Source: a virus
Strand: one strand, 5' to 3'
Virus record (IMG/VR): IMGVR_UViG_3300032770_000004
Coordinates: 105,963-169,962 of that record
DNA: 64,000 bases
A program made the position numbers and the translations under genes. Positions 1 through 64,000 of this stretch are shown here, one piece after another. The notes under the pieces are model-generated. The model saw only the letters and a list, made by a program, of their open reading frames with translations. It had not been told where the DNA came from and did not search any database. How positions within the stretch are numbered: the first letter of the stretch is position 1; each line of letters begins with the position of its first letter.

Positions 1-890
1 GTCAGAAGCTGGTACGGAAACACCTTGGACTTGACGATTGACTCGCGATCCTTCAACAGATCAGCGATCTTCTTGACCTGAGTTCCGCCGTCCAAATTGA
101 ACACGCCATTGCGCTTCAGCGTGTTGAGATTCATGCGGAGAGTCTGCCAGCCCATCGACTCGGCAAGAACAGCCCACTGATCAGCGGACATCTTGACGTT
201 CGAAAGGAACTGGAAGTTGATCTCAGGAGGCGCACCGGCTGGGTCCTTCTTGAACTTCTCGAAGGCGGCGACCTGAGCGGGGAGCAGATTGACATCATAC
301 TCCTTATCGAGCAGGTAGGCGAACATGTTGTTCATCGCAGGCGTAGTCGCCTTGGGGTGAACCATCTTGATGACATCGGCCAGTGACGGATCGTTTCCGA
401 TCGACTGAGCAAACAGCTTGGAAGGACCCAGGCCATTCAGCATGCGCTGAATTGCCTTCTTGACCGCAGTGCCGAAGCTCTTGCGGCCGACCTTGCCCGA
501 GCGAACAACTTGAACGAAGTTGCGGAGCATCTTGACGTTGTCAATCACGCGGGGAAAAGCCTTCTTGAAGTACACAAGACCGGCATTGCCTTCGCGCTCG
601 ACGGTCAACGATGCGACCAGGAGAGCGGGCATGTCCTTCATGTAGCCGAATTCACGAGCATACACGGCCAGCTTGGCGACGAATTCGGGGCTGCACTTGG
701 AGATCAACTTCAGAGTCATGTCGAGCTGGGTTTCAGCATCGGCGTAGAAGGTGTTGTTGAGGCAGCCAGTCAGCACGTATTGTGCGAGGGCGTGTTCGTC
801 AGTGGTCTGGTAAGCGACACCTCCAGCCTCGTTGACAGCGGTGGTGGCATCTAAAGTACGACCGGGGTTCTTGAAAACGTTCTTGTTCAT
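1..890 (-). CDS. TROVE-domain Ro60-like RNA-binding protein (3' part outside window)
   Basis: Open reading frame from ATG at 890 to the window edge; 296 residues are visible. A GGAGGAG Shine-Dalgarno sits 4 nt upstream. The residues around 20-95 (EAGGVAYQTTDEHALAQYVL followed by an N-T-F-Y-A segment, then YAREFGYMKDMPALL) match the start of the TROVE domain of Ro60/Rsr proteins. Family knowledge: Ro60 is a ring of HEAT-like helices that binds misfolded small RNAs and Y RNAs, and bacterial Rsr works with exonucleases such as PNPase. The C-terminal vWA-like half would lie beyond the window. Phage copies are uncommon; a role in host or phage RNA decay is inference. No Y RNA could be recognised upstream. 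Confidence 0.85.
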   Translation of the reverse strand, partial: MNKNVFKNPGRTLDATTAVNEAGGVAYQTTDEHALAQYVLTGCLNNTFYADAETQLDMTLKLISKCSPEFVAKLAVYAREFGYMKDMPALLVASLTVEREGNAGLVYFKKAFPRVIDNVKMLRNFVQVVRSGKVGRKSFGTAVKKAIQRMLNGLGPSKLFAQSIGNDPSLADVIKMVHPKATTPAMNNMFAYLLDKEYDVNLLPAQVAAFEKFKKDPAGAPPEINFQFLSNVKMSADQWAVLAESMGWQTLRMNLNTLKRNGVFNLDGGTQVKKIADLLKDRESIVKSKVFPYQLL

Positions 891-933
891 CTTACTCCTC
901 CATCTGACTTATGTCAGCAAATTGTTGCGTTAG

Positions 934-959
934 ATTATAGCATCCTGGGTCTGTGTCAA
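934..959 (-). promoter_or_regulatory. Sigma70-type extended -10 promoter for the TROVE gene
   Basis: On the minus strand, TGCTATAAT (a TGn extended -10; TATAAT at 934-939) lies 43 bp upstream of the TROVE start. A TTGACA at 954-959 is only 14 bp from the -10, too short for an ideal -35, so the extended -10 probably carries the promoter. The -10 continues as TATAATCT. Confidence 0.6.
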
Positions 960-1462
960 GCCTTTTTCCGAATACCTGAGGTAATTTCGATGGGCAATCC
1001 ACGAAGAAGTTCGTATAGCGGCTCATTCGCCTTAGGTAGATAAAAATTGCTGTCTTTGGCAACCTTATGGGCTTCTTCGCCCTTACAATACTTGCAATTT
1101 TCTAGTGGCACACGGAAATCTCGATCGGGGACTCGAAAGTCTTCCAGACTTTTCTGATCACCAGCGATATAACCTGTAATCGTTGTGTATCCGTAGGAAA
1201 CACTCAGAAGTGACACTCCTACGATTGGAAACGAAAAGATGTGGGCACTATCATGCTCCCAGTCGGTTACATTTAGAAAGTACGAAGATAAGATCCAAGG
1301 ATTTTCAGGCCTATCGGGCCGCCAAAGCTTGATCTCCCCACACTTGATCCATTCGGCCATATCCCAGCTATGTCCAACTCGAATGACTGTTTCGATTTTA
1401 GATGCCCCACGAGAAAACTTTCGTAGATCATGCAAAAACAAGCTTTCTTTGAGTTTTTCCAT
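956..1462 (-). CDS. Hypothetical protein with CxxC motif
   Basis: 168 residues, ATG at 1462 preceded by AAAGG. I do not recognise a family. The middle is aromatic and beta-like (WILSSYFLNVTDW, HIFSFPIVGVSLLSVSYGY), and a CKYC motif near residue 125 could hold a metal. It is divergent from the tail module and reads toward the TROVE gene with about 65 bp between them. Its stop codon overlaps the TTGACA of the TROVE promoter, so the two are probably separate transcription units. Confidence 0.6.
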   Translation of the reverse strand: MEKLKESLFLHDLRKFSRGASKIETVIRVGHSWDMAEWIKCGEIKLWRPDRPENPWILSSYFLNVTDWEHDSAHIFSFPIVGVSLLSVSYGYTTITGYIAGDQKSLEDFRVPDRDFRVPLENCKYCKGEEAHKVAKDSNFYLPKANEPLYELLRGLPIEITSGIRKKA

Positions 1463-1573
1463 GGTACCTTTCTTAGGCTCAATGCCGACCTTTTGTCAAG
1501 CAAGGTAATCTGTACCACGAGGACATCGATCGGAGCACTTAGCCCCGGTGTCCAATTCCAACTTGAGGTATCC

Positions 1574-1972
1574 ATGCAGAAAACCGAAGAATTTACCGTT
1601 TCCATTCCCACATCTGACGGAGATACTCTCCGAGGAAAATTCAAAATCAAACTACGCCTGAGTCATCGCGATCGTCTTCAGATGGACGAAATCCGCCGAA
1701 GCCTTCTTGGTACCAAATCCTCCGAAGCAAGTCAAGAGGCTTACGGATTGGCAACAGCGCTAGCCAAGATTCAGGTCCATCTAATTGACGCTCCTAGTTG
1801 GTGGAAGGAGAACTCCAACGGACTTGACTTCGAAGACGATGAGGTGGTTCTACGCGTGCTCGAAGCCCTTACAAAGGTTGAGAGTGACTATCAAGCCAAG
1901 ATAAAGAAGGATGCAGATGAGGCTCGTGGAGATCTCAAGAAGGAAATCCTTGAATCTAAGGAGCCTAAGTAA
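1574..1972 (+). CDS. Putative tail assembly chaperone
   Basis: 132 residues from ATG 1574, preceded by a GAGGT Shine-Dalgarno; an upstream in-frame ATG at 1430 would read antisense through the divergent gene and was not chosen. The protein starts MQKTEEFTVSIPTSDGDTL, has a helical middle (LATALAKIQVHLIDAPSWW) and a charged C-terminal helix rich in Lys/Glu. The size, the W-W motif and the position 1.3 kb before the tape measure gene fit the tail assembly chaperone that usually precedes it. The assignment rests mainly on position. Stop and next start share a base (TAATG). Confidence 0.5.
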   Translation: MQKTEEFTVSIPTSDGDTLRGKFKIKLRLSHRDRLQMDEIRRSLLGTKSSEASQEAYGLATALAKIQVHLIDAPSWWKENSNGLDFEDDEVVLRVLEALTKVESDYQAKIKKDADEARGDLKKEILESKEPK

Positions 1973-2235
1973 TGTACGGCTACAACTACCAATGGGTCCA
2001 GCAAGGCTGGCAATGTCCCGTTTGTCAACGCGTATATTCCCCTTCGACGATGATGTGCCTTATGTGCCCTCCCAAGACAGAGGTTGCCACCACGTCAACA
2101 ACCTATACGCCATTTACACAAGTAGACTTAGACTACACCTGCCCACACGGTAAGGTTCTGGGATCGGGCTGTAATGAATGTGCGAGTGGTTGGTCCTTTA
2201 CTACGACCATAAATGACTCCAATAAAAACAAGTAA
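1972..2235 (+). CDS. Small double zinc-ribbon protein
   Basis: 87 residues. Two cysteine clusters are visible: C15-x2-C18 with C29-x2-C32, and C57-x-H59 with C67-x2-C70, so one or two zinc ribbons or knuckles. It sits between two likely chaperone genes and starts by TAATG overlap with the gene before, so it should be co-translated. Function unknown; a structural or assembly role is inferred from position. Confidence 0.6.
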   Translation: MYGYNYQWVQQGWQCPVCQRVYSPSTMMCLMCPPKTEVATTSTTYTPFTQVDLDYTCPHGKVLGSGCNECASGWSFTTTINDSNKNK

Positions 2236-2238
2236 TGA

Positions 2239-2745
2239 ATGTCCTGGATCAACGACCTCAAAGCATTAGCGATGCAATCGGTCCTCAAAGAGGATCTCGA
2301 CTACCTTCTGCGTGATATTTTCCGTTGGTACTCCAAGGAGTTTGTCACTCCTTTACACGTTGTAGAGACACTTCCTTTAGAGGATGTTCTTCGGCACTAT
2401 TATGAGGTTAAATATGCCGAACTATCTGAACATGAACGGCTCGAAGAGATTGACCGTCTACTGTTGACAGAAGAGGCCCTCCGAATTCGCAAAGAACAGG
2501 AGGATGCTGATGATGCCGATGCCTTTGAATATGCTAAGGCAGCTGAAAAGGTAGAGAAGTCTAAGGCACAAGCCAAAGAAGACCTGAAGCCACGTGTTGA
2601 ACCTGAAGCTACGCTACCAAAATTGAAGGACATGAAGGAACTCCCACAAGATATGGAGATCACCTTCATTGATGACAATGTAGATCCAGACGCCCTCTTG
2701 GAGGGCAGCTTCGGGCCGCCGTCCAAAAAGCCTAAGAACGGGTAA
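2239..2745 (+). CDS. Acidic coiled-coil protein, possible second tail chaperone
   Basis: 168 residues. The first 75 residues are helical (ALAMQSVLKEDLDYLLRDIF, then a DVLRHYYEVKYAEL segment); the remainder is a charged, probably coiled-coil and disordered stretch of Glu, Asp, Lys and Ala. The place immediately before the tape measure gene (apart from an inserted endonuclease gene) suits the second tail assembly chaperone. The stop codon is part of a GGGTAATCT motif shared with other endonuclease insertion sites. Confidence 0.5.
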   Translation: MSWINDLKALAMQSVLKEDLDYLLRDIFRWYSKEFVTPLHVVETLPLEDVLRHYYEVKYAELSEHERLEEIDRLLLTEEALRIRKEQEDADDADAFEYAKAAEKVEKSKAQAKEDLKPRVEPEATLPKLKDMKELPQDMEITFIDDNVDPDALLEGSFGPPSKKPKNG

Positions 2746-2755
2746 TCTTTGAATT

Positions 2756-3259
2756 ATGTCGCGCATGTCCAAGGAATACAACCGCGAAGCTAATCGTCGC
2801 TATCGAGAGCGTCATGGCGAAGCTCTGAAACAACGCAAAGCGGAATGGTATCAAGCCAACAAGGACCCCGCTAAAGAGGCAGCCAGATATGCTGCCGATA
2901 GAGAAAATCAACGCGCTAAAAGACGAGAATACTACCAAGCCAACAAAGAAAATGTTAAGGCCCAAGTCAAGGCCTACGCTCAAAGAAATCCAGATCTGAT
3001 TGTTCGAAGAAACCTTAAACAATATGGCTTGACTTTAGAGCAGTACCAGAAAATGGAAACCGACCAGAATGGACTATGTGCCATTTGTGGGAAACCACCG
3101 ACAAAAGGCCGTAAGCGTTTAAGTGTGGATCATAACCATACCACCGGTAAGGTCCGTCAGTTGCTTTGTGGTCGATGTAACACTGCTATCGGAATGACAG
3201 ATGAGAGCGTAGAAATACTCCATAAAATCATCGACTACCTCAAGAGACATAATCAATGA
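2756..3259 (+). CDS. Endonuclease VII-family HNH endonuclease (free-standing)
   Basis: 167 residues. The N-terminal 90 residues are Arg/Lys/Glu-rich helices with near-repeats (RRYRER, EWYQANKD, EYYQANKE). The C-terminal half has the recombination endonuclease VII signature: KQYGLTLEQYQKM, CAICGKPP, LSVDHNHTTGKVRQLLCGRCN and a terminal helix. Two CxxC pairs bind zinc and DHNH is the catalytic centre. Such genes in phages are usually mobile homing-type nucleases. It is preceded by GGGTAATCT and ends by ATGA overlap with the tape measure start, so it is inserted without breaking the operon. Confidence 0.88.
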   Translation: MSRMSKEYNREANRRYRERHGEALKQRKAEWYQANKDPAKEAARYAADRENQRAKRREYYQANKENVKAQVKAYAQRNPDLIVRRNLKQYGLTLEQYQKMETDQNGLCAICGKPPTKGRKRLSVDHNHTTGKVRQLLCGRCNTAIGMTDESVEILHKIIDYLKRHNQ

Positions 3260-5700
3260 GTGCAGGTAAAGAGCTGAAATTCCAGTTCATTTTGGATGAA
3301 TCATCGTTCCAACGCGTCAAAAAAGCAATCCAAGACCTTACTAGCGAAATGCAGAAGTTCGCTAAGGCCATGCAACCTGCCCAAGGAGGTGGGTTCGGAC
3401 TTCTTGGTGGCGCGAATGTTGGTCGCCCCGGAACCGCCGCTGCTACTGTCACTCAGGCCGCTGGCAAGTCAGGCTTGAATCCCATCACGCAGGTAGTCGC
3501 AGCTAATGCCGATGCCTTTAAGTCATTGGCTTCAGCCGGTACGACAAGCCTAAAAGGCCTAACAGATGCTCTTAAGAGATCTGTCAATGATCAGCTCCGT
3601 GAAGTTCGTGGACTCCAGCAAGCATTGGATCGTCTTGGCGCTACCTATAACAATCTTGGTGGCAAAGGTACGACTGCCATGGCCGTACAGAACAAGATGG
3701 TCCAGGTTGCTGGTCGTCTCCAAGCAGCTCGTGGCCAACTTGGAACTCTTCAAGGTATGCTGGGTCCTCAGCCCGAGTTGATGCCAGAAATACCAGGACC
3801 AGAAGGTCCGCAGGGCCGCAGCAGGTTTAGTCAGTGGATGTATTCTCCTGCCAATGCCCCAGGCGGCAAAGCTCAATTCTTCGGAGGCGCCATTAAGGGA
3901 ATCGGTCCTACCTCAGCCACTGGTGTCGCTGCCATGGGTGGAATAATTGTGGGCGGAATCATGGCAGCCATGCACGAAGCAATGGCTGGAACTAGAATGT
4001 ACTCTCAAGCCGAAGCGCGCCGAGGTGACTTGGTAGCCGGTGAAATTTCACGTCTACGTAGCGGCGACATTACGCGTATGATCGCTCGCCAGGACATGCG
4101 TCAAGCCGCTGAGCGTCGTGGTGACTTGGATGCCGAAACTGGCTTTCTTGCTAAGGCTACTACCATAAGCGGCGCCGGTCTGTCTGCTGCCAAAAATCTT
4201 ATTGCTATGAAAGGCGGCGCTAGCGGAACTGAAGATTTGACAGATCCTGAAGCCGCGATGTATGCGAATTATCAAAAGAAAGTAGAACAGTATGAACGTA
4301 GCGGCGACTTTATAAACAAGCGTCTTGCTCTTGAGCGATTCAATTCTGAGTTTGGAGCACGTGTCAGTACTGGCCGTATTTTAGGCGCCGGTCTTAATCG
4401 CAAGATAGGCCCAAAAATGACAGGTCTCGGTCTAGTCCCCGGCTTTGGCGGAATGGGTCTCGGCACTACAGCTCAAGATACCTATTTGATGCAAGAAGCT
4501 GGATTGCATCGTCAAGGATACTCGATGGAACAGCTAGCCGGTGCTGTTCAGCAAAGCCGCCAGCTTGGTTTAGGCGGTGCGTATGCTGGTGAAATGATGG
4601 GTGCAGGTGCCATGGGATGGGGACAATGGGGAGCCATTCGAGCCGCCGCCGCTCGTGGTGGTAATGCCAATCTTGCCTTGACTGCCCTGGGAGCTACATC
4701 TAACACCGCAGCTGGAATGGAAATTGGCCAAACAGCTTTTGGATTTGATCCTCGTGGAACTACCAGTGGAATCGGCCTCATGAGAGCCATTCAGGGTGGC
4801 GGATTTGATTTTACTGGCGGCGTCAACGACATGAATCTTGCTGCTCGAATCCAACTCGGAATGGGCGCAGGTGACATGATGGCACAGGGTTTTGACCCCT
4901 ATCAGCGAGGACGCAATCTTGTAAGTGCCATCGGCCTCGGTCGTGGTCTTGGTACATACGGACAAGACTATCTTGGCAATGGAATGTCCTTTAAGCAACT
5001 GATGGATGCTGCCCAAGGCAATATTACTATTACTGGTAAAGCCATGGGTATCACTTCTGGCATGGCTCGCCAGCAACTCCAAAACATGGCCGGAAGTGTT
5101 TTCGAAAGATATGTAGATCAGGGCGAAAATACTCCCATGGCTCACGCAATTCGTTCGTTCCGTCGTAGCGGAAAGAGCCTTAGTGCGTTCTTAAGAACTA
5201 GCGATGCCTCCACGCGTGAAGCAATGGGTGCGTTCCTGGGAAGAGAAACAGGCCAAGGCGAAGAAGCGGGTTTGGGTGCCATTGGGCTTCTTGCTGGTGT
5301 TGGCAATACAAAGTTGCGATCCGGGAAAGTACCATATGGTGCCCTTGGTGAAGTCGAAAAGAGTAGGCTCGGTGCCGAAGCAGATCAAATGATCAAAGAT
5401 GGACAGACCATGGCCGAAATGTTCTCTCAGGCAAAAGAAACATTCAAGCAGATGGGCACAGAAATCGAAATCCAAAAGAAATGGGCTTCGAATCTTGATG
5501 AGACTGCGGAAGCTTTTACAAATGCTTTGCATGACCTCGCCGATACGGTAAATGATACCGTCAAGCAAATCCGTACTGGCCAGCCAGCTGGACCTAGGTC
5601 TAGTACGGTTAAGGCTGAAGCAGCTGCTGCCGCAGAATCTCGTCTGCGAAACAATGGCTATATCGGCCAGCGTACCAAATCGCATCCCGATTGGAAGTAA
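3256..5700 (+). CDS. Tail tape measure protein
   Basis: 814 residues, rich in Gly, Ala, Met and Gln. The N-terminal 50 residues form a charged helix (SSFQRVKKAIQDLTSEMQKF); a helical stretch follows at about 95-170. A hydrophobic Gly segment near residue 225-240 (GGIIVGGIMAAM) could cross a membrane. The middle is a long Gly/Met/Ala helical region, and the C-terminal 100 residues are coiled-coil-like (MAEMFSQAKETFKQMGTEIE). Long, repetitive, helical proteins just after the chaperones and before hub genes are tape measures: they set tail length and help DNA entry. It is short for the class, suggesting a modest tail, but may be only part of the tail core. Confidence 0.75.
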   Translation: MSAGKELKFQFILDESSFQRVKKAIQDLTSEMQKFAKAMQPAQGGGFGLLGGANVGRPGTAAATVTQAAGKSGLNPITQVVAANADAFKSLASAGTTSLKGLTDALKRSVNDQLREVRGLQQALDRLGATYNNLGGKGTTAMAVQNKMVQVAGRLQAARGQLGTLQGMLGPQPELMPEIPGPEGPQGRSRFSQWMYSPANAPGGKAQFFGGAIKGIGPTSATGVAAMGGIIVGGIMAAMHEAMAGTRMYSQAEARRGDLVAGEISRLRSGDITRMIARQDMRQAAERRGDLDAETGFLAKATTISGAGLSAAKNLIAMKGGASGTEDLTDPEAAMYANYQKKVEQYERSGDFINKRLALERFNSEFGARVSTGRILGAGLNRKIGPKMTGLGLVPGFGGMGLGTTAQDTYLMQEAGLHRQGYSMEQLAGAVQQSRQLGLGGAYAGEMMGAGAMGWGQWGAIRAAAARGGNANLALTALGATSNTAAGMEIGQTAFGFDPRGTTSGIGLMRAIQGGGFDFTGGVNDMNLAARIQLGMGAGDMMAQGFDPYQRGRNLVSAIGLGRGLGTYGQDYLGNGMSFKQLMDAAQGNITITGKAMGITSGMARQQLQNMAGSVFERYVDQGENTPMAHAIRSFRRSGKSLSAFLRTSDASTREAMGAFLGRETGQGEEAGLGAIGLLAGVGNTKLRSGKVPYGALGEVEKSRLGAEADQMIKDGQTMAEMFSQAKETFKQMGTEIEIQKKWASNLDETAEAFTNALHDLADTVNDTVKQIRTGQPAGPRSSTVKAEAAAAAESRLRNNGYIGQRTKSHPDWK

Positions 5701-5703
5701 TCC

Positions 5704-7734
5704 ATGGCTCGATACTATGATGTGCTATACGATTTCGGAGAGTTTCCACAGGACTCTGGTGGTGGCGATCAGTTTACCCCAGACAGTCTGACGACTTCTC
5801 CGTATGCCATCATGGCTGTATATCGCTATCGATACCCAGTGACTTTCAGTCGTGCGCAGGGGGCTAGTTTTGCGACCGGAAGTGATGCCACGAACGCCTC
5901 TGTTCAGCTACGAGAACTCACCCTTATCGTGTGCGATGACATTCAGAATTTGCAAGTACAATTCACTAAGTCTAACCACATTAGCCAACTATCTGCCACA
6001 CTTCTGCCCGGAATGAACTATCTGACCGAAATGTTTCCTGGAGACTGGGTGATGTGTTGGATCGTCAACAACAAAGATTCCTTGACCAGTCTCATTGACA
6101 GGATCAAGAACAATAAAGCATGTAATAAGTTTTATGATGGGTTGAAATTCATTGGGAAGATAACTTCCGTCAGGAAGAACATTCAGCAACAACCTAGCGG
6201 TGTTCGCCATTCGTCCTATCAGGTGAATGCAGCCGGATTCACAGAGTTTGATGCACAGCTCTATTTTGAACCATATCTAGCAGCAACCAATCCCAACATT
6301 GTGACTCAGTGGCTCAAGCAGACAGGCGCTGACATTGACAATCTTATCGCTTCTAATGGCCAGGGAATCAGCATTAACAAGATACTCCCCTCTCTTCTCG
6401 ATGCATTCTACGGTAAAGGTATTCCATCAAACTCTGGAGCTAATGCTGATATTCAAGGCATGCCAAATAACCAGACCGGCATTACGGCCAACTCATTCAT
6501 CATTCCAGCACCCGTAGCAAACGCGCTTGGTATTTCGCAGGGATCCAAACCCAACAATCAAGTAGGATGGAATGATATTTGTGAAGTGTTGCAAGGCATT
6601 CAAAAGTATCAACTCAGCAGCGCATCTCTCCAAGCAAGCATCATTGTTGATCTCCAGAATGGGAAAGAGGGAGCTAATGGAAGATCTGTAGCCGACATCT
6701 TCACGCCAGATGGGGTACCAGATGGTTCACGTCTTCGTAGGCGCGAAACAAAGGATCCGTTATTGGGAGTGTTCCTGCCCAGTCCGCCACAATTTACTGG
6801 CCAAAGGACTGTTTGGTCCATCATGCAACAGTACCTAAATCCCACCATCAATGAGATGTATACCTGTTTGCGAGTGAATCCGGCAGGAGACGTGCTGCCT
6901 ACAGTAGTTACTCGTCAGTTACCCTTTAGCTCGGGCCTGATCAGCGATCTCTATCGTCCCAAGTTTATCAAAGTGGCCACCGCAGACGATAGCGATACCG
7001 AACGAAGTACTACTTCTGGAGAATCAGACACAGAATCTACTGCTCCTCATCAGCTAGCACTTACCAGATTCATGGAACTTCCCCGTTGGCGAATTCATCC
7101 CATCCTCATTCAATCGGTAGACCTGGGACGTAGCGATGCGTTGCGTTTCAATTTTGTTCATGTATACGGCGAAACCGGCCTTCAATCGCAGGATAGAACC
7201 AGTTACATCGTTCGAGATCCTCCCGTTTCAGATGAAATTGACATCAGCCGTTCTGGTCTTCGTCCATACATGCAATCAGTCAACTGCGCACCGACAGATA
7301 CTCTTAATCGCAAGGCGGGTGATTGGATGTACATTATCAGTGACATCATCATGGGCCAACACCTAATGCTGACAGGTACCATGACTACGAAGGGAATCCA
7401 ATCTCCAATTTGTCCAGGAGACAACATTGAATTCGATGGTCACGTACTTCATATTGAGGCAGTTTCCCACAACTTCCAAATGACAGGAGATGGCAAGAAG
7501 TTTTTCCATACATCACTGGCCCTTAGTCATGGCGTAAAGGCAGATCAGGAGCCTGAATATGGAGACTTGTCTCTCTTCACTGGTTCTACACAAGAAGACC
7601 TCACTCGCTTTGATGCACATCCAGCTTCGGAGTATTCCTTCAGTCCAAATCAGCCCAGCGAGCCTTCGTCGGCTACGACGCCAGCCGGTGATTATGAACC
7701 CACCGACGATGGTTCTAATGGTACCTCTGCATGA
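5704..7734 (+). CDS. Baseplate hub-like protein
   Basis: 676 residues. Follows the tape measure gene by 3 nt and overlaps the spike gene by ATGA. Visible segments such as VRELTLIVCDDIQNLQVQF-like beta strands, YLTEMFPGDWVMCWIVNN and IGKITSVRKNI resemble the first beta-barrel domains of gp27/gpD-type tail hubs, and the later CPGDNIEFDGHVLHIEAVSH with HTSLALSHG is like the strand-rich end of such hubs. The C-terminal 60 residues are Ser/Thr/Pro/Asp-rich linker. A hub connects tube and spike. Assignment is by position and fold-like pattern, not a strong motif. Confidence 0.6.
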   Translation: MARYYDVLYDFGEFPQDSGGGDQFTPDSLTTSPYAIMAVYRYRYPVTFSRAQGASFATGSDATNASVQLRELTLIVCDDIQNLQVQFTKSNHISQLSATLLPGMNYLTEMFPGDWVMCWIVNNKDSLTSLIDRIKNNKACNKFYDGLKFIGKITSVRKNIQQQPSGVRHSSYQVNAAGFTEFDAQLYFEPYLAATNPNIVTQWLKQTGADIDNLIASNGQGISINKILPSLLDAFYGKGIPSNSGANADIQGMPNNQTGITANSFIIPAPVANALGISQGSKPNNQVGWNDICEVLQGIQKYQLSSASLQASIIVDLQNGKEGANGRSVADIFTPDGVPDGSRLRRRETKDPLLGVFLPSPPQFTGQRTVWSIMQQYLNPTINEMYTCLRVNPAGDVLPTVVTRQLPFSSGLISDLYRPKFIKVATADDSDTERSTTSGESDTESTAPHQLALTRFMELPRWRIHPILIQSVDLGRSDALRFNFVHVYGETGLQSQDRTSYIVRDPPVSDEIDISRSGLRPYMQSVNCAPTDTLNRKAGDWMYIISDIIMGQHLMLTGTMTTKGIQSPICPGDNIEFDGHVLHIEAVSHNFQMTGDGKKFFHTSLALSHGVKADQEPEYGDLSLFTGSTQEDLTRFDAHPASEYSFSPNQPSEPSSATTPAGDYEPTDDGSNGTSA

Positions 7735-8855
7735 GCATGATTCTAGATGACAATACAGTTATCCCAAGCTATCTAAGCATTCGCCAGCGTGGAGGTGGGT
7801 CGAATGATGGTGGAACCACGCTTACTGACTACACGCTGCGCCTCGGTGAAGTGAAGAAAATCATCTACCATGACGATCCTCTCAGCTACGGCAAGAAGAC
7901 CGTAGAGTATGAAATCGAGGTACAGTATCGAGACGGCAACGGTATTTATACTTCCAGTACCTATCGCGGAGCAACTATCAGTACACTCTTCGGAGGTATT
8001 GCGGATCGCTTCCATGCAACATTCCGAGCCGACAATTCTTCTAAAGATGCGGCAGTTGGAACCGGTAGCAAGGTACTCGTTCTATGTCTCGCTGGCGATC
8101 AACAGAAAGCCATCATCCTTGGCGGCGTAGAAGACCCGACCGGCACGCGGACTGAAGAATCTTCAAGTGGCCACAATCTCTTCTTTGAATTCAACGGAAT
8201 CCAGGCAACCATCGACAAAGATGGTCAGCTCACCCTAAAATTCCGTGGTGCTACCAAACAAGACGGCACGCTAGTAGACGGAGCAGTGACAGATGCCGAA
8301 GGAACGCAAGTTACCATTGACAAGCAAGGAACATTGACCGTCTCAACCCCTAGTCAGGCTCAATATCTACAGCTCGACCACCAGAACAAGAAGCTCAACT
8401 TCAAGGCGGATCAGGAGTGGAATGTCAACATCAACGGCAAGGTGAACGTACAGGCTGGCGACGATGTCACCATATCTACTTCTGGAGGCGCTGTAAATGT
8501 CAATGCGAGCGGTAACGTTGTCATTAAGTCTGCTGGCGTTAAGGTAGGTGCAGCTACTCAAGCCTGGATGATGGGAACAAATTACCGTAATGCCCAACAG
8601 ACTCTTAATCAGACTCTGGCAAACGTTTTCACTGTTCTAGCTACCCTTCATGCTACGGCCGGAGTCTCAATGCAGGTAGCCTCTGGTTTGAACGCAACAC
8701 CAGTCTATGGCGGCATCTTAGCTCTTCCTGGCTTCTCGGCCGCATCGCAGGCAATTATTCAAATGGGTCCTCAGATTGCTCAAGGAATGGCAGCAATCCG
8801 CGCCTTCGAAGCTGGATCCGCCACCTACCTAAGTACCGTGAACACCAACGACTAA
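7731..8855 (+). CDS. Baseplate central spike, gpV/gp5-like
   Basis: 374 residues. The N-terminal ~140 residues have the OB-fold pattern of phage gpV/gp5 (GEVKKIIYHDDP, VQYRDGNGIY, GTGSKVLVLCLAGDQQKAIILGG). Residues ~150-280 are a run of short beta repeats (GQLTLKFRG, TVSTPSQAQYLQLDHQNKKL, NINGKVNVQAGDDVTIS, GGAVNVNASGNVVIKSAG), the triple beta-helix seen in membrane-piercing spikes. The C-terminus is helical and Ala/Gln-rich. No lysozyme domain is inserted, unlike T4 gp5. It overlaps the hub gene by four bases. Confidence 0.78.
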   Translation: MSMILDDNTVIPSYLSIRQRGGGSNDGGTTLTDYTLRLGEVKKIIYHDDPLSYGKKTVEYEIEVQYRDGNGIYTSSTYRGATISTLFGGIADRFHATFRADNSSKDAAVGTGSKVLVLCLAGDQQKAIILGGVEDPTGTRTEESSSGHNLFFEFNGIQATIDKDGQLTLKFRGATKQDGTLVDGAVTDAEGTQVTIDKQGTLTVSTPSQAQYLQLDHQNKKLNFKADQEWNVNINGKVNVQAGDDVTISTSGGAVNVNASGNVVIKSAGVKVGAATQAWMMGTNYRNAQQTLNQTLANVFTVLATLHATAGVSMQVASGLNATPVYGGILALPGFSAASQAIIQMGPQIAQGMAAIRAFEAGSATYLSTVNTND

Positions 8856-8858
8856 TTT

Positions 8859-9488
8859 ATGGCAACATTTCCAATCAGCGTAGCCGAGCAGACAATGCTC
8901 GATCAAATCAAAGCAGACGGCATTTCGATTAGCTCTCGTGGCGTGGCCGTAGATGTTGATGGTGACGGCACGGGTGATACGCCCTACATTACTGATTTGC
9001 CGATGCCAGTCAAGAACTGGGATACGCTGGTGCCTTCTGGTTCAATCCTTGAAAAGAAGGTAGCCGATGGACTTCGTGTGGCCGCACTTCCCATTGTTCG
9101 TCAGGTGATGCCAATAGGATGGCACGATGAGAATGTTGGTTTCGGCCACTCAATCAGCGGATCCAACGTTACACTCAACAAGTTCAGCATTCCACAGGAC
9201 CAGATTCTCCAGGCCCCCAGACAAGTAATGGCAACCGTATCCTGGTCAGCCTACTCTACAGTGGCGAGCACTGGCGTCAGTTACTTCCTTGACGTAAATG
9301 GCACTCCTACTACATCGATGCCATTCTATTTCAACGAAGCCAACTCGCACAGGTCCATGTCTGGCAACTGGTTGCTTACCATTCCAGCCGGTACAGTAAC
9401 CATCACCTTCTATGCAGTAAGAAGCTCTGGAACGGGTGTTATCACCATGGATTCCAACGACTTCTCATCCCTCACACTGATGGGGTAA
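8859..9488 (+). CDS. Hypothetical virion beta-sandwich protein with Ca-loop-like motif
   Basis: 209 residues. After a 30-residue helix comes VDVDGDGTGD (D32, D34, D36, D40), an EF-hand/dockerin-like calcium loop. The rest is strand-rich (VTLNKFSIPQDQILQAPRQV, GNWLLTIPAGTVTITFYAV), like a jelly-roll or Ig-like accessory domain of a baseplate. It lies between spike and wedge genes. Its stop codon is in a GGGGTAATCT motif. Exact role unknown. Confidence 0.55.
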   Translation: MATFPISVAEQTMLDQIKADGISISSRGVAVDVDGDGTGDTPYITDLPMPVKNWDTLVPSGSILEKKVADGLRVAALPIVRQVMPIGWHDENVGFGHSISGSNVTLNKFSIPQDQILQAPRQVMATVSWSAYSTVASTGVSYFLDVNGTPTTSMPFYFNEANSHRSMSGNWLLTIPAGTVTITFYAVRSSGTGVITMDSNDFSSLTLMG

Positions 9489-9499
9489 TCTTTTGACAT

Positions 9500-12055
9500 A
9501 TGGCTATTACTGATGACAAGGTCAGGTTCTTTGGACCTGCTACGCTAGCGGCTAACGAAAATAAGGATCCGTTTGGTGCTGGTGGCACTTTCCAGTCGTC
9601 TACCTCCGTTCCGACCGATCCATTCTGGGATGTCGCATATTCTAGTGAGCTTAAGAATCGTTGGGATAAGGTTTATCCTTACCAGCTGCTTATTCTAGAA
9701 CGCGTTAATGGAAGCTATAGCAATGCCAACATAAAGGCACGCTTCACTCTTCCTATTCCTCCCCAAGAACTGAATATCGATATGCCCTTCGCGATTGAAA
9801 CAACAGTCACTATGGGAGGTGTGATTGAAGAGCATAACGGCGCTCCCCTTAGGACAATTACGCTATCAGGAACGACAGGACTTCTGCCGCTTCGAGGCAC
9901 GGTTGTTAAGCCAGGAATTCTTTCTCAAGCAACGACCATCTTTGCTGGTACATTCAGTGGCGTCAATACTATCACCAACTCTTTCAATCAAGCCGGGAAC
10001 GTCCTTGGATTTGATGGCGTGACTCCTCCGAACGTCATTCCTGAGACAGACTTTGATGGAGATCTAGGCAACTCGACCGGATTCTATCAATTCATGCTCT
10101 TGCAACGATTCCTGGAGTCCTACATCACTCAGAAGAAGACGAACGAGGGTCGAAACCTACGACTCGCCTTCGCCATTTGGAAGGAACAGGAAGTCTACAT
10201 TGTCAGTCCCGTTCTGTTTAGCCGCAGACGCAGCGCTGCGTCTCCAATGGAGTATATGTATACGCTCCAACTTCGAGCTTGGCGACGCATTACACTTGAT
10301 GACAATCAAACGCAACCCTACAACAACTCCGTAGGTATTCGAGACATCAATAAACTTGCGCAGATTGCGAATGCCATCGATACAGGACGCAAAATCCTTG
10401 AAGGAGTACGCAATACTCTTCAGGGTGTTCGTGCTGACATCCAGAACATTCTCTTTACTCCTCTTAGAGAGACTGGTCTCTTTGTCAAAGACATGATTGG
10501 CACCTCGCTTGTGGCTACCGACATGCCTTCCAACATCATGCAGGACTTCCGCGAAGGAATTCTAGAGCTGGTAACTCAAGGACAGGGAATCGACCAGCTT
10601 AGCCGCTCATTCAGTCGTGTGCCGCAGACCTATGAACAGACAGTGAGCGATATTCAAGAAGCCTTCCGAGACCTTGCTATCAGCAGCGGCAAGGCTGATA
10701 CTGGAGCTGGCCAAGACCCAGCCAGCAAGCAAGCTGGTTTGTTCGGTGGAACACAAAATGCGAAGAACGCGGATCGCGCCAACAAGATTGCTGCCAATCC
10801 TCTTGATAACTTTAGCTTTTTCAACACCATTCGTATCTCTGACCTTAATCTACGTCCCGCTACTATCAAGAAAATCGAAGACGAGCGCACACGCGTACGC
10901 AACTATCGCCGCGAGGACTTCGAGAAATTCCGAGATCAGACTCTAACCGTCCTGGCCGACTTCAGCGATTTCGTAGGAGCAGGGAACAGTACCTACACCA
11001 AACTCTATGGACTTCCTACACGCACCACGACTCGAACTCCTACTGATGATGAGTGGGATACCATTCACTCACTGAGTCAGCTCGCGCAGACCTATGACAC
11101 CCTAGCTGCTTCGACGACCATCAACCAAGACGTCATTGATGACATTGAATATGTAGCCGGTCTAGCTACTCGCTCTGGCATCGCATTCCGTGTACCCAAG
11201 AGCAAGTTCGCCGTTCCATTCCCATACGGATATACGCTTGAACAATTGGCAGATCGCTACTTGGGAGACCCATTGCGCTGGCATGAAATCGCCACCCTCA
11301 ATGGTCTCCAGGCACCTTACGTCGATGAAACAGGATTCCAGCTTCCACTTCTTGTGAATGGATCTGGAAACGATATTGTCATCAGCGATGCCAGCAACAT
11401 TTTCGTTGGCCAGTTACTGTGGCTTTCCAGCTCGAACGTTCGTCGCGAGTCTCGTCGTGTTCAAAGAGTCGTTCAGACCGGTTCAGGCCAATTTGTTGTG
11501 ACTCTCGATGGAGATTCGGATCTCGTTAAGTTCACCACAGTCGGCGCTTCGATTGTCCAGGGTTTCCTACCGAACACAGTTAATAGCCAGATGCAGATTT
11601 ACATCCCATCCGACATTGAACCTCCTGAAGAAGACTTCAGAGTCAAGAGCATTCCTGGCGTCGACTATTTCGATCCACTCGTACGTACGGGTGGGGTAGA
11701 CTTATTGCTTACCCAGTCTGGCGACCTTGTCATCACACCCGATGGTGATAGTCGTTTGGCCGTAGGTTTGACGAACTTAATCCAGAAGGTACGCTTGGCG
11801 CTCGCTACACCTCGTGGCAGCTTAATGCATCACCCCGACTATGGTATTGGCATCAAGCCGGGAACGAGTACCGCTGACATTTCAGCAAACGATCTTCTAA
11901 ACAGCGCGGATCAGATGTTCAAGGATGACCCAGGATTTACTGGTGTCCAATCCGCAAGTGTCCGAAAAGACACGAATGCTGTGTATATGAAAATCGTAGT
12001 CGGCATTGCTGGCGGCACGATGTACATCCCAGTAGAAGTCCAAGCCAAACAATAA
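9500..12055 (+). CDS. Baseplate wedge protein: LysM-like plus gp25-like fusion
   Basis: 851 residues. The N-terminal ~280 residues are strand-rich, ending QLRAWRRITLDD, a pattern seen in tail tube-initiator/hub-adaptor proteins. Residues about 573-604 (YGYTLEQLADRYLGDPLRWH and following) are LysM-like as in gp53 wedge proteins. Residues about 757-851 (LIQKVRLALATPRGSLMHHP, DYGIGIKPG, ADQMFKDDPGF) match the gp25/gpW-like lysozyme-fold family. In T4 gp53 and gp25 are separate wedge subunits; here they appear fused, which fixes their stoichiometry. It is upstream of the J protein, as expected for wedge genes. Confidence 0.75.
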   Translation: MAITDDKVRFFGPATLAANENKDPFGAGGTFQSSTSVPTDPFWDVAYSSELKNRWDKVYPYQLLILERVNGSYSNANIKARFTLPIPPQELNIDMPFAIETTVTMGGVIEEHNGAPLRTITLSGTTGLLPLRGTVVKPGILSQATTIFAGTFSGVNTITNSFNQAGNVLGFDGVTPPNVIPETDFDGDLGNSTGFYQFMLLQRFLESYITQKKTNEGRNLRLAFAIWKEQEVYIVSPVLFSRRRSAASPMEYMYTLQLRAWRRITLDDNQTQPYNNSVGIRDINKLAQIANAIDTGRKILEGVRNTLQGVRADIQNILFTPLRETGLFVKDMIGTSLVATDMPSNIMQDFREGILELVTQGQGIDQLSRSFSRVPQTYEQTVSDIQEAFRDLAISSGKADTGAGQDPASKQAGLFGGTQNAKNADRANKIAANPLDNFSFFNTIRISDLNLRPATIKKIEDERTRVRNYRREDFEKFRDQTLTVLADFSDFVGAGNSTYTKLYGLPTRTTTRTPTDDEWDTIHSLSQLAQTYDTLAASTTINQDVIDDIEYVAGLATRSGIAFRVPKSKFAVPFPYGYTLEQLADRYLGDPLRWHEIATLNGLQAPYVDETGFQLPLLVNGSGNDIVISDASNIFVGQLLWLSSSNVRRESRRVQRVVQTGSGQFVVTLDGDSDLVKFTTVGASIVQGFLPNTVNSQMQIYIPSDIEPPEEDFRVKSIPGVDYFDPLVRTGGVDLLLTQSGDLVITPDGDSRLAVGLTNLIQKVRLALATPRGSLMHHPDYGIGIKPGTSTADISANDLLNSADQMFKDDPGFTGVQSASVRKDTNAVYMKIVVGIAGGTMYIPVEVQAKQ

Positions 12056-12113
12056 TTGGCCGGGGTAATCTACATTCCATCCTGACAAGTAGTTCCTGAA
12101 GGATATCAATCCC

Positions 12114-12575
12114 ATGGCAGACAAATGGTATCAGACTTGTGTTCAATCAAAGCGATGCCCTAGATGCGGTAAGTCTAGGGGCTCATCGAAGTCGATCTAT
12201 TGTCAAGCCTGTAGCGTCCATAACGCCAAACAAAAAATGATCCGTAAGAACGCGGGAGACTGTCCTAACCACAGGAACGTTAAGCGTCCGTGTGTTCTAT
12301 GCAAATGGAGCATCGCAGAAAGCTCACTTAGAAAATACGGAATTTCCTTAGAGGAGTTTGCTTGGATGGAACACGCACAAAATCGTTTGTGCGCGATTTG
12401 TCAACAGAGACCAGATTCTGGTCGAGATTTAGCCGTGGATCATGATCACGAAACCGGCCAAATTAGAGGACTACTTTGTGATCGATGCAACCCAGGTATC
12501 GGAATGTTCCCTAAGAAGGAAAATCTATTGCGAGCATACGAGTACCTGAAGAAGTTCGGAAAAGAAAATGGCTGA
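12114..12575 (+). CDS. Endonuclease VII-family HNH endonuclease (free-standing)
   Basis: 153 residues. Two N-terminal zinc knuckle pairs (CPRCGKS, CQAC) and a CVLC, then the EndoVII core: RKYGISLEEFAWMEHAQNRL, CAICQQRP, LAVDHDHETGQIRGLLCDRC and a final helix. DHDH is the catalytic motif. The CDS overlaps the baseplate J start by 8 bp. The 58 bp upstream begin with GGGGTAATCT and contain GGATATCAATCCC before the ATG, but no strong Shine-Dalgarno. Confidence 0.87.
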   Translation: MADKWYQTCVQSKRCPRCGKSRGSSKSIYCQACSVHNAKQKMIRKNAGDCPNHRNVKRPCVLCKWSIAESSLRKYGISLEEFAWMEHAQNRLCAICQQRPDSGRDLAVDHDHETGQIRGLLCDRCNPGIGMFPKKENLLRAYEYLKKFGKENG

Positions 12576-15500
12576 TATCCCAACTCCACGAAGCTACTCT
12601 CAGATCCTCGGAGAGATGGTTGACGCTCTTCTTTCGCGCCTCGGCCTTCCGAGTCTGCGAGTTGGCTCGCCTGCGCTTTCGATTCTAGAAGCCGCTGCCC
12701 AATCCGACCTTCGTAGCTCGCAAGACATTTTCAACCTTCTCAATTCCTTGAGTCTAGATCGTGCATCGGGCTTGGCGTTGGATCGCATCGGTGCCGATGA
12801 ACAGGTTCCTCGCCTCGGTCAGACAGCCGCCTCAGGAGCCGTTGACATTAGCGATACTGCCTTCACTAAGATTTCAACGCTCATCTATCAGGGCCTTGGC
12901 TCTCCAATCGTAGGTACCATGACCTTGAATGTAGATGATGCTAGCCTTTTCCCGACTAGCGGCAACATCTACGTCGGTCGTGGCACTACCAATTACGAAG
13001 GACCCATTCCTTACACTGCCACTACCAATGTCGGTAGCTATTGGGCACTGACTCTTGGAACTGGAACCACCAAATTCCACAATCTAGGAGAAGGAGTTGT
13101 ACTTGCACAAGGCGGCAATCGAAACATTCCTGCTGGTACTCTAATGGCAACGCCACAAGGCAATGCTGGTACTGCTGTGCAGTTCTCGACCCTTTATGGC
13201 GCTACTATCCCCGATGGTGAAACACTAGTTCAGAACATTCCATCTGTTGCACGTGTTCCTGGGTCTATCGGCAACGTAATTGCTAACAGCGTTACCACAT
13301 TTGTCTCTCCTCCGTTTACTACCGCTGCCGTCAATAACCCAGCTCCATTCGCCAACGGTCTTGATACTGAGGATGATCAGTCCTACCGTGAACGTATCCG
13401 CTCTGCTCGCAATTCGCGCAGCAAGGGAACAGACCTTGCCATTCAGACTGGCGTTATTGGCATCACTGCCCTCGACGAGAATAAGCGCGTCCTAAGCGCG
13501 AGCATTGTCACACGCGAAGACGAGCCCGTCACTCTCTACATCGACGACGGTACAGGATACGAGCCTATCTCTGAAGGAATCGCCTTTGAAATCATAGTAG
13601 ACGATGCCTTGGGTGGCGAGCAGTATTTACAGCTGGCTAACGGTCGACCGGTTCAAAAAGCATCCATTGTCAGCGCACTTTCGGCTCCTTTTGTGCTTTC
13701 GGATAACTGTCAACTTGCGGTTGAAGTTAGCGGTGTTAGAAGCACACATCAGTTCCCCGCTTCCGACTTCTCTGAAATCACCAATGCTAGCGCATTTGAA
13801 GTGGCAGCATCTATCAACAGCGACCCCGCAATCAGCTGGTCGGCAAGCGCCACCAACAACGGCAATAATGTTCTCATCTTCGCCAAGGCTGACTCGAACG
13901 AGGATCTCCAGGTAGTTGCAGCAGATGCCGGTCTGATTGATGCCAACGACCTTCTTGGCTTCAATACCAATCCCGCCAAGACCCTTTGGCTCTACAAGAA
14001 TGATGTTCTCCTTGAAAAGGATGGCGAGCTGGCCCTTCTTACTACCAAGCCACAAAGTCAGTGGTCTTCTATCGCCACGGGCGCGACTCTGAACATTTCG
14101 GTTGATGGTATTCCATTGACAATCACCATCAACGATGTCGACTTTATCAACGCCGGAACCTCCTACGTCAAGGTAGCTGCTACTAATTCTTTGGCGTCTT
14201 GGGCTCAGGTTTTGAACTATAAGATTCCAGGCGTCACCGTGACGGTTGATGGCGGATCTCTCGACTTTACTAGCAACAGTGGGCGAAGTTCGCGAGCAGC
14301 GATTGCCATCACTGGCGGTTCCATGCAAGGTGCGATGTTTAGCACAATGACTGCCCAAGGCCGCAACAAGGACTATAGTCTGGATCGCAACCTTGGTCAA
14401 ATTAAGCTAGAGACACCACTCATAGCTGAAGATCGCCTAACCGCTGGAAGTCTCAATACTCGTGGTTTCGTGGTAACCCCAGCTTTCACTACCCATAATA
14501 TTGCTTCTGTTGCCACCAGCGTTGCTGGCCAGAATGGCGCAGAACTTTGGGTGGTAGTTGATGGAAATGCTCAGATTGTCAATATCGGAGCTGGCATAGG
14601 TACATCATTAACTGTAACCAATCCCACTTCTCCTACCTGGGGAAAACGCGTACGTTACAACAGTAACGCAGCCGCCAATCTCTTTGGTAACGCTCTAGAA
14701 GGTGACTGGGTTATTGCGACAGACCTTGCATTTAACATTGCTAACCGTGGAGCATACCGTATCGCGGCAGTAGATGCTGGCGGTACCTGGATTGAAGTTG
14801 AACGTCCATCTTCGTGGTCCACTACTCAGGCTGCCTTCAATCTCTTGACGGGCGGAATGAAGGTCGTTCGTACCTTAGTAGAACCACAGCGTGTATTCAT
14901 CACTACAGCCAATAACTATACAGCCCTCAGTCTTGTGACGGCAATGCAGCCACAGCTTGATGGAGCAACCGCCGAAGTCTATCAAACCCAGCAGGTTCTT
15001 CTGCGCACCAATAGCTTTACTGGAGGCGACATTGCGGTCGTAGCAGCCAATGACGAAGGCGTTCTCCTTGGCTTCCCCCTAACCGGAGCTGTGGCTAGCG
15101 GTATTAGCCACCTTGCAAGTATCGTCGCAAGCCATCCTCAGACTGGAACTCCTGGATTCAATAACTACACGGTATTTTCGGTCACTAGCTCAACAGTCAT
15201 CAACTATGGATCCGGTACTGCTCCGAGCAGCAGCGGTATTCTCGTCGGACTCAAGGCTCTTGATGATACTAGCGGTACTAAGTATAGCAACAAGAACCAC
15301 ATTTCCGGTATCGCTTCACAGTCCGGTACTGTGCTGACATTACGTACCCCGGCACTAGAACAATGGCTACCGCAAGACCGCTTCTACGTATCGTCTTCAT
15401 ATGGAATCACTGCCCGAGATCAGATTGCGGTAGTGGTTGATGGCGATGAAATCAGCAAGCGTTATGTGATGAATATGTATCGTCGCGTAACCCCAGGCAG

Positions 15501-18360
15501 CACCACGTATGGTTCGACTAACGACTTCCATGACGCAGACAATGGTGGTGTTAGCTTGGCTGAAGCTTTTGGTACCAACTTCGATTGGTCAGACTTTGCC
15601 GTCCATATGAAAGCACGCGGCAAGGCCAACGGCATTATGTGGCGATACTATCGTCATGGCCCCGAAGGCAACTATGCTCGTGTCCAATACACTTACCCGA
15701 CAGTTGCAAGTCAGGCCACATCAGTGGTGACTGTCAATACACGTCTTGATGATTACGTTGACATTGGCATCAGTCTTAGATCCGGCGCAGCACGTACCGG
15801 TGTTGGAATTCACAACACATCAGCAATCGGCGCCATCGCTACTTCAGGACCGGACGTCAACAATCTTTATACCTACCTGTATGTAATGTACCTAGCAGTT
15901 TCGAGTGGCCAGCGTGTCATTCAGCTGAACTACACGGGCGGTAACGCAAATGTGTTTAGCGGCGTCGTCACGGGTGGCACTTCCGGAGCTACTGCGACAG
16001 TAGTTAGCGACACCCCAGGAGGAACCGGTACTGGCGTGCTTATTCTAACAGGCCCAGTCGGTTCCTTTGTCAATGGCGAAACCATTACAGCTGGTTCTGC
16101 CTCTGCTACCACTAACGGTACAATGTATGGTCTCACTACCCTAACTCTCACGCTTCCTTCGCCGGCTACAGACCATGGTTGGGCCGTTGGTAACATCATC
16201 TGGTTCCAGAGTACCAATGTCAACTTCTCGTCGGGACCATACACTATCACTGCCCGTACAGCATCTAGCATCAGTTTCGTAGACGTTGCCACAACGCAAG
16301 GCGCTACAGCTACGCCTGGGCGTGTAAGTCAGGATACACTTGGAGAAGTCACGCTCAATGGAAGTACAGTGGTCGTAGGCGACATCTTCACGATGACCCC
16401 CTCCCTTTCGATGATTGTTGGAGCGCCTCCAGTATTTCAAACAATCAAGACCTTAACGCTCGGAAGTGACAGCTTTACGGGCCAATCACCTAATGCGGGA
16501 ACTCCTACAACCACGCTTTCGTGGTACTACATTGGAAACACTGCCAATGTCTCGTGGTATCCATTGGATTCAAGTAACACGCTTACGAACATCAATACCG
16601 ACGTTAGCGGATCTGCCAATACGCCAATCTCTGGATACATCTACGGAACTCCTTCGAGCACCATCCTTGCTGCAAGCTATGAAGCTCCTGGCAATGGCGG
16701 TATTGGAAATACCTATCCTTGGTACAACCTCGTTGACGGCATCAACTACGTACTCTCTAACACGATGCCAGGATCGCCTTCGACCCAGGTCAATTTCACA
16801 TTCAAGAATGCTACGGATGGATCTCTATCGACGAATTCAGATTGGATTGATGAAGATGTTCGTCTTGTTCCGACCACCGTCGCAAACATCGTCAACTATC
16901 TCAACAGCGCTGCTATCGGCGGATTGTTTGAGGCAACCGAAATTGCTATTGCCCAAGACGGCCAGAAGCCGCAAATCACCACCATCACAGTTGGAAGCCA
17001 AGGTGACATCAATGTCAGCGGCGGCAATGCCAACAACGTAGCGGTACCCATTGTTGGTAGCGCAGTTGTGGCGGCTGATACCTCCGTGGTTTCCGTCCTT
17101 GCTTCTGAAGCTGATGGACTGAGAGGAAATGCGTGGGTGCGCCTAGAGAATGCTGTGGTTGCTCCAAAGGCGATCATCACCAGTGCGACTGCGTTGACTA
17201 GTATCGACGCCACGGGCGCAATCGTAGTAACGGGTACGAAGCTTTGGAAGTGGAGTGCTGATGGTGGATCCACAGAAGACATTGCATCGGCAAACTGGCA
17301 GATTGAACGTCAAGGAAACTACATGGCTTATGTTTGGACGGGCGCCAGTCCGTATACCAATTTCGCCAATGTAGCCGAAGGTGACTGGGTATACCTTACC
17401 AATTTCACCGGAACGATGAATACCCTCAATACGGGTGTCTTCCGTGTAGTGCGAACCAACGGAGTAGATACTTTCTGGATCGAAAACCCAAACGGAGTAG
17501 AAGAGATTTCGAGTGCGGTTACGATGTTCTTTGACTACAACAGCGCTATCTACAACGATACGCTGATTATAAACACTCCATTGTGGGGTAGCGCCAACGT
17601 TGGTACGTGGACCGTTCTTGCACCAGACCTTACCAATCAATACCGAATTCTTGTCAAAAGCTTGACAGGTCAAGTCCCCGTAGCGGCGGGTCCTGTAGCA
17701 GCTCTTGGAATCAACGCCGGATTGATCCAGGTCTATGAATCGAGCCCTTCACGCCTCACTAAGCAGATCAGTGGTATCGCCCCTAATGGAAGCTCGCTTG
17801 TTGACATCAAATTCACGACTAAGGGCGGCTACCAGAATGTGGGTGCTGCATATGGCACGATTATCAGGGCTCTAGACAAACTCCAGTTTGGTATCGACCA
17901 GACAACGGGAGCCGTACAGTCTATCAATCCAGGTGTCGATGCCTATGTTCACAACGCAGGCCTAATTGCTGAAGCTAACAAGGTTGTCTATGGCGACGAG
18001 AGCGACAGCTCAAGCTATCCTGGAATTGCCGCTGCTGGAGCTAATATCAATATTAGTGGGCCAATTATTCGCAGGATTCAGGTCTCGTTTGCTGTCCGTG
18101 CCGCTACTGGCGTAGATACCCAAGACATTCGAGCCAAGGTACGATCGGCCGTTGCTTCTGTCATCAATCAAGCTGGCGTAGGTGAATCTATCGCTATCAG
18201 CAAACTAATTACCGCAGCCCAGGGCATCAATGGAGTCGTGGGTATCACGGTACTCGCTCCTGTCTATGGAAGCGGCAACGATCTAATCCCAATTCAACCC
18301 TTTGAAAAGGCCTTGGTCTTGGACGTTGAACAAGACATCCAGGTCAGTCTCGTGGAGTAA
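12568..18360 (+). CDS. Giant baseplate J-like wedge protein
   Basis: 1930 residues. The N-terminal ~300 residues are a baseplate J/gp6-type domain: a helical head with LNSLSLDRASGLALDRIGAD, then NTEDDQSYRERI-like DTEDDQSYRERIRSA at about 268-282. The C-terminal ~100 residues (RRIQVSFAVRAATGVDTQDI, IRAKVRSAVASVINQAGVGE, AAQGINGVVGITVLAP) are the J C-terminal alpha/beta domain. Between them lie about 1500 residues of Gly/Ser/Thr/Asn-rich beta-sandwich-type sequence with no recognised family. Usual J proteins are 300-650 residues. J proteins form the iris-like ring that triggers sheath contraction; the inserted part could project outward as a fibre or cap. One uninterrupted frame, no sign of frameshift. 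Confidence 0.8.
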   Translation: MADIPTPRSYSQILGEMVDALLSRLGLPSLRVGSPALSILEAAAQSDLRSSQDIFNLLNSLSLDRASGLALDRIGADEQVPRLGQTAASGAVDISDTAFTKISTLIYQGLGSPIVGTMTLNVDDASLFPTSGNIYVGRGTTNYEGPIPYTATTNVGSYWALTLGTGTTKFHNLGEGVVLAQGGNRNIPAGTLMATPQGNAGTAVQFSTLYGATIPDGETLVQNIPSVARVPGSIGNVIANSVTTFVSPPFTTAAVNNPAPFANGLDTEDDQSYRERIRSARNSRSKGTDLAIQTGVIGITALDENKRVLSASIVTREDEPVTLYIDDGTGYEPISEGIAFEIIVDDALGGEQYLQLANGRPVQKASIVSALSAPFVLSDNCQLAVEVSGVRSTHQFPASDFSEITNASAFEVAASINSDPAISWSASATNNGNNVLIFAKADSNEDLQVVAADAGLIDANDLLGFNTNPAKTLWLYKNDVLLEKDGELALLTTKPQSQWSSIATGATLNISVDGIPLTITINDVDFINAGTSYVKVAATNSLASWAQVLNYKIPGVTVTVDGGSLDFTSNSGRSSRAAIAITGGSMQGAMFSTMTAQGRNKDYSLDRNLGQIKLETPLIAEDRLTAGSLNTRGFVVTPAFTTHNIASVATSVAGQNGAELWVVVDGNAQIVNIGAGIGTSLTVTNPTSPTWGKRVRYNSNAAANLFGNALEGDWVIATDLAFNIANRGAYRIAAVDAGGTWIEVERPSSWSTTQAAFNLLTGGMKVVRTLVEPQRVFITTANNYTALSLVTAMQPQLDGATAEVYQTQQVLLRTNSFTGGDIAVVAANDEGVLLGFPLTGAVASGISHLASIVASHPQTGTPGFNNYTVFSVTSSTVINYGSGTAPSSSGILVGLKALDDTSGTKYSNKNHISGIASQSGTVLTLRTPALEQWLPQDRFYVSSSYGITARDQIAVVVDGDEISKRYVMNMYRRVTPGSTTYGSTNDFHDADNGGVSLAEAFGTNFDWSDFAVHMKARGKANGIMWRYYRHGPEGNYARVQYTYPTVASQATSVVTVNTRLDDYVDIGISLRSGAARTGVGIHNTSAIGAIATSGPDVNNLYTYLYVMYLAVSSGQRVIQLNYTGGNANVFSGVVTGGTSGATATVVSDTPGGTGTGVLILTGPVGSFVNGETITAGSASATTNGTMYGLTTLTLTLPSPATDHGWAVGNIIWFQSTNVNFSSGPYTITARTASSISFVDVATTQGATATPGRVSQDTLGEVTLNGSTVVVGDIFTMTPSLSMIVGAPPVFQTIKTLTLGSDSFTGQSPNAGTPTTTLSWYYIGNTANVSWYPLDSSNTLTNINTDVSGSANTPISGYIYGTPSSTILAASYEAPGNGGIGNTYPWYNLVDGINYVLSNTMPGSPSTQVNFTFKNATDGSLSTNSDWIDEDVRLVPTTVANIVNYLNSAAIGGLFEATEIAIAQDGQKPQITTITVGSQGDINVSGGNANNVAVPIVGSAVVAADTSVVSVLASEADGLRGNAWVRLENAVVAPKAIITSATALTSIDATGAIVVTGTKLWKWSADGGSTEDIASANWQIERQGNYMAYVWTGASPYTNFANVAEGDWVYLTNFTGTMNTLNTGVFRVVRTNGVDTFWIENPNGVEEISSAVTMFFDYNSAIYNDTLIINTPLWGSANVGTWTVLAPDLTNQYRILVKSLTGQVPVAAGPVAALGINAGLIQVYESSPSRLTKQISGIAPNGSSLVDIKFTTKGGYQNVGAAYGTIIRALDKLQFGIDQTTGAVQSINPGVDAYVHNAGLIAEANKVVYGDESDSSSYPGIAAAGANINISGPIIRRIQVSFAVRAATGVDTQDIRAKVRSAVASVINQAGVGESIAISKLITAAQGINGVVGITVLAPVYGSGNDLIPIQPFEKALVLDVEQDIQVSLVE

Positions 18361-18362
18361 TC

Positions 18363-19379
18363 ATGTCTCTTCCTGCACTTAGCAAAACATACTACGCATA
18401 CGGAAACGCTACTGCTCCAGCTACAGATACCGTAGGGCACATTGCTTCATCGAACGCCTTCCTGCTGAAGCAATTTCTCGTTGGTAACGCTGTTGTAGGT
18501 GGCTCGTCATATGGCACCCGCAATCCCAACAGTCTTTGGACCATCATGGGCTGCTGCGATTCTACGCAAGTGAAGACAGATGGTACTGACCTCTGGACCG
18601 ACTACACGAAGGTCGTCTGGGCGAATAGTGGGTCAGCACATTCGTGGATATGGTTGCGTAACACGACGATTGGCCGCGACATCGTGATTGATGCCAACTC
18701 CTCTGCCTTCACGTCTATCCGCATCACTGGCTCACGCACCGCTGACGCTCCGTTCTCTGGTGGCACGACTACGGCTGGGCCGACCAGTACGTACGAGTAT
18801 ACGGCGAAGACTTATAGCAACGGTACGAACATCAACTCTCCGTGGATCGCTGACACGGTGACAAGTGCTACTAATTATGCGCATTTTTGCTGCCCGGGTG
18901 ATGGCACATGGGCCTTCTACACCTCGCGCGGCGGGTCTGGATACTTCAACCAAGCGATCGAGATGGTGCAGACGACCAACGCTGCGTCGGCCGACCACTA
19001 CAACACTTTTTGGATGTTGGACTCGGCCAGTGCCACGCGCGGTTGCTTCGCTGCTGGAAATCTGACGAGCAACAACACGGCGGTCGGCCGCACCTTCAAT
19101 AACGCTACGGGCGCCAACGGCGGACTCAGCGCTGGAAATAACTTCGGCGGTAACGTCCTCAACTCAACGGGGCTCGACGCAGGTACATCGAACTACATGG
19201 CTGTCCCGATCCATATCTACACGTTCACGGGAAGTGCCGCGTATCGAGGCCAGTGGCCGGATCACTACCATGTGGCGAATGCGCCGATTGGTGGAAGCTA
19301 CCCTAGCGCTGCCGCACAAACACACGTAGTAGTTGGTGACGTAGTGTGTCCTTTCCCCGGCGTGAACCTTTTGACCTAA
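18363..19379 (+). CDS. Hypothetical baseplate-associated appendage protein
   Basis: 338 residues, rich in Gly, Ser, Thr, Asn and Trp, with paired cysteines (MGCCDST, CCPGDG). The sequence alternates beta strands and turns and ends HTHVVVGDVVCPFPGVNLL, like phage receptor-binding or decoration proteins. Codon use is visibly more GC-rich than neighbours (many acg, gcg, ggc, cgc codons), suggesting a separate origin for this gene. It follows the J gene by 2 nt and precedes Ig-domain genes, so an appendage role is likely but unproven. Confidence 0.55.
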   Translation: MSLPALSKTYYAYGNATAPATDTVGHIASSNAFLLKQFLVGNAVVGGSSYGTRNPNSLWTIMGCCDSTQVKTDGTDLWTDYTKVVWANSGSAHSWIWLRNTTIGRDIVIDANSSAFTSIRITGSRTADAPFSGGTTTAGPTSTYEYTAKTYSNGTNINSPWIADTVTSATNYAHFCCPGDGTWAFYTSRGGSGYFNQAIEMVQTTNAASADHYNTFWMLDSASATRGCFAAGNLTSNNTAVGRTFNNATGANGGLSAGNNFGGNVLNSTGLDAGTSNYMAVPIHIYTFTGSAAYRGQWPDHYHVANAPIGGSYPSAAAQTHVVVGDVVCPFPGVNLLT

Positions 19380-19389
19380 GAGATAAGCC

Positions 19390-20346
19390 GTGACAGACGT
19401 CTCCAATATCGCGCTCTATGGGGATCAGGGTCCTTACTTTGTTCCGCTTGCGCAGATTCAGCCTAACCTTTCAGGAATGTACCTGCTAGGTGCCGTTAAC
19501 AAGCTGAGTCTTGATGCTGTCGTCACGTCTTCCAATCAATTTATAGTAACTCTAGGTGAGCTAGTTACTCGCGCATCGACTAGTGCTTCTGACTATTCTG
19601 TCAGTGGTCCATCAACAATTACGGTGACAGGAGTTACTTGGAACAGCACAGATACGTTCATCACGTGTACCTATACCGGCGCTTTCGTAGCTGGTACATA
19701 CACACTTTCAATTACTGCCGATACCATTTCCGATTTGAACGGAAACTTCAACAGTAACTCTCCTATCCCGCTTCTAAACACGACGTTTTCCGTGCCAACG
19801 ATGACCTATGTCAGTCCTACTGGCGGTGCGTCTACAATACATCTGACCTATTCGTTGCCTCCTTACATTTCTGGAGACGCCGCTGTACCTGCCAATTGGA
19901 TCATCACGGGAAGTGGTGTACCGGTGACAGTCACGAGTGTCACGACATCGGGGAACGACATCGTCTTGGGCGTTACCGAGCAAACCCAGGGGGCTAGCTA
20001 TCAGGTGACAATGCCAGCTGGCATCAGCGGAATTTCAGGCGTTAGCTACATAGCGTTATCTGGATCTTTCGTTGCCAACTTCACCGGAACCGGTATTGCA
20101 CCGACTATCCTAATCGCCTTCCCAGAGAACGATGCATACAAAGTGGACGTAATCTTTAGTGAGGCGGTAGTGGACACCGAAGCTTTGGTTGCTGCTAATT
20201 ACAGCATCAACAATGGGTTGCAGGTGTACTCCGTGGATAAGCTAAGTGATAGCTCCTATCGTCTCCACACAAGCCAGCAAACCGCTGGAGTAGTGTACAC
20301 CCTCATCGTTAGCAACATTCATGATCTCAAGGGGAATCTGATTTAA
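19390..20346 (+). CDS. Ig-like (SbsA/Big_5-type) repeat fibre protein
   Basis: 318 residues, GTG start at 19390. Three successive Ig-like units are visible, each ending in a characteristic strand-turn: FVAGTYTLSITADTISDLNG, then QGASYQVTMPAGISGISG, then TAGVVYTLIVSNIHDLKGN. These are typical of bacterial SbsA Ig-like domains found on surface proteins and phage fibres, which mediate weak surface adhesion. The following gene begins with the same domain type and starts 1 nt after this stop, so the two may be parts of one fibre. Confidence 0.7.
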   Translation: MTDVSNIALYGDQGPYFVPLAQIQPNLSGMYLLGAVNKLSLDAVVTSSNQFIVTLGELVTRASTSASDYSVSGPSTITVTGVTWNSTDTFITCTYTGAFVAGTYTLSITADTISDLNGNFNSNSPIPLLNTTFSVPTMTYVSPTGGASTIHLTYSLPPYISGDAAVPANWIITGSGVPVTVTSVTTSGNDIVLGVTEQTQGASYQVTMPAGISGISGVSYIALSGSFVANFTGTGIAPTILIAFPENDAYKVDVIFSEAVVDTEALVAANYSINNGLQVYSVDKLSDSSYRLHTSQQTAGVVYTLIVSNIHDLKGNLI

Positions 20347-20347
20347 A

Positions 20348-23300
20348 ATGCCAGCAACTACTACGTTCACAGGTATTGGAATTTCGCTTCAGTCTGTTAC
20401 TCCACAGACTAACGGATCTTCCTTGCTTGTGCGTTTTACAACAGTTCCACTTCAGGTAAGTCCACTTGGCGCTAATGATGCGTTGAATCCGGCTAACTAT
20501 GCTCTTACGGGTCCTGGTTCTGCTGCCATTTCGAGTGTTTCATCGGTAGCTACGGATTCGCAATCTGTAGCCATCGCATTCAGTTCTCCACTTGCTGCTG
20601 GAACGTGGATACTCACTGTAACGAATATTCAAACCCCCGGGGCCGTTGGCCTGATTCCGCCTACCAGCATGACCTTCTTGGTCACGGTTAGCGCCAATGC
20701 CACCTCATTGGCGGCTGGCGCTAGCAATGATGATGCAGAAAAAATCATTCGTAAGCACCTCAGTCAAGGAATGGCTGGTGACAACTGGAATGCTCTCATC
20801 GCGGGGCTAGCTAGTGGAGACGATGCAAACTGGACCAATGCCGAGCTTGCATTTGATCAGCTCTTTGAGATTTCCGCCAGCGGCGCTTATCTTGACCGTC
20901 TTGGCTCCAATCGCGGTATTGTTCGACCACCCGATGTCGGACTGAGCGATGACCTCTACCGCCAGCTCCTGATCGCCCTTAACAGCAACAAACTGACCCA
21001 CGAAGCTCTCCGTGAAATCCTGGCTATCTTCTATGGCCAGGATGCATTGCGAGCCTGGGCAGAGACCTCGCTTGAGGAGCCATTTGCCCTTAAAGATGGA
21101 TCTACGCTGACCTGGGAACTCGACGAAGATACGGACCTATCTACGACCTTCTCGGCTGAACAATTCACTCAAATCGAAGCCGCTACCGCACTCGAAGTCG
21201 CGTCCATACTAACCAAAGCCATGGCCGATGCTGGTACCTTCGGCTATGCAGCGGCTGTTGTCAATCCAATTACTGGTGGCAAGCGAGTTCGCATCTATAG
21301 CGGCAGCCTGGGCCTTAAGTCTTTCGTACGCATTACTGGTGGAACAGCACAGCCCTTCGTTCGTTTCCCGCTCTACAAAGAGGTCTACAGTGGTACGGTC
21401 ACTTCTGGACTTGGTTACAACTGGTCATATAGCAACCCTTCTCAGGGCGTTACCAGAATCTCGCTTACTACAGTCGGCCAGCCGCTAATCGATATCTCGT
21501 CAATTCAGGCGGGGGACTATGTAGTAATTGGCCCCAACATCAACGTAGCTTCGGGTTCGTACTCCATTACGGCTGTTGATTATTCGTGGAGCGGCACATC
21601 ACTCACGCAATCGTTTGATCTCGATGTCGATTTGGGATTCGTTGGTTCTACTCTTCAAATAGGAAATGACGACTATCGCTTCTTCAACCCTCAGAAACAA
21701 ACAATCCTTAATGGATCCAGAACTGTGGTGGTTGCCCAGGTTCAGCCCGGTCAAGTCGATATTCAAATTCCTGCAACTACCCAGGCTGTCAGTAGAGGAC
21801 CCAGAATCGCTGCATATGGTCGAGATAACGCAACCACATTGGCAGTGGAGAGCTACATCCGTGACACTGACGGAACGGTTACGCTCAATCTCAGCGAGAG
21901 CCTTGGTTCACCGCTCGCCGCCAATTCTCAAATCTTCCTAGAGGGCTTTAGGCCTGCGCTTAGTCGCCCATGGACTAGCCCCGGCGTACCTGGAACATAC
22001 CCTGCTGTAGCTACAGCAAACGCCAGTTATGGCACTTGTTGGACATCTACCCAGACTCCCCCGTCTGCAAATAAGCATTTCAGCAGAATGGTGGCGTTGC
22101 AGAACGATGACATTCTGATTACCGGAGGACTCTCGTTCTCTGGTGGTGTCACTGCCGGTGAATCCGCGAAAGCTAATAGATTCCGTCTTGCATCAACCAC
22201 TACCACGGTCAATGACGGCAGTGAAGCCGATGGAGCATCGAGATTTTCGTATCAGTGGATCGCGACGGCAGATATGAATACGGCACGCCTGGAACACGCA
22301 CAGTCCCTGCTTGCTGATGGGCGCGTATTGGTGACGGGTGGTCAGTCATCAACAGGAAGCGGGATAGTATTCAACGTTATCACCGCTAAGAATTCGCCAG
22401 AGATTTATTCTCCATCTACCAATACCTGGACCAATGTAGCCGCAATGTCTATGAAGCGTACGGGCCATCAACAGGTGACGATGAACAACAACAAAGTCAT
22501 CGTGATTGGTGGCGCCTTTAACATGGGCACGGCCACGAATACTACCGAAATTTTCGATCCGTCAACTGGCGTATGGTCAGCTGGTGCTTCGATGTCCATT
22601 CCCAGATACCAGCACAAAGCGGTTGCTCTCTCTGATGGTCGAATCTTTGTGACTGGCGGACGCACGCTCGGCCAAACAATGGCTACGCCAAATACCTGTC
22701 TAGCGTACTGGACAATGGATGACTCCAGCAATCCTACTTTTGTCAACGATTTAGTTGGTAGTTGGCCGCTGGCTGTGCATGGTAGCCCTACTATCATTGA
22801 TGGAAAGGTTAATTCGGCACGTGACTTCACTGTCTCTGGTTCATGGGCAGATGAAAATGGCTACCTGAATGATCCTACCGCTATTTCCCTGCTAACAGGC
22901 GAATGGACTATCGAATTCTGGCTTCCCGCTGGATCCGGAACAGACGGCGTACTATTCGCGTATGGAGGACCAACCGGCGTCCTTGCAGACAATCTACTTT
23001 TTGAAGTAGGTCTTGCCGGAGGTGCCATTTATTGGAAGTGGCAATATGGTGCTGGTGTGAATGTCACTGCCACGGCTACTACCACTTTGGCTGGATGGCA
23101 ATATGTAGGAACATTCATTGCTGTCAGAAAGAAGTTCAATGGAACTAACTATGACGTTTCTTGGTTTCTCAATGGCGTCGTAATGGACACCTGGACAAAC
23201 CAAACGAATTGTGCAGGCGGTACTAATGCACAATGGTTTATCTGTGCAGATCCTAAAACCTCACCTGTTGTGAATGGTGGATCGCGAGCTATTCTTGATG

Positions 23301-24994
23301 AAGCTCGTATCAGCAACGTCGCTCTTTTAGATTCCGATATCCTTAACGACTACTACACTACCTCAGGTTGGGTTGGTTTCTTGTGGGATATCGAAAACGT
23401 TGAGGGCGTAGCAACAGATAGAACCGCTTTCTATACTCCCGGTACTAATACCTGGACAGAAGGACCCAAAATGCAGTTCGGTAGAGCCCTGCATAACATG
23501 CATCTGCTACCAGATGGGAAAGTTTTGGTCTACGGAGGATATGGCCGCGATCTCACGACAGAACTCCCACCACAACATCAGGATGAAGTCACGACTTGGC
23601 CCAATCTGTCTGGCGTAACAATGTCGGCAGAGTATTGGGATCCAAATACCAATCGTTGGTATGCAACTGAAGCACCTTCACAGCTATATGTTGATGCATG
23701 TTCAGTTTATTTGCCAACTAGCAATCAGATTATAGTCACAAATCCTCGTAACACCGCACAATCAATTGACTATTCCCAAATTGGTGTTTACACTAATTCT
23801 ATTCCTTTTAGGGTTGAGGCGTTCGATTGTACAAATAAGACCTGGAAAGTTCTTCCGATCCAAAATACATCGGATCAATATCTTTCCACCACCTATGGAA
23901 TCCATGCAGGCAGCGATGTCGTACTGATTACAGGTGGAGTGAATGGAAGCCTTGTACCGTATCCTAATGCTACGCTTTTGACTCCAGGTGCCACACAGTT
24001 TGTAGGTGGTGGTCTAAACGGGCTCCATTCAGTCGTATCATCTACCACTGGATCTATCACCATCTCGACTCCGAGCTATCCATTCTTCTCGACCAATTTT
24101 GGAGACGCAGGTTATCAAGGCGGACAAGTTTTCGACACTACCAATTGGACATACAACGACCTATACACGAACTACACCTATCAGATTAGCAATTTTGTGC
24201 GTAGCTCTAACGTGGCGACGTTGACATTAAATACGACTGCCGGGCTCTCTGTCGGCCAGTCTGTATATGTCAACATCAATACCAATGTGCCGATGGGTAT
24301 CAAAACCCTCACGGCTGTAACACCTACAACTATCTCGTACGTTGATACTGGTACTGACATTGGCTCTACACCTACAACAGGCGTAGTTGATATCAATCAG
24401 AATCCCAATGCAGCGATCCGTATCGGCGCAGTAGCAACACAGCCCTCTACTGACCCTGGTCCATACATCTTTGATCCAAAACTCGGACTTTCTGTTCTCA
24501 GCACAGCTACTACTCTTCAAACAGCTATTCTGACCGGCCAACAAGTAGGCACCTTGACGGTAGCAGACAACAGTGCGTTCCCTAACGCCGAAGGATATTT
24601 AGTCATTGACTTCGGAATGTCAACACAGAGCAGCCCCATCCGTTATCTAGGCAAGTTTGGAACAAACATGCTCATCGTTGATTTTAGTTATGTAGCCGAA
24701 CATGACTTCACGGTTGGCTCTACTGTAACCCTTCTACAGGGAAGGAATCCGTTTGTACCTGCCATTCCTTTGGACTCGGCCAACTTCTACATCACCGGCT
24801 CTACTATTGGTCGTATCGCTGCCCAAAACTTCCTCGCTGGTGCTGCTGCGACTGGCATCACTTTGTCAATCGACGTGGTCTATCCAGGAGATCGCGGACT
24901 TGGAGCAGAAGGCTATCCCACCGAAAACGCATCCAAACTGTCAGATGTGGTCAGAATGTTCGGTGGAGATAACCTTGACGAGGAGGGCCTATGA
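20348..24994 (+). CDS. Tail fibre with Ig-like head, Kelch propeller and nested LamG-like domain
   Basis: 1548 residues. Residues 1-125: one SbsA-type Ig-like domain (AAGTWILTVTNIQTPG). About 130-230: helical, phage gpI-like tail segment (ISASGAYLDRLGSNRGI). About 230-560: beta-rich. About 578-1217: Kelch-type propeller with blades marked by DILITGG, RVLVTGG, KVIVIGG, RIFVTGG, KVLVYGG, QIIVTNP, DVVLITGG and paired W-containing strands (NTWTNVA, GVWSAG, NTWTEG, NRWYA). About 784-1000: a LamG/concanavalin-like insert (CLAYWTMDDSSNP, GEWTIEFWLPAGSG, ILDEARISNVALLDSDI) inside blade 4. The C-terminal 300 residues are beta/linker. Kelch and LamG folds bind glycans, so a receptor-binding fibre is likely. 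Confidence 0.75.
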   Translation: MPATTTFTGIGISLQSVTPQTNGSSLLVRFTTVPLQVSPLGANDALNPANYALTGPGSAAISSVSSVATDSQSVAIAFSSPLAAGTWILTVTNIQTPGAVGLIPPTSMTFLVTVSANATSLAAGASNDDAEKIIRKHLSQGMAGDNWNALIAGLASGDDANWTNAELAFDQLFEISASGAYLDRLGSNRGIVRPPDVGLSDDLYRQLLIALNSNKLTHEALREILAIFYGQDALRAWAETSLEEPFALKDGSTLTWELDEDTDLSTTFSAEQFTQIEAATALEVASILTKAMADAGTFGYAAAVVNPITGGKRVRIYSGSLGLKSFVRITGGTAQPFVRFPLYKEVYSGTVTSGLGYNWSYSNPSQGVTRISLTTVGQPLIDISSIQAGDYVVIGPNINVASGSYSITAVDYSWSGTSLTQSFDLDVDLGFVGSTLQIGNDDYRFFNPQKQTILNGSRTVVVAQVQPGQVDIQIPATTQAVSRGPRIAAYGRDNATTLAVESYIRDTDGTVTLNLSESLGSPLAANSQIFLEGFRPALSRPWTSPGVPGTYPAVATANASYGTCWTSTQTPPSANKHFSRMVALQNDDILITGGLSFSGGVTAGESAKANRFRLASTTTTVNDGSEADGASRFSYQWIATADMNTARLEHAQSLLADGRVLVTGGQSSTGSGIVFNVITAKNSPEIYSPSTNTWTNVAAMSMKRTGHQQVTMNNNKVIVIGGAFNMGTATNTTEIFDPSTGVWSAGASMSIPRYQHKAVALSDGRIFVTGGRTLGQTMATPNTCLAYWTMDDSSNPTFVNDLVGSWPLAVHGSPTIIDGKVNSARDFTVSGSWADENGYLNDPTAISLLTGEWTIEFWLPAGSGTDGVLFAYGGPTGVLADNLLFEVGLAGGAIYWKWQYGAGVNVTATATTTLAGWQYVGTFIAVRKKFNGTNYDVSWFLNGVVMDTWTNQTNCAGGTNAQWFICADPKTSPVVNGGSRAILDEARISNVALLDSDILNDYYTTSGWVGFLWDIENVEGVATDRTAFYTPGTNTWTEGPKMQFGRALHNMHLLPDGKVLVYGGYGRDLTTELPPQHQDEVTTWPNLSGVTMSAEYWDPNTNRWYATEAPSQLYVDACSVYLPTSNQIIVTNPRNTAQSIDYSQIGVYTNSIPFRVEAFDCTNKTWKVLPIQNTSDQYLSTTYGIHAGSDVVLITGGVNGSLVPYPNATLLTPGATQFVGGGLNGLHSVVSSTTGSITISTPSYPFFSTNFGDAGYQGGQVFDTTNWTYNDLYTNYTYQISNFVRSSNVATLTLNTTAGLSVGQSVYVNINTNVPMGIKTLTAVTPTTISYVDTGTDIGSTPTTGVVDINQNPNAAIRIGAVATQPSTDPGPYIFDPKLGLSVLSTATTLQTAILTGQQVGTLTVADNSAFPNAEGYLVIDFGMSTQSSPIRYLGKFGTNMLIVDFSYVAEHDFTVGSTVTLLQGRNPFVPAIPLDSANFYITGSTIGRIAAQNFLAGAAATGITLSIDVVYPGDRGLGAEGYPTENASKLSDVVRMFGGDNLDEEGL

Positions 24995-25419
24995 GAGCAC
25001 GTTCGATAGTCACAGCAGGTGTCATTTGTTACATTAATGGTAAGCCTTTCGGGCGCGTCAAGGACTTTAGATTTGAAAGTTCTACCGGCAAGAAGCCGCA
25101 GTACGCTGTCGACACGCTTGAGCCATACGAGTTGATTCCCACTATTACCAGGGTTACGGGGAGCATGACACTTCAACGTACTGTAGGAGACGCAGGTGCA
25201 GAAGGAGCTGCCTTGACGGTTCGTTTCGAAGACCTCCCACGCGAGCGTTACTTTAGCGTTCAACTCATTGAACGAGTCAGTGATACCCTCATTTTCGAAG
25301 CAAAATACTGTGCAGTTACGCGTCAATCCTGGAGTTTCCCCGAGAAAGGGGTTGTCACCGGATCCGTGGAATTCGAAGCCATCGACTGGTCCAATGAACT
25401 TCGCCCAGCCCAGGCGTAA
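24991..25419 (+). CDS. Tail tube-like protein
   Basis: 142 residues. Single beta-barrel pattern: ITAGVICYINGKPFGRVKDF-like opening, a TRVTGSMTLQRTVG strand pair, YFSVQLIERVSDTLIFEAKY and a terminal GVVTGSVEFEAIDWSNE. The size and the long strand pairs resemble gp19-type tail tube or tube-terminator subunits of contractile phages. Odd position: after the fibres rather than next to the sheath, so it may be a baseplate tube-adaptor instead. ATGA overlap with the fibre gene. Confidence 0.5.
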   Translation: MRARSIVTAGVICYINGKPFGRVKDFRFESSTGKKPQYAVDTLEPYELIPTITRVTGSMTLQRTVGDAGAEGAALTVRFEDLPRERYFSVQLIERVSDTLIFEAKYCAVTRQSWSFPEKGVVTGSVEFEAIDWSNELRPAQA

Positions 25420-25426
25420 TCTTTGA

Positions 25427-25445
25427 TCTATCGAGGTTTGATAGA
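25427..25445 (+). promoter_or_regulatory. Hairpin presenting the Shine-Dalgarno of the HNH gene
   Basis: TCTATC (25427-25432) pairs with GATAGA (25440-25445); the 7-nt loop GAGGTTT holds the GAGG ribosome binding site and the stem's last base is the A of the ATG at 25445. It resembles the hairpins that limit translation of phage homing endonuclease genes in late operons. Inferred from the pairing only. Confidence 0.5.
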
Positions 25446-25843
25446 TGAAAATTTGCAAGTGTGGTCAAGAATTTGAAGGAAAATGGAAGTGTGCTAAGTG
25501 CAAATCTCAGTATCAGCACGATTGGTATCAGAAAAACAAACATAAAATTTATATAGATCCTCGTGCTAAAGCAAGCAAAAAGAAATGGCGAAACAAAAAG
25601 GCGGCAGAGTGGACGAAGAAATATCACAATCTTAAGCGCGGACCTTGTGTGGATTGCGGTAAGACTTATCAACCCTGGCAAATGCAATTTGATCATATTG
25701 GTGATGACAAATTCGATAATGTCGCCACAATGGTTCATGATTTCAAGCCCTTTGAAGAAATTGTAGCAGAGATTAAGAAATGCGATTTGGTTTGCGCAAA
25801 TTGCCGTGCTGATCGTACCTATAAACGTTTGCATTCCGAGTAA
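25445..25843 (+). CDS. HNH endonuclease (free-standing)
   Basis: 132 residues. N-terminal zinc ribbon (CKCGQEF, CAKCKSQ), a Lys/Trp-rich basic helix region, then CVDCGKTYQPWQMQFDHIGD, an EEIVAEIKKCDLVCANCR segment and a short tail RTYKRLHSE. The FDH and late CxxC pair form a HNH/treble-clef nuclease core, the type common in phage mobile HNH genes. It shares the DFDH/CDLVCAxC pattern with the gene at 32028. Both the 5' side (25416) and the stop codon side (25840) carry GTAATCT, so the gene is bracketed by the same heptamer. Confidence 0.85.
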   Translation: MKICKCGQEFEGKWKCAKCKSQYQHDWYQKNKHKIYIDPRAKASKKKWRNKKAAEWTKKYHNLKRGPCVDCGKTYQPWQMQFDHIGDDKFDNVATMVHDFKPFEEIVAEIKKCDLVCANCRADRTYKRLHSE

Positions 25844-25861
25844 TCTTAGGAGTATTCCCCA

Positions 25862-28459
25862 ATGGCTATCATTAGACAAGAAAATTGGCTGTCACAACAA
25901 AGAGTGGATTTGCCACATCTTCGTTCTATTGAGCTTGGAGTCGCAGGCGACTTCGACTCTCTTGTCGGCCGCGCAATGGCGGGCAGCAAAGCCTTGGTAG
26001 TTCGTGGCTTTTCGATGGCTAATATTGCCACTAGTTCTCCTGCGACAGGTCTTCAGGTATCAACAGCTAACGGCATTCTCTATAATGTCAACGCGACTGA
26101 AGCAGGAAGCATTCTATGGGTTCCGGCCGATCGAGCCGTGGAAATCCTTAACCCGGCCACGAACTCTCGTGTAACAGGCAGCTGGACCCCTTCAGCGGTC
26201 AATTACGTAGGTATTGACTTCACCAGAACAGCCGATGCATCCACGACCGATCTCGTTCAGTTCCTTGATGCCAATACGCTCGTAGAGACACCCAAGTCTG
26301 TTCCACTAGCAAGGACGCTTGACTACCAATTTGTCATCAGCACCATCCCATTCGCTGGTCAGCCAAATCTTGTTCCTCTTGCTATCGTCACCCTGAATTC
26401 CAGCAGCCAAATGACGGCCGTTCAGGACGCACGTCCAATGATGTTCCGTTTGGGTTCTGGTGGCGATGCTCCAAACCGTCAAAACGCCTATCCATTCCCA
26501 GATGGTCGCTTCGAGAATTACTCAACCCTGAGCAATACCCTCTTCAGTGGTGGCGACAAAGCCATTTTGAGCCAGAAAGATTGGTTTGATGCTGCGATGA
26601 CTCGCATCCAAGAAATTGGTGGTGGCGAATATTGGTATTCGGCCACAGCGGATCGCAACGTCAACATGATTACTCACGACTCGCCATTCAGTAACGGCGA
26701 GTACTTCAGCTGGAATCTTGGTACCCAGACAATTTCGTGGCAGAACATTCGGTTTGTCTTTGACAACAGTACCGGATGGTACAACGATGTCCAGGACGGT
26801 AGCCTTTCGCCTTTGGCTGATGGACAATGTATCTACGTCGACCTGGATCGCACCAAGAACGCTGTCGGTCTAATCGTTCAATCCGCTACCTTGACAACCC
26901 TTGGCCCCGGAGCTGTACCCGGTAGTCGCTGGATTCTAGCTTGGCGCAAAGGCAATGACATCTTTACGCGCGGTTGGCGTTATGCTGTAGGCACTACATT
27001 CCAGCCAGCTACCGCTACGAGTCTGGGAGAAGTAGAACTGAATCAGACTCCAGCCAATAGTTTGGCTCCGGTTGTAGTGACTATTGGTGTAAACGGAAGC
27101 GTACTGGTTAACGGAATTACTACTAACGTTGCAGGGGCTGGCTACTATGCCATTTCTGCAATCGGCGGAAACACCTCTGCAAACTCTACGGTAGCTGGTA
27201 CTGGATTGATCGGTTTAGGGGGTAATGATAGCGGCAACACCGGAGGTGGCGGTACAGGCGTTAACGGATTAGGGGGTAATGGTTCTGGTACGAGCATTGG
27301 CGGCTATGGTGTTGTCGGTCAAGGTGGTACTGCGTCTGGAACTGCCAATCAAGGTATCGGCGGATACTTCAGCGGCGCGGCCGGTGCAGGTTCAGGTACG
27401 GCCGTAAACGGCGGTACCGGTGCCGTTGCCATAGGCGGTATCCCTGCTAGTTCAGGGAGTGGCGGCATTGGTCTTATCTCAACTGGTGGAGCTGCTACGA
27501 GCGGGAACGGAGGCTTGGGAGCCGAAATTTCTGGCGGCAATACAGCTACTGGTGTTTCGGCCGGTACTGGTTTGTTGCTCTTTGGCGGCAACGCCACTGG
27601 CGGTACTGGCAACGGCGGAGTAGGTCTTTCCGTAACAGGTGGCTCTACGGCTGGAGGCGTGAGCGGTCACGCTATCGTAGCGGTTGCTCGCACATCAAGT
27701 GGGGCACTTGGCATTCTGGTTCAAGATTTCAGCAGCATCAATAGTAATGTCCTTGCTGAAATTGACGGATACCTCAACATCGCTTCTGGCGCTCCAAGCA
27801 CCAGTGCCAATATCAAGAATTTGATCACATCCAAAAACATCAATAAGATGTGGGCAAATGTCTCTCTACAATCCAATACTTATACGATCATAGATGGTGT
27901 TGGAATACTTAGTTGCACGGTGCATTTGGGAGCCATCGATGTATCTTTCGCTGCCAACATGGCAGATACAAACTATGAAGTCGAGCTTTCGATGGGTCGT
28001 CCGACATACACCGGTATTGGTGGGATCCGCTTCGGAAATCTGCTCGTACCATACGTCATTAGTAAGCACGTAGGATTTGTCACGATCGGCTTCAAGACAA
28101 GCATGGAACTTCATCTAGCGTATACCTCTAGAGGCACAACTGCCTTTGCTGGTGGCGATATCGTTACTGAAGCCACTAGCAATGCCAAGGCTGTGGTGAT
28201 TGCAGACTCCAATGCTGGGGGATCTTTGGCGGCTGCGGGCTATTTGACGGTTATGCCTATAACGGCACTCAGTTTCGCGGGTGGCTTAGCATTAAGTTCT
28301 AGCTCTGGATCTGCAACTAGCACAGCAATTGGTACCATCAGTGGTTTGTGGCCTACATATCCTGGCTACATTGACCCTTCTGCAAATGATCCATTTACTG
28401 GCGCTGCCGCTTTCGGTGGTGAAACCTTCTATATCTCCGTAATGGGAATGCAGGCATAA
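25862..28459 (+). CDS. Glycine-rich tail fibre protein
   Basis: 865 residues. N-terminal 200 residues (MAIIRQENWLSQQRVDLPHL, YQFVISTIPFAGQPNL) have the pattern of baseplate-attachment domains of phage fibres. Residues about 433-610 are dominated by Gly repeats with Gly-Gly or Gly-Xaa-Gly at short intervals (GLIGLGGNDSG, GVNGLGGNGSG, GVVGQGG, GGIGLISTGG), which could form a polyglycine-II or beta-helix shaft. The C-terminal 250 residues are beta-rich (ILSCTVHLGAIDVSF, YVISKHVGFVTIGF) and probably form the tip. Not a collagen repeat. Preceded by an AGGAG site. Confidence 0.7.
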   Translation: MAIIRQENWLSQQRVDLPHLRSIELGVAGDFDSLVGRAMAGSKALVVRGFSMANIATSSPATGLQVSTANGILYNVNATEAGSILWVPADRAVEILNPATNSRVTGSWTPSAVNYVGIDFTRTADASTTDLVQFLDANTLVETPKSVPLARTLDYQFVISTIPFAGQPNLVPLAIVTLNSSSQMTAVQDARPMMFRLGSGGDAPNRQNAYPFPDGRFENYSTLSNTLFSGGDKAILSQKDWFDAAMTRIQEIGGGEYWYSATADRNVNMITHDSPFSNGEYFSWNLGTQTISWQNIRFVFDNSTGWYNDVQDGSLSPLADGQCIYVDLDRTKNAVGLIVQSATLTTLGPGAVPGSRWILAWRKGNDIFTRGWRYAVGTTFQPATATSLGEVELNQTPANSLAPVVVTIGVNGSVLVNGITTNVAGAGYYAISAIGGNTSANSTVAGTGLIGLGGNDSGNTGGGGTGVNGLGGNGSGTSIGGYGVVGQGGTASGTANQGIGGYFSGAAGAGSGTAVNGGTGAVAIGGIPASSGSGGIGLISTGGAATSGNGGLGAEISGGNTATGVSAGTGLLLFGGNATGGTGNGGVGLSVTGGSTAGGVSGHAIVAVARTSSGALGILVQDFSSINSNVLAEIDGYLNIASGAPSTSANIKNLITSKNINKMWANVSLQSNTYTIIDGVGILSCTVHLGAIDVSFAANMADTNYEVELSMGRPTYTGIGGIRFGNLLVPYVISKHVGFVTIGFKTSMELHLAYTSRGTTAFAGGDIVTEATSNAKAVVIADSNAGGSLAAAGYLTVMPITALSFAGGLALSSSSGSATSTAIGTISGLWPTYPGYIDPSANDPFTGAAAFGGETFYISVMGMQA

Positions 28460-28460
28460 A

Positions 28461-29000
28461 ATGGCTGATTTTGAAGATGCAATCGGTGTCATACTAGCGC
28501 ATGAGGGTGGCTGGTGTTCTGTTGCTGCGGATCCTGGTGGCGAGACCAATTATGGTATCAGCACCCTCATTATCGAACGCGAAGGCATCACCAATGAGCA
28601 ACTTGGATTACCGCCAGGAAGAGATCCTGGTTGGATGAAAGCCATGTCCGTAGATGCAGCCAAGATGATCTACCAGAATCTATTTTGGAACAAATGGGAA
28701 TATGGCGCTATTTCGGATCAGACAGCAGCTACCAAGCTCTTTGACTGTTCCGTCAACTGTGGGCCCAATAGAGCCCATTTAATGGCCCAGAAAGCCGCCA
28801 ACGCCTGTGGCCAGAATATCGCTGAAGATGGAATTTTGGGACCCGCCACGGTCGCTGCTATTAACGCTTGCGATCCAAAGGCTTGGGTAACCGCGTTCGC
28901 CCAGGAAATGACAGACTACTACACTAACCTTGTCAAGGCCCGTCCAAGTCTCGGGATCTTCTTGAAAAATTGGCTGCACCGAGCTTCTTGGGGCGTGTAA
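28461..29000 (+). CDS. Endolysin, glycoside hydrolase family 108-type
   Basis: 179 residues. The N-terminus has the GH108 signature: AHEGGW with the catalytic Glu at residue 15, then DPGGETNYGIS at about 28-38 and IYQNLFWNKWEYGAI. The second half (DCSVNCGPNRAHLMAQKAAN, DGILGPATVAAINAC) matches the peptidoglycan-binding domain usually fused to it. It should cut the glycan backbone at lysis, or help penetration if virion-bound, since it lies among fibre genes. No signal peptide or transmembrane segment, so a holin would be needed; none is adjacent. Confidence 0.88.
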   Translation: MADFEDAIGVILAHEGGWCSVAADPGGETNYGISTLIIEREGITNEQLGLPPGRDPGWMKAMSVDAAKMIYQNLFWNKWEYGAISDQTAATKLFDCSVNCGPNRAHLMAQKAANACGQNIAEDGILGPATVAAINACDPKAWVTAFAQEMTDYYTNLVKARPSLGIFLKNWLHRASWGV

Positions 29001-29021
29001 TCTTATTGGAAGGAGAAAACC

Positions 29022-29369
29022 ATGGCAGGACGTCTAATCTCAGCTCTACACCTTACCATTACTGGTGCTACTAGTGGCGGCCAACTAACCATGGCTTCGA
29101 CTGTTGGCCTTTACAAGAATGCCAAGGCGTGGATTAGCAATACCGGTCAGACTAGTCGATTGGTGACGATCGCCCAGATAGTCGATTCCACACACGTTTT
29201 GGTCCGATTTGATTTGGATCCACACGGTGGTGGCGTCGGTTCGACTCCTAACGACACCATTGGCATCTATCCGAACTACGGGTATAGCGACGTTTCGGCG
29301 TATAACGGCGGAACGCTTGATCAGATGGATCAGTTCATCTACAACCCCAACGACGAGCCGCTGAGCTAA
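29022..29369 (+). CDS. Hypothetical small virion protein
   Basis: 115 residues with a strong AAGGAG site. Pattern: SALHLTITGATSGGQLTMAS, ISNTGQTSRLVTIAQIVDST, LVRFDLDPHGGG, then an aromatic acidic tail. Small beta-sandwich proteins like this at the end of fibre clusters are often decoration or attachment proteins, but no family is recognised. Last gene of the plus-strand tail operon; its stop codon touches the stop of the convergent minus-strand gene with no base between and no terminator hairpin visible. Confidence 0.6.
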   Translation: MAGRLISALHLTITGATSGGQLTMASTVGLYKNAKAWISNTGQTSRLVTIAQIVDSTHVLVRFDLDPHGGGVGSTPNDTIGIYPNYGYSDVSAYNGGTLDQMDQFIYNPNDEPLS

Positions 29370-29717
29370 TTACTCATCGCTGTAGTCGTCGTCGTATCCC
29401 CAATCCTTCTCGAACTCGTACCAGTGATCGGCGCCAGCGCAGTCGCGCAGTGCGTCAAGAGCCCAATCCATCGGCGCATGGAGTACTTCAGATTCAGTTG
29501 GGAAAGCTGATTCGACCCGCATGAAAACGTCGTTGTTGTCGTTGAATCGAACCCCGGTGTAGTAGCGGCTATCGCCCTGGAGTGAGTTTTGGGTCATGAA
29601 GACGCGGAATCTCTCACGGGCATAGGGGAGGACAGCCAGAAGCGCCTTCTTCGTCTCTTCCGAGAGAAAAGGCGCCTGATAGTTGACTCCATTGCACCGC
29701 TTGAGGAAGTTGATCAT
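29370..29717 (-). CDS. Hypothetical acidic protein
   Basis: 115 residues from ATG 29717. This start was chosen because it lies just after the upstream gene's stop at 29734; the longer in-frame start at 29762 would overlap it. Features: MINFLKRCNGVNY, LLAVLPYARERFRVF, and an Asp/Glu/Tyr-rich end (WYEFEKDWGYDDDYSDE). No family recognised. A near-perfect sigma70 promoter lies directly upstream with the ATG at the expected transcription start, so its mRNA may be leaderless. Confidence 0.6.
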   Translation of the reverse strand: MINFLKRCNGVNYQAPFLSEETKKALLAVLPYARERFRVFMTQNSLQGDSRYYTGVRFNDNNDVFMRVESAFPTESEVLHAPMDWALDALRDCAGADHWYEFEKDWGYDDDYSDE

Positions 29718-29724
29718 GATGTAG

Positions 29725-29753
29725 ACTATACGCTTACTTCTTCGTATTGTCAA
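29725..29753 (-). promoter_or_regulatory. Consensus sigma70 promoter, possibly leaderless transcript
   Basis: On the minus strand TTGACA (29748-29753), 17 bp spacer, TATAGT (29725-29730). The -35 is perfect and the -10 has one change. The ATG of the next gene begins 8 nt after the -10, at about +1, so there is no room for a Shine-Dalgarno. Confidence 0.7.
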
Positions 29754-30174
29754 CACCCGCATCTGGCACAGAAATTTCCACCTTCTCCAGGTGCATCATC
29801 ATGTCGATGCCGATGAAGAACGGGCCAATCTTATGCCAATCGGTGTCACCCTCGCGCGCGTAGATGACGGCCATCTGTCCGTCGTCATTGCCAACGTTGA
29901 CAATGATCGTATCTTCATTGTCATCCTTGTCAGTAGAAAGACTAAAGAAGACGTTGTTAATCTTCAAACCGTCTTTCTCTTCCATCTTCTGGAAGAGAGG
30001 ATTGGTATCAAGCGACTGAATGAACTTGGCACGCCACTGGTCCCTGGTGAGATGTTGCTTGGCCTTAGGATCGTTCTTGGCGGCCTTAAGGACCACAGAA
30101 GACTTAGTGGTGGTCGTGGTCGGGGTGGTAGGCGTCCCAGTAAACAGGACAGCAAGGAGGGGAAGGAGGATCAT
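29734..30174 (-). CDS. Exported hypothetical protein
   Basis: 146 residues. The N-terminus (MILLPLLAVLFTGTP) is a short hydrophobic segment followed by a Thr/Pro run (TTPTTTTT), fitting a signal peptide or membrane anchor, then a basic helix (DPKAKQHLTRDQWRAKFIQS) and a beta domain (DTIIVNVGNDDGQMAVIYAR). No lipobox cysteine. ATGA overlap with the deformylase gene indicates coupling. Function unknown; envelope localisation is inferred from the N-terminus only. Confidence 0.6.
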   Translation of the reverse strand: MILLPLLAVLFTGTPTTPTTTTTKSSVVLKAAKNDPKAKQHLTRDQWRAKFIQSLDTNPLFQKMEEKDGLKINNVFFSLSTDKDDNEDTIIVNVGNDDGQMAVIYAREGDTDWHKIGPFFIGIDMMMHLEKVEISVPDAGVDNTKK

Positions 30175-30671
30175 TTGATTTTACCTGACTTTTTGAGTTT
30201 GAGGATCGTACCCATGATGCGAGATCGATCCGCTGGTTTAAGGTGTTCTACGAAAATTTTCCCGTCAAGGTGTTCTAGCTCGTGCTGTAAACATTGTGCT
30301 CGAAGCCCAGTGGCGTGACACAATCCAGATTCCATCGTGTCGAGTTGGTATTTTACCACAACCTCTGGATACCTGTAAATCGTTTCGAATTGACCGGGTA
30401 CACTCAGGCACCCTTCGTTCATTGGAACTTTCTTGCCGATAAATTCTGTAATTACTGGATTGACATATACTTCGCGACCAATACCAACGTCTACGATGAC
30501 AATCCGTAAAGGAATTCCGACTTGAATGGCGGATAGCCCAATTCCACCAGCCTTCTTCATGGTAGCGTATAGCTCATTCAGAAAATCCTGATCAGGTTTG
30601 TCATCAACTTGTTTACTGACCTCTTTGAGCATTGGGTGGGGCCAGATCAAGATTTTGAGCGGTTCACCCAT
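30171..30671 (-). CDS. def: Peptide deformylase
   Basis: 166 residues, normal length. All three family motifs are present: GIGLSAIQ (43-50), EGCLS (86-90) with the metal-binding Cys88, and QHELEH (129-134) with His130 and His134 as ligands and Glu131 as the catalytic base. It removes the formyl group from Met of new proteins. Phage copies usually resemble the plant/host chloroplast type in cyanophages or act to keep host translation running; here the reason is unknown. It is downstream of the CCA-adding enzyme in the same operon. Confidence 0.93.
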   Translation of the reverse strand: MGEPLKILIWPHPMLKEVSKQVDDKPDQDFLNELYATMKKAGGIGLSAIQVGIPLRIVIVDVGIGREVYVNPVITEFIGKKVPMNEGCLSVPGQFETIYRYPEVVVKYQLDTMESGLCHATGLRAQCLQHELEHLDGKIFVEHLKPADRSRIMGTILKLKKSGKIK

Positions 30672-30774
30672 GGTTATCTTCCTTGCTGTTCGAGCCCTCC
30701 TTGAGAATGCGCGAGGCGGCCTTCGCGTCTTCGACGGCAGGAAGATGCAGCCGCTTGGCGATGGTGGAAATCAC
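30664..30774 (-). CDS. 36-residue open reading frame
   Basis: GTG at 30774 overlapping the stop codon of the mini-ORF before it, ending by overlap with the deformylase ATG. Sequence: ISTIAKRLHLPAVEDAKAAS then RILKEGSNSKEDNHG, an Ala/Lys-rich helix. The compact GTGA overlap on both sides suggests translational coupling into the deformylase gene. GC-rich compared with the phage. No family known. Confidence 0.45.
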   Translation of the reverse strand: MISTIAKRLHLPAVEDAKAASRILKEGSNSKEDNHG

Positions 30775-30830
30775 GGCGCCTTCTCCTGTTCGAGCACCTT
30801 GCGCGCGGCTTCGATGGCGGCATCTGTCAC
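30771..30830 (-). CDS. 19-residue open reading frame made by a partial duplication
   Basis: GTG at 30830, two bases before which the stop of the preceding gene ends; encodes TDAAIEAARKVLEQEKAP. Its last eight residues repeat the end of the preceding protein (LEQEKAP). It could be a real leader-like peptide or a decaying duplicate. Low confidence that it is translated. Confidence 0.3.
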   Translation of the reverse strand: MTDAAIEAARKVLEQEKAP

Positions 30831-30854
30831 TCACGGCGCCTTCTCCTGTTCGAG
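30771..30854. repeat. 24-bp tandem direct repeat, 60-bp period
   Basis: Two identical 24-bp copies (30771-30794 and 30831-30854) that, on the minus strand, start with CTCGAACAGGAG and end in a TGA stop. Both copies end an open reading frame, so a 60-bp duplication gave a second in-frame stop module. Confidence 0.8.
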
Positions 30855-31124
30855 TTTGTCTGCTGCCCACGCGAGGCCCGCCGTTATCACAGACGGATCG
30901 CGCAGCCATGCCACCACCCGCGCCCGAAACTCGCGCTCCCGCTCGGCCTTCTCACGCTCGTCGATCAGTTCCTCATTGCGTGCGGCGAGGTCGTGCTCGT
31001 TTCGCAGCGCGACCTTCAGCTCCCGCTCGGCCCGCTTCCTGGCTGCGCGCTCGGCCGCAAGGGCGCGCACGGTGGCGAGCAACAACTCTTCTTCTGTGTA
31101 CGGTTTTGGCGCGTCGTCGCTCAT
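30831..31124 (-). CDS. High-GC coiled-coil protein
   Basis: 97 residues from ATG 31124 (GGAGG site); the start overlaps the stop of the CCA-adding enzyme gene as ATGA. The sequence is Ala/Arg/Glu-rich and clearly coiled-coil (RALAAERAARKRAERELKVA, ARNEELIDEREKAERERE) with a hydrophobic C-terminal helix (ITAGLAWAADKLEQEKAP). The region 30680-31130 is much more GC-rich than its neighbours, a sign of recent acquisition from a high-GC source. Function unknown. Confidence 0.6.
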   Translation of the reverse strand: MSDDAPKPYTEEELLLATVRALAAERAARKRAERELKVALRNEHDLAARNEELIDEREKAEREREFRARVVAWLRDPSVITAGLAWAADKLEQEKAP

Positions 31125-31828
31125 CGATCCTCCAGAGTGGGCTTCAGCCACAGCTTACCCGTAAAGATGGCTTGTTGAAACTCGATGCCCATGTTGTGTA
31201 GAAAGTCCAAAGTACCGATCGTGTCATGGGCCAAGCATCGAGTCAGCTCTTCTTGCTTCCTTTCGACGGAGATCTTGGTCTTCAGATTCTCCAGGACATG
31301 AAGATCCCACATAGCCAGCTTGGTCTCTGAATGGATGCGGAATCCCTTAGTCAGAGAGAAACGCATCGCACGCATCACCCGCAGCGCATCCTCAGTAAAG
31401 CGGTCCAGAGGATTCCCGACGCAGCGTAGAACCATGGCCTTCAGATCGGCCATGCCGTTGTGGGGGTCGATGAAGTTTCCATTCGAGTCCTTGGCAATAG
31501 CATTGACGGTGAAGTCACGGCGTGCCAGATCGTCCAGAAGAGTACCAGCCTCGACCTTGTCGGGGTGCCGACCGTCCGTGTAGCCGTATTCCTTGCGACA
31601 CAGAACGAAATCAGCTGGTTGGTGACCCTTCAGATGGGCTCGAATGGTGAAGTGCTGAGGAGACTCCAGAAACACCTTGCCGTTGGCCTGTACCCACTCC
31701 AGCATGTGGGTGTAGGAATCGGCCTCGACAGCATAGTCGATATCCTTGGACCTCTTGCCCAGCAGCTCGTCGCGCACGGCGCCGCCAACCATGTAGAGCT
31801 TAACTTGCTTATCGTGATGGTCGCTCAT
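31121..31828 (-). CDS. cca: CCA-adding-type tRNA nucleotidyltransferase, short form
   Basis: 235 residues. Polymerase beta-type nucleotidyltransferase head: GGAVRD (15-20) with LLGKRSKDIDYAV (D29, D31 as metal ligands), RRDFTVNA (103-110), DPHNGMADL (121-129), then RCVGNPLDRFTEDALRVMRA, the class II CCA/poly(A) polymerase signature. Bacterial enzymes are usually about 400 residues; the body and tail helices are shortened here. It adds CCA or A tails to tRNA or other RNA 3' ends. Near a TROVE RNA-binding gene, so RNA maintenance is a plausible shared theme. Confidence 0.88.
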   Translation of the reverse strand: MSDHHDKQVKLYMVGGAVRDELLGKRSKDIDYAVEADSYTHMLEWVQANGKVFLESPQHFTIRAHLKGHQPADFVLCRKEYGYTDGRHPDKVEAGTLLDDLARRDFTVNAIAKDSNGNFIDPHNGMADLKAMVLRCVGNPLDRFTEDALRVMRAMRFSLTKGFRIHSETKLAMWDLHVLENLKTKISVERKQEELTRCLAHDTIGTLDFLHNMGIEFQQAIFTGKLWLKPTLEDR

Positions 31829-31962
31829 TACATGATCTCCGGATGGGGAATGTTAAAAACGTGACAGGCGACATGCAAACAGGTGCGAATCGCCCAAAGA
31901 ACTTCCGGAGTGGTATAGGCGGCAAGTCGCATCAGGGAGTTCATATATCGGGAAAGTATCAT
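31828..31962 (-). CDS. Hypothetical 44-residue protein
   Basis: ATG at 31962; the stop shares a base with the next ATG (TAATG). Sequence: MILSRYMNSLMRLAAYTTPE, then a VLWAIRTCLHVACHVFNIP segment. The second half is a hydrophobic helix with two cysteines and two histidines. Supported by the exact junction and by the GGTAATCT motif 5' of the start. Function unknown. It lies at a divergent boundary with an HNH gene. Confidence 0.5.
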   Translation of the reverse strand: MILSRYMNSLMRLAAYTTPEVLWAIRTCLHVACHVFNIPHPEIM

Positions 31963-32027
31963 GTCGGTAGATTACCTGTCAAGTGGGTCTATACAGATGG
32001 GTACTAGTGTAGTAATCTCAACTACAT

Positions 32028-32504
32028 ATGGACCAAAAAACTTGCAAAAAATGTGGACAACTTAAACCCATTGATCGTTTTTCCACTTTTAAAGGCCGAG
32101 ATGGAACTATGCGTCCTCGCGGTACCTGTTGGGATTGTAGAGACAATAAAAATCGATACACAGCCGACATCCTAATTGCTTACAGGAAAAACTACAACCA
32201 GAAGAAACGTTCGCTAAAACGAGAACGAGACGTCCAAAGAAGGCTAGAAGGGAAAAAATATGTAGATCAGCAGAAAGCTAAACCTTGTATGGATTGCGGA
32301 GTTCAATGGCCTCCGGTAGCAATGGATTTCGATCATGTTAGAGGTCACAAATCCAGAAACGTAGCACAAATGGTTTCTGGAGCACTCAAACTGGATCTGA
32401 TCAAAGAGGAAATCGCCAAGTGTGACTTAGTTTGTGCTTGCTGCCATAGACTTCGAACGGCTGCTCGCAAGGAAAATTTGAGTCCTACAGCCAACAGATC
32501 TTAA
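32028..32504 (+). CDS. HNH endonuclease (free-standing), against local gene direction
   Basis: 158 residues. N-terminal treble-clef (CKKCGQLKPIDRFSTFKG, GTCWDCRDNKN), basic coiled middle, then CMDCGVQWPPVAMDFDHVRG and EEIAKCDLVCACCHRLRTA, the nuclease core with FDH catalysis. It is the only plus-strand gene within the minus-strand replication block. GTAATCT lies 9 nt before the ATG inside an inverted repeat GTAGT-aatctca-ACTAC. Its 3' end overlaps the helicase gene tail-to-tail by 20 bp. Confidence 0.87.
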   Translation: MDQKTCKKCGQLKPIDRFSTFKGRDGTMRPRGTCWDCRDNKNRYTADILIAYRKNYNQKKRSLKRERDVQRRLEGKKYVDQQKAKPCMDCGVQWPPVAMDFDHVRGHKSRNVAQMVSGALKLDLIKEEIAKCDLVCACCHRLRTAARKENLSPTANRS

Positions 32505-33750
32505 GCTTTTTTTTGCTTCGAGTTATTGCCGTATAGCACCATCTTCTGCCCTCTAAAGAATTCAGTCTGATTGTAGGTTCCATGACCACTAGGACGTTTC
32601 CAAATTCAGATCCCTGGCTCTTGTGGGCCGTAAGAGCGTATCCGAGATTGGCATTCAGGTAGACTGGGCGCTTACCGTCAGTGTCTTCCTTGTCGGGATG
32701 ACCATACCACGTATCAATCAACTTACGAGCGGCCTTCTTGCTCGCATAGACGCTCACGTCACCCATGGTACCAAAAGCCTCCTTGTCGGCGATCAGGACA
32801 TTCTTTTTACCCCATGGTGTCATGATCTCGGTAATGTAGTAGTCGATGAACGTGCTTGCGTTGCGATAGCGATCCGTAACAGGATAGGGCAATCGATTGA
32901 GCTTGAAGGGCTTGAGCAACATCGGCATGATTTCGCCGTTGTAGACATCCAGCGCATAGTTGTTCTTGGTTACCAGGAGAGGTTCGTGGAGCTGAGGAAC
33001 ATCAGGAAAGCCCTTTATCTTGCGGATCCCGTTATTGATTTGGTGGCGAGTAATGTTGCGATGGCTGATGGTGGCACCCTCGTTCTCCCAGACTGTCAAC
33101 GCCTCGGGATAAAGTTGGCTCGGTACGACCGTCTCCAGTTCTCCTAGGGCATCTTCAGCAAAGTTCTCGGTACGAACCTTCATACTAACGCGAATGATCG
33201 GACTGTCGAGCGCCTGACGCAAGACCTCAGTGAGTTGTACCTTGAAGTTGGCTGGAAAATCGGGACTGAAGACGCTGAATTTCTGCTTGATGACCTCTGG
33301 CTCTACCGGAGGAAGCTGAAAGCCATCGCCGATCAGCACGATGTTGAGCTGGAGGCGCTTGGCGTAGCTGTATAGGTCGCTGAAGACATCGAAACCGACC
33401 ATGGAGGCTTCGTCGATAATCAGAACGCCACTACTGGGGATCTCAACGGTGCCTATCTCACGATGCTTGAAGGTGACGTCTCCAGTCTCTTCGTCTTCCT
33501 CGGGCTCATATTGCCATCTGTGGATGGTTTTAGCTTTTAATCCCGTAGCCTCTCGGACTCTAACGGCCGCTTTGCCAGTAGGCGTAAGAACGAATTGATC
33601 GTCCCATTCATCTCCAAGAATCTTTATGAGGGTGGTCTTACCAGTACCAGCATAGCCGCTTATGACACCAACACCGCCGCCTTCGGGATGTGTTTTCTTA
33701 AGATCCCTCACTGCTTGAATCGCAGCTTCTTGTCCTGCGGTTAATTTCAT
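32485..33750 (-). CDS. Dda/RecD2-like SF1B DNA helicase
   Basis: 421 residues. Walker A GYAGTGKTT (32-40), Walker B IIDEAS (111-116), GDGFQLPPV, then late motifs ALTAHKSQGSEF and YTAITRSK close to the end. These are helicase motifs I, II, III, V and VI of SF1B 5'-3' helicases, as in T4 Dda (439 residues). Dda clears proteins from DNA and aids replication restart and recombination. The last residues (KLKICWL) run into the convergent HNH gene. Confidence 0.88.
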   Translation of the reverse strand: MKLTAGQEAAIQAVRDLKKTHPEGGGVGVISGYAGTGKTTLIKILGDEWDDQFVLTPTGKAAVRVREATGLKAKTIHRWQYEPEEDEETGDVTFKHREIGTVEIPSSGVLIIDEASMVGFDVFSDLYSYAKRLQLNIVLIGDGFQLPPVEPEVIKQKFSVFSPDFPANFKVQLTEVLRQALDSPIIRVSMKVRTENFAEDALGELETVVPSQLYPEALTVWENEGATISHRNITRHQINNGIRKIKGFPDVPQLHEPLLVTKNNYALDVYNGEIMPMLLKPFKLNRLPYPVTDRYRNASTFIDYYITEIMTPWGKKNVLIADKEAFGTMGDVSVYASKKAARKLIDTWYGHPDKEDTDGKRPVYLNANLGYALTAHKSQGSEFGNVLVVMEPTIRLNSLEGRRWCYTAITRSKKKLKICWL

Positions 33751-33802
33751 TGTGAAGAGCCATGGCGACGCAGATACTCTACGCGAGACTTGTTTGTGTC
33801 CA

Positions 33803-34552
33803 TCAAATTTCTACCTTGATGCGGTTCCAGAAGTTGGGGTTCGCACCTTCGTTGGGGTAGCCCCCAGGATTGCAATATACGCGGAACCCAAAAACAGACT
33901 GATAGTCAAAAGGATCATGCGTATGCCCGTGGATCCAAAGCCTGGGAAGAGTTCCGGCTTTCTGCCATTCAAGGAGCTTGTCTTTGATATACGCACAAAA
34001 GAAAATATTCCCAGAGCTGTCTTTCCATTTGGCAGCGATAGATTCATCGGTTGGGAAATGGTGGGAGACCACGATGTCGCCTGGGCTTGTTGCCAAAAAG
34101 GCTTTATGCTGAATGTCAATCTGAGTTTCAGCATCGTGGATCAGACGATAGTCGATGAATGATTTCTTGGCGTATTTGTCACCGCAATCTGGATACCAGA
34201 GAGTACCGCCAGTGAAAGTCAGCCCTTCAAAGGGAATGCGATCTCCAGGTAGAAGAACATTCAGGTTGGGGATCTTGATGCCTGACTTCAAGAAGATGTT
34301 GGCGCCAACAATGCTTCGATAAAAGTACTCGTGGTTTCCCGGAGTATAAAACACCCAATGGTAGCGATTACAGAATTTTTGTAAGACGTCTATCATCGTA
34401 GCTTCGGTCTTGAGACTTCCGATGTCTCCGGCGAGCACGACAGCTCGGGGCTTGTCAGTCACAATCTGTCGATCAAGCTCTGCCCACCACGCCTGCTTTT
34501 GACCGGGTGCCATGAACTCGAAATGTAGGTCACTCATTACATGTAGAATCAT
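33803..34552 (-). CDS. Calcineurin-like metallophosphoesterase
   Basis: 249 residues. Metal-binding motifs in order: SDLHFEF (7-13), AGDIG, PGNHEY, SHHFP and HGHTHDPFDY, the full set for a dinuclear phosphoesterase. Start at 34552 was chosen because the ATG overlaps the stop of a 34-residue membrane protein gene as ATGA; an upstream start at 34585 would overlap that gene. Substrate is unknown: cyclic nucleotides, dinucleotides or polyphosphates are all possible. It is the last gene of a lipoprotein/TM/phosphoesterase set. Confidence 0.85.
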   Translation of the reverse strand: MILHVMSDLHFEFMAPGQKQAWWAELDRQIVTDKPRAVVLAGDIGSLKTEATMIDVLQKFCNRYHWVFYTPGNHEYFYRSIVGANIFLKSGIKIPNLNVLLPGDRIPFEGLTFTGGTLWYPDCGDKYAKKSFIDYRLIHDAETQIDIQHKAFLATSPGDIVVSHHFPTDESIAAKWKDSSGNIFFCAYIKDKLLEWQKAGTLPRLWIHGHTHDPFDYQSVFGFRVYCNPGGYPNEGANPNFWNRIKVEI

Positions 34553-34653
34553 CGGATGTGCCACCAAACGAGAACCCAATAGCATAGGTATCCCAAAAAA
34601 GCCATAATCGCTACTGACAACAACATCAAGCCAGTTTCTTTGAAGGAATTCAT
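34549..34653 (-). CDS. 34-residue single-span membrane protein
   Basis: ATG at 34653, TGA at 34549-34551. Sequence begins MNSFKETGLMLLSVAIMAFL and ends GYLCYWVLVWWHIR: a charged N-terminus and one hydrophobic helix with aromatic end. It joins its neighbours by ATGA overlaps on both sides, which argues that it is translated. It is the size of small phage membrane peptides such as holin-like or regulatory peptides; no function is shown. It is below common ORF-calling limits and would be missed by annotation. Confidence 0.6.
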   Translation of the reverse strand: MNSFKETGLMLLSVAIMAFLGYLCYWVLVWWHIR

Positions 34654-35732
34654 GGAGTTCCAGGACTACTGCCGATCAGATTGATTGGAAGGTACTTACA
34701 GCTGAGCCCGCCGTCTTCGCCCGAATCGGCATCAATCTCACCAGCATACCACACTTCTTTGATGTTGGTGAAGAGGTGAGTACCCGTAAAGACTACGGTT
34801 CCACCGCAAGTGATGGTGAGAGTGCCGGTAGGCAGGTCGGTGGATCCAGGCAGGTCGTACCAGTGAACAGCCACATAGTATGGATGGGTATTCACGGGTT
34901 GTACAATCTGGGTAATTTCAGGACCGGTGTCATAAATGTCATCATGGTTCAGGTGCGGATCATTGAAGCCGCCATCATCCCAGGTTGGATTGGACCCGCT
35001 GGTGCAATTCGCATAGTAGCAATCGTGCGTCCAATCGGTGAACCAGCTGGTATAGGAACCACCGTTGTCAAGCGGGATACCTAGATGTAGGTCGAGATCT
35101 TCGTTATAGAGATCCCATGTTAGCGTGGCGACAAGATCGCATCCTTCATCGATGATGCCATTACAGTTGTTGTCAATACCATCACAAATTTCGGGCGTTG
35201 GAGTCACAGCACCTTCGCAATCACCATAGCCGCCGTCTTCGCAAAACTGCGTACCATACCGACAAGCGGTGTTGGGGTGTTCCAAATCTTGTGGATTCCC
35301 TGGATAGCAAGGCTGAGCTGGGATATTCTCGTCGATCAACCCATTGCAATTATCATCCCTGCCGTTACAGACTTCGGGCTGATTGAACTCCTCCGGGTGT
35401 GTTTGACAGACTTCCCAATGGCTGTCTCCGTCGCAGTCCTGCCAAGATTGAAAACCGCACTGATCACGGCACGCACGAGGAGCTGCGTTCCCAACTACGC
35501 CGTCACAGTCTAAATCCTGGTTGCCACAAGTCTCGGTGGTCGGCAAAACAGCGCCAATACAGGCGCTTGCTTCGCAATCGAACCAGCCGGGCTTACAGGC
35601 GCCACGTTCTAGGTTCTCGACGGTGATGTTTGGATCTGGGGAACAGGCCTGTCCACAATAGACATCGGGCCCAAGCTTCGAAGGTCGACAGCTAAAGAGA
35701 ATCAGCAATAGAATGCTAATCCTTTTTACCAT
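34650..35732 (-). CDS. Lipoprotein with MopE-type metal-binding repeats
   Basis: 360 residues. Signal peptide with lipobox: MVKRISILLLILFSC, Cys15. Then MopE-like repeats: CGNQDLDCDGVVGN at about 68-82, CNGRDDNCNGLIDENIP and CDGIDNNCNGIIDEGC, each with Cys and Asp residues for disulfide/Ca or Cu-type binding. The second half is a beta domain with many Trp, His and Asp (DLDLHLGIPLDN, HPYYVAVHWYDLPG). The repeat family is found mostly in surface proteins of myxobacteria and relatives, a hint about host origin. A lysogenic conversion or exclusion role is inference. Confidence 0.75.
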   Translation of the reverse strand: MVKRISILLLILFSCRPSKLGPDVYCGQACSPDPNITVENLERGACKPGWFDCEASACIGAVLPTTETCGNQDLDCDGVVGNAAPRACRDQCGFQSWQDCDGDSHWEVCQTHPEEFNQPEVCNGRDDNCNGLIDENIPAQPCYPGNPQDLEHPNTACRYGTQFCEDGGYGDCEGAVTPTPEICDGIDNNCNGIIDEGCDLVATLTWDLYNEDLDLHLGIPLDNGGSYTSWFTDWTHDCYYANCTSGSNPTWDDGGFNDPHLNHDDIYDTGPEITQIVQPVNTHPYYVAVHWYDLPGSTDLPTGTLTITCGGTVVFTGTHLFTNIKEVWYAGEIDADSGEDGGLSCKYLPINLIGSSPGTP

Positions 35733-36027
35733 CGATAGCTCCTTCCAGCGCTCCGGTTCCGACCAGCACCTCGCCCTCTGAATCTAGAATCTTTTCCTCA
35801 GTAGCGCAGACCGAGCAGATGTGGCCGTAGTCTCTTACTTCCCAAGCATCGTGCTCGGCTGCCTCAGCGAAAGTTCCAGGGAAGACTCCACGAATCGCCA
35901 AGACCACCTTCTCGCCGGGCTGAAGCTTCATCCCCAGAGTCTTGACCCAATCTTCGGGGACTTCAAAGGTTTTATTGGGATCCTGGCCAGGATTGCACTT
36001 GTCGCAGAATGTGGTTGTAACTTCCAT
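35716..36027 (-). CDS. Zinc-ribbon hypothetical protein
   Basis: 103 residues. CDKC near the N-terminus (residues 8-11) and CSVC near residue 72 could make one zinc site. The middle (LGMKLQPGEKVVLAIRGVFP) is beta-like. Overlaps the lipoprotein gene by 17 bp and shares a base with the preceding gene's stop, so it belongs to the same operon. Function unknown. Confidence 0.55.
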   Translation of the reverse strand: MEVTTTFCDKCNPGQDPNKTFEVPEDWVKTLGMKLQPGEKVVLAIRGVFPGTFAEAAEHDAWEVRDYGHICSVCATEEKILDSEGEVLVGTGALEGAIDGKKD

Positions 36028-36323
36028 TAGGCTTTACCTCTGTACCCGCATTCCTTGCATACTAACATATTTCCGAACGGAAGTCGAATGACGCTGACCG
36101 AAGTCTGCTTACAATCTGGGCATTCCAGTGGGTCTGGACGCTTAGGGAAGCCCTCAAGATCTTCTGCAACCTCAGTTTTATCCAGTATTTTCTGGATGGC
36201 CTTCTGGAGGCGCGATATCTGACGCTTCAGCTGATGATTCTCGCGCTTGGTTTCGGCAAGTAGCTTGTTGCGCTTCTTTTCTTCCTTTTGTTCCCGGTGC
36301 TGCGTACTGCGATACTTAGGCAT
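36027..36323 (-). CDS. Coiled-coil zinc-ribbon protein
   Basis: 98 residues from ATG 36323, with a GGAG site; a longer start at 36341 would overlap the previous gene. The first 55 residues are a Lys/Arg/Glu/Gln coiled coil (LLAETKRENHQLKRQISRLQ), followed by a C-terminal zinc ribbon: CPDCKQ and CKECGYRG. The layout resembles small DNA- or RNA-binding transcription-type proteins, but no family was identified. Confidence 0.55.
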   Translation of the reverse strand: MPKYRSTQHREQKEEKKRNKLLAETKRENHQLKRQISRLQKAIQKILDKTEVAEDLEGFPKRPDPLECPDCKQTSVSVIRLPFGNMLVCKECGYRGKA

Positions 36324-36324
36324 C

Positions 36325-36564
36325 TTACGCTCCTGTTGCATCCATCTCGATGATCCACTTTTCTCCGTCGTGCCACATCTTCATGGATTGGAAAGGGAGA
36401 TTGCCACAATCCATCAATCCTGGGGTTGATGTCAAAGTCTTCAATAGCTCGTACTGTCGCATCCTTGCTCCCATTGTCTTGGGGGTCGAAGGTTCATCCT
36501 CGATCCGAACGACAAAGCGGCTTTCGGAGTCGTTGATGCGAACTTGCTTGAGCGTTTTGTTCAT
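36325..36564 (-). CDS. Hypothetical small protein
   Basis: 79 residues, with strand-rich N-terminus (SESRFVVRIEDE) and an aromatic C-terminus (MKMWHDGEKWIIEMDATGA). It shares a base with the preceding gene's stop and ends one nt before the next start. Nothing recognised. Confidence 0.5.
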   Translation of the reverse strand: MNKTLKQVRINDSESRFVVRIEDEPSTPKTMGARMRQYELLKTLTSTPGLMDCGNLPFQSMKMWHDGEKWIIEMDATGA

Positions 36565-36758
36565 TAGAACACCAAGTCTTCTGGAATGTCATCGTCTTCG
36601 AATTCTTCTTCGTCGACCTCAATCAGGCCGCGCTCAATAAGCTCGGTGACGACCTCCTGGACGATCTCTTGTCTAACTGGTTTAGTTACTACCTTCGGTG
36701 GTAAGTATTCAGCAAAAACATCTTGGACTGCTTCTTCGAATTCTGCACGTGTTGCCAT
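36564..36758 (-). CDS. Hypothetical acidic helical protein
   Basis: 64 residues: EFEEAVQDVFAEYLPPKVV, an IVQEVVTELIERGLIEVDEE helix and a strongly acidic tail. Small acidic proteins of this kind can be anti-host inhibitors or DNA mimics, but there is no direct evidence here. One-base TAATG-type junctions on both sides place it in the operon. Confidence 0.5.
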   Translation of the reverse strand: MATRAEFEEAVQDVFAEYLPPKVVTKPVRQEIVQEVVTELIERGLIEVDEEEFEDDDIPEDLVF

Positions 36759-37756
36759 TAAAAACTCCCTGCGTATGCCTCGTTGAAATTTTGCACTGCT
36801 TGCTTGATGATGTCGTTGGATTGACCGGTCGAGATCCGATAGAAATTTGGAGGGCCACCAAACGCAGTGCCATTGACCATCATAACCTTGGAGTCCTTTA
36901 GGGCCTTAGCAAATTTCTCAAGAGAAACGACTCCGATCCATTGAAACATGCCAACGGTTTTTTGACAGTAACTGCCACGACCAGCGAGCCAAACAATTTC
37001 ATTCGCGTTGTCAATATGTTGGGAATGAACTTTCTCGAAGATTTGGTCTCGAATTAGATGGGTGTTACGAAGAGTAGCCGCAACATGGTATTGACTGATG
37101 GTAGGTACGCCACTGGTAGTCATTTCTACATACCGGCTAGCATGATCAGCCAAGAATTGGTCTTCAGTTACAAGCCAACCTAGACGGACACCGGGCGCTC
37201 CGAGCATCTTTCCAGCACTCCATACTGAAATCTTAGCGGGTACTGGAAGATCCGAGGGCCATCCGTACGCCCTATGTGCATAGGCAGCATCCCAAATGTC
37301 AACGGGCTGTGTGAAGTTCTTGACCAGAAATCGAAGCGACAGTTTGCCATCTGGATTGTTTGGAGAAGTGATTACTTTAATGCTATGATCCCAGAACTTC
37401 TTGGGCTTATTGAAGCGCAATCCATGAAGGCTAGCGATCGTCGGATAGGTCGGCCAGTATGGTACGTCCATGCTCATGTTGTCAATCTTGGGGTCTTTCT
37501 GCTTGAGGGCGTAGACAGCAGCATGAAGGGCGTGCTTGGCCCCTAGAGCGATGACAATCTTCTTACCGGGATGAAGCTTTTCTAATTCGGCTAGAAGCTC
37601 TTCAGATGGCTTGATGTCTGGATAGGACAAGTCAGGAGGATAATGGCGCGGGTAGTACTGCTTCATCGCGTTGCGAAGTACAACCGGTTCACCGATGGCG
37701 AGGTTAATACCGTCGTGTGATCCCCTAACTAGCTGCTTATCGCCTTCCCAGTTCAT
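36758..37756 (-). CDS. PLP-dependent aminotransferase, class I/II fold
   Basis: 332 residues from ATG 37756, which shares a base with the preceding stop. Fold-type I features: SPNNPDG (131-137, Asn for PLP), DIWDAAYAH (153-161, Asp156 and Tyr159), SAGKMLGAPGVRLGW (180-194) with Lys183 as the Schiff-base lysine and Arg191 for phosphate. Family members transfer amino groups between amino acids and keto acids; the alliinase/tryptophan-aminotransferase group and the aspartate group share this pattern. The substrate cannot be read. It sits among small unknown genes and is an unusual gene for a phage. Confidence 0.8.
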   Translation of the reverse strand: MNWEGDKQLVRGSHDGINLAIGEPVVLRNAMKQYYPRHYPPDLSYPDIKPSEELLAELEKLHPGKKIVIALGAKHALHAAVYALKQKDPKIDNMSMDVPYWPTYPTIASLHGLRFNKPKKFWDHSIKVITSPNNPDGKLSLRFLVKNFTQPVDIWDAAYAHRAYGWPSDLPVPAKISVWSAGKMLGAPGVRLGWLVTEDQFLADHASRYVEMTTSGVPTISQYHVAATLRNTHLIRDQIFEKVHSQHIDNANEIVWLAGRGSYCQKTVGMFQWIGVVSLEKFAKALKDSKVMMVNGTAFGGPPNFYRISTGQSNDIIKQAVQNFNEAYAGSF

Positions 37757-38358
37757 TACCAAGTCGCCTTCAGGTTAAGGTCGACCTCGACACTACGAGG
37801 AGACCCACCTGGGAGTCTTAGCATAGGACCAGCACTGAGTCCAAGGTAAAACGGGCCGAAAATGCGGCGATCAACTTCGGCAGCTACGTGAAGGTCAGGA
37901 AGTGAAGTGATTCCGCTTACATTACCGCCTACCTGGACTCCAAGAAGCCAATCAGGACGTGGACTTTCAACCTTCACGTCGACCTGCTTTTCGACGATTC
38001 GATCGACATATTCAGTCTTGGTGACTACCTGCGTTACAACTTTCTGTTCCTGAGTCTTCGACTTTTCTATGTCTTGAACATCAGTAGTAGTCTTCTGGAG
38101 CTTCGTACCGTTAGGCTTGGTGACAACGACGGTGACGGTATGGGTCTTGAAGTTCTTCTGAAACTCTGCCACACGTTTGTCTACTTCAGCTTGCACCATC
38201 TGCTCGTCGACCACCTTCTGCACCTGGGTGACCACCTTCTCTTGAATCTGAACAGAAGGCTTTGGAGCCGAATAGCGACCCACAAACAGGCCAATCAAAA
38301 GGAGGGCCATCATTGCTAGATATTTCCAGTACTTTTTCAAAAATTCAATGTAGGTCAT
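37756..38358 (-). CDS. Membrane-anchored coiled-coil protein with beta C-terminus
   Basis: 200 residues. N-terminal transmembrane helix (YLAMMALLLIGLFVGRYSA, residues 13-31) with basic start, then a Val/Gln/Lys/Glu coiled-coil (residues 40-130), then a beta domain (LLGVQVGGNVSGITS, IFGPFYLGLSAGPMLRL) ending NLKATW. N-in/C-out anchor followed by a periplasmic coiled coil resembles an inner-membrane spanin, but the C-terminal barrel-like part does not. ATGA overlap with the DnaB gene. Confidence 0.5.
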   Translation of the reverse strand: MTYIEFLKKYWKYLAMMALLLIGLFVGRYSAPKPSVQIQEKVVTQVQKVVDEQMVQAEVDKRVAEFQKNFKTHTVTVVVTKPNGTKLQKTTTDVQDIEKSKTQEQKVVTQVVTKTEYVDRIVEKQVDVKVESPRPDWLLGVQVGGNVSGITSLPDLHVAAEVDRRIFGPFYLGLSAGPMLRLPGGSPRSVEVDLNLKATW

Positions 38359-39854
38359 GCAATCTTATCCTGAAGGGCGCCGAATGGAACCTCTTTGTCC
38401 TTGAACTGTTCCAATAGTCCTTCAATTCTCTGCGGCATTGTATCAGACCCTCGATAGCATGTCGATAGCATGTCAGGAGCATGTGTTAGAGCATGACCGA
38501 AGTCGCTGCGGCATACAACAGCCCAGCCGATTTCGCTGGATCGCGACTTACATACGTAAAATGTGATGCGATTGGCTGCCATATCCTGGGGACTGCGGTT
38601 CACGGTGATAATGTTGGTTGCTGACATTGCGATAGCGAATGCTTCCGAAACGTACTCGAATGTCAACAGGCGAGAATCGCTTCCAGTCGAGCGATTAATC
38701 TTGCTGCCTTCACGGTTTGTCTGGGCGGCCAGCAAAGCGTGGAACTTCTCTTCCAGAGCTAGCTGTACGAATTGGCGATAGACATAGTCCTGAATCTGTC
38801 GGACTTCCAACATGCCAGAACGAGCCATTTCTGTGGTTAGAATCTGAGGATAGTCAACAACTAGCAGGTCGAATCCTTTCCCGGTCTGTGCTCGCTTACG
38901 CATCTGATGGGTACGAATGACACCGATGACCTCTTCTACAGTCAAAAGGGGTTTGTTCATACTGAGATACGTTAAATGCTTGCTCATTTTCGTTTGTGCT
39001 TTGTCAACATCAGGGTGATCGGCAAGAGTCATTTCACGGAAACGCGCCTTAGATACCCGTAAGTAGCTGCAATAGAACTTCTCCATGATGTCAAGCTGGC
39101 GTCCTTCTAGAGAGATAAATAACACATCCTTCTCGGCATCGAAATTATGACGCGCAATGGTAATCATGGTCGTAGTTTTGCCGATATTGACAGGCGCGAT
39201 TAATACTGTGGTGTCTCCAGGAAGCATACAGCCTTTAATAGGCTTAGTAGGATCACTCACAATTTTCGAGTCCAAAAGCGGACTACCAGTAGTGAGGGCG
39301 TTTTCTTGATCTTGCGTCTGAGCATCCACTAGGTCTTTAGCATTCGAAAAATCGGCGGGCGGCTGTCCATCAAAACGAGTAGTTTGAAAGTCCTTAACGG
39401 CTTTCTCTAGAACGACGACCGCTTTGTTGACTTGCTTCTGGTTGAAGAGCTTGGCAGACTCACTAACGCTATCGTGGTAAATACGGCAACGAAGCCAGTC
39501 GGTCAATTCCCTAGAAATTACGTCCTCACCGTACTTCAGGGCCTGCAAACAACAGAGATCGTACACCTTAAGGAATTTCATATGATCTGGGGCATTTCTA
39601 AACCTAAGCGAACTATGACCCAAAAGTTCTTCTTTGGTCGGCATCCTTCCGAATTCTCGATGGAATTCTATGTAAGCAGCGAAAAGGTCACGAACATAGG
39701 GTTCTTTTATCCATTGAGGCTGGATTCGGTCTTTCACTTGTTTGTAAAACCCTTCGTTCTTGATCACGTGGCCCATAAAGGCAGCTTGTCGATCTTCCTC
39801 AAAGGGCAAATAGGTTGCCCGTTCTGGATCTAGTTGTAGGTCATTTGATGGCAT
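38355..39854 (-). CDS. DnaB/gp41-like replicative helicase
   Basis: 499 residues. N-terminal helical domain (1-165), then RecA-type motor: PGDTTVLIAPVNIGKTTT (P-loop at 220-228), VLFISLEGRQLDIMEKFY (motif H1a-like), FDLLVVDYPQIL (Walker B) and LLAAQTNREGSK (sensor). It fits DnaB and T4 gp41 helicases that unwind the fork for the primase. ATGA to the next gene; it overlaps the primase gene by 14 bp, as in other helicase-primase operons. Confidence 0.88.
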   Translation of the reverse strand: MPSNDLQLDPERATYLPFEEDRQAAFMGHVIKNEGFYKQVKDRIQPQWIKEPYVRDLFAAYIEFHREFGRMPTKEELLGHSSLRFRNAPDHMKFLKVYDLCCLQALKYGEDVISRELTDWLRCRIYHDSVSESAKLFNQKQVNKAVVVLEKAVKDFQTTRFDGQPPADFSNAKDLVDAQTQDQENALTTGSPLLDSKIVSDPTKPIKGCMLPGDTTVLIAPVNIGKTTTMITIARHNFDAEKDVLFISLEGRQLDIMEKFYCSYLRVSKARFREMTLADHPDVDKAQTKMSKHLTYLSMNKPLLTVEEVIGVIRTHQMRKRAQTGKGFDLLVVDYPQILTTEMARSGMLEVRQIQDYVYRQFVQLALEEKFHALLAAQTNREGSKINRSTGSDSRLLTFEYVSEAFAIAMSATNIITVNRSPQDMAANRITFYVCKSRSSEIGWAVVCRSDFGHALTHAPDMLSTCYRGSDTMPQRIEGLLEQFKDKEVPFGALQDKIA

Positions 39855-40854
39855 AGTGATCCTTCAAGTAAAGATATAGAAATCCCTTGGTAATCCTCGG
39901 CGCCGACAGATACAGTTGTCGGACCTGTTCGACAGACATGGCTCCAAGATCTCCAAACTGAGAAGGTGGGCGCATGTCGTAAATTTCAAAATCGTCACCC
40001 ATCAGATTGAGAATCTTGGTCGATTCAACAAAAGCATCCGGGTCTAGAGCTATGTACAGCTTGGTAATCCCGCTATTCCGAATGAGATTCAGTTGCTGTC
40101 GACTGACAGCCTTACCCATTGCAGCGACATTACCGCCACAGGCATGGGCCTTAATGGCATCAATCGGACCTTCACAGAGTATAACATGGTCTTCGGTGAT
40201 TCTATCTGCGAACATCAATACGTGGTCGCGCTTGAGACCAATGGACGTTATAGCTTTGGGAATCGTGACTTGAATCCGAAGCTCTTCATCGAAGTAACTC
40301 GTCTGCTCGATGTAGCGATCCTGCCATCCGAGAAGCTGACCGTGGCTCTTGACGGGGAAAACAACCCGCTTCTTTTTGGGCCAGTACATGATTCCGTATT
40401 CCAGAGCTAGAGACAATGGGATACCGCGAGATTCGAGATATGCGCGTCCATCTTTACCGGCTTCAGAATCGATAGCTCGAAAGTCAGGGTCCGGTTCGAT
40501 CACCGGTAACGGCTCAATGAACTCTGGAATCTCATCTTCTTCATCATCAAAAAAGTCGATGAGCTGAAGATCTAGATACAAGCCCTTGGTTTTTTGTGAT
40601 TCGTTTCCATAGAGCTGTTCTTTGACTTCTTTAACATTCTGTCCTAACAGCTCTGCAAGGACCCATTCTGGTGAACCTGTAAAGCCATCAGAATCGCGGC
40701 ATACCCAGCAGACAAAACGTCCATCATTCTTGCGAATGTATAGTTTCTCGCGTTTCTGACAACGAGGGCAGGTAAGGATAAAAGACTTGCTGTTCGTCTT
40801 GTAATCGATACCACCCTCGTCTAGAACTGATTTGATAGTCGCTTGAAGACTCAT
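39841..40854 (-). CDS. DnaG-type DNA primase
   Basis: 337 residues. Zinc ribbon CPRC (29-32) and CWVC (49-52), then Toprim: VILCEGPIDAI (Glu228 as the metal-binding residue) and ALDPDA (Asp271, Asp273). Between them YWPKKKRVVFPVKSHGQLLG is the RNA polymerase basic region. Shorter than bacterial DnaG (~580), without the helicase-binding C-terminal domain, as usual in phages. Overlaps its neighbours; makes primers for the polymerase. Confidence 0.88.
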   Translation of the reverse strand: MSLQATIKSVLDEGGIDYKTNSKSFILTCPRCQKREKLYIRKNDGRFVCWVCRDSDGFTGSPEWVLAELLGQNVKEVKEQLYGNESQKTKGLYLDLQLIDFFDDEEDEIPEFIEPLPVIEPDPDFRAIDSEAGKDGRAYLESRGIPLSLALEYGIMYWPKKKRVVFPVKSHGQLLGWQDRYIEQTSYFDEELRIQVTIPKAITSIGLKRDHVLMFADRITEDHVILCEGPIDAIKAHACGGNVAAMGKAVSRQQLNLIRNSGITKLYIALDPDAFVESTKILNLMGDDFEIYDMRPPSQFGDLGAMSVEQVRQLYLSAPRITKGFLYLYLKDHYAIK

Positions 40855-41972
40855 TCGTCAGAGCTTTCCTCGTCGTCACTTATGCCGCCACCTACCGTGA
40901 ACTTCCCTTCCAAATCCTTCTTACGTACATCCATAAGGATGGCTTCACAGAGATTAGGATCGTTCTTTAGGACTTCCAAAATGGCAGGCTTGCCACGATA
41001 GTCTTTGCCGCCGTACGAATAGGTCAGGTTATTGGGCTTACTGATGACATTCCAGCCCTTCCCCAGACGGAAGACTTCTTCGTGAGTGTTGATGATACCG
41101 CGATGGTAGTCAAGGGTGAATTCCCCGTTACGTTCCTTCGGGCCCATCGAGCTATCGACCATCTTGACCTTGATTTTGTGGGCAAGCTTTTCACCTTTGT
41201 CTGCTAGGTCTTTGACCTCTTCGCTGATGAATTTCTGTTTCAGCTCATCCACCTTACCTTCAGCGCTCCTATTGGGTTCGACCCACATGGCGTATTCAGC
41301 CACATGGAGAGATCCAAACGAAAGAGCGGGTCGGAATTTATTGCCGCGCATCTGCTCGGCAATGTCCATCTGGGCTCGGATGTGTGAAGTGAGAATGAGA
41401 GCGAAGCCCATCTTGCGTTGGATGGGGAGAATGCGCTTTAGACCTTCTTGAATAGTCAGAGCGTTGTCACCAATCTGTTGAGTCATGATGGTATCTGCGT
41501 TCATTCCACGACGTCCCTGAATTTGGGTAACCGAGTCGACGATGACTAGTTTAAGCTTCATACCCTCGTCTGCAAGAGCGGCGAACTCCTTTTCGATTCG
41601 ATCAAAGATTTGATCTGGACGATTAGTCTCGTAGGCAATATAGCGATCGGGATCGATACCCCACATATGCATCTGGTCATCCGAAAGCTGTCCTGTTTCG
41701 CGGAACTCAGTGTTAAATTTAACCACCCATGCGTCAGGATCATCTTTCATCAGCTGCCCGGCCATAGCGTTGCAGATAACGGACTTGCCACCCTTAGGCG
41801 GACCATAAAGGACCATGCTATAGCCACCGGGGAGGCCCCATCCGTTGCCAAATGTATGGTTCAATGAAGGGCTCGGACTACGTACAACATAGAGGTGTGG
41901 ATCCTTTCGTTCAGCGACAGCGCCATCAAGCGCCATCAGCTTTTCCATAATACGTTGATTCTTGGTAGCCAT
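40851..41972 (-). CDS. RecA/UvsX-like recombinase
   Basis: 373 residues, starts with AAGGAG 7 nt upstream. P-loop GPPKGGKS (57-64), LVIVDSVTQIQGRRGMN (Walker B), ALILTSHIRAQMDIAEQM (L2-like), and an acidic C-terminal tail (SDDEESSDE). This is the RecA fold; UvsX of T4-like phages performs strand exchange in recombination-dependent replication. Placed between primase and SSB genes as in other T4-like replication modules. Confidence 0.9.
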   Translation of the reverse strand: MATKNQRIMEKLMALDGAVAERKDPHLYVVRSPSPSLNHTFGNGWGLPGGYSMVLYGPPKGGKSVICNAMAGQLMKDDPDAWVVKFNTEFRETGQLSDDQMHMWGIDPDRYIAYETNRPDQIFDRIEKEFAALADEGMKLKLVIVDSVTQIQGRRGMNADTIMTQQIGDNALTIQEGLKRILPIQRKMGFALILTSHIRAQMDIAEQMRGNKFRPALSFGSLHVAEYAMWVEPNRSAEGKVDELKQKFISEEVKDLADKGEKLAHKIKVKMVDSSMGPKERNGEFTLDYHRGIINTHEEVFRLGKGWNVISKPNNLTYSYGGKDYRGKPAILEVLKNDPNLCEAILMDVRKKDLEGKFTVGGGISDDEESSDE

Positions 41973-41981
41973 ATGTTCTCC

Positions 41982-42581
41982 TTAGTAAGTAGCCTTGCCA
42001 ACGCGATAGCCATTCTGAGATTGTCGAGCGTTGGATTCTCGACGTAGACGGTCACTCTCTTCCAGGGCTTCTTCCATACCGGAAGTGCTCAGGTTAGGGT
42101 TGGAACGGTATTGAATTGCGTTCATGATTTCAGCTGCTCGTTTGACAGCATTGAGAGCGCCTTCCATGTCTCGAAGTTTACGTTCCACGTAAATCAACGC
42201 TGCTTCCGTTTCTGCTTCTGCAACTGTTGCATCGCTATATTCAGGATCCAACGTCAGAAGTGCCTGGCGATTAGTTTCGTTCGAGCCGAGCTTCTTTTGT
42301 TCGAGTTGAGTAGGAATGACATCTACGATGAGAACCGCCTTGCGATCCTCTGTTCGCTTTTCTGCCATTCGATGTTGAAGGAATAGGTCTGCTGCGTATC
42401 GACCGAGAGTAAAACATGCTTGGCTGAACGTTGCCATTAACTCTGGAGCCTTAGCTGGGGTTACGATAGCGATTTCGTGGACACGAGATTCAGCCGTTGC
42501 GACATTGGACATGTCATACTTAATTGGTGTCCCAGTCTTTTTAGGATTGGGGACCGTGATTTCAAATGAGGTAATTTCCAT
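41982..42581 (-). CDS. Hypothetical recombination-region protein
   Basis: 199 residues. Short beta start (EITSFEITVPNP), then helices (VEAETEAALIYVERKLRDME, EGALNAVKRAAEIMN) and a Ser/Arg/Gln-rich tail. It lies between UvsX and SSB genes, the place where a UvsY-like mediator could sit, but no UvsY motif is seen. No good Shine-Dalgarno of its own: its AGGGG lies in the hairpin just upstream, so translation may be limited by that structure. Confidence 0.5.
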   Translation of the reverse strand: MEITSFEITVPNPKKTGTPIKYDMSNVATAESRVHEIAIVTPAKAPELMATFSQACFTLGRYAADLFLQHRMAEKRTEDRKAVLIVDVIPTQLEQKKLGSNETNRQALLTLDPEYSDATVAEAETEAALIYVERKLRDMEGALNAVKRAAEIMNAIQYRSNPNLSTSGMEEALEESDRLRRESNARQSQNGYRVGKATY

Positions 42582-42588
42582 ACAATAA

Positions 42589-42618
42589 ACCCCTACCCAG
42601 CAGAAGCCGGGCAGGGGT
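42589..42618 (-). terminator. Hairpin terminator after the SSB gene
   Basis: On the minus strand: ACCCCTGCCC, loop GGCTTCTGCT-like, GGGTAGGGGT, then TTTATT. Nine pairs with one A-C mismatch. A short T-tract follows, so it is a moderate intrinsic terminator or attenuator. It would lower expression of the downstream recombination genes and boost the highly needed SSB. Its 3' arm also includes the possible Shine-Dalgarno of the next gene. Confidence 0.7.
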
Positions 42619-42632
42619 CTCCAAGTGATGTT

Positions 42633-43649
42633 TTACTTCTGGAAGGTCTTCAAAAAGTCTTCCATGCCGCCAGCAGTATTAGATTGCTTACGGGCTTCTT
42701 CGAGCAAACGCTGCATTTCGCTGCGTAGCTGATCAGGAACTTCCGGCTTGCGGACATGCTCAGGAACTTCGGGCTTAGTCTCGTGCTTCTCTTCCGGTAC
42801 TTCAGTTTGCGTTGCTGAAGCGGCGGGTAGATTCATGACGGCACGAACGGTCTTCTCGTCGCCTCCGGACCTTACTAGGGCTTCGATACTCTCGTAAGAG
42901 AGTTTACGACCGAAGTCAGGAAGGTCAGGAAGGTTTTCTAGTTGGGCTAGATCGCTGTCAGTGAGAGTGTCGTACTTCTTGCGGAAGTCGCCATTCTCCT
43001 GTTCTTCCATGTAAACCTCTACAGTGTCAACGATGTCGTTGAACTTGCTACCACTGCGAGTAAACTTGAACCACAGACCCTTTTCTGCGCCCAACGGGTC
43101 CTCGTTCTTGTCAGCAAGCTTCTTGAGGAGTTCATAGAACAGCTTGCCGCAAGAATAGCTGATCATCAGAACGCCCCATGTACCGGTCTGGTCCTTTGCC
43201 AGCATCCACCACTTCTTGTCGAGATTGTGGTCTCGAAGCCAGAGGGCGAGATGCTTAGTAGCAACGGTGATTTCTTCGTCGGTCTTTCCGGCTGCTTTCA
43301 GCTGGGCCTTCTTCGATTCCAACTGCTCAACGCGAGTCTTACGTTCGACACATTCAGGACAGTCTACCTTGATTGTGCCATCGCGCTCCGTCTCTTCGAT
43401 GCAGTCGAAGGTCTGTGGAATGGTGTACTTCTTACCGTTGTTAGCGGTGACTTCGAGTCCGTATCCAAAGTGAACCTTGCGGAACAATCTGAATCCAGTA
43501 CCAAAGTTAACCATCTTCCCCTTTGGAGGCGCAACTCGAACGACGATGGTACGGTCCTTTTCTTCCTTGTGTCCTAGCTTATAGAACTTCAACTTGTCTT
43601 GATTACTGCCACTACCAGTGTAATTTGCTTTTCCTAATTGTACAGTCAT
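42633..43649 (-). CDS. gp32-like single-stranded DNA-binding protein
   Basis: 338 residues. Pattern like T4 gp32: KFYKLGHKEEKDRTIVVRVA, a core with a cysteine cluster (VDCPECVERK), KHLALWLRDHNLDKKWWML with aromatic residues, LFYELLKKLADKNEDPL, GLWFKFTRSGSKFNDI, and an acidic Glu/Pro C-terminal tail ending in a helical hook. Acidic tails recruit other replication proteins. Position between polymerase and recombinase genes and a terminator behind it support a highly made SSB. Assignment is probable, not certain. Confidence 0.7.
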   Translation of the reverse strand: MTVQLGKANYTGSGSNQDKLKFYKLGHKEEKDRTIVVRVAPPKGKMVNFGTGFRLFRKVHFGYGLEVTANNGKKYTIPQTFDCIEETERDGTIKVDCPECVERKTRVEQLESKKAQLKAAGKTDEEITVATKHLALWLRDHNLDKKWWMLAKDQTGTWGVLMISYSCGKLFYELLKKLADKNEDPLGAEKGLWFKFTRSGSKFNDIVDTVEVYMEEQENGDFRKKYDTLTDSDLAQLENLPDLPDFGRKLSYESIEALVRSGGDEKTVRAVMNLPAASATQTEVPEEKHETKPEVPEHVRKPEVPDQLRSEMQRLLEEARKQSNTAGGMEDFLKTFQK

Positions 43650-43655
43650 TGTTAC

Positions 43656-44390
43656 TTACCTTTGTTTGTTGATTGATTGATCCTTCAGGAGATGCTTAAT
43701 CTCTTTGAAGGCTTTGAGAACGGTATTGGTATCGGTTGTTTTCGGTGCCTCTACCGTTACATGTTTGCCACCGAAAATCCGAGAAGCGAGAGGTTCGATC
43801 ATGTCTTCCGGAACACCAGTAATTATAACTGGGATGGCCTTGGCGTTGTCGCCAGTAAGTGTTTCAGCACTTCGTACGGCTGCACGCTCCAAGAGCGGGC
43901 CGAGAACCTCATTCAAGAAGTACTTGTTGAGATAGGAGTCTACTACAGTATCTACATCAGATGCCGCAGGTACTACCTTCACTCCGTCAAACTCAGGAAC
44001 AGGAATGCTTGTCATGCCCAGGTCGGCTGCTGTATGGCGCACTTCACGGAGAAGTACTCCTAGGGAGTGAGGGCCAAATTCACGGTTGTTGCCAATGCTT
44101 AGCTTGGTAGCTTCGCGAATGGAACCTGTCGCCTGTCGGTAATCTACCGTAGCTATTTCTGCCTGTTCCTTAGCTAGCTTGATGAATTCATCGGTACCGG
44201 GTCCTGTTACGAATACCGGGAATCCAATCTGCTTGAAAAGGCGGCTAAACTCGCGCACCAAATTGGGGATCGCAAAAGCAGCGGCCTTACGGGCAGCCTC
44301 ACGACCAGGACGCGTACGAAAGTCGCCAGATACTGGCGTTTCCGCGAGGGTACGCGCATCACGGAGTTTGGTTAGGGCTTCTTTAAACAT
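43656..44390 (-). CDS. Hypothetical replication-operon protein
   Basis: 244 residues from ATG 44390, which has a GGAAAG site; an earlier start at 44444 would overlap the polymerase gene. Long amphipathic start (FKEALTKLRDARTLAETPVS), basic middle with a REFSRLFKQIGFPVFVTGPG segment, and an alpha/beta C-terminus (VIITGVPEDMIEPLASRIFG). No nuclease or ATPase motif is visible. It sits between polymerase and SSB genes, so may be a polymerase accessory factor. Confidence 0.5.
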   Translation of the reverse strand: MFKEALTKLRDARTLAETPVSGDFRTRPGREAARKAAAFAIPNLVREFSRLFKQIGFPVFVTGPGTDEFIKLAKEQAEIATVDYRQATGSIREATKLSIGNNREFGPHSLGVLLREVRHTAADLGMTSIPVPEFDGVKVVPAASDVDTVVDSYLNKYFLNEVLGPLLERAAVRSAETLTGDNAKAIPVIITGVPEDMIEPLASRIFGGKHVTVEAPKTTDTNTVLKAFKEIKHLLKDQSINKQR

Positions 44391-47300
44391 CACTGCTTTC
44401 CTCTTTCTCGCTATTGTTTTTAAGTGGTGGGGCCAATACGGCAACGTCAGCGAGGAAGAAGTTGTCGCTATTATTGCCCCGGATGAATCTGCATGCTACC
44501 ACACTTCCCTTTAGATTCTCATTGAACGCCTCGGGAAGACCTTCTTGGCCGGGCCAGCGCACTATGTTAAGTCTGATTCCGTCAACGTCAAGTGCTAGTT
44601 CAGAAGCAACTTTCTGATCTCCGGTCGTCTTCTGGACATAATCGAAGCGTCGATCTTCAACGACGTATGCAAGGACCGCGACTTCCATAGTATTCATAGG
44701 CAAGAGGTCGATACTCTCTAGAGTCTCGAATTCACGTGCGTCTACTACCTTCACTTCCTCGTTCACCCATGTCCACATGCCATCAAGTAGTACTTTCTTA
44801 TGGTACACATAGTACACATGATCGCCATCAATCTTGATTCTGTCTGGAGCGGCTTCCATTGCAAGAGGGGCGATAGGCTCAGAATAGGCTGGAAGCACAT
44901 TCTTTCGAAGTTGGTAACGAATCAAAGGAGACTGAGAGAAGAACTTCGCAGCAGTACCAGCAGCTGTTTTCTTGCGACCCAACTTTGTTGAAATATTTTC
45001 ATACATATACAGACGATCAGTCACGCTCATGGGAAGTCCGAACTTATCTTTCTCGGGAAACAGGCTATCAAGAGCACCACTAACAATCAGGTTCCTTATC
45101 ACAGAGCTGTTCAAGGCTGTAGTAGCGGGTTTGGGTCGCATTTCTTCCATACCGGTTTTCTTGTTCTTGTATGGGGCCAATTTGGCATTAGCGATCTGCC
45201 AGTTCTTGATACGAGTCAGAAAATCGGTAATGTCTGTAACACCTACCATCAATTCTAGTTGTTCCTTAGCCTTTTCCCCAAGACCTCGAAGAAGACTGAG
45301 AGGGGCGCGAATTTTGCCACCCTGGATTTCCCAGGTAGGTCCACTGAGGCGGATATCGGGGAGCGCCACGTATTGACCACAATAGCGCCAGAAACGACTA
45401 TCGATTTCGTTACGATCTGCGTTTTGGAGCACAGCCGTCCACCACTCAAGGGGATAGTAGTGCTTCAACCATGCACATGCGTAGGCCGTAATGACGTAAC
45501 AAACAGCGTGCGACTTGTTGAATCCATACTGGCCGAATGTTTCCATTTGGCCCCACAAAACATCAGCCACTTTACCTAGCCTCTTGACTGCATTCTTCAT
45601 GAAGAGCGGCCTATCAATGGAATTGACGTCGACCAATTTCTTCTTAGAGATACGTTGGCGAAAGTTATTGGCTTCGATAGCAGTGGTTTCTCCGACGTCT
45701 TGGAATACGGCCTGAAGTTGTTCTTGATAGACGATGATGCCAAAGCTCTCCTTAAGCTTCTTGTTTAGGACTTCAAGGTCTCCAACAGGCTTCATACCCT
45801 TAGCACGATTGGCGTACTCTACGAGCATGTTGTGCTGAGATTCGCCTTCGCCCACCATGGCGTCCAAGGGACCTGGGCGGTCCAGGGCGGTGAAGGCAGC
45901 TAGATTCTCGATGTTCTTTAGGGGGAGCTTCCCCTCATGGGCACGAAAGTGCGAAAGACCTTGCTTGGCTGCTGGGGCATCAAGCTGGAAGACTGTCTCG
46001 ACTCGACCTTCAGCGATGTCCTTATAGACTTCTAGGTCGTCCGGTAGGTCATAGATATCGAACATCTCGCCCTTCAAAGGGACAATTCGGATCGATGGAA
46101 CTTTCTTGCCGTTGATGATCTGGTATCCACCATTTTCATCTGGAATCAGTTCGATTGGATTCCTTTTTTGAATGAGCTTGATGGCTGTGCCTACATCCTT
46201 GAGACTATTCACCACAAGAAAGTCCATCTTGAGGCCGCCCGAAGCTTCTACGGTAGGTGCAGTAAATTGAGTAACACGCACATTGCCGACCGTGGTCAGT
46301 GGGATGAAGTTCTTGATGGGTTCATCGCTGATTACATACGCACAGGCATGGCGTGATTTTTGACGCGGGAGACCAAGTAGCTTGATGACAATTTCCCATT
46401 GCTTGGGATACTTTGCCATGAAGTCCTTAAGGGTAGCGTTAGTGTTCACGAGACCTTCAATCCAGTGCCCGTCGTTATCCTTGTACCCGAATACGTAATC
46501 GCGATCTGTGATGCCCTGAGGAGGTGCAGGAAGCTTTTTGCAAATCTCTTCGATAGCAGGAGGTACCAATCCAAGTTGTGCTCGAAACACGTCCTTGATG
46601 GAACTCTTAAGCTTCATGGTGGTATCTGTCGAAATCTGTGCAACGCATTCACCAAAGCGTTCCTTTAGCCAACCCTTATTGTCGTCGTCTGGGTCAACCA
46701 GAAGGTCGCGGTTAGGAAGGTCTTGGTCGATATCGGGCAATTTGCCGGTCTGGATTCTATCCAGGGTCATAAAGCGATCCATTGAGAGTCCGTACTTTAG
46801 AGGATCCGCATGCGTGATGCCCAAATAGTATGCCAACGAGAGACCGGCTGCACTTCCTCGACCGGGTCCAGTAAGCTGACCGTTCTTCAAATACAGAGAA
46901 CAGACTTCCTCGTCAATCATGAAGTACGGCAGAAGGTCGACCGTGCCATTATTGTGAAGTAGCTCGATTTCTTTGCGGAGGCGCTCGACGCGTTCCTTGT
47001 CGTTCCAATCCATGCGACCGTGTTTTTCAATCAGCTTCATAGTATGGCGAAGCGTGTCGGTCGGATAGAACTTGGTAGGTAGAGTCTTCCTGTTGGTGAA
47101 CTTGAATCCCTTGAACTTTTCGGCCCAGGCGTAAGTATTCTCGACATAGCCTTCATATTCAGCCTCGCTCATGTTGAACTGGATTTTGAAGTAGCTGAAA
47201 GCCTCATCACTACTGAAACGGTGATGGCTGTTAGCGAATCTCCAATTACCCATCTGAGCTAGACGAATGTCTTGTACGATCCGTTCGTCGGGAAAAGCAA

Positions 47301-48267
47301 AGTGACTATCATCACTAATAAGGATTGGATCCTTGTAGTGCTTAGCCATCGCAATCATGAAGCGATTGGTTCCTAGCTGTACATCGCCATTCGGACACCA
47401 GCCGCGACATTCATTCATCAAGAACCCTTCCCTCTTTTCTACGTCTGCAAGGACAATAGGGGTCTCCAGAACTTTCCACTGGCGATTCTCCATGACTTCT
47501 AGAATGGAACCATGCTCTTTAGTGGCCTTCTCTTTGTTTCTCTTGAAGGCATCAGCAACCTGTTCGAGCTTCACCTCGCCCTTATTTGTCTTCACCTTAC
47601 GCCATGTGGGGAACTTAGTTTTCATTCCACCGATATCGGTGACGAAGATGGCTGCTTCCCAATTGCGATCACACACATGCGGGAAAATCTCGACATAGAA
47701 GTTCCCCGGCTTGAACACACTACGGAGCTTCTCGTAATACTTCTTGGCTGTATAGGGGTCGTTATTGGCCAGAATGTGGCGTGACACCATGCCAATCAAA
47801 CAACCACTGGTACCGGTGATATTGTAGGAGCCAAGCTCTTCGAGGTTCTTCCAGGTGAAGAGCGGCTTCCTTTCGGATCCGTGCTTCTCTGCTCGAAGGT
47901 CGGCATCACTTAGGACCCTACACAGAGCACTAAATGCGGTCTCATCTTGTGCATGGAGTGTCAGGTGCATGTACTTCAGATGTTCACGGTATGTTCCGTC
48001 CTTATCCTTGGCAATGCCCTGCGCTGCGTATATTGGGCAGTTATCATCGCGGAAGTAGCCTTCGAGGCCAAGAATAGGCGTAAGACCTTTATAGGCCTTC
48101 TTTTCCTTGGTCAGGTCGTAAACCTGTCTGGTTGCTTCTAGGGTGCCGTGGTCTGTTACAGTGACATACCCAGTTCCAAGCTCAAGCTCTCGTTTGGCGA
48201 ACTGTTCTGGGGTACTTGCTGAATCTAGACTCTTAACGTGACAATGCGGCGTAACAAAATTCTTCAT
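44383..48267 (-). CDS. C-family DNA polymerase III alpha subunit-like
   Basis: 1294 residues, near the 1160 of DnaE. N-terminal PHP domain: TPHCHVKSLDSAS (H8, H10), TDHGTLEATRQVYD and DSHFAFPD later. Polymerase palm: GPGRGSAAGLSLAYYLGITH, then PDIDQDLPNRD near 510-521 with the catalytic aspartates. Fingers: NKSHAVCYVITAYACAWLKHYYP. The C-terminal 250 residues are beta-rich (OB-like region: AVLAYVVEDRRFDYVQKTTG). Most T4-like phages use family B polymerases; this one has the bacterial-type replicase. Clamp or loader genes are not in this window. Confidence 0.92.
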   Translation of the reverse strand: MKNFVTPHCHVKSLDSASTPEQFAKRELELGTGYVTVTDHGTLEATRQVYDLTKEKKAYKGLTPILGLEGYFRDDNCPIYAAQGIAKDKDGTYREHLKYMHLTLHAQDETAFSALCRVLSDADLRAEKHGSERKPLFTWKNLEELGSYNITGTSGCLIGMVSRHILANNDPYTAKKYYEKLRSVFKPGNFYVEIFPHVCDRNWEAAIFVTDIGGMKTKFPTWRKVKTNKGEVKLEQVADAFKRNKEKATKEHGSILEVMENRQWKVLETPIVLADVEKREGFLMNECRGWCPNGDVQLGTNRFMIAMAKHYKDPILISDDSHFAFPDERIVQDIRLAQMGNWRFANSHHRFSSDEAFSYFKIQFNMSEAEYEGYVENTYAWAEKFKGFKFTNRKTLPTKFYPTDTLRHTMKLIEKHGRMDWNDKERVERLRKEIELLHNNGTVDLLPYFMIDEEVCSLYLKNGQLTGPGRGSAAGLSLAYYLGITHADPLKYGLSMDRFMTLDRIQTGKLPDIDQDLPNRDLLVDPDDDNKGWLKERFGECVAQISTDTTMKLKSSIKDVFRAQLGLVPPAIEEICKKLPAPPQGITDRDYVFGYKDNDGHWIEGLVNTNATLKDFMAKYPKQWEIVIKLLGLPRQKSRHACAYVISDEPIKNFIPLTTVGNVRVTQFTAPTVEASGGLKMDFLVVNSLKDVGTAIKLIQKRNPIELIPDENGGYQIINGKKVPSIRIVPLKGEMFDIYDLPDDLEVYKDIAEGRVETVFQLDAPAAKQGLSHFRAHEGKLPLKNIENLAAFTALDRPGPLDAMVGEGESQHNMLVEYANRAKGMKPVGDLEVLNKKLKESFGIIVYQEQLQAVFQDVGETTAIEANNFRQRISKKKLVDVNSIDRPLFMKNAVKRLGKVADVLWGQMETFGQYGFNKSHAVCYVITAYACAWLKHYYPLEWWTAVLQNADRNEIDSRFWRYCGQYVALPDIRLSGPTWEIQGGKIRAPLSLLRGLGEKAKEQLELMVGVTDITDFLTRIKNWQIANAKLAPYKNKKTGMEEMRPKPATTALNSSVIRNLIVSGALDSLFPEKDKFGLPMSVTDRLYMYENISTKLGRKKTAAGTAAKFFSQSPLIRYQLRKNVLPAYSEPIAPLAMEAAPDRIKIDGDHVYYVYHKKVLLDGMWTWVNEEVKVVDAREFETLESIDLLPMNTMEVAVLAYVVEDRRFDYVQKTTGDQKVASELALDVDGIRLNIVRWPGQEGLPEAFNENLKGSVVACRFIRGNNSDNFFLADVAVLAPPLKNNSEKEESSDV

Positions 48268-48563
48268 TCCTTTCGACCATTTCCTCGCTTCTCTTTTGCA
48301 AGGATCTTAACGTTGAAATACGGTTGATGCTGAATCGATACAACATAACGCAGATTACACTTGACACAAGTCAATGAAGATCCGCCATTGTCGAATTCAA
48401 GCTCGTTGTGGGGACATTTCTTTGGATCTACAGATTCCTCTTTCTTCTTTTCCTTCTCCGTATCTTTGAGGCTCTGTTTGATCATTTTGACATACTTAGG
48501 ACCAAACCCTTTCTCGACACGCTTCAGGAATTCCTTCAGCCAATCTTCATTGTTCTTAGCCAT
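48264..48563 (-). CDS. Zinc-knuckle hypothetical protein
   Basis: 99 residues. Basic Lys/Glu helical N-terminus, then CPHNELEFDNGGSSLTCVKC, which could bind one zinc (two Cys pairs or Cys/His), then a beta segment (YVVSIQHQPYFNVKI) and a Lys/Arg tail. ATGA overlap with the polymerase gene. A DNA-binding polymerase accessory role is only suggested by position. Confidence 0.5.
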   Translation of the reverse strand: MAKNNEDWLKEFLKRVEKGFGPKYVKMIKQSLKDTEKEKKKEESVDPKKCPHNELEFDNGGSSLTCVKCNLRYVVSIQHQPYFNVKILAKEKRGNGRKE

Positions 48564-48780
48564 CTACTTCGACCTTCAGAGCTGCTCGCAGCTTCAAGAC
48601 TACTTGTTGATACAACTCCTCAACTTCCTCTTCTGTCATCAGAAGCGCCTGTGCAATTGCTTTAGGGGGCGCTCCATCGGGATAACGTTCAAGCATCTTC
48701 TTGAGGCTGTTGTCAAAACGTTTAACATTGACAAAATCAGGATCTTCAGCAATCTTACGTCTCGTTTCTTCCACTGTCAT
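48556..48780 (-). CDS. Small helical protein with HTH-like C-terminus
   Basis: 74 residues. Second half (APPKAIAQALLMTEEEVEEL, YQQVVLKLRAALKV) resembles the helix-turn-helix of sigma region 4-like proteins. Could bind DNA or RNA polymerase, but no clear family is recognised. Overlaps neighbours at both ends. Confidence 0.5.
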   Translation of the reverse strand: MTVEETRRKIAEDPDFVNVKRFDNSLKKMLERYPDGAPPKAIAQALLMTEEEVEELYQQVVLKLRAALKVEVDG

Positions 48781-49171
48781 TTCGTTTGAACTCCAATATC
48801 TTAGCTGTGGTTCTAGGTGGTGATTCTACCTTCTTGAGTTGATCCTGCAAAGCTTTTCTTGCTATAGCAAGATCAGACTCGGTATCCTTCAGAAGCTTAC
48901 GAACCGTCTTCAGCTCCTCTGTTGTTGTTTTGAGACGCTCTTGAGACCTTTCCAGCGCTCTTAATGCAGTAAGGTATTCTGTCATTTTCACAACAGGTGC
49001 TTCTTTCTTGAGGTAGCGAAGATTCTTCCTAGCAGTATCTACTGCCACCTTGGCATTATCTGTGGCTACTGCCTGTTTCTTGGCTAGCTCTTGATAGTTA
49101 TTGAGATCATGCACTAAGGTATCGATTAGGAACTCTAGTGCTTCAACATCATTATCTGGAACGTCTGCCAT
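48755..49171 (-). CDS. Coiled-coil protein
   Basis: 138 residues, almost wholly coiled coil (residues 10-120: LIDTLVHDLNNYQELAKKQA, ALRALERSQERLKTTTEELK, KLLKDTESDLAIARKALQDQ) with a short basic tail ending RNDSGRNET. Its stop overlaps the next gene by 26 bp. It may pair with the phosphoesterase encoded just upstream. Function unknown. Confidence 0.5.
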   Translation of the reverse strand: MADVPDNDVEALEFLIDTLVHDLNNYQELAKKQAVATDNAKVAVDTARKNLRYLKKEAPVVKMTEYLTALRALERSQERLKTTTEELKTVRKLLKDTESDLAIARKALQDQLKKVESPPRTTAKILEFKRNDSGRNET

Positions 49172-50417
49172 TGGCCACCTTGCCGAATTCGGCTGGGCCC
49201 GGAAAAGGCTTGACGATATTGTCTAGAGAAGCGTCTCTGTCGGTCTTCTCGTCAACGAGGATTTCCATTCGGTGACCGATAATGATACCGGGAACGGATT
49301 CCCAAATCTGCTGGCAACATGCTGTCTGCATGATTCCGATAGCCTGTGCATACTCATCACTGGGTACAAGGCAACCATTAGTCAGAAGCACTACATTGTT
49401 TGGCAGGCGAGTCGATGAAGCTACATGGACATGGCCAACGCCGAATAGCTGAGCCTTTTCGAGGGTGTTGATTTCGTTGATTTGCTTGCGTACATGCTCA
49501 ACATTGATTGACTTGTTTGGGAAGCCTACATTGAGCACGGTATCGCCGTGAGTCATGAACCCGCGCTGATCGAATGCCTCGTATATGTAGTATGGCTTAA
49601 GAGGAATATCTACGCTGACATTCGGAGTGTCCTTAAGAGCCATCTTGAGGGCGGCGTAAATCATGTTCTCGATGCTATCCCATTTCTGGTTGATAGCTCG
49701 GTCTGGATGGCGATCTCCACGTCGACCGTGATTACCGGGAGACGTGAATACCTTAACCTCTTTGAACTGACTAGAAAGGAAGCGTATGGCCTGTTCCAGA
49801 TTCCAAAGAGCCCTCTGAAACTGTTCGGCTAGAGGAGCGTTGGCTTCCTTATCGTGAAGCTTACCCTGAATGACATCGCCAATCAGGTGAACATAGAGAA
49901 CGGTTTCATCGCGGTATTGAGGCTTCCAATCGGCTGCTGTCTTTACTACAGCAGCGGTTCTGCGAGCCTCTTCTGTGACTCCGTATTGGTAACCAGTCTC
50001 AGGAGCGATCAAATCCGATCCATAGTGTAGGTCTGAAAGCATCAGATTCAAGATTCGAGCCGTCTTGACGTTCTTCTTGCCTTTGTATGGAATCGCTGGA
50101 GGTAGCGGGTGCTTCTCCATTAGGGCATCTAAGCTTCCAAGGAAGATTTGATTGCGTACCAGTACATTGGCAGCCGTACGGCCCCTTTTGACATCATGCA
50201 TCTGAATCTGTTCATCTGCACGCTCCTCAAGGATCTCTTTAATCTGTCTGTTTTCTTCTTCTCGAATACTGGCCCTATGTGCTCTGCGCTTGTCATCATT
50301 GCAAGCCTTGCAATCGTTGTTTAGACCATCTGCGTGCGACCTGTGTCGATAGAAGAAGTCTGTCGTTGCGGGAAAGTCTTCCCCACAAACAGTACACGTT
50401 TTAGTTTTTTGAATCAT
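49152..50417 (-). CDS. Phosphoesterase with HNH-type zinc finger N-terminus
   Basis: 421 residues from ATG 50417, which is joined to the preceding stop as TGATG. N-terminal treble clef: C8-x2-C11 and C36-x2-C39 with FFYRHRSHADGLNND, the same type as in HNH genes here. A helical linker (residues 45-110) follows. Phosphoesterase: LSDLHYG (Asp129, His131), IGDVIQG (180-186), SPGNH (226-230), THGD and GVGHVHVA. Mre11/SbcD-type nucleases share this set. It might be the partner of the Rad50-like ATPase at 56086, although they are not adjacent; alternatively a RNA or nucleotide phosphatase. Confidence 0.75.
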   Translation of the reverse strand: MIQKTKTCTVCGEDFPATTDFFYRHRSHADGLNNDCKACNDDKRRAHRASIREEENRQIKEILEERADEQIQMHDVKRGRTAANVLVRNQIFLGSLDALMEKHPLPPAIPYKGKKNVKTARILNLMLSDLHYGSDLIAPETGYQYGVTEEARRTAAVVKTAADWKPQYRDETVLYVHLIGDVIQGKLHDKEANAPLAEQFQRALWNLEQAIRFLSSQFKEVKVFTSPGNHGRRGDRHPDRAINQKWDSIENMIYAALKMALKDTPNVSVDIPLKPYYIYEAFDQRGFMTHGDTVLNVGFPNKSINVEHVRKQINEINTLEKAQLFGVGHVHVASSTRLPNNVVLLTNGCLVPSDEYAQAIGIMQTACCQQIWESVPGIIIGHRMEILVDEKTDRDASLDNIVKPFPGPAEFGKVANGRRSR

Positions 50418-51010
50418 CAATTCGCCTCGGGCACCAAGGGTCCAACGGTCTCGGTCTTGGCTTCAACTGGCGCTGTATTCTCAGAAGATCCTTCGGTTTT
50501 CAGTGCCACATCTTCCTTGGCTACGATCTCGTAGACTTCCTGGACGGTAAATGTATTGCCTGCTGGCGAGGTGATGACAGTCCCAGCACCCTTACCAGTT
50601 AGCTGCTCACGGAATTGAGGCTGAAGTTGCTCAAACATAAACTGGACTCGCGAAACAGGTTCAGTGGGCTTACCATCAGGAGTCTGTTCCTTAAACACTA
50701 CGAGAGTGCGTTCGCCAACTACTGAAACAGGCTTCATGACGCCCTGTTCAATAAGGGTAGCCATCTGCTTCTGTTCTTCTTCAGACTTAGTGATGGCCTT
50801 CTGACGACGATTGGCGATCACGGTGTTCTCTACTACCTCAACACCAAAGTTCTGTACCAATGCATCCAGAATCTCTACGGATTGGCTGAATTGCGACTGA
50901 AGGTTTTGAACCATTCCAATGAGCTGAGGAACTACTTGTTCGAGCGCGGTTACGCGCTGCATTGCATCACGGGCATTCTTTCGGGCTAGATTTGCGATTG
51001 TTTCTGACAT
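50417..51010 (-). CDS. Hypothetical coiled-coil protein
   Basis: 197 residues. First 75 residues are helical heptads (NARDAMQRVTALEQVVPQLI, GMVQNLQSQFSQSVEILDAL), then beta segments (VSVVGERTLVVFKEQTPDG, TVITSPAGNTFTVQEVYEIV) and a disordered acidic tail. No family recognised. 3 nt from the previous gene. Confidence 0.5.
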   Translation of the reverse strand: MSETIANLARKNARDAMQRVTALEQVVPQLIGMVQNLQSQFSQSVEILDALVQNFGVEVVENTVIANRRQKAITKSEEEQKQMATLIEQGVMKPVSVVGERTLVVFKEQTPDGKPTEPVSRVQFMFEQLQPQFREQLTGKGAGTVITSPAGNTFTVQEVYEIVAKEDVALKTEGSSENTAPVEAKTETVGPLVPEAN

Positions 51011-51013
51011 ATT

Positions 51014-51955
51014 TTATCTCTTAGGGAAGACGCTGGTCGGCGAGAATATACTACCACTTGCGACCGGGTCTTGGTTTTCTGCCACTTTTGCATGAGCAGC
51101 AGCAACCATGGCCATTGCTGTGCTGTTTAGTCTAGGAACCGGCCTAATTACATTCGGGCCGGAAGCTCTTGATTCTCCAAGAGAGACGTTCTTCCAGAAG
51201 AGAGCGCCTTCTGCTCCACCGGCTATGATGAACTTTTGTCCTTCAGGGCCGATGAAGTGCTCGCCTCTTTTGTCAATGGCACGTGAATACTTGCGTTTGT
51301 CTTTAGGTTCACGCCAGATCTCATCGCCATTTTCGGTTACGTCTCTCTGTTTGAAGCTTACTAGATGCTCTCCGTTCTCGTCAAGAACTCGCTTGTACTT
51401 GATATCACCAACAATCAGTTCCTCTGGTAGATCGGGCAGATCTACCGTCTTCTTGAGACGACCACGAGGTTTTGGCTGGGCGGGAGCCGCTTCGGTTTTC
51501 TTTAAAGGCTTGGTTTGAACTCGTGGCGATGCGACCTTAGTAGTAGGGGCTGTAGGGCCCTGTACAGGCTTAAACGAAGGCTCCTTGGGTTCTGCCAGTT
51601 CTGGCTTCTTCAAGAGCTTGGCTACGAGCTGCTTTAGGACCTTAGTTTCCTCTTGGGTGAACGCATTCGCAGAGCCATTAGATGTTGGTTTTTCAGATTC
51701 TACCCCCAACAGTACCTTGAGACGTTGACGAGCGAACTCGCGATACTCTTGAGCTACTTCCAATGCGAGATCGCTGAAATCGTTGTCGAAAAGCTCGGCA
51801 TTGATGATTGTACGATGATATTGAGCTTTGGCAAAACGTCTCTCTGCCTCGCTCATCTCTTCGTCAACGGTCTTCTCTAGTGTTTCTACCGCAGGCTCGT
51901 CTTGGGTTATCTGTTCCAATACGTCATCTGGGGAATCAAAATCATACTTTGGCAT
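51014..51955 (-). CDS. Hypothetical multidomain protein with Pro/Lys linker
   Basis: 313 residues. Acidic helical N-terminus (1-75), a helical stretch (TQEETKVLKQLVAKLLKKPE), a Pro/Lys/Ala-rich disordered linker (about 115-165), then beta repeats: IVGDIKYKRVLDENGEHLVS and KYSRAIDKRGEHFIGPEGQK. The C-terminus is Ala/Met helical. The paired RxxDxxGEH units (VLDENGEHLV, AIDKRGEHFI) are a short internal repeat. Function unknown. Confidence 0.5.
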   Translation of the reverse strand: MPKYDFDSPDDVLEQITQDEPAVETLEKTVDEEMSEAERRFAKAQYHRTIINAELFDNDFSDLALEVAQEYREFARQRLKVLLGVESEKPTSNGSANAFTQEETKVLKQLVAKLLKKPELAEPKEPSFKPVQGPTAPTTKVASPRVQTKPLKKTEAAPAQPKPRGRLKKTVDLPDLPEELIVGDIKYKRVLDENGEHLVSFKQRDVTENGDEIWREPKDKRKYSRAIDKRGEHFIGPEGQKFIIAGGAEGALFWKNVSLGESRASGPNVIRPVPRLNSTAMAMVAAAHAKVAENQDPVASGSIFSPTSVFPKR

Positions 51956-51994
51956 CTACAATACCTTCAATTGCCTTACAGCATAGCACATCTT

Positions 51995-52441
51995 TTACTT
52001 AGTGCCAGTACTGCCGAAGCCACCTGATCCACGTGAGGTATCTGAAAGCTCGGAAACCTCTACCAATTCAGTCCTTGGAACTTCGCATACAACCATCTGC
52101 GCGATGCGATCTCCAGGTTTAATGTTGATGATTTCTTCAAGCGATCCCAGCTGTGTGCTCTTAATTAGAGCTACCTTCACTTCGCCTCGATAGTCACTGT
52201 CAATCGTACCAGGGGTATTGACAACAGTGATGCCTTGTTTGACGGCAAGGCCGCTGCGAGGACGAATTTGAATCTCATAGCCGGGCGGCACTTCCATTGC
52301 CCAGCCAGTAGAGACCAACGTCACGGTGTGGTTGCGAACAGAAGCTTCTTCTGCCGCATACAAATCATACCCAGAAGAGCCAGGGGTAGCCTGGGTAGGG
52401 AGTTTGGCTGTTTCCTTCAACTTCTTTAGTTTTACTTGCAT
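51995..52441 (-). CDS. dut: dUTPase, trimeric all-beta type
   Basis: 148 residues, full length, preceded by AAGGAGA. All five motifs: SGYDLYA (23-29), RPRSGLA, DSDYRGE, GDRIAQM, and a Gly-rich C-terminal arm RGSGGFGSTG. It converts dUTP to dUMP, keeping uracil out of DNA and feeding thymidylate synthesis. Directly downstream of the ribonucleotide reductase gene, in a nucleotide-supply pair. Confidence 0.93.
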   Translation of the reverse strand: MQVKLKKLKETAKLPTQATPGSSGYDLYAAEEASVRNHTVTLVSTGWAMEVPPGYEIQIRPRSGLAVKQGITVVNTPGTIDSDYRGEVKVALIKSTQLGSLEEIINIKPGDRIAQMVVCEVPRTELVEVSELSDTSRGSGGFGSTGTK

Positions 52442-52452
52442 TTAGATTCTCC

Positions 52453-55089
52453 TTACCCACAAGATCCTGCCTTGCTGATTTCACAGATATCCGTACCTTC
52501 GACAAAGACTTCACCGACGTGTTTAATTGCGGTTGAATATTTGACTGGGGATAACGGCTGGCCACCACGTGCTCCATCTGGGTAAACAGTCACTCCACGA
52601 AGCTTCGGGAGGTACTTGATGAGCATTGTACCAAATTCGCGAACCTTACTGTCGTTGTTCAACTCGGATCCCCATGAAGGTAGATTGATAGTCGAGCTAA
52701 TTCCGTGGTCGACATACTGCTGAACCCAAGCCTGGAATGCCACGCGGCGTTCCACATTTTCTGCAAGAGTGTAGGCATCTTCGATGATGTCAGGATTCAC
52801 ACCAGAATCAATCAAACGCTGTGCGGTTGGATCCACAACATACTGATACTGAACCAGCTGGCCCTTTAGATAGCGACGCTTATAGGCAACGCAAAAAATG
52901 GGCTCAATTCCAGTAGTGGTCTCGGCAACGATGCCGATTGTTCCCGTGGGGGCAATAGCACGAGTCTTGACAGGAACAGAGAGGTCCCATTCCTTGGCGT
53001 ACTTCTTTGCGTAGACATCAGAGGTGGCATAAATCTTAAGGTACTCTTCCAAATCTGGATCCGGGCCATATGTCTTACCATGCATCAATAGCCACTCGTG
53101 AAGGCCCATTAGACCCAAACCAAGGCGACGATTTTTAGTGCGGATTTTGTCAACTAGAGGGTAGGGAACATCCGAATAGACACTTCCAGCTAGAAGGAAA
53201 GCGGTTGCCAATTCCACTGCGCGTTTCATTTCTTCCAAGGACTCAATACGCGAGAGATTAATACTGCCAATGTTACAGATGTCACTATCGTCAGAACTGG
53301 TGATTTCAGTACAATTGGCAATGACAACGCCTTCCGCAACAAAGGAGTGCTCTGGAACACCTACATCACAACAGTAGACATCCTGATCCACATCAGATGT
53401 GACCGAAACGACCTTGATGGTAGTAGAACGGTAAGGTGTGTGTGGATTTGGCTTGATGCGAACAGTCGGAATCAGCTCAATGAATCTGTTGACAGAACTT
53501 TCGTTGACGGTCAGATTCCATCCTTGATGGTTGCCAAACGTAGAAATACCAGCAGCAGAAATACCAGATTGGATACCCAAGGTTTCAAGCGCCCTACGAG
53601 CACCTTCCAAAAAAGACCTATGTACAGACGACAATCGAATTCTGTTTTGATCCTTATCGTAGGACCCGTCTGAGTCAAAAAGACCTGCGATAAAGGACGC
53701 TGTAGATGTCACACGATCACACTGTTCGTTAAACATGTCCATGGATTCTGGATAGATTTCTTTGGTTCGACCTCGAAATACCTCATCCTTAAGGTACATT
53801 CTAGTATAGCCACGCCCATCTCTTTCGGTTACCGACTGAATTAGCGGACTACCTGCCATAGCGCTTACGCACTTTTTGGATTCGTCTGTACAGAAAGTGA
53901 TTTCGGCACGATTTTCGTAGCGCTTACAGAAGCTACCGTCTCCATACGTGTATCCTAAGACGTATGACTCACGGTCTCGGTTACCTACCTTGACTGAAGG
54001 TAGAGACACTGCCAAAACGTCACCTTCTTCAAGAAGCCCGGCAGGAATGCGTTCTGTCTTGACGAGTTTTCTACGCTCACCAGCGCCTTCGTATCGTTCT
54101 ACTAAAAACTCATGAGTAGGATCGGCAACGATCTCGCGACCACCAGTCATTGTCACCCTAACCGTAGCAGCCATCTCTTTGGTGCGCTTAAATTCTGTCG
54201 TAGCCCATTGTGAACCGGTCCAGACTGTCACCTTATGGCCAACGATAGCACCTACCTGACGGTATCCGGTAGAAGTCAATACCCAAGTATCGGCGGCCAC
54301 TGGAGCGTTGCGAAGGTTCTCCTTCACGTTCTTACCGATATCGATACTGAATCCAGGCTCAGCTGTCTTGAGCATTTGACGCACTGTCGCCCAGTACACT
54401 GATTGTGCATATCCATGCTTTTCGTGTTTAGAGTCGTGATATGCCTCGAAGAATTCATCATCAAGGATGACCGAAATGTTGGTGCCGTCCATTGTGGCTG
54501 GGAAGTTGTAGTCTTTTTCCTTCAGAGCACGGACTTCGGGGATCCAATTTTTGAGGGTGATGAACTTCTGGCTATCAGCATGGCTCCAATGAAGGCCCGC
54601 CCAAATGGCTGAACGGCGAGAGCCGCCTTGCATAATGCCTCTACCAGCTTCATTGACCATCTGCATTAGAGCAAGCGGGCCAGTAGCAAATCCACCAGTC
54701 TTACGAATGGGTTTGCCTTCAGCTCGAACATCCGAATACACTATGCCAATCCCGGCTCCAGTCATAAGAGCCATAGAGGATTTATGCATCAAGTCAGCCC
54801 AACCCTCGCGGCTATCTTCAGCACGCATCAGGAGGCAGTTCTGGGTCTGATGGAATGGACGACCAGAAGCATAAAGATATCGGCCTCCAGGCATGAATTT
54901 GCGATCAGCGATCAGCTTCTCGATTTCTTTCACGAGAGGCTTTGGTGCATTGACAGCACGCATGACTGCATGAGATACACGCTTAGCAATTTCTTCCCAT
55001 GTTTCTTTTTTACCATCAGCAAGAGTATGAGAATACTTCTGGAGCATAATCGCGTGCGCGAATGGAGAAAACGACTTAGGGTCTTTCAT
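52453..55089 (-). CDS. nrdJ: Class II (B12-dependent) ribonucleotide reductase with intein
   Basis: 878 residues from ATG 55089 (AAGGAAAAG site; a TTG start at 55113 is weaker). Extein about 548 residues: an N-terminal PGGRYLYASGRPFHQTQNC segment with the first redox Cys (Cys85), AGIGIVYSDVR, the thiyl-radical loop CNIGSINLS, then RLGLGLMGLHEWLL and RAIAPTGTIG, and the C-terminal cysteines ICEISKAGSCG. The NLRNA-CTEITSSDDSD-type junction is the intein site. Class II enzymes need adenosylcobalamin and make dNTPs without oxygen. No NrdB-type subunit is seen, fitting class II. ATGA overlap with the HNH gene upstream. Confidence 0.87.
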   Translation of the reverse strand: MKDPKSFSPFAHAIMLQKYSHTLADGKKETWEEIAKRVSHAVMRAVNAPKPLVKEIEKLIADRKFMPGGRYLYASGRPFHQTQNCLLMRAEDSREGWADLMHKSSMALMTGAGIGIVYSDVRAEGKPIRKTGGFATGPLALMQMVNEAGRGIMQGGSRRSAIWAGLHWSHADSQKFITLKNWIPEVRALKEKDYNFPATMDGTNISVILDDEFFEAYHDSKHEKHGYAQSVYWATVRQMLKTAEPGFSIDIGKNVKENLRNAPVAADTWVLTSTGYRQVGAIVGHKVTVWTGSQWATTEFKRTKEMAATVRVTMTGGREIVADPTHEFLVERYEGAGERRKLVKTERIPAGLLEEGDVLAVSLPSVKVGNRDRESYVLGYTYGDGSFCKRYENRAEITFCTDESKKCVSAMAGSPLIQSVTERDGRGYTRMYLKDEVFRGRTKEIYPESMDMFNEQCDRVTSTASFIAGLFDSDGSYDKDQNRIRLSSVHRSFLEGARRALETLGIQSGISAAGISTFGNHQGWNLTVNESSVNRFIELIPTVRIKPNPHTPYRSTTIKVVSVTSDVDQDVYCCDVGVPEHSFVAEGVVIANCTEITSSDDSDICNIGSINLSRIESLEEMKRAVELATAFLLAGSVYSDVPYPLVDKIRTKNRRLGLGLMGLHEWLLMHGKTYGPDPDLEEYLKIYATSDVYAKKYAKEWDLSVPVKTRAIAPTGTIGIVAETTTGIEPIFCVAYKRRYLKGQLVQYQYVVDPTAQRLIDSGVNPDIIEDAYTLAENVERRVAFQAWVQQYVDHGISSTINLPSWGSELNNDSKVREFGTMLIKYLPKLRGVTVYPDGARGGQPLSPVKYSTAIKHVGEVFVEGTDICEISKAGSCG
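53314..54303 (-). other. Intein with LAGLIDADG homing endonuclease in nrdJ, Pro at position 1
   Basis: 330 residues (protein residues 263-592). N-terminal block A: PVAADTWVLTSTGYRQVG, with Pro where the first Cys normally is, but the A-x-D-T spacing intact. Block B-like GGREIVADPTHEFLV. Endonuclease motifs LGYTYGDGSF (378-387) and FIAGLFDSDGS (466-476). Block F VYCCDVGVPEHSFVAEG, block G GVVIAN followed by Cys+1. The penultimate residue is Ala not His. Inserted at the conserved NA-CTEI site. The intein removes itself from the protein and can spread by homing; splicing chemistry must be unusual without a position 1 nucleophile. Confidence 0.85.
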
Positions 55090-55436
55090 TTCTTTTCCTT
55101 GGGCGGCTTCCAAACGGTGTCATCTTTGGGCCGGATCGATTCATAGTTTTGGAGATAGTCTGCGACTCGTTGGGCTCTACGTACGTTAATGCCCCTACCC
55201 ACAAAGGTCGTATTACAACGAAAACAAAGCAGCCCGCGCACGTAAAGTTTACGTTGCTCGGGCGGCATTTTCTTCCATTTCTTGACATGGAAGTGGTCTA
55301 TACAAAGACGGCCCTTGGTTGGTTCTTGTTCGCAAACGAAGCAGACGCCACCTTGGCGATCCAAAATTGCTTGCCATTCTTCAAGAGACAGGCCGTATTT
55401 CTTCAGCGTGGCTGGTGAAGGAGCAAGTACTTTCAT
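55086..55436 (-). CDS. Endonuclease VII-family HNH endonuclease (free-standing)
   Basis: 116 residues, all EndoVII core: LKKYGLSLEEWQAILDRQGG, CFVCEQEP, LCIDHFHVKKW, RGLLCFRCNT, RRAQRVADYLQN. DHFH is the catalytic motif. No N-terminal extension, unlike the copies at 2756 and 12114. 5' side: GGCGTAATCTTC just after the stop of the preceding gene. 3' side: ATGA overlap with nrdJ, so the nuclease is fitted between two genes. It lies next to an intein gene, making two mobile nucleases in 2.5 kb. Confidence 0.87.
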   Translation of the reverse strand: MKVLAPSPATLKKYGLSLEEWQAILDRQGGVCFVCEQEPTKGRLCIDHFHVKKWKKMPPEQRKLYVRGLLCFRCNTTFVGRGINVRRAQRVADYLQNYESIRPKDDTVWKPPKEKK

Positions 55437-55461
55437 TTGCGTTACAGCTGAAGATTACGCC

Positions 55462-55827
55462 TTAGCTCTTGTAAGGATTGTAAGGATTGGCCTTTACAGC
55501 GGCGACCAGAGAATCTACGGTGGGATTCTCGATAGCGGTTGGATCATTTCCCTTATCTTCGAGTACCTGTCGGCAGTATGCCAGCTTTATTTTGGTAGCC
55601 TTCTTGCTATCGGAATAGACCTTACTGGCAGTAGCAAAGGCACTCTTCGCTTCTTGGTAGTGCTGATCTTCCTTTTGTGCTTCCATTAGAGCTGCATGTT
55701 CAAGAACGAGGCTTGCTACTCGTTGCTTGATCTCAGTAGGCGAAGACTGAGCGACAGCATCTTTGAATTCTGTGGTGAGGTTGTCAAAAACATCTTTGTT
55801 CTTTTTGATAGTGAATTTTTTGCTCAT
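55462..55827 (-). CDS. Hypothetical helical protein
   Basis: 121 residues from ATG 55827 (MSKKFTIKKNKDVFDNL); a longer frame to 55926 reads into the neighbouring gene and was not used. Long helices: LTTEFKDAVAQSSPTEIKQR, VASLVLEHAALMEAQ, AFATASKVYSDSKKATKI. Ends with an NPYNPYKS tail. No family known. Coding between Rad50-type and endonuclease genes. Confidence 0.5.
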   Translation of the reverse strand: MSKKFTIKKNKDVFDNLTTEFKDAVAQSSPTEIKQRVASLVLEHAALMEAQKEDQHYQEAKSAFATASKVYSDSKKATKIKLAYCRQVLEDKGNDPTAIENPTVDSLVAAVKANPYNPYKS

Positions 55828-55837
55828 AGTCCGAGCA

Positions 55838-56086
55838 TTATACACCATCAAGTCGAGGATGGAAGTAGGATCCGCAGCGCTTTCTAGAAATGAGATCTGA
55901 CGATGCCATAAGCCAACAAAGTGCAACTCTCTCTGATTCTGTCATGTAATGTTGGCCCGGAAGAGTGGCGTTGACGTTTATCGTAGTGATGTAATGACGA
56001 GCACGCATTCGTAAGAAGTCTAGATCTTCTTTGGTGAACTCGACTTCTACGGGCAGGGAAGCAGGAGCATCAACTTCATCGAACAT
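55838..56086 (-). CDS. Hypothetical small protein
   Basis: 82 residues. Acidic start, then helix LDFLRMRARHYITTINVNAT and an ESERVALCWLMASSDLIS segment. Shares a base with the Rad50-like gene stop (TAATG). Function unknown. Confidence 0.5.
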   Translation of the reverse strand: MFDEVDAPASLPVEVEFTKEDLDFLRMRARHYITTINVNATLPGQHYMTESERVALCWLMASSDLISRKRCGSYFHPRLDGV

Positions 56087-57909
56087 TAGACCACCACGCT
56101 TTGGCCGTTGGCGTATACGACGTCAATGACCTTTAGGAAGTTCTCTTTGAACTCGCTAGCGTGATCGATTACCAGTACGAGGCGCGTCTCCGCAAACTCG
56201 CGAAGTACTTCGAGGGCGGTTTCGAAGGTCACCTGACCTACGCCAACGAAGACTTCATCTAGGCAGAGCCAGCCTATGGTCTTGCCTGCACGGCGGCTGA
56301 TGACAGTGATGACAGCAAGATCTACTTGCTGCTCTACACTAGTCTGCATACCTCCGCTTAGACCTGACTTCAACTTAGCTTGATTGCCGTTGACATTAAC
56401 GACTGCATTGATTTGACGTCGGCCTATGCCCTTGCCACTTACCTTCTCGGTCTGGAATCCGATCCGGACATTGGTGACATTAGCCATGTTGGCGAGGCGA
56501 GCGTTAGCCTCATCTGCAATCTCACGTAGCACATCATCAAAGATTACGCCGAGAAAGCCTTCACGGCCCATCATACTGACAAAATCCCTCTCAGCACGAT
56601 ATTCTGCGTCTAGTTCGTTTACTTGAATTTGCAGATTGTCAACATCCTGCTGTTCCTTTTTGAAGCGAGCCTCTTCTCTGGCTAGATTCGACAGGAGGAT
56701 TTCCTTCATTTTGATGTCATTGGCGACATCCCTCTTAAGGAGTGCCAACTCGTGCTTCCTCTGTGTGAAGTTAGGATCCATCTTCGTCTGGAGCAGCTGA
56801 TCTCGAACCTCTTCCAGCTTTTTGATGTTGGGATCCGTAGTGAAGACCTTCTCCTTGATGGCTCGTTGAACTTTGGCTAGTTCTTCGTTCCAATGGCCAA
56901 TGGCATTTGCCTGGGTGGTGTACATCCGAATTTCTTTTTGAACGATGAGTTGCTCGGCCGTATTGTCATCGTTCTCCCAGACCTGATCGCAGGTATAGCA
57001 GCGATTGTTACGGAGCACCTTTAAGCGCCCTTCGAGAGTCTTAATCTCTTCGAGAGCGTGTTGGCAATCTAGGATAGCCCTAACAAACTGCGGTTCCTGT
57101 GCATGAAGAACAGCAAGCTCTTTGTCATGGATTCGACGGCGATCAGCATCGTTCTTTTTGGCGACTTCCAAGAAGGCTTCAGCTTTGGCAAGCTTATCCT
57201 GGAAGTCCTTCACCTTGTAGGTCTTGTCGAGCTGCTCTAATTCGCTATCGATAGCCACCTGTTTTACCAGAAGAGCCTGAAGTTCTTCTTCGAGTTTGGT
57301 GCGATCAGAGGCGAGGATGGGAGTAAGCGTTTTACGTTTGAATTCCAAGGTCTCACGGAAGACCTGAAGACGCACGTCAATGTCGGCAGCCTTTTTTTCG
57401 GCAGAGTCAACCGCTTTCTCAATTGCTTCTAAACCGAGCACTGCCGTCAAGAACTCAATCTTTTCGGCAGGAGCCAAACTGAGAAACAAGCCTGGAGTCT
57501 TCTGGGCTCTATATGTCAACGCCTTGAGGATGTCTGGCGTGAACCCGAAAAGCTTGACTTGTTCTTCAGCTATGGCTGCTGATCCGGTTATGGTGCGTTC
57601 ACCAATTTTGAGAAAGTTCTTCTTTCCACGTCCGATTATAACCTCTTGACCGTCTGCTTCAAGAGTCAGAGTTACTTGCATCGGTACTTTCGAACCCCAC
57701 GTTTGAAGGTCGGTAGCCGAGAACTCGGAAGGAAGGATATCCAAAGCGTAAGCAATCGCCAGCAGAATACTTGACTTACCAGCTCCACTTGGGTCTCCTG
57801 TTTCTGGATTTTGACCTCTGATCAGAACAAGGCCTTTGTCAGGAAACTTGATGTCAGCATCGGCAAAGCTTCTGAAGCTTTGCATTTTGAGTTCCTTTAG
57901 TTTGACCAT
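56086..57909 (-). CDS. Rad50/gp46-like SMC-type ATPase
   Basis: 607 residues. N-terminal ATPase half with GDPSGAGKSSILL (about 38-50), then a coiled coil with a CYTC zinc hook near residue 305, then a second coiled coil, and the C-terminal half with LSGGMQTSVEQQ signature and GWLCLDEVFVGVG (Walker B). This is the SbcC/Rad50/T4 gp46 family that works with a Mre11-type nuclease on DNA ends and in replication. The nuclease partner is not next to it: candidates are the phosphoesterases at 49152 and 33803. Short compared with bacterial SbcC but like gp46 (560). Confidence 0.88.
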   Translation of the reverse strand: MVKLKELKMQSFRSFADADIKFPDKGLVLIRGQNPETGDPSGAGKSSILLAIAYALDILPSEFSATDLQTWGSKVPMQVTLTLEADGQEVIIGRGKKNFLKIGERTITGSAAIAEEQVKLFGFTPDILKALTYRAQKTPGLFLSLAPAEKIEFLTAVLGLEAIEKAVDSAEKKAADIDVRLQVFRETLEFKRKTLTPILASDRTKLEEELQALLVKQVAIDSELEQLDKTYKVKDFQDKLAKAEAFLEVAKKNDADRRRIHDKELAVLHAQEPQFVRAILDCQHALEEIKTLEGRLKVLRNNRCYTCDQVWENDDNTAEQLIVQKEIRMYTTQANAIGHWNEELAKVQRAIKEKVFTTDPNIKKLEEVRDQLLQTKMDPNFTQRKHELALLKRDVANDIKMKEILLSNLAREEARFKKEQQDVDNLQIQVNELDAEYRAERDFVSMMGREGFLGVIFDDVLREIADEANARLANMANVTNVRIGFQTEKVSGKGIGRRQINAVVNVNGNQAKLKSGLSGGMQTSVEQQVDLAVITVISRRAGKTIGWLCLDEVFVGVGQVTFETALEVLREFAETRLVLVIDHASEFKENFLKVIDVVYANGQSVVV

Positions 57910-58088
57910 TACGCTGCCTCACCGTGCCAGACCAAAACCGGTTGATTCTTGGTTGGGCACACCCAGAACCACCAAAAGAGAATACCACCGTATTGAGTTT
58001 TGGCATCAACAGGATTCCCCATCTGACTGAACTCTTGGTTTCCATGAGTCTCTCCGCAGCGTGGGCACTTTTTGATGTCAATCTTCAT
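57909..58088 (-). CDS. 59-residue zinc-ribbon-like protein
   Basis: ATG at 58088 overlaps the stop of the previous gene (ATGA); TAA shares a base with the Rad50-like start (TAATG). Sequence starts MKIDIKKCPRCGETHGNQEF, then GILFWWFWVCPTKNQPVLVW. CPRC and a later WVC could form a metal site; a Trp-rich strand is in the middle. Not long enough for typical ORF cut-offs but has exact operon junctions. Function unknown. Confidence 0.6.
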   Translation of the reverse strand: MKIDIKKCPRCGETHGNQEFSQMGNPVDAKTQYGGILFWWFWVCPTKNQPVLVWHGEAA

Positions 58089-58333
58089 ATGATTTCTGGA
58101 TCCTTCTTGTCTTTGGCATGGTCCTTAGTTAGTTCGACCGCATCTCGATTGCGTTCTAATGCACGTGGCATCAGACCATTGTCAAGACGCTCCATTACGG
58201 TAGCGGAGCCATTATTCATCATGGTCATCGGCTGACCGCACTCGCATACTATTGATCCACTCTTCGGCAGCTCCGGGAGTAGCTTCCGTTTCGATCTCCC
58301 GCAGCTCGAACAGTTCCATTTGTACAGGGCCAT
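58085..58333 (-). CDS. Small zinc-ribbon protein
   Basis: 82 residues from ATG 58333, which shares its base with the TAA of the upstream HNH gene. Begins MALYKWNCSSCGRSKRKLLP, a CSSCG and later CECGQP making a zinc ribbon of the FmdB-like kind, then TMMNNGSATVMERLDNGLMP and a charged tail. A longer frame from 58441 is the HNH gene in another phase. Function unknown, possibly regulatory. Confidence 0.6.
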   Translation of the reverse strand: MALYKWNCSSCGRSKRKLLPELPKSGSIVCECGQPMTMMNNGSATVMERLDNGLMPRALERNRDAVELTKDHAKDKKDPEII

Positions 58334-58779
58334 TATCTGTCCTTGTGCGGACAGATACCGCCATTTCGTTGTCGTCCAAGATTGCAGTTGAAACACATGA
58401 TTTGAAACGCATCTTTTGGATATCCTTGTTGTTGAAGCCATCGATACATATGGATCCCAGCACGACGATCTCCCAGAACTTCTTTTCGATGCTTAGTACC
58501 GTTTCCATTTACATGATCTATGGTAAGAAATAATGGGGAGGTTTCCCCGCAACATACACAAGTGCCGCCATAAGCGGCCATTGTCTGTTGTGTGATTACT
58601 TTACGTCTTCGAGCGTTGATCTTAGCGTTAACGCCAGGATGCTCTTTGTTCCATTTGCGTACTCTAGCGTTCTGTTTCTCTCGAAATTTGGAATCGTTTT
58701 TTCTGCGTATTCTACGAGCTGCGTTGATCTTGTCGCGATTTTTTTCTCGGTATCTGCGTGCTTGTTCTTTGGTAGCCAT
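58333..58779 (-). CDS. HNH endonuclease (free-standing)
   Basis: 148 residues from ATG 58779. N-terminal 75 residues are basic helices (ARRYREKNRDKINAARRIRR, KFREKQNARVRKWNKEHPG). Core: AAYGGTCVCCGETSP, LFLTIDHVNGNG, DAFQIMCFNCNLGR. The IDHVNG and late CxxC make an HNH site. 5' side is GGGTAATCT starting at the groEL stop codon; 3' side meets the zinc-ribbon gene as TAATG. So it is inserted between groEL and that gene. Confidence 0.87.
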   Translation of the reverse strand: MATKEQARRYREKNRDKINAARRIRRKNDSKFREKQNARVRKWNKEHPGVNAKINARRRKVITQQTMAAYGGTCVCCGETSPLFLTIDHVNGNGTKHRKEVLGDRRAGIHMYRWLQQQGYPKDAFQIMCFNCNLGRQRNGGICPHKDR

Positions 58780-58789
58780 GGACAATAGA

Positions 58790-60619
58790 TTACCCGCGTT
58801 CGTCAGCAGGGTTAGTGTTCGCGTTCCTCAGGAACTCGGCCGTTTCGCGGGCTTCGCTGGTTTCAAGTCCATGGTCACGACGGAATACCACAGTTCCTCC
58901 ACAAGTACCAAGCAAAGAAGCAATGGAAATGCTGTTCTTAATGGCATCGCGAACAGCCGGTAGGCTATCCAATAGGTATGATCCATTCTCAAATGCCTTT
59001 ACGTTCTTCTGTTCTAACAAATCGAAAACAATGCCACTGCTAAGTTTTTCAGTGTGCTTGAGCATTTCTTCGTCGGAATAGCCAGCGTTTGTAAATAGCC
59101 GCTTTATGGGTTCTAGGAGAGCTGGAGCTAGTACTTTCTCAATAATCCACATCTCGTCGAAACTGGGCGACCAACCGTACTTAGCGCTGAACTTAGCGGA
59201 TCCTTCAGTTCCCCACGATGCGAACTCATCGCTCATCAATTTGAGAAAGTAGCCGCCTCCGTAAAGAGCACCATTGGCTAGAGCGCCGCGTACCGCGCAT
59301 ACGGCATCTTCGGCTCGGTCACGGCGTTCTTTGACTTCACCGTTGCTAGAACCATAGACGATAAGCTTGGCGATACCACTGGTCATCTTGGCAATGCGCT
59401 CTCGCAACATTCTCTTCTCCAGCTCGGAGTTGGTTGGATCCTGCTCGCGCTTGGCAATTCGATCGACCCGTTCCAAAATCAGTAGCTCATCACGGAATCC
59501 AATGATGTTAGTTCGAAACCTACTCGCCTCGAATTGCGTGACTCCTACACCAAGAGCTTCGATTTGGAAATTCTGGAACGGGAAATTGATCTGATCCATG
59601 ATGGTTCCACCAGTGATAGCGGCAAGGTCTTGTAGGAAGTCCAGCTGACCTGTTTTGATGGGACTAACCGGAGCAAGAAGTGGATAGACGTTCAGGGTAC
59701 CTTGCATCACAAATCCAGCTGCAAGTTGGGCAAGTACTGTCTCCGAGAATCCAGTCGCTACTATCACCACATTGTGGGTGAGCTTATGTTCGCCAACAGA
59801 CTTACCGTCGCTTACGTGTTGAGCAATTAGGCTTAGCACCGGGTAAATCGTATTAAAGTCATTGATTGTCCCGTGGTACAAAAGAAAACTGGGTCTCTCT
59901 AGTACACAGGTTTGAGTGGCTGGATCGTTAATGAATTTGGGGTAGAACATACGGCACGAATCTTCGTATCCGATTGTTACGGGATAGCCCTCAATCTTTT
60001 GTACTTCGTAGTGTGAAGGACCATTGGCTTCGACGATTGTCACGTTGCCCTCAGAACCGATGATGTCAAAACACTTCATAACGGCATCGGCTAGCGGGCC
60101 ATCACCGTTAGCGCTGATTTTGGCAACACTGCGGCACATAGCCCTTCCTTCTTCGGAAACTAGGTCGGGCTTGACCTTGACATCTTCCATGACTGGCAGG
60201 ATTGCTTTGGCATAGGCATCCTGAAGTACTCGCACCACGCGTTGGGGGCTAACATGTGGATTTTTGTTCGTATACGCGATTGTATGGCGCACAATAGCTT
60301 CGGCAAGAATTGTCGCAGTTGTAGTGCCGTCGCCAGCTTCTGAGGCCGTTCTGATCGCCGCATCACGTGCTGCTTCCATTAGGACATGTGCAGACGCGTT
60401 ATCGAAGCCCAGGGCTCGAAATACAGTAACCCCGTCCTTTGTGATGACCGGAGGGAGATCTACTTCCTGGTGCTCAATTACGACGTTCTGGCCACCAGGA
60501 CCGAGGGTAGCACCGACTAGGTCGCTACAGGTCTTCAGGGTCTCAAGTACCAGCCTTTGGAGTTCCGGACCCTTCCGGGTCATTTCCTTTGCCACGCTTT
60601 TTACTTTTTGGTATTGCAT
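58790..60619 (-). CDS. groEL: GroEL-like chaperonin
   Basis: 609 residues, longer than 547 of GroEL. ATP-site motifs: ATLGPGGQNV (37-46), TKDGVTV (60-66), AGDGTTTATILAEAIV (95-110), later ERRDRAEDAVCAVRGALANG and GGGYFLKLM. The apical domain is divergent, and there is no C-terminal GGM tail. Phage chaperonins such as those of EL-type phages fold phage proteins in place of host GroEL; no GroES is visible here. The start has an AAGAAGG site and overlaps the wHTH gene by 77 bp. Confidence 0.9.
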   Translation of the reverse strand: MQYQKVKSVAKEMTRKGPELQRLVLETLKTCSDLVGATLGPGGQNVVIEHQEVDLPPVITKDGVTVFRALGFDNASAHVLMEAARDAAIRTASEAGDGTTTATILAEAIVRHTIAYTNKNPHVSPQRVVRVLQDAYAKAILPVMEDVKVKPDLVSEEGRAMCRSVAKISANGDGPLADAVMKCFDIIGSEGNVTIVEANGPSHYEVQKIEGYPVTIGYEDSCRMFYPKFINDPATQTCVLERPSFLLYHGTINDFNTIYPVLSLIAQHVSDGKSVGEHKLTHNVVIVATGFSETVLAQLAAGFVMQGTLNVYPLLAPVSPIKTGQLDFLQDLAAITGGTIMDQINFPFQNFQIEALGVGVTQFEASRFRTNIIGFRDELLILERVDRIAKREQDPTNSELEKRMLRERIAKMTSGIAKLIVYGSSNGEVKERRDRAEDAVCAVRGALANGALYGGGYFLKLMSDEFASWGTEGSAKFSAKYGWSPSFDEMWIIEKVLAPALLEPIKRLFTNAGYSDEEMLKHTEKLSSGIVFDLLEQKNVKAFENGSYLLDSLPAVRDAIKNSISIASLLGTCGGTVVFRRDHGLETSEARETAEFLRNANTNPADERG

Positions 60620-60923
60620 CCTTCTTCTTTACCTCTGTCAGGGTAAGTACTCTGACACATATTGGGTTTTTGGTAACGGGATCAATGATCCCGCCCACAT
60701 ATTGATAGCTGATCAGTCCTTCGCGGTACATTATAGCAAGGTGCTTGCGAACACACGCGACCGACTTCTCCACGGTTGTGGCAATCTCTTGATTTGTCAA
60801 CATGCCACCGTTACGGGCAATCGTCGAAAGAATGGCAATCCTGGTTATGTCGCCTACATTCTTCCGGTACTCCCGGATCTTGGCACGACGTAGCTTTTCT
60901 TTGGAATCATCGTCGTTTGACAT
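60543..60923 (-). CDS. Winged helix-turn-helix regulator
   Basis: 126 residues from ATG 60923 (a GTG one codon earlier is possible; AAGG site). Core: ITRIAILSTIARNGGMLTNQ, EIATTVEKSVACVRKHLAIM, YREGLISYQYVGGIIDPVT, the ArsR/MarR-like winged helix with recognition helix at KSVACVRKHLA. C-terminal tail is basic and disordered. First gene of the minus-strand operon, next to a control region with repeated inverted 12-mers, so it probably binds them and represses both promoters. Confidence 0.75.
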   Translation of the reverse strand: MSNDDDSKEKLRRAKIREYRKNVGDITRIAILSTIARNGGMLTNQEIATTVEKSVACVRKHLAIMYREGLISYQYVGGIIDPVTKNPICVRVLTLTEVKKKDAIPKSKKRGKGNDPEGSGTPKAGT

Positions 60924-60953
60924 CACGATACCTTACCATGTTCTGAAATACCC

Positions 60954-60981
60954 GTCTAGGTAGCACCCATGCTACCAAGAT
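60954..60981. repeat. Operator-like inverted repeat 1
   Basis: GTCTAGGTAGCA (60954-60965) and TGCTACCAAGAT (60970-60981), spacer CCCA. Most degenerate copy; lies about 30 bp upstream of the wHTH start, where a bound repressor would block it. Confidence 0.7.
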
Positions 60982-61015
60982 AAATGTAAAGAAGATGGAC
61001 ATTTTTAAAAAGGGC

Positions 61016-61043
61016 GTCTAAATAGCAGGGGTGCTACTTAGAC
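61016..61043. repeat. Operator-like inverted repeat 2
   Basis: GTCTAAATAGCA (61016-61027) and TGCTACTTAGAC (61032-61043), spacer GGGG, one mismatch between arms. Confidence 0.8.
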
Positions 61044-61089
61044 AGAGGGAGAACGATTTTTGGAGGGGGGATTCGACCCCCCTGGGGGG

Positions 61090-61101
61090 TGCTACTTAGA
61101 C
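61090..61101. repeat. Operator-like half site 3
   Basis: Exact TGCTACTTAGAC without a second arm; it follows a GGGGGG-attcga-CCCCCC hairpin. Confidence 0.7.
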
Positions 61102-61183
61102 CTCAACGAGAATTCGAGGGGTTAACATGACTCGATGAAACATAGGGCTCTCCAATTTTGCTTATGGAAACAGAAAATGGGGG

Positions 61184-61205
61184 AGGGGGTCGGACCCCCT
61201 TTTTG
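61184..61205 (+). terminator. Intrinsic terminator-like hairpin
   Basis: AGGGGGT, CGG loop, ACCCCC then TTTTT. Short GC stem followed by U-tract on the plus strand. It would stop a plus-strand transcript inside the control region, or act as an attenuator. Confidence 0.55.
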
Positions 61206-61257
61206 GGTACTTTTCGATTTTAAGTATTTGATTTCGTTCATAATTGCTCTATCGATG

Positions 61258-61283
61258 TGCTACTTAGACGGGTCTAAGTAGCA
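61258..61283. repeat. Perfect operator-like palindrome 4
   Basis: TGCTACTTAGAC (61258-61269), 2-bp spacer GG, GTCTAAGTAGCA (61272-61283): perfect 12-bp arms. Arm order is opposite to repeats 1 and 2. About 225 bp upstream of the UvsW gene. Confidence 0.85.
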
Positions 61284-61347
61284 GGGGAGGGGGGATACCC
61301 CCCATATGACATTAGAGGTCTAAATCGCGCAGAGGTCCCAGTTACAT

Positions 61348-61368
61348 GGGCCACCGTTACGGTGGCCC
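61348..61368. other. Perfect 9-bp stem-loop
   Basis: GGGCCACCG, loop TTA, CGGTGGCCC. Very stable; no T-tract after it. Could be a structural element of an origin or a terminator for leftward transcripts. Confidence 0.6.
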
Positions 61369-61387
61369 CCGTTAACTAGTTATTACA

Positions 61388-61408
61388 TTAGATCTAACGT
61401 TAGATCTA
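61388..61408. repeat. Doubled TTAGATCTA
   Basis: TTAGATCTA (61388-61396) and again (61400-61408), spacer ACG; each contains palindrome TAGATCTA. Probably a second type of protein-binding site near the plus-strand start. Confidence 0.6.
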
Positions 61409-61483
61409 TCAGTAAGTAACAAAAGATTAATAGGAGGGGAATGTCAACACAGGGAAAATTCATGATCTTGATATACTCGGAGG

Positions 61484-62989
61484 ATGAGGATCAAGGAACC
61501 TACCAAGCTAATCATTGGACCAGTGTCATCAAGTGCTGTACTGGACCAACTGAAAGCAGGATTGACATATACCGACAAGAAGGTAGAGCAAGAATTAATC
61601 AGATTCAAGAGGAATGGAGCTAGATGGTACGGAGAGGAAGAGTACAAACTCAAACTAGCTGAGATTAAGTCAAGAATCCCTAAGTGCTTACTCTTCGAAG
61701 GCGAAGAAGGATACTGGACGTATAGTGGACTGAGTCAATACGTACAGAGCAAAACTAAATACACCCTAGTCAATGAGGTGGTCTATCCTGAGCCTAAGTT
61801 ACTCCCATGGGATCAGAAGCCATCTTATGAAATGTACCCATACCAAAAGGAAGCGATGGAAAAGCTCCTAGAAGCAAAGCATGCAGGAGTAGAAATGGGT
61901 ACAGGTCTAGGAAAGAGCTTCATCATCGCTAATGTTGTCAAACAGCTAGGTCTCAAAACCATCATCATGACTCCTAGTGCTAACATTACTGAAAAGCTAC
62001 TAACTGACTTTACTCGATGGTTCGGCAAGAAGAACGTTGGAGCTTTCTTCGATGGGAAGAAAGAAACCAAGAAACTAATCACTATCGGTACTGCCCAGTC
62101 ATTCACTAGAGTCAAAAAGGGATCCGTTCTATGGAAGGAACTACAAGCAACTAAGGTATTCATTGTTGACGAAAGTCATCAATGTCCTGCCAAGACTCTT
62201 GCTTCTGTATGCTTCGGACTAGTCAAGGACGTTCCTTACAGATTCTTCTTCTCAGCTACTCAGTTTAGGAATGATGGATCTGATCTCCTCCTTGATGGAA
62301 TCACTGGCCCTATTGTCTACAGAATGACTGTTCGTGAAGGTGTTGACAAAGGATTTCTAGCCAAGCCAATCTTCAAGATGTTCAATGCTCCTATGAATGG
62401 AGACTATTGGAGTAATGATCCACTAGACATGACTCGCCATCACCTCCTCTACAATCCCTCCATAGCTAAGTCCATCGGAACGATGGCTAACTATGCAGTA
62501 AAAGCAGGGTTTCCTGTTTTGATCCTAATCGAAGAGGTAGAACAGTTTACAAAGCTACTTCCATGGCTAAGTTATGAGGTTGGATTTGCTCATGGTTCTC
62601 TGACTGAGGACAATCGAGGAAAGGTGCCTATGGAATTTCACAAATCTGATCCTACAGAACTTGTCAAGAGATTTAACGAAGGTAAACTGCCAATTCTCGT
62701 AGGAACATCATGTATTTCTACTGGTACTGACATTCCTGTCGTTAAGTTTCTGGTATACTGGCAGGGTGGATCTAGTGAGATCCAGGTGAAACAGGCTATC
62801 GGACGTGGTACCCGAATCACCTCTAACAAGAATTTTTGTCACATAGTTGACTTTAAGGTGGATGACAGACACATGGATTCAAATGGTCGATGGAAGCGAG
62901 GTCCCGTAGGACGCCATGCTGACATTAGGAAAGAGATCTACGATGACTTGTATGGTCCTGTCACCATGGCGGAACTGATGAATGGCTAA
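61484..62989 (+). CDS. UvsW-like SF2 DNA helicase
   Basis: 501 residues, matching the size of T4 UvsW (503). P-loop MGTGLGKSF (138-146), DESH (229-232), FFFSATQF (motif III), LVGTSCISTGTDIP and SEIQVKQAIGRGTR (V, VI). The N-terminal ~120 residues with GARWYGEEEYKLKL match the UvsW N-domain type. UvsW unwinds R-loops and branched DNA and switches origin-dependent to recombination replication. A GGAGG at 61479-61483 touches the ATG directly, and a -10-like TATACT lies 7 nt before; the mRNA may be almost leaderless. Leads the plus-strand operon. Confidence 0.88.
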   Translation: MRIKEPTKLIIGPVSSSAVLDQLKAGLTYTDKKVEQELIRFKRNGARWYGEEEYKLKLAEIKSRIPKCLLFEGEEGYWTYSGLSQYVQSKTKYTLVNEVVYPEPKLLPWDQKPSYEMYPYQKEAMEKLLEAKHAGVEMGTGLGKSFIIANVVKQLGLKTIIMTPSANITEKLLTDFTRWFGKKNVGAFFDGKKETKKLITIGTAQSFTRVKKGSVLWKELQATKVFIVDESHQCPAKTLASVCFGLVKDVPYRFFFSATQFRNDGSDLLLDGITGPIVYRMTVREGVDKGFLAKPIFKMFNAPMNGDYWSNDPLDMTRHHLLYNPSIAKSIGTMANYAVKAGFPVLILIEEVEQFTKLLPWLSYEVGFAHGSLTEDNRGKVPMEFHKSDPTELVKRFNEGKLPILVGTSCISTGTDIPVVKFLVYWQGGSSEIQVKQAIGRGTRITSNKNFCHIVDFKVDDRHMDSNGRWKRGPVGRHADIRKEIYDDLYGPVTMAELMNG

Positions 62990-64000
62990 GATTGAGATTG
63001 ACAAACACTTCAAACTTTTCGCATCGAATCTCGAACAAGCCCTAGAGAAGTACGAGGCCGTTGAGGATGAGGCACTTCTAGCCCATCAACGTGAACAGAT
63101 CAGAAGACTGGTCTCGCTAGAAACCAAGCTACGAGAAGTATTGATCAAGCATCCATGGGGTCCTGGAGTCTATAAGGACTTCATCAAATTCATTCGCGAC
63201 AAGCGAAAGAATGTATTGGCAGCACGTCCCTATTTTCGTGAACGTCAAGGGGTCTTCACTCGCCATATCAGTGTCGCTCTGATGAACAGAAATGACAAGG
63301 CTCTGTATCGCTATCGATTTAACTGGTCGTTCGTAGACTACGTGTTAAACGCACGTAAATGGCCTCAGGGAGGAAAAGTCGCCTCGTTGGCTAGGGAGAT
63401 AGCCTCCGCACGTCAGGAGCTGCTAGAACAGAATTTACCGCTTGCTATCAGTCAAGCTCGAATCTTCTGGGCAGGTACTCCTAAGAGTCATTTGTCATAC
63501 ATGGACGTAGTGCAGATCCAATGTCAAGCCCTCCTATTGGCAATCGACAAGTTTGTTCCTCCTAATGACAAAAGAATGTCCGAGAAGGCTAGCCTAGCGG
63601 CATTCCGTGTCTTTAGGGCTGTAGCTATTGGCATCATGCGCAGAGATCGCGTGAACGCCTATAGCGAAACGTTGATCCACTTCTATCCCAAAGACAAAGC
63701 CATCATCTATCGAGCGCTGAAGATTCTCCGCAAGACAGTAGGCGATGTCGATTACGACAAGCTAGCTAAAGAAGTGAACAAAGAACTTGACAACGAGAAG
63801 ATTAAGACCAATGGCAAGGAGGTAGCCGGTCTAGTAGCGGGGGCGAGTACAATCAGTGCTGACTTTAGCCCGGATCCAGATGGCGAGACCATCATCGATA
63901 CGTACCCTGAAGAACACGAAACTCGGCCTGATACAATGATGGAGGAGCATCAAGCGCTGACTACTATGAGAGTAGCCTCTGAAAATCTCAGCTTGCTTGA
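62982..64000 (+). CDS. Sigma-70-like factor (3' end outside window)
   Basis: At least 339 residues, ATG 62982 overlapping the end of the UvsW gene by 8 bp. Residues ~160-230 (QNLPLAISQARIFW, a LSYMDVVQIQCQALLLAIDK segment, then ASLAAFRVFRAVAIGIMRRD) follow the sigma region 2 pattern (NL-x-LA-x-S-x-A, LDL-x-Q-x-G-x-x-x-L-x-x-A-x-DKF). An acidic loop later (ADFSPDPDGETIIDTYPEEH, then ETRPDTMMEEH) is like the region before sigma region 4. N-terminal ~150 residues are extra. It may guide host RNA polymerase to phage promoters. Family is inferred from pattern only. Confidence 0.6.
   Translation, partial: MAKIEIDKHFKLFASNLEQALEKYEAVEDEALLAHQREQIRRLVSLETKLREVLIKHPWGPGVYKDFIKFIRDKRKNVLAARPYFRERQGVFTRHISVALMNRNDKALYRYRFNWSFVDYVLNARKWPQGGKVASLAREIASARQELLEQNLPLAISQARIFWAGTPKSHLSYMDVVQIQCQALLLAIDKFVPPNDKRMSEKASLAAFRVFRAVAIGIMRRDRVNAYSETLIHFYPKDKAIIYRALKILRKTVGDVDYDKLAKEVNKELDNEKIKTNGKEVAGLVAGASTISADFSPDPDGETIIDTYPEEHETRPDTMMEEHQALTTMRVASENLSLL

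Follow-up and report, generated by a model that had tools for sequence, protein, structure and literature searches.

What does a cluster of repeated half-sites do between two divergent operons of a large phage? The DNA analysed here, referred to as the window, is a stretch of 64,000 nucleotides which runs to the end of a virus record of 169,962 bp; in it, an intergenic region of 558 bp separates a leftward wHTH–GroEL gene pair from a rightward helicase–sigma gene pair, and eight half-sites of the TGCTACTTAGAC type lie inside this region. The original prediction read them as an operator array that could be a genetic switch and possibly the origin of replication, with the product of the adjacent winged helix-turn-helix (wHTH) gene as the likely ligand.

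Genes flanking the array

The genes next to the array are the following:

58790..60619, minus strand: phage GroEL-like chaperonin (Cpn60_TCP1, 1.3e-34; phrog_5725, 4e-72), downstream of the wHTH gene
60543..60926, minus strand: wHTH gene heading the leftward replication operon; start codon GTG (127 aa) or ATG at 60923 (126 aa)
61484..62989, plus strand: SF2 helicase (ResIII, 1e-17; phrog_16, 8.7e-56), first conserved gene of the rightward operon
62982..63998, plus strand: sigma-factor-like gene (phrog_351, 0.0016), running off the window

Leftward from the array, the wHTH and GroEL genes are followed by those for an SbcC-like AAA protein, ribonucleotide reductase, PolIII alpha, a RecA-like protein, a Toprim primase and, at the far end of the operon, a DnaB-like helicase. 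On the other side, the sigma-factor-like gene has a counterpart in Myxococcus phage Mx1 which is annotated "putative RNA polymerase sigma factor". A 60-aa open reading frame with a strong ribosome-binding site (AGGAGGGG) is present on the plus strand at 61441–61623 and overlaps the helicase start in another frame.

The wHTH gene postulated next to the array is real; its product matches HTH_5 (2.4e-6) and HTH_24 (4.9e-6) above the Pfam cut-off, HTH families being its only Pfam matches, and the AlphaFold model is a winged helix with helices at residues 4–38, 44–51 and 55–67 and a two-strand wing, the C-terminal 30 residues of the 126-aa protein being modelled without structure. A C-terminal helicase-loader interaction domain is not visible in it, and PHROG contains no match. 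Fold comparison returned general wHTH regulators (MarR ZitR, TFE-alpha), with lambda-O-like proteins weaker and further down; these matches are generic for a wHTH and not diagnostic. Searches of phages and viral contigs by tblastn or by pattern recovered no relatives of the protein, and those described below were found through synteny alone.

Such an arrangement would suit a purely transcriptional operator, with the wHTH protein acting as autorepressor or as early-to-late switch on divergent promoters and the origin lying elsewhere: the wHTH gene is the first leftward gene, the array fills the space between two divergent operons, the protein is small, and its fold matches are mainly general regulators. 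The probability given to this explanation falls well short of even.

The half-site array

The half-sites are arranged as follows:

60954..60965, minus strand: half-site TGCTACCTAGAC, left arm of pair 1, one mismatch to TGCTACTTAGAC
60970..60981, plus strand: degenerate half-site TGCTACCAAGAT, right arm of pair 1, three mismatches, after a 4-bp spacer
61016..61027, minus strand: half-site TGCTATTTAGAC, left arm of pair 2, one mismatch
61032..61043, plus strand: exact half-site TGCTACTTAGAC, right arm of pair 2, after a GGGG spacer
61090..61101, plus strand: exact single half-site TGCTACTTAGAC, unpaired
61258..61269, plus strand: exact half-site TGCTACTTAGAC, left arm of pair 3, arm order reversed
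61272..61283, minus strand: exact half-site TGCTACTTAGAC, right arm of pair 3, after a GG spacer
61318..61329, minus strand: weak half-site CGCGATTTAGAC, three mismatches, may be due to chance

Compared with the 12-mer TGCTACTTAGAC, half of the eight sites are exact, two have one mismatch and two are weak. The array itself was recovered as first described, with three inverted pairs separated by 2 or 4 bp (CCCA in pair 1, GGGG in pair 2, GG in pair 3) and an exact single half-site; the reversed arm order of the third pair is equally borne out, pairs 1 and 2 pointing inward and pair 3 (61258–61283) being a perfect palindrome. When a weight matrix derived from seven sites was run over the whole window, the same seven ranked at the top with at least 14.8 bits (next best, 12.4), and the weak site at 61318 was outside the top 14. 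A search of the full record, as had been suggested, found the 12-mer nearly confined to this locus, not scattered away from promoters: every one of its four exact copies falls inside the intergenic region, and of seven copies that differ at no more than one position, six do. The repeat density of the array was reached in none of 60 dinucleotide shuffles and in none of 300 in a separate run; repeated 8-mer pairs number 69, versus 6.8 ± 3.1 in 300 shuffles. Exact inverted-pair patterns of the motif were not found in IMG/VR or GTDB genomes, and a DNA similarity search with the array region gave no matches.

Short repeats spread in some genomes, and the array might be a repeat of this kind, or a product of chance, without function; near-confinement to one locus, together with the same position being filled independently in many relatives, leaves this explanation strongly disfavoured. 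Site centres are 62, 66, 175 and 53 bp apart, in both orientations, and the sites do not form direct repeats of about 17–22 bp in regular helical phase; this irregular spacing, unlike that of tandem iterons, argues against an origin. Inverted pairs would fit a dimeric repressor.

Hairpins and AT-rich stretches

Further elements of the intergenic region are:

61062..61082, plus strand: G/C hairpin 1 GGAGGGGGGATTCGACCCCCC
61180..61204, plus strand: G/C hairpin 2, with T5 after it, resembling a rightward terminator
61200..61249: AT-rich segment (72% AT), candidate unwinding element
61284..61303, plus strand: G/C hairpin 3 GGGGAGGGGGGATACCCCCC, abutting pair 3
61348..61368, strand not assigned: perfect hairpin GGGCCACCGT/TACGGTGGCCC
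61375..61424: AT-rich segment (74% AT), which includes the palindrome AGATCTAACGTTAGATCT (61390–61407)

The G/C hairpins that had been noticed beside the array are indeed there (at 61062, 61180 and 61284); all three are G-run/C-run structures sharing one orientation, and they are found nowhere else in the record. It is conceivable that inverted pairs and hairpins work at the RNA level, as terminators or attenuators of leader RNAs, since pair 2 and the T run after it read as a leftward terminator, hairpin 2 resembles a rightward one, and the region folds as single-stranded DNA far better than shuffled sequence (z −8.3). Yet the 12-mer is exact in the isolated half-site and in the pair with reversed arms, an Rfam search of the region gave no credible match, and the corresponding slots of two relatives (L016 and L127) hold direct tandem repeats without hairpins; because of these non-hairpin repeats the idea of an RNA hairpin set was put aside as improbable.

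A scan of the array region for sigma-70-like promoters found none, which counts against a purely transcriptional operator, with the reservation that the promoter type of this phage may not be the sigma-70 one. DnaA boxes are absent from the window, which counts against an origin.

The same slot in Mx1 and other relatives

The window phage is a member of a family of large phages related to Mx1, its nearest named relative (46.5% identity for the helicase, 46.3% for GroEL). In the circular genome of Mx1 (OR576727; 169,621 bp) the slot is located at about 169.2–169.6 kb, and the order is replication operon, GroEL, the HTH protein WNM70306, intergenic repeats, a kinase-like gene, helicase, sigma factor, terminase, portal and capsid. 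Gene order, HTH gene and intergenic repeats are thus as in the window; the motif (GGGAC[GT]TTAA) and the P-loop kinase-like gene between array and helicase are not. This gene (about 190 aa) has the same place in most relatives and is missing at 61330–61484 in the window phage. The announcement of the Mx1 genome mentions neither an origin nor an array (PMC10720576), and Mx1-like phages are virulent (PMC6070905).

Scanning IMG/VR with GroEL and helicase profiles yielded about 30 loci (L numbers) with divergent GroEL and helicase genes. Throughout these, the slot separates the replication operon from the helicase–sigma–terminase operon, and most of the loci have a small wHTH gene there, 72–140 aa in most members; the small size of these proteins, and a helicase-loading domain that is not visible, speak against an origin. 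The wHTHs of the relatives share a wing signature around W-x-N-x-R, of which the invariant R alone is preserved in the window protein.

Significant repeats (p < 0.01) are present in 18 of 23 wHTH-type slots versus 3 of 60 coding controls; the other five slots, which lack detectable repeats, weigh against the origin reading. The motifs differ between lineages. In L127, CTCGGCTACAG is repeated in a 21-bp tandem, in L016 GACAATCCTGCCACCC in a 22-bp tandem, and in L013 GTGAATGACCACCTTG with a spacing of 21–22 bp; such tandem iterons are not what a purely transcriptional operator would lead one to expect. Palindromes form the arrays of L006 (GGACATTATGTCC) and L008 (GTGAAYRNNYRTTCAC), TGTCAA[AG]TGCC is the motif of L121, L103 and L104, and GGGAC[GT]TT is the array core in both Mx1 and L101. 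All matches are in the slot for the contigs of L006, L016 and L008, as are five of seven for that of L127, and the shorter TGTCAARTGCC has scattered matches also elsewhere in its contigs.

Some slots have additional features. That of L032 (2940–3025), where the wHTH is a different one, contains clustered AGATCT repeats plus a G-run; the window likewise has AGATCTAACGTTAGATCT and G-runs. ORFs recognized by eye as GIY-YIG-like or HNH-like are fused to or overlap the slot wHTH in L103 (2845–3483), L121 (2778–3176) and L130 (2790–3308), and look as if homing endonucleases target the locus. The helicase gene of L015/L125 encodes 843 aa with a split tblastn match, which suggests an intein or insertion.

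Initiator genes in the slot

In L005, L014, L031, L107 and L128 the slot is occupied by two genes, the first replisome-organizer-like and the second for a DnaB-like helicase. The first matches PHROG "replication initiation protein" in L005 (1.4e-13), L014 (8.5e-25) and, weakly, L031 (0.0088), and the slot helicase of L005 matches phrog_19 at 2.9e-40; the assignments for L107 and L128, and of DnaB in L014 and L031, rest on reading the translated genes. Further, the wHTH of L016 matches PHROG "replication initiation O-like" (7.7e-9) and HTH_36. A tree of GroEL from 33 loci includes four of the initiator–DnaB members, which form one group among the wHTH-type members (support 92/71); this nesting is consistent with a single replacement. 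A nested clade with replication initiator and DnaB in the very same slot argues against an array of purely transcriptional function.

It also argues against a segregation or packaging site, that is, a wHTH-bound centromere-like array (as in TubR–tubC) or a pac site. A small wHTH gene does adjoin a repeat array, and in Mx1 the terminase is 5.6 kb from it; however, the slot alternates with replication-initiator genes, and the virulent Mx1-like lifestyle would make stable partition unnecessary. Such a site is very improbable, and its tubulin-type form was rejected, as the record has no tubulin-like partner gene (no match to PF00091).

The L107 phage has a promoter-like element, TTCGCTATA, which occurs 12 times in 40 kb of sampled stretches (L206–L215; mirror control, 0). 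Related TTCGCTA elements often form divergent pairs flanking the slot (L107, L128, L005, L014, L115), and in the window phage and Mx1, elements of both kinds are missing or no more frequent than expected by chance. Possibly, the phage sigma factor of the L107 clade recognizes the TTCGCTATA-type element.

Strand composition

The detrended cumulative GC skew of Mx1 is lowest at the array, nearly as low at 26 and 145 kb, and highest near 92 kb. With the coding strand as covariate, the best origin in a two-arm model of Mx1 coincides with the array for GC (0 kb; t 5.1) and lies at −4/0 kb for AT (t 3.7/3.6), and pooling over seven genomes gives t 5.6 (GC) and 4.6 (AT) at the array, all as values which ignore autocorrelation, with skew computed on stretches and the record treated as circular. 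Switches at the slot after control for strand, clearest in Mx1, are at odds with a purely transcriptional operator. For the window array, a GC-skew check for an origin had been proposed, and its outcome is divided: the array itself (0 kb) scores t 3.2, a position at −36 kb does equally well, and the AT skew of the window phage shows no switch. This tie and the missing AT-skew switch, as well as the absence of an individually significant GC-skew switch in four of five sampled relatives, count against the origin reading. The suggested origin is favoured by the strand-controlled skew and by the replication-initiator genes in the relatives' slot, and is not proven by them.

Coupling of wHTH and array motif

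Across 18 loci, the sharing of array motifs tracks wHTH similarity (Mantel r 0.56, p 0.0002). Much of this signal comes from the trio L103, L104 and L121, in which GroEL is 77–82% identical and the recognition helix is one and the same (GLKPRMVR); once the trio is collapsed, p is 0.12, a further point against the origin reading. Beyond the trio, Mx1 and L101 are the informative case left: they have a common array core, their GroELs are 50% identical, they are not sisters in the tree, and their wHTH pair is the fifth most similar of 153. It is likely that the wHTH binds its own array, and the pair of protein and array seems to change its specificity quickly. The proposal that the wHTH is the ligand receives indirect support, from the conserved architecture of the slot as well as from motif sharing that follows wHTH similarity.

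Proposed function of the array

The chances appear evenly balanced that the array consists of wHTH sites making up an origin of replication of the iteron type, which probably doubles as a divergent operator; of the parts of this reading, origin function stands midway between doubt and confidence, and some operator role is likely. As to the genetic switch first envisaged, it is unlikely to govern lysogeny, since a search for an integrase (PF00589) gave no match in the record, which may be incomplete, and the Mx1-like kin are virulent; what likely stands is an early/late or autoregulatory operator.

Located between the leftward replication operon and the rightward helicase–sigma–terminase operon, the array would be the control centre of the genome. 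Binding of the wHTH protein to the half-sites would be cooperative, with dimers sitting on the inverted pairs, and at saturation the protein would repress its own leftward promoter. The loaded array may then open, aided by the AT-rich stretches and hairpin-prone DNA, and recruit DnaB/primase of the phage, whose genes belong to the same operon as the wHTH gene; replication would proceed bidirectionally from there, which would explain the change in strand composition at this place. Extended to the virulent large-phage family as a whole, the proposal is a tentative one, still short of even probability: a stand-alone wHTH of about 70–130 aa would be the origin-recognition factor, array and protein would turn over together and give each lineage a private origin, and the module would once have been replaced in place by a conventional initiator–DnaB pair.

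Likeness to known systems

Lambda O binds four iterons (PMC7466680), and the window is similar to a lambda-type origin in that the gene for a phage-encoded winged-helix DNA-binding protein adjoins clustered repeated sites, with AT-rich DNA nearby and replication genes next to it; in relatives, the slot is taken up by O-like initiators or by tandem iterons. In contrast to lambda, the sites in the window are intergenic, not within the initiator gene, and are irregular inverted pairs, DnaB is encoded at the far end of the operon, and the wHTH has neither a PHROG match nor a helicase-loading domain; homology to the O-like family was seen for the L016 counterpart and not for the window protein. Iteron plasmid origins have 2–7 repeats of 17–22 bp bound by winged-helix Rep proteins (PMC4980987). 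The 21–22-bp spacing in L127, L016 and L013 is like that of RK2, R6K, P1 and pPS10; unlike there, one WH domain is present instead of the two of Rep, DnaA boxes are missing, and the kin are virulent phages. The array therefore resembles a lambda or iteron-plasmid origin and is not classed as one, owing to the irregular inverted pairs, the lack of O homology and of a helicase-loader domain, and the lack of DnaA boxes.

Operators of the lambda OR type consist of several paired sites between divergent operons by a small HTH gene. Paired sites in such a position are also found in the window; its array is larger, however, the arrays of the relatives sit in a replication-initiator slot, and there is no integrase and the kin are virulent.

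For most large virulent phages the origin has yet to be mapped; the conserved slot with its lineage-specific arrays supplies a candidate for a whole family, and one that can be tested in Mx1, which is in culture. If wHTH and array change specificity together, they offer a natural series in which the evolution of DNA-binding specificity can be followed, and this may be why related phages spare each other's replication from interference.

Other genes of the window phage

An intein carrying a LAGLIDADG homing endonuclease splits the gene for the large subunit of ribonucleotide reductase (52453–55113, minus strand). A free-standing HNH-like endonuclease gene (58333–58785, minus strand), recognized by eye from CxxC...DHVNGN and lacking a Pfam match, overlaps small ORFs between the GroEL and SbcC-like genes. 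The phage also encodes an aminotransferase/alliinase-like protein (36758–37762, minus strand) and MopE-like metal-binding repeats (34650–35732, minus strand).
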